From Bacteroidales bacterium (GTDB lineage Bacteria > Bacteroidota > Bacteroidia > Bacteroidales > F082), in assembly GCA_016290215.1 (NCBI GenBank), contig JAEETH010000043.1:1-32112 (forward strand): a stretch of 32,112 nucleotides of DNA. Direction: 5' to 3'. Position numbers and translations under genes: made by a program. The notes beneath the pieces are model-generated. The model did no database searches. It worked only from the letters and a program-made list of their open reading frames with translations, and was not told where the DNA came from. This document shows, in pieces, positions 1-32,112 of this stretch. Each line of letters begins with the position of its first letter. Position 1 is the first letter of the stretch.

Positions 1-94
1 CTGAACGGTCTTTATTTCCTGCAAATGCTTGAGGAGCACTTAATCCCATAAGGATTACGAAGCTCAAGACGATATATCTAAATGATTTCTTCAT
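1..94 (-). CDS. Exported protein, N-terminal fragment (possible PorV/PorQ-family outer-membrane protein)
   Basis: Only the first 31 codons lie in the window; the gene continues past the left edge. It starts MKKSFRYIVLSFV, followed by a hydrophobic stretch and an AxA-type cleavage site (PQAFAG), a standard Sec signal peptide. It is the third minus-strand gene after the TonB receptor and the large T9SS cargo, 37 nt downstream of the cargo. In Bacteroidota a PorV/PorQ-family outer-membrane protein often follows this pair; that identity is inferred from context and not visible in the 31 residues. Confidence 0.6.
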   Translation of the reverse strand, partial: MKKSFRYIVLSFVILMGLSAPQAFAGNKDRS

Positions 95-131
95 GATGAT
101 AAGTTATTTACGGTTAGCAATTACATTAAAT

Positions 132-3100
132 TTAGAATGTGTTCAGGTCAACTTGACGCATGGCACCAAAGAACTTGATGACTCTTTCGCCGCCGCTGGT
201 CAAATCCTTGATGTGAATCAGGTAGAAGCCGCTCGCGATAGGAGTGCTGGCGAAGTTCGTGAGGTCCCAATCAATGTTCGGGCTGTCATTGTCCTTACGG
301 AACTGACGCACCTTCGTACCACTCAAAGTGTAGATGGAAACCACGCACTTTTCAGGCAGGTTGCAAATCTTCACCCTGTTGGTAAGGGCATTGCCTTCGT
401 AAGTGTCGTAAGCATAGTAAGGATTGGGCACCACCGTTACGAGATTGAGGTCTTCTTGGGTCTTGACTTCATCGTTCATGACCGGATCCCAACCATCAAT
501 GGTGAACTGGTACTTAGGATTCAGGTTGTTAATCATCAGATCCTCGTTCGGGGTCTGGAGTTCATAACCATAACCAGGAGCATAGGGCTTGGCGATACGG
601 ATACGGATGCGGCAGTCATTGCCTTCAGGCAGCCATTCCATTCCTTCAATACCCATCGGCATACCAATCCACTGAACCATCTTATAGAAGTTTCTGCTCA
701 ACGTGCCTGCCACACCAGTGTTGGTGAGGCCTTGGATGTAGTTCATCGTGTTGTACAGCAACTGGCCACCATCGTAAGCGTAGTTCTTCATTTGCTTCCA
801 AGGAGTACTGCTGGGCAGCAAAGAGGTGATGGAGTCCATACGCCAGACGTAGACGAAGTGCTTACCACCAAACACCGGTTCATTATCGGTACCACGGAAG
901 ATGGCAGGATCGGAGAGTTGCATGGCTTCGCCATAATCGATTGTGGACTTCTGCAACTTGGCAGGGTTGAACTTCATATCACGGCCACCCATATCCTCAA
1001 GGTAAGAGTCCTCACCGTATGTCACATTCAAACGGGCACCCGTTTCAACATCGATGACATAGCCCGGGAACCAGCCCATGCCTTGCTCGGCAATGTAGGC
1101 GGGGTTGTTGGGGTCAGCAGTGTTAGGCTCGATGCCGAGGTCTTCGCAAGTCTTACCAGCGGGATTGATGGAAGCGTGTTTACGGAGACCGAAACGCTTG
1201 GCACCGCCTTCGGAGAGGTTCTGGTCAACACACATTTCGATGACGGGGCAACGGCTCCATTTCGAAGTGTCGGAAGTCAGAACGACATCGATACTCGCTG
1301 TTTGCTTAAAGCCCTCTTCATAACGCGCACCGCTTCCGTAAACAGGACCTGGGTTGGAACCGCCACCTTGTAACGAGAAGGAAGCAAGCAGAGCAGGAGC
1401 CCAAGTACGCATAGCAATCTTTTCATAATTCTCACCCGGGTCCCAAGGCTTGTTTTTACTTTCTCCGCCGTTACCCGTTTCTGAGATGCAGGAATAGTCA
1501 TTGGTCCATGCCAACGATGACTCAGGAGAAGCATAGGTGCCAGAACGAATCCAGTTCAAGTAAGAGTCGGCAACATCATAGTCGCGGATACCATCCAACC
1601 AAGGTTTGGTAGGATCATCAAATTCGATGGATGAGTTGAGGACACCATTGTTGGGAGCCACAATCGTCATATAATCGTACCAGTTGTCAGGATTCTCTGG
1701 GCTCGGGTCTTGACCGCTATTGGATGCGGGAGCGCTGTAGTACTCACCCACCTTAACACGACCAATGTCGTAAGTCTGGGTAATGGTGACAGAAATACCA
1801 CGGTCGATAAACATCTGTTCGTTGTCGTAGACGGTAGTCGTATCACTCATGATCGGCTCGCTTTCGGGCTCGTCAAGGTCACGCAAGTACCAGTGGCTCA
1901 CCATACGAGCGGCTGAGTCACCTCTGACTTCGTTGTTTCTGGTGATGTTGTAGGAATACTTTTCAAACATGTCGTCGAACCACAGCTCGTAACGATGTGA
2001 TTTCACATTCAGCGGGTCAACAATCTTGACATCGATAGGACCATAACCAGCCTTGTAAACAGGGTGGTAGGAAATCGGGTAATTTGGACTTCCAAAGCGG
2101 TTGGTCGAATCGTTGGCAATCTTCACGTTACCATTTTCGTCGAACAAGATTTCATTGATGGTTTCGTCGCTCAGTTCGAGTTCGTTTCCACCGTTACCCA
2201 CACCGACAAGACGGGTGATTGCAGGTCTATCACCGTATGAGGAACGAAGCACTGTACCATTCACAATCTTATGCGGAACGGCAGCGTAGCATTGGATGTT
2301 CTTTCTGCCTTCGAGGTAAGGCTTCTTCTGACCCAGCAGACCTAAAGCGTCTTCTTGGTTATAAGGCAGGTAATTATTATAGGAGTAAGCCACTGCCATG
2401 TAGTAGTAGGTCTTGTGGTTCACCAAGTTCGGGTTTTCACCCGTGGCAAACTTATCCTCTGTCACAACAAAGCTGTGGGTGATACCGGCATCGCCACCTT
2501 CCACCTTCAGTCTGGGCACATTGGCATGGAGTGATTCGTCATATTCATAGTTAAGCAGACGGGACACGTTGTTGCGAACGTCGCATTGGAACACCAAACG
2601 AGCCTTGTCGTTGTTGCTGAGTTCGTCAGCACCGACTTCAGCATTGGCAAGCTGGTACACCTTATAACCTTCGAAACGATAATATCTGTCATAGAAATAC
2701 TCAGTGGTATTGAATTCCTCAATAGGACTCAGCAACACGGTATCAACGCCATTAATCTGGGCGTGAACAGTGTCATAATAGCCTTCTGATTCCACTCTCG
2801 AAACCGGAATTTCGGGGTCAAGCTCAATGTAGCCTTCCTTATAGTTGTTGGAAATGGCAGTATTCGACAGGTAGATAATCAGCTGTTGGTCGAGCTCACG
2901 GATAGTCAAGTCAGGAGCGTTAGGACCATCGATGACCTTGAAGCAGTTGTCGAACAAGGCTTGGCACTTGTCGTCGACCACGCGCAGCAATTCGACAGAA
3001 GCCCAAGGACCGCCAGAGGTAGCGCGGGCCCACGGCACACCGAAGGTAATGTAGTTGACAGCACCGGGTTCCAAGGTGAAGGGACCAGCGGACTGCATGA

Positions 3101-4703
3101 AACGACGGTCACCGTAAGGATTGCCGCACTGCTCTTCAGTCCAGTATTTACCATTGGTATTGTAGTTTTCATTGGGCGGGAAGCCATTGGTACCCCAGTT
3201 CCACGGGTCAGAGTCGCCAGGGAACATGAAGTCGCACTCAGGGCCGACAACGTCGCCACCGGTACTGGCATCGCCACCATAACGCATTCTGACACCGTCC
3301 GTCCAAATACCACGCAACAAGTTGTAATATTCAGGAGCGTCTTTGGGGTCGTAGTTGTTACCCGAACCGCTACCATTGTTGTGATACACGAAACGGCGCA
3401 TACCGAAACGTTCGTCGTCGACGATGCCGTTGCCGAAGTTCACACCGTTGATGCTTTCGTCAACCATTTGTGTGGAGTCTATGGCCACAAGGACAGAGTC
3501 ACCAGTGACAGGATCCAACACCTTCATATAGGTATAGGCATACTTGGGGTTGTCGATTCCATCGGGATCCATATAAGGGCCTTGGAAGAAGTCGATACCA
3601 ATCGCGGGAGGTTGGCTACCGTAGGCTTCAGGTTCACCACTACCGTCAACGGCTTTACCGTTGTAACCGTAACCGAGACCACGAGCTACGTCGCAACCCA
3701 CATAGTCGTCATAACCATAACCGAGGTCAACATCGGTCCAAGGCGAGAAGTAGGTTCCCGTCAAGGTGTAGGTGGAACGGTTGATGATTTCGTAGCTATA
3801 GAAGGTCATGTTGTTAATTTCGTCGTTGGTGGCAAAAGCGAAAGCTTGAGCACGGATTTCAAGGCCGATGGCCTGACCGCCTGACTCGGTGTGTGAAGCA
3901 CCTTTATCATTGAAGATCCACCACAAGGTTTGGTCACCCTTCAGCACCTGGTCGGCGAGGATGGAGCCGTGCATCGTACCATAGACTGATTCCTCCATGG
4001 TCGGAATCTTGGTATGGCAGAGTTCATTATCCATATCATAATAAGGATAGTCACCTTGGCTGGGATCGTATTCACCATTATTATCAGCATCGTAGAAAGG
4101 AGCCAGATAGTAGGCAACACCTTCATCTTCTGCCGTGGGGTGAGCAGGCCAATTTCTGATGATGGACGGAATTTCATAGCCAGCAACTGGCTTACCAGTT
4201 TCATCGCAATTGCTGAGGAATTCATCCACCTCGGCGCGAGTGATCTTGAAGAGCTTATCCCATCTGGCACAGGTAGCATCGTCGATAGAGGCTTTACCAT
4301 CAACGGTCAGAGGACCTGTCCAGAAGTCATTACCACCATTGAAGTTAGGTCCTTGACGGAAACGCACGGCGGCGCACTTCAACTGGTCGTTAACGTCGAC
4401 ACCAGCGATCCAAAGAGAACCTGCATACAAGGAAGTAGCAGAACCATTGGCAGGGATGTAGTACTTGGAGCCAGTTCCACCAGGAAGGTCCCACCACATA
4501 TCACCACCTGCATTAACACGGGTTTTCACATTGTTGATGTCCAACCATTCAAATGCTGAAGATGGCGTACATCCGGCTGCAGTGACGGCACGCTGGCCTT
4601 TGTTGTTGCCAGATTTCTCATTCCTGCACATATCAGCCTTTCCTGGAATCACAGCGCTAAAGATAAGCAGCGCCGCAAACATAATTCGAAATATATTCTT
4701 CAT
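132..4703 (-). CDS. Large secreted T9SS cargo protein (1523 aa)
   Basis: The protein starts with a signal peptide (MKNIFRIMFAALLIF...IPGKA). Its N-terminal part is rich in Trp, Gly and Tyr (WLDINNVKTRVNAGGDMWW, SLWIAGVDVNDQLK, GGNDFWTGPL). This N-terminus recurs in very large Bacteroidota surface proteins encoded beside TonB receptors. The last ~100 residues form a sorting domain: VVPNPYYAYDTY, then IYTLSGTKVRQF, IASGFYLIHI, and a tail reading ERVIKFFGAMRQVDLNTF. The tail differs from the common short type A tail ending in K(I/V)xK. The protein should cross the outer membrane through T9SS and stay at the surface or be released. The gene lies 37 nt downstream of the TonB receptor, with no promoter or terminator seen between them, so they probably form an operon. 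Its molecular activity is unknown. Confidence 0.85.
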   Translation of the reverse strand: MKNIFRIMFAALLIFSAVIPGKADMCRNEKSGNNKGQRAVTAAGCTPSSAFEWLDINNVKTRVNAGGDMWWDLPGGTGSKYYIPANGSATSLYAGSLWIAGVDVNDQLKCAAVRFRQGPNFNGGNDFWTGPLTVDGKASIDDATCARWDKLFKITRAEVDEFLSNCDETGKPVAGYEIPSIIRNWPAHPTAEDEGVAYYLAPFYDADNNGEYDPSQGDYPYYDMDNELCHTKIPTMEESVYGTMHGSILADQVLKGDQTLWWIFNDKGASHTESGGQAIGLEIRAQAFAFATNDEINNMTFYSYEIINRSTYTLTGTYFSPWTDVDLGYGYDDYVGCDVARGLGYGYNGKAVDGSGEPEAYGSQPPAIGIDFFQGPYMDPDGIDNPKYAYTYMKVLDPVTGDSVLVAIDSTQMVDESINGVNFGNGIVDDERFGMRRFVYHNNGSGSGNNYDPKDAPEYYNLLRGIWTDGVRMRYGGDASTGGDVVGPECDFMFPGDSDPWNWGTNGFPPNENYNTNGKYWTEEQCGNPYGDRRFMQSAGPFTLEPGAVNYITFGVPWARATSGGPWASVELLRVVDDKCQALFDNCFKVIDGPNAPDLTIRELDQQLIIYLSNTAISNNYKEGYIELDPEIPVSRVESEGYYDTVHAQINGVDTVLLSPIEEFNTTEYFYDRYYRFEGYKVYQLANAEVGADELSNNDKARLVFQCDVRNNVSRLLNYEYDESLHANVPRLKVEGGDAGITHSFVVTEDKFATGENPNLVNHKTYYYMAVAYSYNNYLPYNQEDALGLLGQKKPYLEGRKNIQCYAAVPHKIVNGTVLRSSYGDRPAITRLVGVGNGGNELELSDETINEILFDENGNVKIANDSTNRFGSPNYPISYHPVYKAGYGPIDVKIVDPLNVKSHRYELWFDDMFEKYSYNITRNNEVRGDSAARMVSHWYLRDLDEPESEPIMSDTTTVYDNEQMFIDRGISVTITQTYDIGRVKVGEYYSAPASNSGQDPSPENPDNWYDYMTIVAPNNGVLNSSIEFDDPTKPWLDGIRDYDVADSYLNWIRSGTYASPESSLAWTNDYSCISETGNGGESKNKPWDPGENYEKIAMRTWAPALLASFSLQGGGSNPGPVYGSGARYEEGFKQTASIDVVLTSDTSKWSRCPVIEMCVDQNLSEGGAKRFGLRKHASINPAGKTCEDLGIEPNTADPNNPAYIAEQGMGWFPGYVIDVETGARLNVTYGEDSYLEDMGGRDMKFNPAKLQKSTIDYGEAMQLSDPAIFRGTDNEPVFGGKHFVYVWRMDSITSLLPSSTPWKQMKNYAYDGGQLLYNTMNYIQGLTNTGVAGTLSRNFYKMVQWIGMPMGIEGMEWLPEGNDCRIRIRIAKPYAPGYGYELQTPNEDLMINNLNPKYQFTIDGWDPVMNDEVKTQEDLNLVTVVPNPYYAYDTYEGNALTNRVKICNLPEKCVVSIYTLSGTKVRQFRKDNDSPNIDWDLTNFASTPIASGFYLIHIKDLTSGGERVIKFFGAMRQVDLNTF

Positions 4704-4740
4704 AATACTATTAATTTATCGTTATGAATTGTCTCGCATT

Positions 4741-7700
4741 TTAGAAATTGATACTCAAACCGAGTCTGATGTGACGAGGCATAGAATAGTTAAAGCCACT
4801 GTTGACATACAGTTCATACATTTGGATGAAGGACTGAGGATCAATCTGGCTGTTGATTTCACGCTGCCATTCAGGAGCTGAGAGATAACCATCATCATCG
4901 GGGTTACCAGTAGCGGCATACACATTGGTGATGTTCTTCGAGTTGAGCAGGTTCAGCACTTGGATGTAAACATTCAAGAAAGCCTCACGGCCTTTCGATT
5001 CACCTTCCTTCTTGCCACCAACCGTGAAGTAGATGTCCTTGTCGACACGGAGGTCGAAACGGAAGGAAGCAGGAATACGTGAACCGTTGTAGGTACCTTG
5101 GAGCAAGCTGCTACCGCCAGAAATCGGGGAGCTCACAGTACGCGAAGCGGTGAAAGGCGTGCCCGAACCACCCTTGACTTCCAATGAGAAACCGGTGTTG
5201 GACAACAGTTGCAGATCGGGTTTACCGTTCTTGCGGTGAATCACAGGACCATCATAGTTCTTGCCATTGGAGAAACGATAGTCAAGCGTCAGGTTGAAGC
5301 TGTGACGGCGGTCTTCGTTGGTCGGGAACACTGACCTCAGGTTAGGCACACCAGCAGCAATCAAAGCTGAAGCCGTGGAGGTCGAAGAACCGGTCATGTC
5401 AGCGAACTGCAAAGTGTAGCTGGCACGGATACGGGCGTTCTTCGTACGACGCATATCGTAGCTGGCAGTCAAACCCTTAACAGTACCGAAGTCGAGGTTG
5501 CTGTAGGAGTTGTAGGCCTTCGGGTAAGCACCATTGAAACGGTACATCTGAATCTGGTTACGAATTTCACGATAGTAGGCCGTGATGGTCATCGAAGAGG
5601 TGTTGGTCACCTTCTGAGTGAAACCGAGTTCATAGTCGATGGTTTGTTGCGGTCTCAAGTTGGGGTTGGCGATTGTGCCAGAGATGCTATTGAAGTTGTA
5701 GTAGTACAAGGGGCTGCAATAGAAAGCACTGGTAGGACGCATCGTCAACACATCGTAGTGGGCGAAGAACAAAGCTTCATCGGAAATCGGGAAGGAGAAG
5801 GAGATACGAGGCATCACGCTCCAAGCGGGGTCATAGTCCTTGAACGACTTGATGTCGACTCTCAGCTGATCCTTGTCGACGACCCAAGGCGAAACGCCAG
5901 TACCCATATCGAGCACGCTCGGGTCGCTGATTTCGTCACCAACGGCGTTGTACCAAGTATTGCCGTTACGGTAACCGACGATAGCGGTCTTTTCACTAAT
6001 CTTATTGACATAAACGGCATAGTTGTCGCCGATGTTATCCGGAACCTCTTCCCACGACATGTCGTCCATCTGAACCTTTCTTTCACTGTTCATCAGTTGG
6101 CCAGCGGTCTTGTAATCATAAAGGATATACGGGTCTTTCAACACGTCTTGGTTGGCATCGAAACGGTCGACACGGAGACCAATGTTGAAGATAAGGTCTT
6201 TGAATGCGAACTTATCCTGGATGTAACCAGCCATATAGATAGGTTGCTGTGCAGCAATCGGGCGGGTCAGGATGCCTTCATCATCAGTCTTCGTGAAGAA
6301 GTCCTGAAGTGAGGGACGCTCGGTCAAACCGTACTTGCGGCTGCCGTCGTAGGTGTAACCATAATAGTAAACATAGAGGTTACCGTCTCTGGTCAACTCG
6401 TCAGCACCGAACATGCCAAGGTTGAGGCCACCGTCGACCTTGCCTTTTTGCAATTTACCATTGTTATCGTAGTACATGATGGAATTGTCATCGAAATCGT
6501 AAGTGTCGATGAGGATGTATTCCGTACCTTCCACATCAAGGCCCATGGCCTTACGCAGACGGGCATCGAAAGTGTACTGAGAGGTCTTGTCGTACATACG
6601 GTTGTACATCACAGTGTCAACATAGCCATCATAGCTGGTAGCGTATGGATGGTCGACATCGAGCTCTCTGATGTGGAAGTTGGTCAAGTCACGCATCAGC
6701 GTCCAATAGTTGGCGTCATACGACATACCGGCACTGTTACGTTGCTCATATTGGAAGCCCAACTTGATATCATGTGAGTTGTCGCCTCTGCCGAGGGTCA
6801 TAGAACCGTTCACATTCACTGCAATCTGGTCGCTCTTACCAATGGAATAGGCGCTTTGGATAGAACCAGGAACGGCATAAATGCTATAGACACGTTCAGG
6901 TGAAACGCCGTTAATCAGACCATCGTTGAGACGAATGTCAACGAAGTTGTCATAATAACCGGCAGCGCCGAAAGGTCTATACAGGTCATAATAGTTCTCA
7001 ACATAATTCGACAACAGGGGGTTGTAATCAGCTTTTTGTCTCTCGAATGTGACGAGGGTGTCGTAGTAGTTGTTCATCACCCACACATTGCTGAGGTTCT
7101 TGTATTGGCCGTCCACCAAAACGGAGTCGATGGTGCCTTCCGAGAAATAATAGTTGGGAGCCCTATAGGTGGTGAACTTACCCAAGTTACCGTAGGCGAA
7201 GATATTGTTCCAAAGGTCGGCATCGCCCGATTCGCTTTGGTAGCGTGAATAGTCAGCCTGGATGCTGTAGTACACGTTGGAGACCAACGAGGTGCTTTCA
7301 GGATCGGAGGGGAAACGCTGCGTGAAGCGGACATAACCACGATAGGTGGCCGACTTGCCCAAATAGTTCTTAGCCGTATTGAAATAATACTGACCACGGT
7401 CGTTGGCATAATGGCCACCTGACATCACCATAGATCCGCCTAAGGTGAGGTTGGTGGTCGGGCCCGTACGAACGTCGATCTTACCAGTCAGATTGATGCT
7501 TTGGTTGGCTGAATTGTTGAGGAAACGTGTTTTGAACAGATGGTCTTCCGGGCGGGTGTAAGCAGCAGTCTGATGGGTGCTGGTGCCCAAGCCCTGAAGG
7601 GTCAAAGGAGTTTCCTCAATGTGTTTCATCCATTCGTCGGTAGCGCGATAGAAGCCCGTGGCTGAAGTGCTACCGTACTTGTTGCGAGTGATATCAAAAG

Positions 7701-8514
7701 CGAGGAAGAAACCGAGGAGAGATTCCTTGTCGTTCTTCTTGCTCTTGATGAGCGGTCCTTGCAGGCTACCGCCGAGACGGCCATGACCATAGCCATCCAC
7801 CGAATACTCGGCTTCGAGGCCGCCACCCCAAGTACGGCTGGGGCCCTTGGTGGTCATGTTGATGATACCGCCCATGGCGTCACCATACATGGCAGGCGTA
7901 CCGCCCAAGATAACGTCGACCTGGTCGATAGCGCCTTGAGGCACGCTTGTGCTACCAATGACTTTCACACCGTCGATGTAGTAGACAGCACCTTCACGGG
8001 AACCACGGATGGAACCGACTTCACCGTCGGAGGAGAACACACCACCAACGCTGGCGGCAACACCTTCTGCCGAACGAACAGGCAGCTTGGCAATTTCCTC
8101 GGAGGTGATGGAGGCACCTTGTGTCGTGTTATCCTTCGAAATCAAAGGAATCTCGTAATCGACGACAGTGACTTCATTCAGGTTGATGGCGCCACTGACC
8201 ATCTTGATGTCGTAGAAGGTGATCTTGTTGGCCGGAATGACCAGTCCGCGCAACACGAACGGGTTCAAGCCAATACAGCTCGCCTTGAGGTCATACGTTC
8301 CCGGAGGAATCGGGTTGATGTCATAGTTACCGTCAAAGTCAGAGGATGCACCACCCACTTGCGTTCCGCCTTTTTCAACAATGACGTTTGCAAATGGTAC
8401 CGGTTCTCCTGAGTCATCGGTAATCTTGCCTTTGAGTCTTCCTTGCGCTTGTGCCATGGTCATCGTGCAGGTGGCCAGGATAACGGCAAGGGTCATTAGT
8501 AAATTTTTAAACAT
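4741..8514 (-). CDS. TonB-dependent receptor with carboxypeptidase-regulatory-like N-terminal domain (SusC-like)
   Basis: This 1257-aa outer-membrane protein begins with a signal peptide (MFKNLLMTLAVILATCTMTMAQAQG). Residues ~25-105 are a carboxypeptidase-regulatory-like beta-sandwich (GKITDDSGEPVPFANVIVEKG, then DFDGNYDINPIPPGTYDL). A plug domain follows at ~125-230 (ITSEEIAKLPVRS, SIRGSREGAVYYIDGVKV, GGTPAMYGDAMGGIINM). The rest is a long aromatic-rich beta-barrel ending in ...RHIRLGLSINF, with a C-terminal Phe as expected for BAM insertion. It imports, or displays with its partners, an unknown ligand using TonB energy. No SusD-like lipoprotein is adjacent; the partner gene is a T9SS cargo. 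It is first in the operon and has its own promoter at 8576-8606. Confidence 0.92.
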   Translation of the reverse strand: MFKNLLMTLAVILATCTMTMAQAQGRLKGKITDDSGEPVPFANVIVEKGGTQVGGASSDFDGNYDINPIPPGTYDLKASCIGLNPFVLRGLVIPANKITFYDIKMVSGAINLNEVTVVDYEIPLISKDNTTQGASITSEEIAKLPVRSAEGVAASVGGVFSSDGEVGSIRGSREGAVYYIDGVKVIGSTSVPQGAIDQVDVILGGTPAMYGDAMGGIINMTTKGPSRTWGGGLEAEYSVDGYGHGRLGGSLQGPLIKSKKNDKESLLGFFLAFDITRNKYGSTSATGFYRATDEWMKHIEETPLTLQGLGTSTHQTAAYTRPEDHLFKTRFLNNSANQSINLTGKIDVRTGPTTNLTLGGSMVMSGGHYANDRGQYYFNTAKNYLGKSATYRGYVRFTQRFPSDPESTSLVSNVYYSIQADYSRYQSESGDADLWNNIFAYGNLGKFTTYRAPNYYFSEGTIDSVLVDGQYKNLSNVWVMNNYYDTLVTFERQKADYNPLLSNYVENYYDLYRPFGAAGYYDNFVDIRLNDGLINGVSPERVYSIYAVPGSIQSAYSIGKSDQIAVNVNGSMTLGRGDNSHDIKLGFQYEQRNSAGMSYDANYWTLMRDLTNFHIRELDVDHPYATSYDGYVDTVMYNRMYDKTSQYTFDARLRKAMGLDVEGTEYILIDTYDFDDNSIMYYDNNGKLQKGKVDGGLNLGMFGADELTRDGNLYVYYYGYTYDGSRKYGLTERPSLQDFFTKTDDEGILTRPIAAQQPIYMAGYIQDKFAFKDLIFNIGLRVDRFDANQDVLKDPYILYDYKTAGQLMNSERKVQMDDMSWEEVPDNIGDNYAVYVNKISEKTAIVGYRNGNTWYNAVGDEISDPSVLDMGTGVSPWVVDKDQLRVDIKSFKDYDPAWSVMPRISFSFPISDEALFFAHYDVLTMRPTSAFYCSPLYYYNFNSISGTIANPNLRPQQTIDYELGFTQKVTNTSSMTITAYYREIRNQIQMYRFNGAYPKAYNSYSNLDFGTVKGLTASYDMRRTKNARIRASYTLQFADMTGSSTSTASALIAAGVPNLRSVFPTNEDRRHSFNLTLDYRFSNGKNYDGPVIHRKNGKPDLQLLSNTGFSLEVKGGSGTPFTASRTVSSPISGGSSLLQGTYNGSRIPASFRFDLRVDKDIYFTVGGKKEGESKGREAFLNVYIQVLNLLNSKNITNVYAATGNPDDDGYLSAPEWQREINSQIDPQSFIQMYELYVNSGFNYSMPRHIRLGLSINF

Positions 8515-8575
8515 ACCTTGTAATTTTATGTAATACTACTTTATTTAGTGCTTAGTTTAGGGCATTAAAAGTCGT

Positions 8576-8606
8576 CAAAATTACAACCTTATTTGAAAGT
8601 ACGCAA
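8576..8606 (-). promoter_or_regulatory. Bacteroidota-type promoter of the TonB receptor operon
   Basis: Read on the minus strand, TTG (8604-8606) is followed by a 20-nt spacer and TAATTTTG (8576-8583), an exact match to the TAnnTTTG -7 box at usual spacing. The 5' leader would be about 55 nt before the ATG at 8514. Confidence 0.75.
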
Positions 8607-8757
8607 GAAAAATGCGCTTTTTAAGCGTTTTTTTCTTTCAAAACTAAGGCTTATCTCCCCTATAATTCTGACATTTAAACATTTATGAAAAAGAGAAAAA
8701 TTTGAGTTTTTTTTCATCCTCAAGCCCAGTACACCTTATTAATAATAGTCTACCAGG

Positions 8758-9018
8758 CTAATAATAGGGATTGGAGCGTTGGTGGCGCCGCATACGGTCG
8801 GCCCTGCGCCTGTCTCTATCAATCATGCGTTTTGTCTTTTTCGACTGCCGTTTGTAGTGCGTCGACTTGGCTTTTTTGTACTGTTTTTCCGCTCGTTTTC
8901 CTTGCTGTTCCATCTGCCGTTCGGCTTTTCTCAAGGCCCGCGATGAGTTAGAGGCACACGAGCCAAACAGCAACAGCGCGACAAGCAAACCGATAATGAA
9001 GTTGATTTTCCTTTTCAT
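8758..9018 (-). CDS. Small basic lipoprotein (86 aa)
   Basis: The protein starts MKRKINFIIGLLVALLLFGSCAS: a short basic n-region, a hydrophobic core, and a lipobox (LFGSC) placing the lipidated Cys near residue 20. The mature part is very rich in Lys and Arg with repeated KK/RR/RADRMRR stretches, and is predicted to be helical with no known domain. I chose the start at 9018 over an in-frame ATG at 9078 because a TACATTTG promoter box lies between them and the signal peptide starts here. It is divergent from the lipoprotein gene at 9100. Its function is unknown; the strong positive charge would suit contact with anionic envelope polymers or nucleic acid, which is inference only. Confidence 0.75.
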   Translation of the reverse strand: MKRKINFIIGLLVALLLFGSCASNSSRALRKAERQMEQQGKRAEKQYKKAKSTHYKRQSKKTKRMIDRDRRRADRMRRHQRSNPYY

Positions 9019-9036
9019 CGTCAAAGAATTTGATGG

Positions 9037-9044
9037 CAAATGTA
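9037..9044 (-). promoter_or_regulatory. -7 box of the small basic lipoprotein gene
   Basis: On the minus strand this reads TACATTTG, an exact TAnnTTTG match 18 nt upstream of the ATG at 9018, giving a short leader. No clear -33 TTG is at standard distance. The box lies inside the longer reading frame, which supports the downstream start. Confidence 0.6.
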
Positions 9045-9099
9045 ACAATTTTCTCGGAAAAAGATACGATTTCGCCAAAAAAAGCGTTTCTTTGCCGTC

Positions 9100-9615
9100 A
9101 TGAAATCAAAATATCTACACCTATTTATATTAATAGCACTCCTTCCCTTCCTGCACGGTTGCGAGAAGTATCCCGAAAACCCTTACAGGCCGGTATTGTC
9201 GTATCCCATCACTATAAACCCAAACTCTACTCATTATTACGACCCATCGACCGAGATTTATCATTCCTTGAGCGCCCTTTTTGACTGGGTTTACATCACA
9301 GCAGACATTGAAAGCACCAGCCGAGGCCTCATAGTCTTCCGCTATAGCTACGATGAGTTTTTCGTCTATGACCGTATGCCGCCCAATGAGCCTAACGCCT
9401 GCACTGACAGCCAGGGCAACACCACGCGCTTGGTAGTGGACTACCCCTTCGTCGTCGACCATTGCAACAACGCTTACTACAACATCCTGAATGGACAGCT
9501 TATCGTCCGCGAGCCCGATATGGTGCCAGATTTCCCAACAGATGGCACTACGATTTTCCCGCTCATCCAATATCACACCCAGTTTGATGGAGTCAAGCTG
9601 ACCATCAGCAACTAA
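9100..9615 (+). CDS. Lipoprotein with Rieske-like fold lacking most iron-sulfur ligands (171 aa)
   Basis: The N-terminus MKSKYLHLFILIALLPFLHGCEKYP is a lipoprotein signal with lipidated Cys at residue 21. The rest keeps the landmarks of a Bacteroidales Rieske-domain lipoprotein family: WVYIT, RGLIVFRYSYDEFFVYDR, then a ligand region, DHCNNAYYNILNGQLI, and a C-terminal FPLIQYHTQFDGVKLTISN. In related proteins I recall YDR being followed by a Cys motif and the later segment carrying CxxC/H. Here the first site reads YDRMPPNEP with no Cys, and the second keeps a single Cys. A canonical [2Fe-2S] cluster is therefore unlikely. TTTCTTTG at 9087-9094 is a weak -7 box just before the ATG. Its stop codon overlaps that of the chorismate mutase remnant on the other strand. 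The family assignment rests on remembered patterns. Confidence 0.65.
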   Translation: MKSKYLHLFILIALLPFLHGCEKYPENPYRPVLSYPITINPNSTHYYDPSTEIYHSLSALFDWVYITADIESTSRGLIVFRYSYDEFFVYDRMPPNEPNACTDSQGNTTRLVVDYPFVVDHCNNAYYNILNGQLIVREPDMVPDFPTDGTTIFPLIQYHTQFDGVKLTISN

Positions 9616-9747
9616 AGGGTGTCGTTCCCCGTTTCCATGATGCGACTTTGTCTCTCGATGGAAGCCTGATGGATGGCTTCAAACACCTCGTTGACCAACT
9701 CAGGAGTGAGGCCCAAATCCCCACCCATGGCAACGTGCTCGGCAAGG
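9612..9747 (-). pseudogene. C-terminal remnant of a chorismate mutase (AroQ-type) domain, cut by the IS
   Basis: Read on the minus strand from the IS edge, the frame gives RKILAEHVAMGGDLGL, then TPELVNEVFEAIHQASIERQ and SRIMETGNDTL before a TAG stop. The G-L-x-P-E-L-V-x-x-V-F-x-x-I-H-x-x-S-I pattern is the last helix of AroQ-class chorismate mutase. In Bacteroidales this domain is often fused to DAHP synthase, or stands alone. Only about 45 codons remain. Upstream in the same frame is IS terminal sequence and then the transposase stop codon, so there is no start. The rest of the gene is not on the far side of the IS. The stop codon overlaps the 3' end of the convergent lipoprotein gene by 3 nt. 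Confidence 0.75.
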
Positions 9748-9765
9748 ATTTTCCTGACTTTGACA
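9748..9765 (+). repeat. Left terminal inverted repeat of the IS
   Basis: ATTTTCCTGACTTTGACA pairs with the reverse complement of 11423-11440, with 17 of 18 bases identical. Confidence 0.85.
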
Positions 9766-9770
9766 ATGAT

Positions 9771-11321
9771 TCACCCTTCACGCGTGTGCGCGGAGGCATC
9801 CCCTTCAATTAGCGGCCTTAGCTTTTCCTGTTGGGGCGTGTTGTAAAGTGTCTTAGTGTACAATTCACCGTTTGGCAATCTGATTTTCAGCGTGGTGATG
9901 GTTTTGGCTATGAACAGCACCTTATCGACACTCATGTCTATCTTCATCAAGCGCAGCGTCCGTTCCAGCTCTTTGTAGACCTTGTACGCCACGAAGCAGA
10001 TGCAGACGTGCGCCTCGATGCGTTTGGGTGTGAAGTGGAACATCGGCCTCATCTCAAGGTTTGACTTCCCTATGCGGAAGGCGCGCTCGACCACCCAAAG
10101 CTCGTGGTATTGCTTGATTACCTCCTTGACGTCCAGGTCGGTGTTCGTGATGTAGCCTTTCAGTCCGTCCCAACGGGTGTCCTCCTTAATCTTTTCGTAG
10201 TTGATGGAGACCGTGACGTCCTTGCTTATGTCCAGAAACTTGTTGTAGCCCCGCTTGTTCACCTTGTCCTTGGTCAGCGTCCCCTTGGCGTAGGCTTTCT
10301 GGAGCCTTTCGACGCCCTTCTCGCGGTTGTGGGCGTTCTTCTTGGCCCGTGCGTCGGAATAGCTCACTATCAGACGCTGGCCGGCCCTTTTCCCGTGCTC
10401 CTCGCAACGTCCATCCGTCCAGTCGATGCCAAGCATCCAGTCCCTGATTTCCATGGACTCGCTCCGGATACGGGCGCCAAGGATGTACTTGTACCCGGCC
10501 GACTCCAGCAGGCCGACGTTGGCCTCGTTCATCAGGCCGGAGTCCGCCACCACGACGAAGTCCTTCAGACCAAAGCGCTGGACAAAGTCGTCGATGACTG
10601 GTATCATGGTGTACCCTTCATACTGCTTCCCGTTGAAGACCGAGTACGACAGCGGATAGCCGTTCTCGCTCACGAGCAGCCCCAGCACAATCTGCGACTC
10701 GGCCGTCTTCCCGTCTTTCGAGAACCCGTCCTGCCGCAACTCGTCAGACGGATCGGGGGCGGACTCGAAGTACAGGGTCGTCACGTCGTAGAAGGCAAGG
10801 CCTATGCGGCCTCCTAGGACATCCATGGTGTGCGCCACGCTGATCTGCTGGACTTTCTCCCGCTGCGTGTCGTGCAGCTTGTCCATGTAGCGGTAGATGT
10901 TGTGGAGCTTGACGTCCTCGTCGAAGTAGGACTTCAGGTATTCCACGGTCGCCGCCTTGCTCATGGGCTGGCAGACACGGGCAATGACCAGATGGCGAAG
11001 GATGTCGTCCCCAACGGCGTTGAACCCGATGCGTTCGTAGACGCGCTCAAGAATCACCTGCGGCGCGTTCTGCAGCGTCCGCTCGACCATGGACAATGTC
11101 CTGTGGACCTCCTCCAGAGCCTTCGCTGTCTCTTCGAAGTCTAGCGATTGTTGACCTCCGTATCGTTCCATCCAACGACGAGCTTTTCTCTCCAGCTCCG
11201 CAATATCCTCTGGAGATGACGCCACTCCGACTGTCGCCAGTTCCTTGAACCGACCGGAACTCTTGTCCACAACGACTACGCTGGTCGTGCCCGATTTATT
11301 CCGTCTTTTGCGTACAAACAT
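9771..11321 (-). CDS. IS1634-family (IS4-like DDE) transposase, 516 aa
   Basis: This is an intact DDE transposase. The visible catalytic context is D179 in FYDVTTLYFE, D260 in VVVADSGLMN, and E412 in YHELWVVERAFRIGK (the Y...E signature of the IS4/IS1634 group). GFSKDGK follows the first Asp, as in IS1634 relatives. The N-terminus MFVRKRRNKSGTTSV is typical. An upstream in-frame ATG at 11354 is rejected because a TACCTTTG promoter box (11326-11333) falls between it and 11321. The frame is uninterrupted and all three acidic residues are present, so the protein may still be active. The IS disrupts the genes on both sides. Confidence 0.92.
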   Translation of the reverse strand: MFVRKRRNKSGTTSVVVVDKSSGRFKELATVGVASSPEDIAELERKARRWMERYGGQQSLDFEETAKALEEVHRTLSMVERTLQNAPQVILERVYERIGFNAVGDDILRHLVIARVCQPMSKAATVEYLKSYFDEDVKLHNIYRYMDKLHDTQREKVQQISVAHTMDVLGGRIGLAFYDVTTLYFESAPDPSDELRQDGFSKDGKTAESQIVLGLLVSENGYPLSYSVFNGKQYEGYTMIPVIDDFVQRFGLKDFVVVADSGLMNEANVGLLESAGYKYILGARIRSESMEIRDWMLGIDWTDGRCEEHGKRAGQRLIVSYSDARAKKNAHNREKGVERLQKAYAKGTLTKDKVNKRGYNKFLDISKDVTVSINYEKIKEDTRWDGLKGYITNTDLDVKEVIKQYHELWVVERAFRIGKSNLEMRPMFHFTPKRIEAHVCICFVAYKVYKELERTLRLMKIDMSVDKVLFIAKTITTLKIRLPNGELYTKTLYNTPQQEKLRPLIEGDASAHTREG

Positions 11322-11325
11322 GCCA

Positions 11326-11333
11326 CAAAGGTA
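11326..11333 (-). promoter_or_regulatory. -7 box of the transposase gene
   Basis: The minus strand reads TACCTTTG 4 nt upstream of the ATG at 11321, giving an almost leaderless transcript. A TTTG lies 22 nt further upstream, slightly longer than usual spacing. Confidence 0.55.
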
Positions 11334-11422
11334 CGCAAAGGTGACGCGATTCACCCAAATATTCTTACATCATCTCAGATAAGGTTGATAATCAATCGAT
11401 AAGAAAAATATGAAATTTTAGC

Positions 11423-11440
11423 TGTCGAAGTCAGGAAAAT
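11423..11440 (-). repeat. Right terminal inverted repeat of the IS
   Basis: This is the reverse-complement partner of 9748-9765 with one mismatch. Its last bases (AAAAT) run directly into the zinc-ribbon coding sequence. Confidence 0.85.
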
Positions 11441-12543
11441 GTGAACTATGCGGAAGTAATGATGTTGTTAAACAAGATGGATTATATGTCTGTCAGCATT
11501 GTGGCACAAAATACACTGTTGATGAAGCGAAGAAATTGATGATAGAGGGAACGGTCAGTGTTGAAGGTACAGTGAAAATTGATGATAGCTCGAAGATTGA
11601 CACATGGCTGTCGTTGGCAAAGAATGCAATTGGCGCTGGTAATAACCAGGAAGCCTATGATTATGCAAATAAAGTGCTTGAACAAGCACCTACATCTTCA
11701 GTGGCGTGGTTAATCAAGATGAAAAGTACAGCTGGCCTCGCTACTTTAGGACAATCACGAACGGCAGAAGTTATTTCAGCTGGAAGGAATGTAGTTTCTT
11801 TTGACCAAGAAAGGGAAGAAGAGGTATGCCTTTTTTTCTTAGAAACAGGGGTGAATCTTTTGGCAATTGCTGCTTCAAAAGCTGATGAAACCAAAGAAAC
11901 AATAAGAGATTTATATCGTTCTTACTTTCAGGCATATGGAAAGCAATATGCAATAAATGCGTGTGCTGATACTGATCAGCCAACAGTGCATTTGTTAGAG
12001 GATTTAGGTAAATGTGCAATTGACTTGGAAAAGGCAGCAAAAGAAATGCCCATTTTTGATAATAGTGAATTGGTTCAAAGTAAAGGAGAATCTTTTATTG
12101 AAGCATTTAGTCATTATAGTTATTGTTTTTCTATACACGTATTACAATATTGGTCTCCACGGCGAGAAGCAATTGATAAGAAATGTGATGTGATAAAAGA
12201 GTCGTTAGGAAAAGACTTTCCAATTGCATATGAACGATGGAAAGAGAATGTCGAGAAACGTAAAGCCCAACAATCATCAGGCTGCTATGTCGCCACAGCA
12301 GTATATGGCTCCTACAATTGCCCGCAAGTATGGACACTTCGCCGTTTCCGCGACAACACTTTGGATGGAACATGGTATGGCAGGGCTTTCATCAAAACAT
12401 ATTATGCCGTTAGTCCAACATTGGTGAGATGGTTTGGCGAAACATCATGGTTCAAAGAATTTTGGCGCAAACCTTTGGATAAACTAGTAGCATCATTAAG
12501 AAACAAAGGTGTAGAAGACACACCGTATATCGACAAATATTAG
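11440..12543 (+). CDS. Zinc-ribbon / CFI-box-CTERM protein, 5' end removed by the IS
   Basis: The open frame runs from an in-frame stop at 11419 inside the IS to 12543. Just after the IS edge it encodes CELCGSNDVVKQDGLYVCQHC, a four-Cys (C-x2-C-x13-C-x2-C) zinc ribbon normally sitting at the extreme N-terminus after Met-Lys. It continues GTKYTVDEAKKLMIEGTVSVEG, then a helical repeat region. The end is a CFI-box-type domain: GCYVATAVYGSYNCPQVWTLRRF, GTWYGRAFIKTYYAVSPTLVRWFG. No ATG precedes the ribbon; the IS replaced the start codon. Translation could begin at CTG 11422 inside the repeat, or at TTG 11536 / ATG 11539, which would drop the ribbon. The gene is AT-rich compared with the etf genes that follow. 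Its cellular role is unknown. Confidence 0.8.
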   Translation, partial: CELCGSNDVVKQDGLYVCQHCGTKYTVDEAKKLMIEGTVSVEGTVKIDDSSKIDTWLSLAKNAIGAGNNQEAYDYANKVLEQAPTSSVAWLIKMKSTAGLATLGQSRTAEVISAGRNVVSFDQEREEEVCLFFLETGVNLLAIAASKADETKETIRDLYRSYFQAYGKQYAINACADTDQPTVHLLEDLGKCAIDLEKAAKEMPIFDNSELVQSKGESFIEAFSHYSYCFSIHVLQYWSPRREAIDKKCDVIKESLGKDFPIAYERWKENVEKRKAQQSSGCYVATAVYGSYNCPQVWTLRRFRDNTLDGTWYGRAFIKTYYAVSPTLVRWFGETSWFKEFWRKPLDKLVASLRNKGVEDTPYIDKY

Positions 12544-12551
12544 TTTTGTTT

Positions 12552-12632
12552 GGTTTGTAGGGCTGACACATCGTGGCAGCCGCAGCTATAAAATAATGCT
12601 GCGGCCGCCGTGGTACGACAGCCCTACAAACC
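12552..12632. repeat. GC-rich cruciform-type palindrome (81 bp)
   Basis: The outer arms GGTTTGTAGGGCTG (12552-12565) and CAGCCCTACAAACC (12619-12632) pair perfectly over 14 bp. The inner arms GGCAGCCGCAGC (12575-12586) and GCTGCGGCCGCC (12598-12609) pair over 12 bp with one mismatch around an 11-nt AT loop. It starts 8 bp after the zinc-ribbon stop codon and could act as its terminator, but it lacks a clean U-tract and looks more like a MITE- or REP-type element. Confidence 0.75.
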
Positions 12633-12653
12633 TATTGATAGCAAGGTTTTTAT

Positions 12654-12682
12654 TTGTATGTCAAAGATTTTCCCTATCTTTG
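12654..12682 (+). promoter_or_regulatory. Promoter of the etf / acyl-CoA dehydrogenase operon
   Basis: TTG (12654-12656), an 18-nt spacer, and TATCTTTG (12675-12682) match the Bacteroidota consensus. The leader to the ATG at 12714 would be about 25 nt. Its position excludes the longer frame that opens at 12654 as the true start. Confidence 0.72.
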
Positions 12683-12713
12683 CCGCCGATTTGAAAACGA
12701 GAAATTCTATTTT

Positions 12714-13589
12714 ATGACCAAACCATTGAAAATCGTGGTGCTTGCCAAGCAGGTGCCCGATACTAGAAATGTGGGCAAAGATGCTATGACGCCGGAAGGC
12801 ACCGTCAACCGCGCCGCCCTGCCCGCCATCTTCAACCCCGAAGACCTGAATGCCCTTGAACAGGCCCTGCGCCTCAAGGAGCAGAATCCAGGCAGCACCG
12901 TCGGCGTGCTCACCATGGGCCCGCCGCGCGCCGGTGAGATCATCCGCCAAGGCCTCTTCCGCGGAGCCGACACGGGCTGGCTGCTCACCGACCGCCTCTT
13001 CGCAGGCGCCGATACCCTCGCCACTTCGTATGCCCTCGCCACCGCCATCAAGAAGATCGGCGATGTCGACATCGTCATCGGCGGCCGTCAGGCCATCGAC
13101 GGCGACACCGCTCAGGTGGGTCCCCAAGTGGCACAGAAACTGGGTCTCAACCAAGTGACTTACGCTGAGGAAATCCTCAAGATCGAAAACAACATCGCCA
13201 CTATCCGCCGTCATATCGACGGTGGCGTGGAGACCGTTGAAGTGCCGCTGCCCTGCGTGATTACCGTCAATGGCAGCGCGGCTCCCTGCCGTCCCTGCAA
13301 CGCCAAGCTGGTGATGAAATACAAGTATGCCTCATGTCCGCTGGAGCGTCAGCCCGAAGATCCTCGCGCCGACCTTTATGCCAGCCGCGACTACCTCAAC
13401 CTCAACCAGTGGAGCGTGGCCGATGTGGATGGCGACCCCAACCAGTGCGGCCTCTCTGGTAGTCCCACCAAGGTGAAAACCGTGCAGAACATCGTCTTCC
13501 AGGCCAAGGAGAGCAAGACCCTCACCGCCAGCGATGCCGATGTGGAAGGATTGATTAAGGAATTATTAGAGGAGAAGATTATCGGTTAA
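12714..13589 (+). CDS. etfB: Electron transfer flavoprotein beta subunit
   Basis: This 291-aa protein starts MTKPLKIVVLAKQVPDT. It has the EtfB/FixA landmarks: NPEDLNALEQALRLKE, TMGPPRAGEIIRQGLFRGAD, and VIGGRQAIDGDTAQVGPQVA, where DGDTAQVGP (129-137) binds AMP/FAD phosphate. With EtfA it forms a soluble heterodimer that passes electrons from, or to, the acyl-CoA dehydrogenase encoded two genes downstream. It is first in the operon; a 122-nt gap carrying a palindromic repeat separates it from etfA. The gene is GC-rich and strongly codon-biased, which suggests high expression. Confidence 0.93.
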   Translation: MTKPLKIVVLAKQVPDTRNVGKDAMTPEGTVNRAALPAIFNPEDLNALEQALRLKEQNPGSTVGVLTMGPPRAGEIIRQGLFRGADTGWLLTDRLFAGADTLATSYALATAIKKIGDVDIVIGGRQAIDGDTAQVGPQVAQKLGLNQVTYAEEILKIENNIATIRRHIDGGVETVEVPLPCVITVNGSAAPCRPCNAKLVMKYKYASCPLERQPEDPRADLYASRDYLNLNQWSVADVDGDPNQCGLSGSPTKVKTVQNIVFQAKESKTLTASDADVEGLIKELLEEKIIG

Positions 13590-13599
13590 AATGAAAAAC

Positions 13600-13696
13600 G
13601 ACTATGACTTGTGACAATGACTATGATCACTTCAACAGAAGCAAAAGCTTTACATCTTGGTGAAAGTGGTCATGGTCATAGTCAGTGGTCATAGTC
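13600..13696. repeat. 97-bp palindromic repeat, copy A (between etfB and etfA)
   Basis: The two ends form a 31-bp imperfect inverted repeat (25 of 31 match): the left arm starts GACTATGAC and the right arm ends GTCATAGTC. The centre has a small palindrome (AAAGCTTT) inside conserved ACAGAA...CTTGGT sequence. It shares its arms and much of its centre with copy B at 19796-19894. The element fills almost the whole etfB-etfA gap and would fold as a long hairpin in the operon mRNA. Confidence 0.8.
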
Positions 13697-13711
13697 AAAA
13701 AAGAATGAACT

Positions 13712-14734
13712 ATGAACAACGTATTTGTATATATCGAGACCGAAGGCACACAGGTGGCCGAAGTCTCCCAGGAGTTGCTCACCAAAGGGCGTAAACTGGC
13801 CGACCAGCTAGGCGTGGAATTGCACGCTGTCGTGGCTGGCACTGGCATCAAGGGTAAGGTGGAAGACCAAATCCTGCCTTACGGCGTGGATAAACTGTTC
13901 GCTTTCGACGGCGAAGGCTTGTTCCCCTACACCTCTGCACCGCATACCGATATCCTTGTCAACCTCTTCAAGGAGGAACAACCGCAGATCTGCCTGATGG
14001 GCGCCACCGTCATTGGTCGTGACCTCGGTCCGCGCGTCAGCTCCTCGCTGACCAGCGGCCTCACCGCCGACTGCACCCAACTCGAAATCGGTGACTTCGA
14101 CGATGTCAAGAAGAAGAAGCACTATGACAATCTGCTCTATCAGATTCGTCCCGCTTTCGGTGGCAACATCGTAGCGACCATCGTCAACCCCGACCACCGT
14201 CCGCAGATGGCTACCGTCCGCTCAGGCGTGATGCAAAAGGCCATCTACGAAGGTAAGGCCAAAAACGAAGTCGTTTATCCCGAGGTGAGCAAGTATGTCT
14301 CTCCCGAGGCATACGTCGTGAAGGTCCTCGACCACCATGTGGAGGCCGCCAAGCATAACCTGAAAGGTTCGCCCATCGTGGTGGCCGGCGGTTATGGCAT
14401 GGGCTCGAAGGAAGGCTTCGACATGCTGTTTGAACTCGCCAAGGTGCTCCACGGCGAAGTCGGTGCCTCGCGTGCCGCCGTCGATGCGGGCTTCTGCGAC
14501 ACCGACCGCCAGATTGGCCAGACGGGCGTCACCGTGCATCCCAAGGTGTATATCGCCTGCGGTATCAGTGGTCAGATCCAACACATCGCCGGTATGCAGG
14601 ACAGCAAAATCATCATCTCGGTGAACAGCGACCCCGACGCACCTATTAATAAGATTGCGGACTACGTGATTGTTGGAACGGTTGAAGAAGTCGTCCCGAA
14701 GTTGATAAAATATTATAAGCAGAACAGTAAATAA
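13712..14734 (+). CDS. etfA: Electron transfer flavoprotein alpha subunit
   Basis: This 340-aa protein starts MNNVFVYIETEG and carries the EtfA/FixB C-terminal FAD domain. Visible signatures are GASRAAVDAGF, QIGQTGVTVHPKVYIACGISG, QIQHIAGMQDSKIIISVN, and DPDAPINKIADYVIVGT. These bind the FAD that shuttles electrons. It pairs with EtfB upstream. It is followed after 10 nt by a small membrane-protein gene and then by the acyl-CoA dehydrogenase, all on the same strand and presumably one transcript. Confidence 0.94.
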   Translation: MNNVFVYIETEGTQVAEVSQELLTKGRKLADQLGVELHAVVAGTGIKGKVEDQILPYGVDKLFAFDGEGLFPYTSAPHTDILVNLFKEEQPQICLMGATVIGRDLGPRVSSSLTSGLTADCTQLEIGDFDDVKKKKHYDNLLYQIRPAFGGNIVATIVNPDHRPQMATVRSGVMQKAIYEGKAKNEVVYPEVSKYVSPEAYVVKVLDHHVEAAKHNLKGSPIVVAGGYGMGSKEGFDMLFELAKVLHGEVGASRAAVDAGFCDTDRQIGQTGVTVHPKVYIACGISGQIQHIAGMQDSKIIISVNSDPDAPINKIADYVIVGTVEEVVPKLIKYYKQNSK

Positions 14735-14744
14735 TGAAGAAAAT

Positions 14745-15050
14745 ATGGATAATGTTTTAACCATCATCATAAGCATACTAGCAGGATTAAATTGTGTTCT
14801 CTTTTTTAAGATTTGGGGAATGACGGAGAACGTCAAAGAAATCAGGAATCTTTTGGAAGATTCAAAGGAAAGAAAAAAGAATCAAAAAAAGAACAAATTT
14901 AATGTTGGTGACCATGTGACGGTAAAGTCATATAATGGTGTAATGGAAATTATGGACATATATGACGATGGGACATTAAGCTGTATTGATGCTGAATCCA
15001 ACGAAATGGTTGGCGTTTTTAAAGAGAATGAATTAACGAAGAAAAAGTAA
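14745..15050 (+). CDS. Small membrane-anchored protein with SH3-like C-terminus (101 aa)
   Basis: Residues ~3-25 (NVLTIIISILAGLNCVLFFKIW) form one membrane helix. A charged linker with KERKKNQKKNK follows at ~42-51. Residues ~52-98 form a small beta domain (FNVGDHVTVKSYNGVMEIMDI, GTLSCIDAESNEMVGVFKENEL) that reads like an SH3/KOW-type barrel. It is 10 nt after etfA and 4 nt before the acyl-CoA dehydrogenase, so it is co-transcribed. Its codon use is AT-rich, unlike the GC-rich neighbours, which suggests later insertion or low expression demand. I do not recognise a named family. An anchoring or assembly role for the Etf/dehydrogenase complex is only a guess from position. Confidence 0.75.
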   Translation: MDNVLTIIISILAGLNCVLFFKIWGMTENVKEIRNLLEDSKERKKNQKKNKFNVGDHVTVKSYNGVMEIMDIYDDGTLSCIDAESNEMVGVFKENELTKKK

Positions 15051-15054
15051 GACA

Positions 15055-16782
15055 ATGGCAAACTATTATAATGATAACCCGAACCTGCAATTCTACCTCG
15101 ACCACCCGCTGATGAAGCGCATCGTCGAACTGAAGGAACGCAACTTTGCGGATAAGGACAATTACGATTATGCTCCCGTCGACTACGAAGACGCAATGGA
15201 GAACTATCGCCGCGTTTTAGACATCACGGGCGACATCACCGCCAACATCATCGAACCCAACTCCGAGAGCGTCGACCTCGAAGGTCCGCATTTGGAGAAT
15301 GGCCGCATGATTTATGCCTCCAAGACCGTGGAGAACCTCGATGCCTGCACCAAGGGCGGCCTCTGGGGTGTTTCCATGCCACGCCGTTACGGCGGTTTGA
15401 ACCTGCCCATCACCGTCTTCTCCATGCTGAGTGAGATGGTAGCCAGTGCCGATGCCGGCTTCCAGAACATCTGGTCGCTGCAGTCGTGCATCGACACCTT
15501 ATATGAATTCGGTAACGAGGAGCAGCGCATGAAATACATCCCGCGTGTTTGCGCCGGCGAGACCATGTCGATGGACCTCACCGAGCCCGATGCCGGTTCT
15601 GACCTGCAGAGCGTCATGCTGAAGGCCACCTATAGTGAAAAGGACGGCTGCTATCTGCTCAACGGAGTGAAGCGTTTCATCACCAATGGCGACTCCAACA
15701 TCCACCTTGTGCTGGCCCGTTCCGAGGAAGGCACCAAGGACGGTCGCGGCCTGTCAATGTTCATCTACGACAAGCGTCAGGGCGGTGTCAACGTGCGCCA
15801 CATCGAGCATAAACTCGGTATCCACGGTTCCCCGACTTGCGAGTTGACCTACAAGAACGCCAAGGCTGAACTCTGCGGTGAGACCCGTCTGGGCCTTATC
15901 AAGTACGTCATGGCCCTGATGAACAGCGCCCGTCTCGGTATCGCCGCACAGTCGGTGGGTCTGGGACAGGAGGCTTACAACGAGGCTCTGAAGTATGCCA
16001 GCGAGCGTCAGCAGTTCCACAAGAGAATCATCGAATTCCCGGCTGTTTACGACATGCTTTCGCGCATGAAGGCCAAGATTGACGCTGGTCGTTCGCTGCT
16101 TTACATGACCGCTCGTTATGTCGACATCTACAAGTGCCTTGAGGACATCCAGCGCGAGCGTCCGCTGACGCCTGAAGAGCGCGCCGAGTGCAAAAAGTAT
16201 TCGCGTCTCGCCGATGCCTTCACGCCTCTGGCCAAGGGCATGAACTCCGAGTATGCCAACCAGAACGCCTACGATGCCATCAGCATCCACGGTGGCTCGG
16301 GCTTCATCATGGAGTACAAATGCCAGCGTCTCTACCGCGATGCCCGTATCTTCTCGATTTACGAAGGCACGACACAGCTGCAGGTGGTGGCTGCCATTCG
16401 TTACATCACCAACGGCACCTACCTCACCATCATGAAGGAAATGCTCGAGAATGAAGTCTCCGAGGACCTGAAGCCCTTGCAGAACACGGTGCGCACGCTT
16501 GTGGAACTCTACGAGCAGAGCATCAACTATGTGAAGGGTGCCAACAACCAGGAGGTTCAGGACTTCTTGGCCCGCCGTCTCTACGACATGACCGGCGACA
16601 TTATGATGTCGCTGCTCATCCTCGACGACGCCACCCATGCCCCGCATCTCTTCACCCAGTCGGCCAACGTCTATGTTCACGCCGCCGAGGAAGACGTCAT
16701 CGGTAAGAGCGTCTACGTGAAGAACTTCATCGAGGAAGACTTGGTGAACTTTAGGGCTAAGGCGAAGGAAGTGGAAGAGTAA
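15055..16782 (+). CDS. Acyl-CoA dehydrogenase, long form (575 aa)
   Basis: This FAD-dependent enzyme inserts (or, run in reverse, reduces) the alpha-beta double bond of acyl-CoA thioesters. Visible features are the FAD/substrate loop MDLTEPDAGSDL (176-184), FITNGDSNIHLVLAR, NSARLGIAAQSVGLGQEAY, and RLYRDARIFSIYEGTTQLQ with the candidate catalytic base E437. At 575 aa it is about 190 residues longer than short-chain family members. It has an N-terminal extension, an insert (ERPLTPEERAECKKY) and a helical C-terminal domain, as in the long bacterial group often annotated with etfAB in Bacteroidota. The Etf genes in the same operon are its probable redox partner. Substrate chain length cannot be read from the sequence. 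Confidence 0.92.
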   Translation: MANYYNDNPNLQFYLDHPLMKRIVELKERNFADKDNYDYAPVDYEDAMENYRRVLDITGDITANIIEPNSESVDLEGPHLENGRMIYASKTVENLDACTKGGLWGVSMPRRYGGLNLPITVFSMLSEMVASADAGFQNIWSLQSCIDTLYEFGNEEQRMKYIPRVCAGETMSMDLTEPDAGSDLQSVMLKATYSEKDGCYLLNGVKRFITNGDSNIHLVLARSEEGTKDGRGLSMFIYDKRQGGVNVRHIEHKLGIHGSPTCELTYKNAKAELCGETRLGLIKYVMALMNSARLGIAAQSVGLGQEAYNEALKYASERQQFHKRIIEFPAVYDMLSRMKAKIDAGRSLLYMTARYVDIYKCLEDIQRERPLTPEERAECKKYSRLADAFTPLAKGMNSEYANQNAYDAISIHGGSGFIMEYKCQRLYRDARIFSIYEGTTQLQVVAAIRYITNGTYLTIMKEMLENEVSEDLKPLQNTVRTLVELYEQSINYVKGANNQEVQDFLARRLYDMTGDIMMSLLILDDATHAPHLFTQSANVYVHAAEEDVIGKSVYVKNFIEEDLVNFRAKAKEVEE

Positions 16783-16805
16783 GCCTCCGAAGTTTTATTG
16801 AAATG

Positions 16806-16839
16806 AAAACGGTGTGCTTTGTTTGAGGCACACCGTTTT
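16806..16839. terminator. Bidirectional hairpin terminator between the acyl-CoA dehydrogenase and subtilase genes
   Basis: AAAACGGTGTGC (16806-16817) pairs perfectly with GCACACCGTTTT (16828-16839) around a 10-nt loop. A/T runs on both sides give a U-tract in either direction, suiting the two convergent genes. Confidence 0.82.
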
Positions 16840-16850
16840 GTTTAATAGTT

Positions 16851-18581
16851 TTACATTTTCACAATTATCCTCACAAAGGTCTCTTTGTCGGTTTCAATTC
16901 TTACCAAATAAACCCCGCTTTCCAGTCCTTCAATCAAACATTCCGAACCTTTGACCAATTGGTTCTGCACCAATCTTCCATCAACGGTATAAACCGAAAC
17001 CCTTTTCACGCCTTCGCAAACGATGGTGAAACTTCCGCTTGAAGGATTCGGGAAGATTTCAGCCTCAATGCTTTGCTCGTTGATGCCATCGCAGGCTTCC
17101 ACGGCATTCACGGCAGCCAAGGCGTCCAAAAGGCCTGAGCCGAAGTCGTTGCTCTTGTGCTCAGTGAGTTTTACAGCGGTGCGCTCAAGAATCTCGTCGA
17201 TTTGCGCGGGTGTGAGTTCGTGGTTTTTGGAGAGCAACAAGGCGATGGTACCAGCCACCAAGGGCGTGGCCATCGAAGTACCGTCCATCAAGGTGTAGCC
17301 ATCAGTGGTGTTGAAATCCAATGACTTGATTCGCACACCAGGAGCGCAAATGTCGGGGCGGATGAGGCCAATCTCGGTCGTGCAGCCCTCCGTATAAGGA
17401 TAGTCGTTGTATGCTGCCACATCAGTCCATTGCGAAGGACCTTCGGACGAGAATGAGGCGATGGCGTTGTCGTAATTCACCGCGCCCACGCATATCACGC
17501 AACTTGTTCCGCCTGCATTCACCAACTGGTCTTCGTGCAGATGCGGCGGCGGACAGTCGCCTGGAGTATAGATGTTGTTCGGCACGGGTACCATGAACTG
17601 CATTTGTCGGATGTTGCCTGCACAGGCTGCCACCACCACACCTGCCGCCAAAGTGTTGTCGCAAGCCTGGCGCGTCATCAGTTTCTGTGCAGGGTTGGGT
17701 TGGGGTCGGCCCAACGACATGTTCATCAAGTCGGCACCATGCTCTAAAGCGAACTGCATGGCGGCCACCCAATGGGTTTCCTCGCCAACACCATCGCTGT
17801 TGAAGGTTTTCAAAGCCATGATGGTGGCCTCTGGAGCGACGCCCGTTTGTGAACCAGAAGCTCCTGTGCCACAAATGGTTCCGGCTACATGCGTGCCGTG
17901 TCCCCAATCATCGGAAGGGTCGTTGTCATGGTAGTAGAAGTCGTAGCCGTGATTGGGATATTCCGCGCCACCGTCCCAAAGGCGACCGGCCAAGTCGGCA
18001 TGGTCGAGGCGTATGCCCGTGTCAATGACAGCAATCAAAACATCTGCGCCCTTATAGCCTTGTTCCCACACCTGCGGTGCATTGACTTGCAGCAGGTTTT
18101 CCGTGATTTCGCGACCATTGCCTCTCGGGGCAGGCATGGCCTCATTTTCAAAAATCCATTGGGTTTCTTTGCAGCGGTAAATCGTCATGATATCGCGGTG
18201 CTGCGCCAAGTCGTTGATGGCTGCTTTGTTGGCCTTGCAACTGACGCAATTCACAAGCCAAAACTGTTGAATTTCGTCCACCATGCCGTTACGCTCCATA
18301 TCATTCAAAAGTCCAATCAGCTCATATTGAGTGGTTTCGGCCTGCCGTTTCAGGGTCTCGATGACAAATTGCCGCTGTTCTTGTCTGGAGGCGAAATACT
18401 CAGCCTCACGAAGTAAAGCCGTTGCATCAGATTGCTCCGAAAGGAGGATGACAACCTTTGTTTTCTCCTCATCGCCAATGTGTTGCATCTCCATTTCAAG
18501 ATCTGGGTCGATGACGGGCTGTGCGACAAGACTGGCGCGGCTGAGAAATAGCACGGTGAAGATAAAGATAAGTCTTTTCAT
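16851..18581 (-). CDS. Secreted subtilisin-like serine peptidase (S8) with T9SS sorting domain
   Basis: The protein is 576 aa. A signal peptide (MKRLIFIFTVLFLSRASLVAQ) precedes a propeptide-like region (~40-150). The S8 catalytic domain shows D187 (AVIDTGIRLDHADLAG), H228 (DWGHGTHVAGTICG), oxyanion N323 (ACAGN) and S436 (MDGTSMATPLVAG). The last ~80 residues are a T9SS type A domain: IFPNPSSGSFTIV, VSVYTVDGRLV, GLESGVYLVRIE, ending RIIVKM. It is therefore an exported peptidase sent through T9SS. It is monocistronic, bounded by hairpins at 16806 and 18652. A TAAATTTG box (18586-18593) lies 4 nt before the ATG and could give a nearly leaderless mRNA. Confidence 0.94.
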   Translation of the reverse strand: MKRLIFIFTVLFLSRASLVAQPVIDPDLEMEMQHIGDEEKTKVVILLSEQSDATALLREAEYFASRQEQRQFVIETLKRQAETTQYELIGLLNDMERNGMVDEIQQFWLVNCVSCKANKAAINDLAQHRDIMTIYRCKETQWIFENEAMPAPRGNGREITENLLQVNAPQVWEQGYKGADVLIAVIDTGIRLDHADLAGRLWDGGAEYPNHGYDFYYHDNDPSDDWGHGTHVAGTICGTGASGSQTGVAPEATIMALKTFNSDGVGEETHWVAAMQFALEHGADLMNMSLGRPQPNPAQKLMTRQACDNTLAAGVVVAACAGNIRQMQFMVPVPNNIYTPGDCPPPHLHEDQLVNAGGTSCVICVGAVNYDNAIASFSSEGPSQWTDVAAYNDYPYTEGCTTEIGLIRPDICAPGVRIKSLDFNTTDGYTLMDGTSMATPLVAGTIALLLSKNHELTPAQIDEILERTAVKLTEHKSNDFGSGLLDALAAVNAVEACDGINEQSIEAEIFPNPSSGSFTIVCEGVKRVSVYTVDGRLVQNQLVKGSECLIEGLESGVYLVRIETDKETFVRIIVKM

Positions 18582-18651
18582 TATCCAAATTTAATTATTA
18601 GGCGCAAGAAATAGCTAAATCGTAACACTTGAGCCAAATTTTGACAAAACA

Positions 18652-18676
18652 ACGGTGTACCTGAGAGGCACACCGT
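18652..18676 (-). terminator. Hairpin terminator of the exported SH3-like protein gene
   Basis: ACGGTGTACC (18652-18661) and GGCACACCGT (18667-18676) pair at 9 of 10 positions around a 5-nt loop. On the minus strand it is followed by TTGTTTTG. It lies 26 bp after the stop codon of the gene at 18703. Its arm GAGGCACACCGT is identical to part of the terminator at 16806-16839. Confidence 0.65.
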
Positions 18677-18702
18677 CGTCATTATGCTCTGCGCGACCGA
18701 AA

Positions 18703-19698
18703 TCACTCCAAATGCGTAAACTTCTTCGACACCCAAAGCGCATGGCCGTGGAAGTCGATCAGGTAGAAGTCACCATCTTCGCCGAGGTATAAGAACCTTT
18801 CGCCCACTTTGGGATGGCGGTTGCTGCCATCGCCCCATTTGAAGGTGTCGGCACTCGTCGATGGCTCTAACCGCAAGCGTAGCTCTGATCCGTCGATGAC
18901 GACATAAACATCTTCCTCTTCATATCCTCCTTCCTCGAACCATTCCTCAGAAGGGATCAAATACCTTTCTGCCGAATACTCGTATTCAGGGTAATATGCC
19001 ATAAAAATGGTGCTAAGTCCTTGATAGAAAGGATCAATGGTGCCATCAACCCAACGGCGTGCCCAAAAATGGAGAAAACGATAACTGATGTTGGAAAAGA
19101 CGTAGCTGTCGTCATCGAGCTTCAAGCGATTCAAATAGAAACCGACATCATAATCGTCATATTCCAAGCCTTTTGTTTCAACGGATGTGTTGAAAATCCC
19201 TTCGCGTTCTTCTTGGCTGTAGGTACCGTCATAAAGCGCGTCGTGAATCACCATCATAATGTGCATCTGGCGATACAAGTATCTGTCGATGAGAGGCTTG
19301 CTTAATTCCACAAACTTCTTGTCGGCGACCACCTTCTGGGCGAGGTTGGCCAAGTATTGGATGGCCTCGGGGTTGTAGTGCCCGAAATCTTCTTCGTTGT
19401 CGAGGTCCCATTGACCGTCGTGGTGTGGACCCGAAACGTAAAGTGGGCAAGGCAACATCTGTTGAAGCTCGTTCAACGAGATGAGCGAGGCGAGGTGGCT
19501 TCCCGTGACGCGGATGCCACATTCAGGCCAATAGTCATATTCGTCAACCAAGGTATGGCTGGTTTTGTCGAGGTCCAAGGCGGCGTTCTTGAAACGTTCT
19601 GCGATGTCGTTGCCGCCAAAAGAGCAGAGCAAAACGATGAAGGCAAAAGCCGCCAAAACTCCGGCTTTTGTGCGATGATTAGAGTTGAGCTGTTTCAT
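18703..19698 (-). CDS. Exported protein with C-terminal SH3-like domain (331 aa)
   Basis: I start this gene at the ATG at 19698 because a hydrophobic export signal follows (MKQLNSNHRTKAGVLAAFAFIVLLCSF) and a TAATTTTG promoter box at 19759-19766 overlaps the alternative ATG at 19761. The central region is acidic and Tyr-rich with predicted helices (HYNPEAIQYLANLAQKVVADKK, YRQMHIMMVIHDALYDGTYSQ). The last ~65 residues (VVIDGSELRLRLEPSTSADT, HPKVGERFLYLGEDGDFYLI, HALWVSKKFTHLE) look like a bacterial SH3 domain, which often binds peptidoglycan or peptides. No catalytic motif is recognised. Terminator at 18652. Confidence 0.72.
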   Translation of the reverse strand: MKQLNSNHRTKAGVLAAFAFIVLLCSFGGNDIAERFKNAALDLDKTSHTLVDEYDYWPECGIRVTGSHLASLISLNELQQMLPCPLYVSGPHHDGQWDLDNEEDFGHYNPEAIQYLANLAQKVVADKKFVELSKPLIDRYLYRQMHIMMVIHDALYDGTYSQEEREGIFNTSVETKGLEYDDYDVGFYLNRLKLDDDSYVFSNISYRFLHFWARRWVDGTIDPFYQGLSTIFMAYYPEYEYSAERYLIPSEEWFEEGGYEEEDVYVVIDGSELRLRLEPSTSADTFKWGDGSNRHPKVGERFLYLGEDGDFYLIDFHGHALWVSKKFTHLE

Positions 19699-19758
19699 GA
19701 TGTTCAAATGTTTTGATGACCTGTAATTACGAAAGAAACGGAGATTTAAGTAACTGTT

Positions 19759-19766
19759 CAAAATTA
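19759..19766 (-). promoter_or_regulatory. -7 box of the exported SH3-like protein gene
   Basis: The minus strand reads TAATTTTG, an exact TAnnTTTG match about 60 nt upstream of the ATG at 19698. No TTG is at standard -33 distance. Confidence 0.5.
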
Positions 19767-19795
19767 AACTACACTTTTTTGACGCTGGACTTATT

Positions 19796-19894
19796 GACTA
19801 TGACCATTGACAATGACTATGACCGCTTTCACAGAAATGCTGAAATTTCAGCTCTTGGTTGAGGTGGTCATTGTCATAGTCACAAGTCATCGTC
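19796..19894. repeat. 99-bp palindromic repeat, copy B
   Basis: This is the second copy of the element at 13600-13696. The left arm starts GACTATGACCATTGACAATG and the right arm contains GGTCATTGTCATAGTCA. The centre is a perfect 14-bp palindrome (GCTGAAATTTCAGC) where copy A has AAAGCTTT. It lies between the SH3-like protein gene and the C1 peptidase gene, about 70 bp beyond the 3' end of the peptidase. The remainder of the gap to 19966 shows no gene. Confidence 0.8.
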
Positions 19895-19966
19895 CCTATA
19901 GGTAAACTAATTCTGCTCATCTACTTAAAAGGAAAAACCATTCAAGACGTCCTTGCTAAGTAATTG

Positions 19967-20779
19967 TTATTCCACCTCTTGGATAGTCCAGAAGTCAGAG
20001 CAGTTCTTGGTCTTGGTGATGTAGTCGTAAGGCATCCAGAAATAGCCGTTGTCGCCCCATTTTTTGCCCCACGAGTTGCGCACAAGGAACATCCTGGCGT
20101 CGTTGTCATAGCCCACGGCCATCACTGCATGACCGCCCACCATGTCTTCGTCTACATCAGGCATGGGCATGATGCCTGTCTGTTTTACTTCTTCCGACAT
20201 GAAACTGGCGTACACGGAAAAACCAAACACAAAGGGGGATCCGCTGGCAAGGCAAGAGCGGAGATAGAACAAATTGGGCATGACGCTCATGTATTTCAGA
20301 ACTTGATTGTCAAGTGCTGCTTCATAGCATTTCTTAGGAGGTTCTTTTGTGAACTTCGCTCCCGACTTGTTGCTTTTACTGTAAGTCCAGTCTTTTTCGA
20401 AGCAAACGCCCTGTTTGAACAACGATTTGATCCCATCTCGCAGGTAGGCGCCGCTGTCTGACAACACGGTGCCCATCGTCACCCGCTCGTTGTAATACAA
20501 GAAAAGTCGCGACAGCCGCCTGGTCTTCTGCCCTTGCAACTTCCTGCAACACTCAAAAGCCGCCAGCAAGGCATGTGCCGTACAGCTACCCAAAGAGCCT
20601 TGGTCTTGCACTGGCGGACAAATGTTTCTTAGGTCTACCTTTGACGGTAATTCACTGGCACTGCCCACCTTCAGTGGAGGTTGGTAGATGTAGTCTCTGG
20701 CATCGGGGAGGTCGGGAAGCCATCCAAACTTGTATTTCAAATGCTTGGTTTTGTTCACTGGTAAGTTATAGTTGCTCAT
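19967..20779 (-). CDS. Papain-like C1 cysteine peptidase without signal peptide (270 aa)
   Basis: The active-site set is complete: oxyanion Q60 and nucleophile C66 in VQDQGSLGSCTAHALLAAFE, H217 in MVGGHAVMAVGYD, and N235 in FLVRNSWGKKWGDNGYFW. The N-terminus (YKFGWLPDLPDARDYIY, LPSKVDLRNICPPV) is the usual start of bacterial C1A peptidases with a very short or absent propeptide. No signal peptide or membrane segment is seen, so the enzyme is probably cytoplasmic. It is 6 nt downstream of a chagasin-like inhibitor gene on the same strand, which suggests the inhibitor restrains it inside the cell. Confidence 0.92.
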   Translation of the reverse strand: MSNYNLPVNKTKHLKYKFGWLPDLPDARDYIYQPPLKVGSASELPSKVDLRNICPPVQDQGSLGSCTAHALLAAFECCRKLQGQKTRRLSRLFLYYNERVTMGTVLSDSGAYLRDGIKSLFKQGVCFEKDWTYSKSNKSGAKFTKEPPKKCYEAALDNQVLKYMSVMPNLFYLRSCLASGSPFVFGFSVYASFMSEEVKQTGIMPMPDVDEDMVGGHAVMAVGYDNDARMFLVRNSWGKKWGDNGYFWMPYDYITKTKNCSDFWTIQEVE

Positions 20780-20785
20780 GTTTTT

Positions 20786-21088
20786 TTAATTTATGGTGAT
20801 GTATATTTTACAGTTATTCAATGGTTTAATGTCTTTTTCCCAAGCTCTTTTTTCCTCAAGGAGAATGGTGGATTTTCCAGGTGCAAGGGCTTTGATTTCA
20901 ACCAATGCTGGAAAACTCTTGCCTAATGGGGTTGCAGCAATCTCTTGAGTCGGCTTGTGTCGCTTTATTTGGACTATGGTGACATTCTCGTCATTGGAAG
21001 CGATTGTCCAGCAATATCCGCCTCCTTCGTGGCTTTCCAATTCAAAAGTGCGGGTTTCGTTGACTTTTAATGTGATTCTCTTTCTCAT
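20786..21088 (-). CDS. Chagasin-like (I42) cysteine peptidase inhibitor, 100 aa
   Basis: The protein is a small beta-rich domain with the three chagasin loops. An EGGGYCWTI segment (21-29) corresponds to the NPTTGYxW loop. GKSFPALVEIKALAPGKSTI (56-75) corresponds to the GxGG / AxxxG segment. EEKRAWEKD (78-86) corresponds to the RPW loop. Members insert these loops into papain-type active sites as reversible inhibitors. No signal peptide is visible. I use the ATG at 21088; the ATG at 21130 lies within the TATCTTTG promoter box (21128-21135). The gene directly precedes the C1 peptidase, its likely target. Confidence 0.8.
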   Translation of the reverse strand: MRKRITLKVNETRTFELESHEGGGYCWTIASNDENVTIVQIKRHKPTQEIAATPLGKSFPALVEIKALAPGKSTILLEEKRAWEKDIKPLNNCKIYITIN

Positions 21089-21127
21089 AATGGCGGTTTT
21101 AATGCGTGTGAGAGTCGTATTTTGGCA

Positions 21128-21135
21128 CAAAGATA
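21128..21135 (-). promoter_or_regulatory. -7 box of the inhibitor-peptidase operon
   Basis: The minus strand reads TATCTTTG, exact consensus, giving a leader of roughly 33 nt to the ATG at 21088. No good -33 TTG is seen. Confidence 0.6.
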
Positions 21136-21173
21136 GTATTTTTTATGAATAAAACAGTATCTGACGATACATT

Positions 21174-22211
21174 TTATATGTCATGGTTGGCATCTTGGTA
21201 AAGTCGTCCCTGCCATGTGTCCCTTTTCTCCATCCGCTTTTCGATGCGGGCCAACACTTCATCATAGCGCAGCTTCATCCATGGCTCGCTGACGAGGAAA
21301 CGTGGTGGCACCTCGCCAGCAAAACGTTCGATGACGATGTCAGGGTTGAGCCGTTCGGCAAAGTCAATGACGAAGTCGATATACTCCTCAAGGTCGAAGA
21401 GATGGAAATGATCAGGATGTTCAAGGTATTCCTCAGCCATCTTGGTGCCTTTGAAGATTTGCAGTTGGTGGAACTTGACTGTAGTCAAGGGCAGTTGCGA
21501 AATGACTTTAGCGGCATCAAGCATCATGGTTTTGGTCTCGCCAGGCAGCCCGAAGATGAAGTGTGCCCCACAAGGGATGCCATAGTCGGCCGTCATGTGG
21601 ATGGCACGTTCCGCCGTGGCGAAGTCGTGACCACGGTTGACGCGTTTCAAAGTCTCATCATAAACGCTTTCCACACCGTATTCCAGCATCACATAATGTG
21701 TATTTTGTATCTCGTTGAGGTATTGCAAAAGGGCTTCGTCAACCAAGTCCGGTCTTGTCCCGATAACAATACCGACAATTCTTGGTGTTTCCAAGGCTTT
21801 TGAGGTCATGTCATTCCTAGGCGGGAATTGCGGGGAGTGGGAATCTATGGCCTCAAAAGCCTGTTCGTAGATGTGTTTCAGCTCCTCCAACGGCTTGTAA
21901 GTATTCGAAAACGGTTGAAAATAAGCTAAATACTTATTCGCCCGACGATACCGCCGTTGGTGAAACTCAATGCCTTCCTCAATCTGCTGCTTGATGGATT
22001 TCTCAGGCCGACAATACGACGGGTTGAAAGCCTCGTTACTGCAAAAAGTGCAACCTCCCGTGCTGATTTTCCCATCGCGGTTGGGACAACTGAAGCCCGC
22101 ATCGATGCTGATTTTCTGCACACGCCCGCCGAACTGCTTCGTGAAGTAGTTGCTATAACTGTTGAAACGGCGGCCATCAAAATGGTTCAAGTCTGTTGGG
22201 ATTGAGGTCAT
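21174..22211 (-). CDS. Radical SAM protein, YhcC / TIGR01212 family (345 aa)
   Basis: The cluster motif is C42-x11-C54-x2-C57 (SIDAGFSCPNRDGKI, then GGCTFCSNEAF), the spacing of the TIGR01212 family rather than plain CxxxCxxC. Other family landmarks are KYLAYFQPFSNTY, VGIVIGTRPDLVDEALL, MLEYGVESVYDETLKRVNRGHD, GIPCGAHFIFGLPGE, and VKFHQLQIFKGT. It uses a [4Fe-4S] cluster and SAM; the family's physiological substrate is not firmly established. Its ATG overlaps the stop codon of abiEii in an ATGA, so it is translated as the third gene of the abiE operon. Confidence 0.9.
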   Translation of the reverse strand: MTSIPTDLNHFDGRRFNSYSNYFTKQFGGRVQKISIDAGFSCPNRDGKISTGGCTFCSNEAFNPSYCRPEKSIKQQIEEGIEFHQRRYRRANKYLAYFQPFSNTYKPLEELKHIYEQAFEAIDSHSPQFPPRNDMTSKALETPRIVGIVIGTRPDLVDEALLQYLNEIQNTHYVMLEYGVESVYDETLKRVNRGHDFATAERAIHMTADYGIPCGAHFIFGLPGETKTMMLDAAKVISQLPLTTVKFHQLQIFKGTKMAEEYLEHPDHFHLFDLEEYIDFVIDFAERLNPDIVIERFAGEVPPRFLVSEPWMKLRYDEVLARIEKRMEKRDTWQGRLYQDANHDI

Positions 22212-23002
22212 TTTTGCAATCGGTCAATTAGTTCTTCTTTCACCAGTTGATATGCTGAATCAGGGTCAAATGTCTTTTCTGGTCGTAGCAAGCCTTCTGT
22301 GTCGCCCAAGAATTCAGCATCATTTAGTTTGGCTTCCATGTTGTTCACAAATTGCTTATAAGTTGGCGGATTCTCTACCGTGAATATCATGTATTGATTG
22401 TAACAATGGATGATTTCTTCTGCATCGTACTGCCCTTCGGTGAGGCCGACATACAAATCAAACAAATCGCGACCCTTCCTGCGCTGATATAAGGCTCTCA
22501 TTTTGGTTCCTAACAACTCGTTGAAACTATAGGTGGTCAAATCGGCTTGTCCCGTGAACCAACTATTTTCTACCAAAAAAGGCCGTTTGACCAACCCCAG
22601 CACATCGAAATGCTCATAGCAGTTGATTTCCACTTTCAGACGGATGGGAATGGTAGGCGACATTTCCGACTCCATGCGGAAAAGTATTGTGTTGTTGTAG
22701 CGTTTAGGCTTTGTGACTTTATTGGGCATGAAACTCAATACTTCGCCTAACCTGAACAAAATATCCTTAATTGGTCCGGGATGGATTTGCACGAGGTCGA
22801 TGTCTTCGCTATAGCGCGGCTGCGGCGATAGATACAACTTGTGCAATGCCGTCCCACCACGAAAAGCCAACTGCGATACGAGAAACTCGTCGCTATAAAT
22901 GGCTACAAGTGAGCGGCAAATGAGGAGGTCTTGCTCGACCATGGCCGACTCTTTCCATGGAACATGTTCGTTCCATTCCATTATTGATGCTATATCTATC
23001 AT
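22208..23002 (-). CDS. abiEii: AbiEii/AbiGii-type nucleotidyltransferase toxin
   Basis: This 264-aa protein has the polymerase-beta-like nucleotidyltransferase pattern: FRGGTALHKLYL (GGT at 49-51), RYSEDIDLV with metal-binding D67 and D69, LKVEINCYE, and ELLGTKMRALYQRRKGRDLFDLY. In type IV abiE systems this enzyme is the toxin; characterised members block growth by acting on RNA or protein with NTPs. It overlaps abiEi upstream and the radical SAM gene downstream by 4 nt each (ATGA), indicating translational coupling. All motif residues are present, so it is probably active. Confidence 0.88.
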   Translation of the reverse strand: MIDIASIMEWNEHVPWKESAMVEQDLLICRSLVAIYSDEFLVSQLAFRGGTALHKLYLSPQPRYSEDIDLVQIHPGPIKDILFRLGEVLSFMPNKVTKPKRYNNTILFRMESEMSPTIPIRLKVEINCYEHFDVLGLVKRPFLVENSWFTGQADLTTYSFNELLGTKMRALYQRRKGRDLFDLYVGLTEGQYDAEEIIHCYNQYMIFTVENPPTYKQFVNNMEAKLNDAEFLGDTEGLLRPEKTFDPDSAYQLVKEELIDRLQK

Positions 23003-23793
23003 AATTCATCGATTTCTATTTCAACATTGCCGTTTACATGCCACCTGTTGGACTGCGCCAGCTCGTTTCTTGGGCGGTCATTCCTTAATAAGATGCTGTT
23101 CCATTGTTTTTGTTCCTTCAGAATCTCAAACAAGGAATCTGCCTTTTCCTTTTCTTCGAGTACATACTCCAACAAATAGCCAAGGCGTTGCAAGGTTGCA
23201 ATAGTTGTGTAGGACACCACATCTGCCATCTTTTCCATATCCATCACTTCTACCAGCTCTGCAAGTACGGTTGCAACTCTTTGATAACCTCCAACATGGT
23301 CGGCAAACTGTACCAGATCCACGGCAGTAAACTCCTGATTTGAATAGCGCACCACCCCCATCTCGGCATTCTTTGTCAATAGAAGCTCTTCTGGTATTTG
23401 CTTGCGATAATTCCAATTTAGATATGGGTTCTTTGAAGAATACTTGATTCTTGGTGCAATGGTTGTCACTTGCGTTACCATGACGGCCTGATGTGATGCC
23501 CCATGCATGGCAGCGGCTGAAAGCAAACTGAGATAGTAAGGTTTGCCGACATACTGCATGAGTTTGTCGATGTAATAGGTTGGGGGAACGATACCCTTCA
23601 ACTGGTATTGCACTGGTACTACCACATAAAACCCTCGATAAACAGAACTGACATAGCCTTTCTTCACAAGACGAGTCAATTCCGACTGTATTGTTTTATA
23701 GGTCTTTTCGTTAAAAGACTGCTTCAATTCCTCCACAGAGAACGTCACTCGCCCTCGGATTTCCCGATTCTTTATCCATTCATAAATAGTCAT
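22999..23793 (-). CDS. abiEi: AbiEi-type antitoxin / transcriptional repressor
   Basis: The protein is 264 aa. Its N-terminal ~70 residues form a winged helix (RVTFSVEELKQSFNEKTYK, TIQSELTRLVKKGYVSSVYR, GFYVVVP), as in AbiEi antitoxins. The rest is a helical AbiEi C-terminal domain with YLSLLSAAAMHGASHQAVMV, ending NVEIEIDEL. Known AbiEi proteins repress their own promoter through inverted repeats and neutralise AbiEii. It is the first gene of the operon, with a promoter at 23844-23873. The leader holds AAAGT/ACTTT inverted motifs that could be operator sites. It is moderately AT-rich. Confidence 0.85.
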   Translation of the reverse strand: MTIYEWIKNREIRGRVTFSVEELKQSFNEKTYKTIQSELTRLVKKGYVSSVYRGFYVVVPVQYQLKGIVPPTYYIDKLMQYVGKPYYLSLLSAAAMHGASHQAVMVTQVTTIAPRIKYSSKNPYLNWNYRKQIPEELLLTKNAEMGVVRYSNQEFTAVDLVQFADHVGGYQRVATVLAELVEVMDMEKMADVVSYTTIATLQRLGYLLEYVLEEKEKADSLFEILKEQKQWNSILLRNDRPRNELAQSNRWHVNGNVEIEIDEL

Positions 23794-23843
23794 TTTGTTG
23801 TCAAAGTATGCTAAATATGTTTACTTTTACGACTTTTCGACTA

Positions 23844-23873
23844 CAAAATTACAAACATTTTTTCATTCCGCAA
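23844..23873 (-). promoter_or_regulatory. Promoter of the abiEi-abiEii-radical SAM operon
   Basis: On the minus strand, TTG (23871-23873), a 19-nt spacer and TAATTTTG (23844-23851) match the Bacteroidota consensus closely. The ~45-nt leader contains GTCGAAAAGTCG and a later ACTTTGAC, a possible AbiEi operator. Confidence 0.75.
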
Positions 23874-23903
23874 GTGTTTTTGTTGAAAAAGTATTTTTCA
23901 TTG

Positions 23904-24000
23904 GGAAAGCAAGTCAACCGACGGCTTTCCAGCGGCCACACGGTTGTGTTGGCCGCTCCAATTGCTCTTGGTTGTTTTGCATATTTTGTGGGTTTTGTGA
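23904..24000. repeat. Two-hairpin structured element, copy 1
   Basis: Hairpin 1 (23904-23930) has stem GGAAAGC/GCTTTCC plus inner GTC/GAC around loop AACC. Hairpin 2 (23931-23957) has stem AGCGGCCA/TGGCCGCT plus CAC/GTG around loop GGTT. The right arm carries three (G/A)TTTTG hexamers at 23974, 23983 and 23992, exactly 9 nt apart, and ends at the stop codon of the di-heme peroxidase gene. The matching left arm seen in copy 2 is not recognisable here. It may serve as the terminator of the peroxidase transcript. Confidence 0.75.
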
Positions 24001-25065
24001 TTATTGATTAGGGTCGGAATGATCAGGATTACTTAGGAAATGTTCATCGGTTAAGGTATTCAAGAACGCCTTCAGCTGGGCTTTCTCCAAGTCGGAAAGC
24101 CGCACTCCACCGTCCATCACATGGTGCATCAGCGGGTTGATGTTTTCGGAGTCTTTTACGCCCTCACTGTAGAAGTCGATGACCTCGTCCAAAGTGGTGA
24201 AGCGTCCGTCGTGCATGTAGGGGCTCGACACAGCGATGTTGCGTAGGGTAGGGGCTTTATAGGCGCCTTTGTCCCAATGGCTGCCAGTAACGGCAGCGCG
24301 GTCTTCGGAGTCGTTGAACTCGTCGTCCAAGCCGTTGTTGTAGAACAAATTGGTGGTCATCAAGGCCAATCCTCCGCCACCATGGCAGTGGAAACAGTCG
24401 GCACCTTCCTCGGTACAGAACAGTTCATATCCAGCCAGTTCGTCTTCGGTAAGTTGCTCCTCACCACGCAAGTAGCGGTCAAATTTACTGTCGGCAGAGA
24501 ACAAACTACGGATAAACTGCGCGATGGCTTTTTCTACATTGATAAAGGTAATGGTGCGGCTACCAAAGGCTTTCTCAAACAACTCAGGATAGTCGTCGGT
24601 CTTTTGCAGATATTTGACCACTTGGTTGGTATCTGCATTGATTTCCACGGGACTTGTGACCGCCGCCAAAACCATATCCTCCAAGGTGGCCACGCCGCCA
24701 TTCCAGCCCAAGCCTGTGCGGTTCCAAGCTAGGTTAATCAAAGGCAGCATAGCGTGATGTGTACCCGTTGGTGCGCCATATTCAAAACTCTTTTCTTGAT
24801 GATGGCAAGAGGAGCAGCTACGGATGTCATCCGTGCCGTCGCGACCCGAAAGACGCGGATCGTAAAAGAGCTTTCTGCCCAAGGCAACTCCCTCTTCGGT
24901 CATGGGATTGTCGTCTGGGATGTTGTTTTTCGTCGGGAAATAGGAAGGTCGCGGCAATTCGTATGGTGTCTGTTGGTAGTGGGTCTCCTCTGGTTTGCAA
25001 GCACTTGCTAAAATTGTCAGAAACCCAATCAACATTGCACAAATACCCTTCAATGTACTCATCAT
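24001..25065 (-). CDS. Di-heme cytochrome c peroxidase / MbnH-MauG-like lipoprotein (354 aa)
   Basis: A lipoprotein signal (ending LTILASAC, Cys 23) places it in the periplasm or on the outer membrane. Two heme c attachment motifs are seen: CSSCH (84-88) and CFHCH (224-228). Family landmarks are GRKLFYDPRLSG, PLINLAWN, SPVEI, KAPTLRNIAVSSPYMHDGRF and DEVIDFYSEG. Classical members reduce H2O2; MauG and MbnH members instead oxidise a protein partner. The upstream gene on the same strand encodes an MbnP-like lipoprotein, the natural partner of MbnH, so a modifying role is plausible. The intergenic gap (25066-25143) has no clear promoter, which suggests one transcript. Confidence 0.9.
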   Translation of the reverse strand: MMSTLKGICAMLIGFLTILASACKPEETHYQQTPYELPRPSYFPTKNNIPDDNPMTEEGVALGRKLFYDPRLSGRDGTDDIRSCSSCHHQEKSFEYGAPTGTHHAMLPLINLAWNRTGLGWNGGVATLEDMVLAAVTSPVEINADTNQVVKYLQKTDDYPELFEKAFGSRTITFINVEKAIAQFIRSLFSADSKFDRYLRGEEQLTEDELAGYELFCTEEGADCFHCHGGGGLALMTTNLFYNNGLDDEFNDSEDRAAVTGSHWDKGAYKAPTLRNIAVSSPYMHDGRFTTLDEVIDFYSEGVKDSENINPLMHHVMDGGVRLSDLEKAQLKAFLNTLTDEHFLSNPDHSDPNQ

Positions 25066-25143
25066 TTAATCAATTAACAATTAAACAATTAAACAAATCG
25101 AAGATTCAACGTAGTTAATCAACGATTCAACAAACTTAAATCT

Positions 25144-26076
25144 TTAAATCTTTGAATCTTGAATCTTTGAATTCCCAATTCTTTCCTTCACGCTTTCCCA
25201 ACTCCAAAAATGCGGTTTTGGAGTGGCTTTTCGCATCACGTTTTTGAACTTTTCTGCCAGTTTATTATCTTTTTCCATAATGGTATTGTTTTCATTGTCA
25301 GTAGGTTTCCCTATTTTAAACACGTCTTTCCCATTGCCGCTGAGCAATCGTTGTGCGGTCTGGTTCTGCATGATGTGGCTTCCAAATTCGTTGAAATCAA
25401 TCGTATGGGGATTGCGGAACCAATTGTCGATGACCATCGTCAAGTCGAGTTGGTTTTCAGTGTTCGCCTTGACGGTGAAATCTACGGGCAACTCCACGAT
25501 GAAGTAGTTTTGGTAAAATTCGGTGCAGTCTTCGTTTTGCCCGATGCCGAGGTGGATGGCCATGGGTGCAAGACGGCCTTCTGAATCCAAATACTTGCCA
25601 TTCAGTTTCATGTAGTGGTAGCCACCGCCAAGCATATCGGGCCAAAACATTTCTGACTCAGGTGGGTCGGTGAATAAACCTGTTTGGTTGTCGATTTCGT
25701 CCAGTCCAAAAGTGAAACGGATGGCGGTGTAGTGGCCGACTTTCACAGGACTGGAATGTAAGGTTTGCGATTCCGGGATGTCGGTGTCGATATAATAGAT
25801 CCGGCTGATGTCCAAGGTATCGGCAAGGCCTGGCTGATGGAGCATAATCCAATCGCTTGCCTCGTTTTTCAGCTCAATGTTGGAGAGAAACCATTGTATC
25901 TCGGTGATAAGGAACTGGTTCCCAGCTTCATTCTCGTAATATAACGTGTCAGTAACCAGCGACTTGCCATTGACTTCATAGCCAAGGTTCAAGAAGATTT
26001 CAGCCTTTTCGTTGGGCTTTGTGCAAGCCGCCACCATTAAGGCGAGCACTATGACAAGGGGTCTCAGTTTCATCAT
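25144..26076 (-). CDS. MbnP-like copper-binding lipoprotein (310 aa)
   Basis: The signal ends LMVAAC, giving lipidated Cys 18. The body matches the MbnP family: NQFLITEIQWFLSNIEL, DWIMLHQPGLADTLDISRI, VGHYTAIRFTFGLDE, the aromatic stretch EMFWPDMLGGGYHYMKLNGKY, and VKANTENQLDLTMVIDNWF. In the methanobactin systems MbnP binds copper after its partner MbnH converts a Trp to kynurenine. A ~55-residue hydrophilic tail after LLSGNGKDVFKIG is extra, and its last residues are encoded by a short AAGATTC-type repeat, so the C-terminus may be extended by low-complexity DNA. It is probably co-transcribed with the di-heme peroxidase downstream. Confidence 0.82.
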   Translation of the reverse strand: MMKLRPLVIVLALMVAACTKPNEKAEIFLNLGYEVNGKSLVTDTLYYENEAGNQFLITEIQWFLSNIELKNEASDWIMLHQPGLADTLDISRIYYIDTDIPESQTLHSSPVKVGHYTAIRFTFGLDEIDNQTGLFTDPPESEMFWPDMLGGGYHYMKLNGKYLDSEGRLAPMAIHLGIGQNEDCTEFYQNYFIVELPVDFTVKANTENQLDLTMVIDNWFRNPHTIDFNEFGSHIMQNQTAQRLLSGNGKDVFKIGKPTDNENNTIMEKDNKLAEKFKNVMRKATPKPHFWSWESVKERIGNSKIQDSKI

Positions 26077-26123
26077 CTTTTGAAATTCAGCGGCGAAGAT
26101 ACAAAAATTCTGCCAAAATTGTG

Positions 26124-26131
26124 TATTTTTG
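26124..26131 (+). promoter_or_regulatory. -7 box of the DUF2027/Smr gene
   Basis: TATTTTTG matches TAnnTTTG and sits 20 nt before the ATG at 26152. It lies downstream of an in-frame ATG at 26080, so it decides the start. Confidence 0.6.
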
Positions 26132-26151
26132 CTGCCCTAATTGGAAAAACT

Positions 26152-27240
26152 ATGGCAGAATTCAAGATTGGCGACAAAGTGAACTTTCTCAGCACCGTCG
26201 GTGGGGGCAAGGTCACGAAAATCATAGACTCTCGTATGGTGATGGTCGAAGTGGAAGATGGCTTCGAAATCCCGACTTTGATTACGGATTTGGTACTCGA
26301 CTACCGTTCTATGCCCGCTCCAAGCAAACAACAACAAACGGTGGAAAAGGTGCAGAAAGAGGTTCAGGGTCAGGAACTTCTGAAGCAACAGCAGGCCGAG
26401 GAAGCCCGAAAAGGCGGTCTGCGCCGCTTCGCGAAAGAGGCGGAGAAGGAAGGCATCTACATGGCTTTCGTGCCCCACGAGCAACAATGGCTCCTCACTG
26501 GCCCGTTGGATGTGGTATTGGTCAACCACACGCCTTACGAGATGCTGTATACCTTCACCATTAAGGAGGAGGACAAATTCGCCAATGTGGATTTTGGCCA
26601 AGTCGACAAATACGAGAAAATCGTCATCGAGACCATCTCGCGCGATGACCTTGAGTATTGGCTCAACGGCGTGGTGCAAGCCATCCTGACCACTGAAACC
26701 TCGGATTCCGTGCTGCTTCCGTTGAATGCACCTTTCTCGCTGCGCCCTGGACGTTTCTACAAGGATGGCAGCTATTTGCCCTCGGGCATCTTGGGTGAGA
26801 AGTCGGTGATGGTTTGCCTCTCCGAGCTTATCGCTTTGAAGCAGGGTGGCAGCGATTTTACCAAAATCATGAAGGAAGGCATTGGTTCACAGGCTCCTGC
26901 AAAGGATTTGGTGAAGAAAGAAGCCCCTATCGACAAGCATCGTGTGGCTCCAGGCGAAGCCATCGTTGATTTGCACATCGGCGAGCTGGTCGACAACATT
27001 TTGGGCCTGTCAAGTCACGACATGTTCAAGATTCAGACAGACTATTTCAAGAAGATGCTCGATAGTGCCATTGCCGCCGAATACAATAAGGTGACTTTCA
27101 TCCATGGTGTGGGCAATGGCGTGCTGAAAAACGCCATTATCGAGGAACTGAAGAACTACAAGAACACCGAAAACCGCATGGCCAGCATCGCCAAGTTTGG
27201 TGTTGGGGCGATTGATGTCATCATTACGGAGAAGAAATGA
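26152..27240 (+). CDS. DUF2027 protein with C-terminal Smr domain (362 aa)
   Basis: The start MAEFKIGDKVNFLSTVGGGK opens an SH3-like N-terminal module (~1-50). A Gln/Lys/Glu-rich coiled segment (~58-100) and a beta-rich DUF2027 core (~100-230) follow. The C-terminal Smr domain (~265-362) has the signature VDLHIGELVDN (DLH at 273-275) and FIHGVGNGVLKNAI (HGVGNG at 318-323). Smr domains in MutS2 and relatives cleave branched DNA or RNA, including mRNA on collided ribosomes; this protein is Bacteroidota-specific in architecture and uncharacterised as far as I know. The start at 26152 is preferred over 26080 because of the promoter box between them. It is divergent from the MbnP-like gene. Confidence 0.88.
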   Translation: MAEFKIGDKVNFLSTVGGGKVTKIIDSRMVMVEVEDGFEIPTLITDLVLDYRSMPAPSKQQQTVEKVQKEVQGQELLKQQQAEEARKGGLRRFAKEAEKEGIYMAFVPHEQQWLLTGPLDVVLVNHTPYEMLYTFTIKEEDKFANVDFGQVDKYEKIVIETISRDDLEYWLNGVVQAILTTETSDSVLLPLNAPFSLRPGRFYKDGSYLPSGILGEKSVMVCLSELIALKQGGSDFTKIMKEGIGSQAPAKDLVKKEAPIDKHRVAPGEAIVDLHIGELVDNILGLSSHDMFKIQTDYFKKMLDSAIAAEYNKVTFIHGVGNGVLKNAIIEELKNYKNTENRMASIAKFGVGAIDVIITEKK

Positions 27241-27254
27241 ATCGCTGATTATTA

Positions 27255-27358
27255 ACACGAATTACCAGTTGTTATTCACGAAATCGTAGATTTAACTGAG
27301 TAGATTACCCATGAATTCAATTTTTGGAAATTCGTGATACATTCGTGGCAATTCGTGT
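27255..27358. repeat. Imperfect inverted repeat of ATTCGTG motifs
   Basis: The left arm (ACACGAATTACCAG, then TTATTCACGAA) and right arm (AAATTCGTGATACATTCGTG, then GCAATTCGTGT) pair imperfectly over about 30 bp. The arms are built from repeated ATTCGTG. It lies just after the DUF2027/Smr gene and may end its transcript or be a MITE-like remnant. Confidence 0.55.
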
Positions 27359-27367
27359 AAAAAAGTG

Positions 27368-27404
27368 AAAAACCAATTGGTCGGTAGTCGATCAATTGGT
27401 TTTT
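27368..27404 (-). terminator. Terminator of tRNA-Arg
   Basis: AAAAACCAATTG (27368-27379) and CAATTGGTTTTT (27393-27404) form a perfect 12-bp stem with a 13-nt loop. On the minus strand it follows the tRNA 3' end directly and is followed by T-rich sequence. Confidence 0.8.
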
Positions 27405-27406
27405 TG

Positions 27407-27478
27407 TGAACCCGCAGGGAATCGAACCCTGAGCTAAGGAACCGGAATCCTTTATTTTATCCATTAAACTACGGGTCC
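27407..27478 (-). tRNA. tRNA-Arg (anticodon CCG)
   Basis: The minus strand folds into a full cloverleaf of 72 nt. The acceptor is GGACCCG/CGGGTTC with one G-U pair. The D-stem is GTTT/AAAT. The anticodon stem AAGGA/TCCTT encloses TTCCGGT (anticodon CCG, reading codon CGG). A 4-nt variable loop follows, then the T-arm CAGGG-TTCGATT-CCCTG and discriminator A. The 3' CCA is not encoded. A TACCTTTG box lies 13 nt upstream and a strong terminator follows. Confidence 0.93.
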
Positions 27479-27490
27479 TATTTTGGCCTG

Positions 27491-27498
27491 CAAAGGTA
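27491..27498 (-). promoter_or_regulatory. -7 box of tRNA-Arg
   Basis: The minus strand reads TACCTTTG 13 nt from the tRNA 5' end. It faces an identical box on the other strand (27519-27526), so the two form an inverted pair of back-to-back promoters. Confidence 0.6.
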
Positions 27499-27518
27499 GA
27501 AAGATTTTGGAAATTTCG

Positions 27519-27526
27519 TACCTTTG
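27519..27526 (+). promoter_or_regulatory. -7 box of the YitT-like gene
   Basis: TACCTTTG is an exact consensus match, 56 nt before the ATG at 27583. It is the mirror of the tRNA box at 27491-27498. Confidence 0.55.
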
Positions 27527-27582
27527 CCGCTTTAAAAAGCATAATTTTTAATTTAATTAACTGAATCATAATTGTTTGAGTT

Positions 27583-28527
27583 ATGAAAAACGAGAAATTG
27601 AAGCAGCAAATTGTGGCCTACGCCTTGTTGGTGTTAGGTTCGGCTCTTTTCGCCATCGGCGATGTGATGTTTGTGAATCCTTATCACTTGGCGCCTGGCG
27701 GCGTGTACGGTCTCGCCAACGTGTTCAATGCCCTGTGGGGATGGAAAATCTCCGTGGCAGGCATCTGCATGGACACTCCCTTGCTTATCATCGGCACCAT
27801 TATCCTTGGTCCCAAATTCGGCATCAAGACCATCATTTCGGTCATCCTGATACCCGTGTTTACCTATATCCTTGAAACATGGTGGGGCTATGCACCCCTC
27901 ATCCATGACGGTGCTTTCTTCGATACGGAGATGCAGTCGTCGTTGTTCTTCTTGGAAGGTGACGTTCAACGCTACTTCATGCCCGATTTCTTCCTGAATA
28001 CCATCGTTTCCGGCCTCATCTATGGCGTGGCCATCGGTGTTATTTTCCGTGCCGGTGCCACTTCGGGCGGTTCCGACATCATCTCCATGATTATCCATAA
28101 ATACACCAAGATCAGCCTCGGTACGCTTGTGATGGTTGTGGACAGCATTATTTCACTCACAACCTTGATTGCTTTCGAGGACATCCGCCTGCCTATCTAT
28201 TCCATCCTTCTGATTTACATCGAAGGCAAGGTCATCGACCTCGTTGTGGAAGGCGTGAAGAGCTACAAGACGGCTTTCATTGTCACCGACAAAATCGAGG
28301 AGGTGCGCAACTTCATCCTCAAGGACTTGGACCGCAGCGGTACGGTATTTGCAGGTAGCGGCCTCTACCAAGGTGCCGAGCGTAAGATGATTTACGTCAC
28401 CCTCAACCGTAGCGACTTGGTGAAACTGAAGGCCAACCTTCGTTTCCTCGACCCGAACGCTTTTGTCAACGTGATTGAAAGCTCAGAGATTATGGGCAAT
28501 GGATTTAAGGCTTTGCCGACGGAGTGA
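27583..28527 (+). CDS. YitT family membrane protein (DUF161 + DUF2179)
   Basis: This 314-aa protein has about five to six membrane segments in residues ~10-220 (LLVLGSALFAIGDVMFV, HLAPGGVYGLANVF, GICMDTPLLIIGTIIL, TIVSGLIYGVAIGVIF, VMVVDSIISLTTLIAF). The signature RAGATSGGSDIISMII (~155-170) marks the DUF161/YitT fold. A soluble DUF2179 domain (~225-310: KTAFIVTDKIEEVRNFILK, GSGLYQGAERKMIYVTLNR, DPNAFVNVIESSEIMGNGF) follows. The family is widespread and its transport substrate is not established. Its stop codon is only 8 bp before the two-hairpin element at 28535, which probably ends its transcript. Confidence 0.9.
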   Translation: MKNEKLKQQIVAYALLVLGSALFAIGDVMFVNPYHLAPGGVYGLANVFNALWGWKISVAGICMDTPLLIIGTIILGPKFGIKTIISVILIPVFTYILETWWGYAPLIHDGAFFDTEMQSSLFFLEGDVQRYFMPDFFLNTIVSGLIYGVAIGVIFRAGATSGGSDIISMIIHKYTKISLGTLVMVVDSIISLTTLIAFEDIRLPIYSILLIYIEGKVIDLVVEGVKSYKTAFIVTDKIEEVRNFILKDLDRSGTVFAGSGLYQGAERKMIYVTLNRSDLVKLKANLRFLDPNAFVNVIESSEIMGNGFKALPTE

Positions 28528-28534
28528 TGCAATT

Positions 28535-28671
28535 GTCACAAAACCTTCAAAACAAGCAAAACCTATAAAGCAGTAAGAGGAAAGCTGCCAACCGGCGGCT
28601 TTCCTGCGACTGCCCAGTTGGGCATGTCGCTCATCAAAAAACTGTTTTGTAGGTTTTGTCAGTTTTGTGAC
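28535..28671. repeat. Two-hairpin structured element, copy 2 (complete, 137 bp)
   Basis: The outer ends GTCACAAAAC and GTTTTGTGAC are perfect inverted repeats. Each arm has three CAAAAC (left: 28539, 28548, 28557) or GTTTTG (right: 28644, 28653, 28662) hexamers at exact 9-nt pitch. Hairpin 1 (28579-28604) has stem GGAAAGC/GCTTTCC plus GCC/GGC with loop AACC. Hairpin 2 (28606-28630) has stem GCGAC/GTCGC plus GCCC/GGGC with loop AGTT. The right end overlaps the last codons and the stop codon of purN. It lies between the convergent yitT-like and purN genes. Confidence 0.82.
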
Positions 28672-29228
28672 CTTAAGACATAATCAATCGCCACAGGGAA
28701 ATACGTCTGTTCCAGTTGGTGGATCTTAGCTGCCAAGGAGTCGGGCGTTTCGTTTTCGTCCAAGCTGACACGGGCTTGCAAGATGATTTCTCCGCTGTCG
28801 TACAACTCGTTGACATAGTGAACGGTAATGCCTGATTGTGCTTCCTTGGCCGCCACTACGGCTTCATGCACATGCTCGCCATAGAAGCCTTTGCCGCCAT
28901 ATTTGGGTAACAGCGCAGGGTGGATGTTGACAATCTTTTTCGGGAAGGCCTTGACCAAGTTTTCCGGCAACTTCCAAAGGAAGCCTGCCAACACAATCAA
29001 GTCAATGTCAAGGCTTTGCAGCTCTTTTACGAAAGCCTCGCTGTTGAAGTCTTGCTTGGTAATCATCCTCAGCGGAATGCCCAAATTCTTTGCCCGTTCG
29101 ATGGAATAGGCTTTGGGATTATTGCAAACCACGTTGATGATTTCAACTTCCGGGTTGGTGGAAAAATACTCGGCAATGCGCTGTAAGTTGGTGCCGTTGC
29201 CGCTGACAAATATGGATAATCTTTTCAT
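28659..29228 (-). CDS. purN: Phosphoribosylglycinamide formyltransferase
   Basis: This 189-aa cytoplasmic enzyme transfers a formyl group from 10-formyl-THF to GAR in purine synthesis. It begins MKRLSIFVSGNGTNLQ, the phosphate-binding loop. The catalytic set is N101 and H103 (VNIHPALLPKYGGKGFYG) with H137 and D144 (SGITVHYVNELYDSGEI). The ATG at 29228 overlaps the stop codon of the upstream gene as ATGA, so it is translationally coupled. The longer frame to 29276 adds 16 residues without homology and is rejected. The final residues (RSQN and the TGA stop) lie inside the repeat arm at 28535-28671, so the extreme C-terminus appears supplied by that element. Confidence 0.95.
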   Translation of the reverse strand: MKRLSIFVSGNGTNLQRIAEYFSTNPEVEIINVVCNNPKAYSIERAKNLGIPLRMITKQDFNSEAFVKELQSLDIDLIVLAGFLWKLPENLVKAFPKKIVNIHPALLPKYGGKGFYGEHVHEAVVAAKEAQSGITVHYVNELYDSGEIILQARVSLDENETPDSLAAKIHQLEQTYFPVAIDYVLRSQN

Positions 29229-31465
29229 TCTCTGTATTTTATAGTGACAGTTTCGCTTTTCTTTAGGTCGAACCACACCAAATAACCTTCCTCGGCTTTG
29301 CGGTAATTGATGACTTTGCCCTCAACGACGACTGGCTTTGCACAAAGCAAGGTCAAACCTTCGATGGGCTCTCCTTGGTTGGTTAAGCTGATGGTATGAT
29401 TGTCAATGATTTGATAATCAATGTTGAGCAGTTTCTCATAATAATTGAGATATTCCTGGACGGTGGTAGGCAGAATCTTCTTCTCGTCGCGAAAACGTGC
29501 AAGTTGGCTTAATGCGAAATTGAATCCTGGCATGGCCACAGCGGTGCCATTTTCATTGTATTGCCAAAAGGCACGCCAAGGGTTGCTCCAAGCAGGATAG
29601 GTATGGGTGATAAACACATTGTGTTGGTCTACAAGCCTTTGCAAACGAATGCTGTCAAAGAAATAGTACCATTCAAAGTCTTCGTTCACCTCAAGGGTGG
29701 AAGGTGTCGACCACAGAAGGAAGTCCTTGTCGCCATTGGGTAAGGTCGTGATTTGACGGTTGGGCAGCGCATCGCCGAAGCCGTCGTAGGGCTGCACAAA
29801 ATGACTGTCGAAGTTGTAGTATTCCATGCGGTTTTCCTCGTAATAGGCATTCCAAAGGTAGCGCACGCCGTTTTCCTTCCATAGTTCAGCGGCATGTTGC
29901 GGCGAGTCAGGGAGGAGACCGTCGCAAACCAGGTCTTCGCGGTTTTTCTCGGGGCCGTTGTTGTAGCCATGGTCAATCCATGAGACAGTGCCGAACTGCT
30001 TTTTCATGAATTGCATGGCCGTCGGGAATTCGCTTGGGAGGGTGGTATAGATTTCAGGCGAGTGCAGGCAAATTTCAAAGCCTTCTTTCTTGATGTCTTT
30101 CAGTAATTTGAAGAATTCTGTGTCCGTTTTGATGGATGCGATGGGTCCAGTGAAACGGCCTCCGCTGGTCTCCGCATTGGTGATTTTGTCGGGGTTCCAG
30201 TAGAACACGCTCTTGGTGACGGGAATGTTGAAGTAACAAAAGCCGCCTACTGCATCTTCAGGCTTTGTAATGTGTTCATTTCCAAATAGTACGGCGCGAT
30301 GAGTGCGTAAGTCGGTCCAATCTGCATGTTCGGTGAAAATGAATGCACTTTGATAGCCGCCCCAAACGGGCATGAGGCGAGGCAAATCTTTGGGAACCGT
30401 CAAATACAGGATGAATTCCCCTTTTAGAATATCGCCCGCCTTGATGTCGCGGTAGGAGATGTCCTCAAAATAATCCGTAGTGTCCGATCGCATCGGGTAA
30501 TGCACCAGTGGATGGTCGCGCCAATAGTCTATATTGAAACAGGCGGTGCGGTTTTCGGCATCAAGTTGTAGGGATGAAATCCCAGTATTGTGGTAAGTGC
30601 AAAGGCTTAAGCTGTCGTTAATTATGCTAAAACCTTCACGGTCAAGGTAATATGTCGGTTGAAAAATGGTTGAATCAATGTGCTGGTTGCGCCGGTACAC
30701 CGTAAGTTGACCTTCAGGCAGAGGTAAAATGTATGCCAACCGAAGCAAATGTAAGTCTTGTTTGAACACAGCTTCAGTGCTCACAATGAGGCGGTTGCCT
30801 TCTTGTTTGAGGCTGATTTCATTATCTGCCACCAAAGGGTCGTTGATGGTGTCGCCTTGGGTATTGATGTATTCCACAATCGGGATAAAGATTTTCGAGG
30901 AAATATTAAGGTGTATCAACGAATCTTGCTTGTACTCAGGTAGATATCTCGGCATGGATAAAGCGTCGATTTCTAATCTGGCATCGTCGAAAAGCAAAGT
31001 TTCCTTCTCTTTGTTCCAGATGAAACCCTTGATTTCGCTCTCGTGGGTGTAATCGAAGGGAAACACGAGGTCGAGTTGTGCTTTAGACCAATCGGAATTG
31101 CTGTCGACAAAATCTGCAAGAGGATAAGAGGCCCAGTAGCGGTTATGGATCGTGTCGTCGATGCTGATGACGAGGGTGGCTTTCGTGTCGGCTTTGGCCT
31201 TAAAGCGGAAACCGTATCTGCAACTCAGGTTCTGGTTTTGGAAAGGTTTGTCGATGACGAAACCAAGGCCGTAGTCGCGCAAGGAGTCGCAAATGCAGAC
31301 ATGGTTTACCTCAGTTGCGCTACTGTCTGCCACGATGTGCAGGTTGAGCCACGGCAAATTCCATTCTTGAAGGTTCTCGAAGTCGTTGGAGTACACTTGT
31401 GCCCGTGCCGAAAGGAAAGCGGTCAGAGCAACCCAAAGGAAAACAATCCTGATGCCAAACTTCAT
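29225..31465 (-). CDS. Exported protein with polysaccharide-deacetylase-like region (746 aa)
   Basis: A signal peptide (MKFGIRIVFLWVALTAFLSARAQ) is followed by a beta-sandwich N-terminal half (~25-350: NDFENLQEWNLPWLNL, FRFKAKADTKATLVISID). From ~370 to ~650 there is a region resembling a NodB/deacetylase barrel: SAFIFTEHADWTDLRTHRAVL (candidate metal-binding D and H), FEICLHSPE, SWIDHGYNNG, and FITHTYPAW. No T9SS tail is visible; it ends SETVTIKYRE. The protein should be periplasmic or surface-exposed and may act on envelope or capsule glycans. The barrel call is moderate, and the substrate is unknown. Its stop codon overlaps purN by 4 nt, an unexpected coupling. A TATTTTTG box at 31483 precedes it. 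Confidence 0.72.
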   Translation of the reverse strand: MKFGIRIVFLWVALTAFLSARAQVYSNDFENLQEWNLPWLNLHIVADSSATEVNHVCICDSLRDYGLGFVIDKPFQNQNLSCRYGFRFKAKADTKATLVISIDDTIHNRYWASYPLADFVDSNSDWSKAQLDLVFPFDYTHESEIKGFIWNKEKETLLFDDARLEIDALSMPRYLPEYKQDSLIHLNISSKIFIPIVEYINTQGDTINDPLVADNEISLKQEGNRLIVSTEAVFKQDLHLLRLAYILPLPEGQLTVYRRNQHIDSTIFQPTYYLDREGFSIINDSLSLCTYHNTGISSLQLDAENRTACFNIDYWRDHPLVHYPMRSDTTDYFEDISYRDIKAGDILKGEFILYLTVPKDLPRLMPVWGGYQSAFIFTEHADWTDLRTHRAVLFGNEHITKPEDAVGGFCYFNIPVTKSVFYWNPDKITNAETSGGRFTGPIASIKTDTEFFKLLKDIKKEGFEICLHSPEIYTTLPSEFPTAMQFMKKQFGTVSWIDHGYNNGPEKNREDLVCDGLLPDSPQHAAELWKENGVRYLWNAYYEENRMEYYNFDSHFVQPYDGFGDALPNRQITTLPNGDKDFLLWSTPSTLEVNEDFEWYYFFDSIRLQRLVDQHNVFITHTYPAWSNPWRAFWQYNENGTAVAMPGFNFALSQLARFRDEKKILPTTVQEYLNYYEKLLNIDYQIIDNHTISLTNQGEPIEGLTLLCAKPVVVEGKVINYRKAEEGYLVWFDLKKSETVTIKYRE

Positions 31466-31482
31466 CTTGGTTTATTTTTCGG

Positions 31483-31490
31483 CAAAAATA
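31483..31490 (-). promoter_or_regulatory. -7 box of the exported deacetylase-like gene and purN
   Basis: The minus strand reads TATTTTTG (TAnnTTTG) 17 nt upstream of the ATG at 31465. No good -33 TTG is seen. Confidence 0.5.
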
Positions 31491-31773
31491 GCGATTTTGT
31501 GGCAATCTTGTCGTCGCATTGCGGAAAAAGTGTGCAATCGTACTATATTAATAAGGTGTGTCGAAAACAAGTGCATTTTCGTGCACAGAGTTTTGTGTGA
31601 CTTTGAACTGTTTTGATGCTTTTTTCATCGAAAACACCTGGCAAAATCTGCTTTTTGGGGTGGGGAAATGGGTATTCCTGCCTTTGTTTTAGGTTTTTCT
31701 TGTAAAATAGGTAAAAATATAATACTGTAAATCAACAAGATGTAAAATATTTTCAAAATAATTCAAAAAGATG
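31491..31773. other. Intergenic region without a gene, upstream of the rRNA promoter
   Basis: About 280 bp between the divergent deacetylase-like gene and the rRNA promoter. No reading frame with credible features is present. It becomes strongly AT-rich toward the promoter (31700-31770), as expected for an UP-element-like region of an rRNA operon; that role is inference. Confidence 0.5.
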
Positions 31774-31803
31774 TTGCGCGTATTGAAAAAAGCTGTACTT
31801 TTG
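31774..31803 (+). promoter_or_regulatory. Ribosomal RNA operon promoter
   Basis: TTG (31774-31776), a 19-nt spacer and TACTTTTG (31796-31803) match the Bacteroidota consensus. The upstream ~70 bp is very AT-rich. Transcription would start near 31810, about 200 nt before 16S. Confidence 0.8.
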
Positions 31804-31809
31804 CACCCG

Positions 31810-32006
31810 CTAAACACGAAGGGGAGACAATGATTATGAAAGAGGTTTAGCACAGTTCTTTGAAAGTCTGAGGCCAGCACAAGAAAGAAGCGCTGACGCC
31901 GCGAGGCGTCGCGCGGGAAGGAACCACCCGGGGGGAGACCATCCGGGATGGACATCGAGGCGGAACCCGAGATTCAGAATACAGAAAATTTGAGTACAAC
32001 AATACT
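31810..32006 (+). other. rRNA operon leader with boxA-like signal and processing stems
   Basis: The ~200-nt leader holds AGTTCTTTGAAAG (31854-31866), the boxA-like antitermination motif commonly seen before 16S in Bacteroidota. A 10-bp hairpin follows: GCGC-T-GACGCC around a GCGA tetraloop and GGCGTC-GCGC (31890-31914). G/C-rich stretches (CCACCCGGGGGG, CCATCCGGGATGG) that can form further processing stems come next. The short frame on the minus strand here is not a gene. Confidence 0.65.
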
Positions 32007-32112
32007 ACAACGAAGAGTTTGATCCTGGCTCAGGATGAACGCTAGCGGCAGGCCTAATACATGCAAGTCGAACGGGATTGCCTCCTTCGGGAGGCATGAG
32101 AGTGGCGCACGG
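32007..32112 (+). rRNA. rrs: 16S ribosomal RNA, 5' end (partial)
   Basis: AGAGTTTGATCCTGGCTCAG (the universal 5' primer region) begins at 32014, so the mature 5' end is set about 7 nt upstream by comparison with E. coli. It continues GATGAACGCTAGCGGCAGGC and CTAATACATGCAAGTCGAAC, typical of Bacteroidales, with a short V1 hairpin (GCCTCC-TTCG-GGAGGC). The gene runs past the right edge. Confidence 0.96.

Follow-up and report, generated by a model that had tools for sequence, protein, structure and literature searches.

Short gene-less repeats of a Bacteroidales genome share their ends with an element carrying a GxxExxY gene, a candidate PD-(D/E)XK dispersal nuclease

IS605 elements are small, carry one gene and have a hairpin close to each end, the hairpins being in same-strand order. 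REPtrons, as presented in PMC8266576, combine a mostly single-copy, stable RAYT gene with palindromes that are dispersed through the genome, form hairpins and are of a type that tracks the enzyme; REPs measure 20–40 bp (PMC3733652). Here, we describe a family of mobile repeats, of which two short, gene-less members lie in a 32,112-nucleotide stretch of DNA from a Bacteroidales bacterium (the window). From sequence comparisons, we infer that this family probably belongs to a REPtron-like system whose short palindromic elements are spread by a PD-(D/E)XK nuclease rather than an HUH transposase.

Copy 2 (28535–28671; element coordinates refer to the plus strand) is a complete short element; among genomes of the same genus, 4 have it at this site, while 11 have the empty site. 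It consists of a left arm with three CAAAAC hexamers (arm 28535–28562; hexamers at 28539, 28548 and 28557), two hairpins, and a right arm with three inverted GTTTTG hexamers (arm 28644–28671; hexamers at 28644, 28653 and 28662) that finishes with GTGAC. The hexamers follow each other with a 9-nt pitch, and the 28-nt inverted ends are 79% complementary. Hairpin 1 (28579–28604) pairs GGAAAGC with GCTTTCC and, further in, GCC with GGC around the loop AACC (28590–28593), while hairpin 2 (28606–28630) pairs GCGAC with GTCGC and GCCC with GGGC around the loop AGTT (28616–28619); the pairs of both were counted over 30 copies. The neighboring genes encode a YitT-family membrane protein (27583–28527, plus strand; Pfam PF02588) and a formyl transferase domain protein (28659–29276, minus strand; Pfam PF00551), the stop codon of the latter (28659–28661) being supplied by the right arm.

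Copy 1 (23904–24000) has lost its left arm, the match to the element of relatives beginning at 23904. The arm is present at the same locus in relatives G019, G088 and G024, and the left neighbor of copy 1 is situated elsewhere in G019 and G018. Hairpin 1 (23904–23930) has the same GGAAAGC/GCTTTCC stem with inner GTC/GAC and the loop AACC (23916–23919); hairpin 2 (23931–23957) is formed by AGCGGCCA/TGGCCGCT with inner CAC/GTG and the loop GGTT (23942–23945). The right arm (23974–24000) comprises GTTTTG at 23974, ATTTTG at 23983 and GTTTTG at 23992, and ends in TGA. It is directly followed by the stop codon (24001–24003) of a minus-strand gene for a di-haem cytochrome c peroxidase family protein (24001–25065; Pfam PF03150). 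A sequence-only reading of the window had described two hairpins followed by hexamers exactly 9 nt apart in both copies, and coordinates, loops and pitch were all as it had given them. Its description of copy 2 missed the inverted left arm; its statement that both copies abut a minus-strand stop codon holds for copy 1 but not for copy 2, where this codon lies inside the arm.

Each end of an element is one unit, made of three hexamers at 9-nt pitch and then an AACC-loop hairpin; two such units face each other. The conserved ends read [AG]TCACAAAAC, the flanking sequence is rich in T when read inward at either end, and the short elements are 123–228 nt long. The arm pattern had 10 exact matches in the 3.8-Mb genome of the window and its reversed control none, which places the element above chance; the genome holds about 8 copies. 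No clear target-site duplication was found when flank identity was assessed at lengths 3–12 and four offsets for 71 arm pairs, the excess being small.

We considered whether the element acts as a functional RNA whose two hairpins kiss, a suggestion of the sequence-only reading. Pairs were counted by a script on loop-anchored columns, since MAFFT misaligned the hairpins; the count covered 30 of 42 extracted hairpin cores, with a few orthologues still among them, after removal of 9 orthologous repeats and 3 cores with a replaced loop 1. The stem covariation was upheld over these 30 copies, which supports the selection on the stems proposed from the paired changes between the two copies of the window. 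The loops behaved otherwise: full Watson-Crick complementarity was lacking in 6 of the 30, and no pair of compensating loop-loop changes was seen among them. Allowing G-U pairs rescued 4 of the 6 and brought complementarity to 28 of 30 copies. Loops complementary to each other are to be expected here, as each end repeats one unit, an arm and its AACC hairpin, in inverted orientation. Furthermore, loop 1 is different in 3 of the 8 copies of the window's own genome, the window matched only SSU rRNA and tRNA in an Rfam covariance-model search at gathering scores, and visual comparison of copies showed no pairing among the spacers that separate the hexamers, which points to DNA-level recognition. 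A kissing RNA thus appears highly improbable. In the invariant columns of the 30 cores, a GTAG/CGTC tag was also looked for and was absent, GTAG occurring by chance in a few copies. Another copy, in which the stems seemed to be swapped, turned out to be an element in reverse orientation, as also seen at the locus of copy 1.

The arms were found in 40 of 90 genomes of the same genus, with up to 62 matches per genome (reversed control, 0–2), and in none of 59 genomes from the order's other families. Copies within the genome of the window are only about 69–80% identical over their longer matches, indicating that the spread is old or slow. Among 12 genomes examined at the locus of copy 1, the element has the same orientation in 3, is reversed in 3 and is absent from 6, 4 of which have the same neighbor. 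Arm pairs with spacings of 1664 and 2272 nt were considered as long elements and rejected; ordinary genes lay between their arms, and we interpreted them as two separate elements. Thus, both the further copies and the empty sites that the sequence-only reading had proposed to look for were present in relatives, and two of its guesses, a MITE and a protein-binding array, are supported by the dispersed copies, the empty sites, the insertion in both orientations at a single locus and the inverted ends built of hexamer iterons.

Could the repeats instead be regulatory or structural sites adapted to the host, for example as terminators or for mRNA stability or nucleoid binding, and used by the gene described below only for its own regulation? 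The stems are under selection, the copies of the window abut or supply stop codons, and comparable host roles have been proposed for REPs (PMC8266576). Yet, relatives have empty sites and, at one locus, the element in either orientation, the arm pattern is absent from 50 of the 90 genomes of the genus, and such a role leaves unexplained why the gene sits within the arms in several phyla. We therefore regard host sites as unlikely.

The same ends as those of the short elements were found around one conserved gene, in a form of about 640 bp. This gene-bearing form, which is our main result, was not visible to the earlier reader. The gene encodes a GxxExxY protein (TIGR04256, E = 7.6e-38, 129.5 bits for a cut-off of 35; PF13366, E = 3.8e-36) and matches only PF13366 in Pfam and only TIGR04256 in NCBIfam. 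The structure predicted for this protein of about 125 residues (pLDDT 96.5) has an alpha-beta core, and D67, E77 and K79, the catalytic D and E-x-K, are invariant in alignments of 15 and of 40 sequences. By its predicted core and catalytic residues, the product is assigned to the PD-(D/E)XK nucleases. Neither a Y1 nor another known transposase gene was found in the long element, and no function or repeat association was found in the literature searched for GxxExxY, TIGR04256 or PF13366.

The gene of the CAAAAC clade is single in 17 of the 18 genomes that have it, the remaining one having two. In 15 of 19 loci, it lies at the DbpA/menA locus, indicating that the gene itself hardly moves; five genomes have this locus without insertion, and two have forms carrying just a gene remnant. 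Fixed loci with empty alleles in relatives are also what would be expected of homing, where the nuclease cuts the empty site, the element is copied in by repair and the short forms are dead relics; PD-(D/E)XK homing enzymes do exist. However, homing gives one site, whereas the arms sit at many sites per genome, and it requires no matched iteron arms at both ends. We consider it very unlikely.

Is the gene-within-arms layout a more general one? A GxxExxY gene exceeded the cut-off in 72 of 99 genomes of the genus. The inverted-repeat score across the gene was at least 13 for 46 of 57 genes of the genus, 6 of which had been found through their arms, as compared to 0 of 62 shifted controls and 0 of 171 shuffles. 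Among the iteron lags tested in the genus, 9 stands out and 18 less so. When the upstream flank of one gene was joined to the downstream flank of another, a score of at least 13 was reached in 19 of 19 cases from the CAAAAC clade, as expected from its shared motif, and in 5 of 38 of the remaining cases. We also examined GxxExxY loci from Bacteroidota, cyanobacteria, planctomycetes, acidobacteria, spirochaetes and others. Inverted arms were present at 53 of 80 loci versus 0 of 148 shifted controls, and at 54 of 80 versus 4 of 444 in a rerun with more shifts; 11 of the 57 genus genes and 27 of the 80 cross-phylum genes fell below the threshold. Lag 9 was not special across phyla (5 of 80 loci with at least 14 matches, 7 for lag 8 and 2 of 148 controls), indicating that the iteron pitch varies between families. 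An iteron pattern that suits only some taxa, and Flavobacterium poorly, matched 6 of 16 genomes, two of them strongly (27 and 34 matches; reversed control, 1 in one genome). In several phyla, location inside inverted iterons is thus the general layout of the GxxExxY genes that we examined.

The arm motif follows the GxxExxY protein clade. On the protein tree (86 of 134 rows, 8 of them unlabelled), the arm class changed 10 times, against a minimum possible of 8 and a mean of 43 after shuffling, a comparison in which clustering is favored by the choice of only those cross-phylum rows with an RCRnRG label and an even locus number. The genus labels of this tree were set by eye, a first automatic motif labelling having been too crude; automatic labelling skipped 3 of the 80 loci for odd ORF length. 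The recurrence of similar sets of gene and repeats in several bacterial phyla suggests a job for the GxxExxY enzyme.

Within the genus, arms were found in all 18 genomes with a CAAAAC-clade gene and in 22 of the 72 others (hypergeometric, 3e-8, for genomes that are related and not independent). These 22, the genome of the window among them, have no matching CAAAAC-clade gene at the threshold used, which may reflect relics, loss, gaps in the MAGs or a different mobilizer. One such mobilizer would be a Y1 transposase (HUH, IS200/RAYT-type) moving the elements in trans as MITEs or REPs, with GxxExxY as a passenger. Y1 genes occur in 70 of 99 genomes of the genus; of the genomes with arms, 39 of 40 have them, as do 26 of 50 others, so co-occurrence at the genome level alone does not single out GxxExxY; moreover, the hairpins with conserved loops resemble HUH substrates. 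Yet, among 25 Y1 loci of the genus (5 from the Y1 search and 20 chosen from genomes with arms), none lay between inverted CAAAAC arms, 6 having a one-sided, loose match with up to 3 mismatches. By contrast, 19 of the 25 had inverted repeats of their own (score of at least 13), 10 of these 19 with GTAG or its complement, e.g. CCCCGTAGGGG. Arms that flank GxxExxY genes in several phyla, with a motif that follows the protein, also argue against a Y1 enzyme, as do element ends that are inverted, unlike the same-strand ends of IS200/IS605. A Y1 mobilizer consequently seems improbable.

In the preferred, REPtron-like reading, the GxxExxY nuclease would recognize both element ends and the hairpins, possibly bound to the three iterons as an oligomer, and would cut there, perhaps on single-stranded or extruded DNA. 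Such cutting could let the short elements spread, comparable to the proposed dispersal of REPs by the RAYT gene, which is mostly single-copy. The GxxExxY gene would stay mostly at fixed loci, vertically inherited, while the short forms, which may arise from the gene-bearing form by internal deletion, disperse. Extending this, we lean toward the view that the very widespread GxxExxY proteins are the dispersal enzymes of phylum-spanning small mobile elements that move without an HUH, DDE, serine or tyrosine transposase, the PD-(D/E)XK nuclease acting on inverted iteron ends of 8–11-nt pitch and on hairpins; AACCRCAGAG/AACCGCAAAG and CACGAATT-type repeats (Bacteroidota, cyanobacteria, others) would then be their gene-less progeny. 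GxxExxY genes are common and unexplained, and the tie to their own flanking repeats gives them a testable function. If true, the partnership between a stable gene and a population of short palindromes known from RAYT/REP would exist in a second version, built on an unrelated enzyme, and a class of intergenic repeats of which we found no description in the literature searched would be accounted for.

Among known systems, the gene of the long element is a clear member of the GxxExxY (TIGR04256) / PDDEXK_3 (PF13366) family. Its predicted structure is nearest to folds of the Cas4/RecB type (4r5q, E = 2.1e-3, TM 0.50) and also to lambda exonuclease, with a weak PADLOC match to Cas4 (E = 9.5e-4); the similarity is only weak, the fold search returned none at E ≤ 1e-3, and the protein has about 125 residues. 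Like IS200/IS605, the long element is small, with a single gene and hairpins near both ends, but it has no Y1 gene and its hairpins are inverted, not same-strand. Like MITEs, the short elements are gene-less and dispersed, with inverted ends, and internal-deletion derivatives of a longer gene-bearing form occur; the short elements differ from MITEs by having no clear target-site duplication and a longer form without a known transposase gene. The genus that has the CAAAAC elements also contains Y1 genes accompanied by palindromes of their own. REPtrons differ in having an HUH Y1 partner instead of PD-(D/E)XK, in the conserved GTAG tag, in place of which inverted 9-nt-pitch iterons and AACC hairpins are found here, and in the size of their repeats (20–40 bp according to PMC3733652, versus 123–228 nt). 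As in REPtrons, a mostly single-copy gene at stable loci, here GxxExxY, is flanked by its own dispersed palindromes, hairpins are present, and the arm or repeat type follows the enzyme in both.

The two hairpin elements, at 23904-24000 (copy 1) and 28535-28671 (copy 2) of the window, have the sequence that the sequence-only reading had described, and the hexamer arrays at a 9-nt pitch that form their arms are genuine, the one-arm pattern giving 10 exact matches in the window genome and 0 in the reversed control. An inverted left array, overlooked in that reading, is also present in copy 2. Each element end runs from [AG]TCACAAAACnnnCAAAACnnnCAAAAC through a spacer into a hairpin whose loop is AACC; at the right end this unit is inverted, hence the GGTT loop there. 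The covariation noticed between the stems was borne out across 30 copies, retained from 42 extracted after removal of the obvious orthologues (a few remain). One pair of hairpin 2 was G-C in 13, A-T in 11 and C-G in 6 copies, and was therefore paired in 30/30, versus 15.6 after shuffling. The loops were conserved as well (AACC in 25/30, GGTT in 28/30). The kissing interaction proposed between them found no compensating change among the 30 copies; full Watson-Crick complementarity was absent in 6/30 (2/30 if G-U is counted), and loop 1 differed in three of the eight window-genome copies. The symmetry of the ends explains the complementary loops, with no need for kissing. Comparison of copies by eye indicated that the n3 spacers of one arm do not pair with those of the other, which suggests protein-binding sites at the DNA level rather than a stem formed in RNA.

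The window genome contains about 8 copies, on contigs C17, C39, C86, C101, C116 and C147 and two in the window (contig C110), besides a lone arm on C112. Empty sites do occur in relatives: the element fills the copy-2 site in four genomes (the window genome, G024, G073 and G012), but in 11 others of the genus this site was empty, with 7 to 19 nt separating the matched parts of both genes. Further genomes had unrelated inserts, or the two genes were separated. At this site, two loci from other species (L282, L279) carry TTCTTAA/TTAGAAT-type short-pitch repeats, and a third (L288) a GACCTGTCAGATC palindrome. At the copy-1 locus, assessed in 12 genomes, the full element was present in the same orientation in 3 and reversed in 3; no element lay beside that gene in 6/12, 4 of which had the same neighbour. 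What lies to the left of copy 1 in the window has its match on another contig in both G019 and G018, so that the left arm of this copy was probably lost through rearrangement. An AbiEi antitoxin C-terminal domain protein (22999-23793) adjoins copy 1 on this side. Among 71 arm pairs, of which 55 were short, 16 long and a few nested, no clear target duplication emerged; both flanks were T-rich, reading into the element. Two more palindromic elements in the window (13600-13696 and 19796-19894) belong to another type, whose TGAC-containing iterons have a pitch of ~6-7 nt; the window also contains an imperfect long hairpin, GGTTTGTAGGGCTG.../...CAGCCCTACAAACC (12552-12632), and lag-8 AT-rich repeats (CAATTAACAATTAAAC, ACTTAAATCTTTAAATC) between two genes (25071-25157).

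Arm pairs about 640 bp apart were also found, with a single conserved gene of about 144 codons between both hairpins. It encodes a GxxExxY protein (TIGR04256; PF13366, PD-(D/E)XK superfamily). Genes of this CAAAAC clade were present in 18/99 genus genomes (not counting a 19th, the 66% identical match in G060), all of them among the 40/90 with arms (hypergeometric 3e-8, which overstates independence as the genomes are related). A DbpA-like helicase gene or menA adjoins the long element in 15/19 loci; the DbpA-menA junction had no insertion in G030, G073, G033, G044 and G058. Shortened forms beside menA in G012 and G019, holding only a gene remnant, show one route from the long to the short form. 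In the window genome, this junction has a different, gene-less stretch with AAAATC-type iterons (L386, contig C132), as in L379, L382, L388 and L392, where other species have a GxxExxY element; L389 and L397 resemble this stretch.

The arrangement extends beyond this clade. The flanks of 57 genus GxxExxY genes, 6 of them found via their arms, showed repetition at lag 9 and, more weakly, at 18, and a clear inverted repeat spanned the gene in 46/57 versus 0/62 shifted controls and 0/171 shuffles. The motifs vary (CACAGATT, ACGAATT/GCGAATT, GCAGAAT, CAGAAAT and others). For 80 loci from several phyla, the figures were 53/80 versus 0/148 controls and, with more control shifts, 54/80 versus 4/444; judged by eye, the arms here (TTTAACCGCAAAGGACGCAAAG and similar) repeat every 8 to 11 nt, with no enrichment of lag 9 itself (5/80). 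Arm class, partly assigned by eye, required 10 changes on an 86-protein tree versus 43 with shuffled labels. Elements that have arms of this kind but no gene exist as well: arm-pattern matches numbered 27 in a Bacteroidetes genome that has 2 GxxExxY genes and 34 in Anabaena catenula, which has 4 (reversed controls 0 in both). On contig C78 of the window genome, a GxxExxY gene is accompanied by CGAATT-type arms (L133), and by eye a degenerate ACGAATT-type solo element lies between a gene and tRNA-Arg(CCG) at 27252-27360 of the window. In three Flavobacterium species (L167, L170, L218), the GxxExxY element lies between apparently the same two genes (by eye), again pointing to fixed loci for this gene.

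We considered the possibility that a Y1 (HUH) transposase moves the repeats. Its genes occur in 70/99 genus genomes and in 39/40 of those with arms, so that co-occurrence gives no ground to exclude it. Yet none of the 25 Y1 loci examined, which all came from arm-bearing genomes, lay between inverted CAAAAC arms; six had a loose one-sided arm match, but 19 possessed their own inverted repeats, which in 10 cases included GTAG or its complement. The genus Y1 genes often have palindromes of their own on each side (L404-L428; CCCCGTAGGGG, TCCCGTAGGGA, AGGCAGRCGGTGTAAACC). From linkage and co-inheritance, we infer that it is the GxxExxY nuclease that moves the repeats. The predicted structure of a Flavobacterium homologue (pLDDT 96.5) was closest, weakly, to Cas4-type nucleases (best E 2.1e-3), and neither an alignment of 15 sequences nor one of 40 showed any variation at D67, E77 or K79.

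In the literature covered, which took in few subscription papers, the mentions of GxxExxY encountered in the text portions available did not concern mobility, the TIGR04256/PF13366 accessions were scarcely mentioned, and the arm strings had no match except in animal papers (by title). No title or abstract opening in the REP, MITE and PDDEXK papers covered (PMC3733652, PMC10969869, PMC8266576 and PMC8049555 included) joined these subjects. REPtrons, which combine a RAYT gene with REP palindromes, are described in the available part of PMC8266576 as having a stable gene, flanking palindromes and dispersed short copies. The GxxExxY system works like a REPtron in having the same three features, but its enzyme and its tags differ, so that it is no member of that class.
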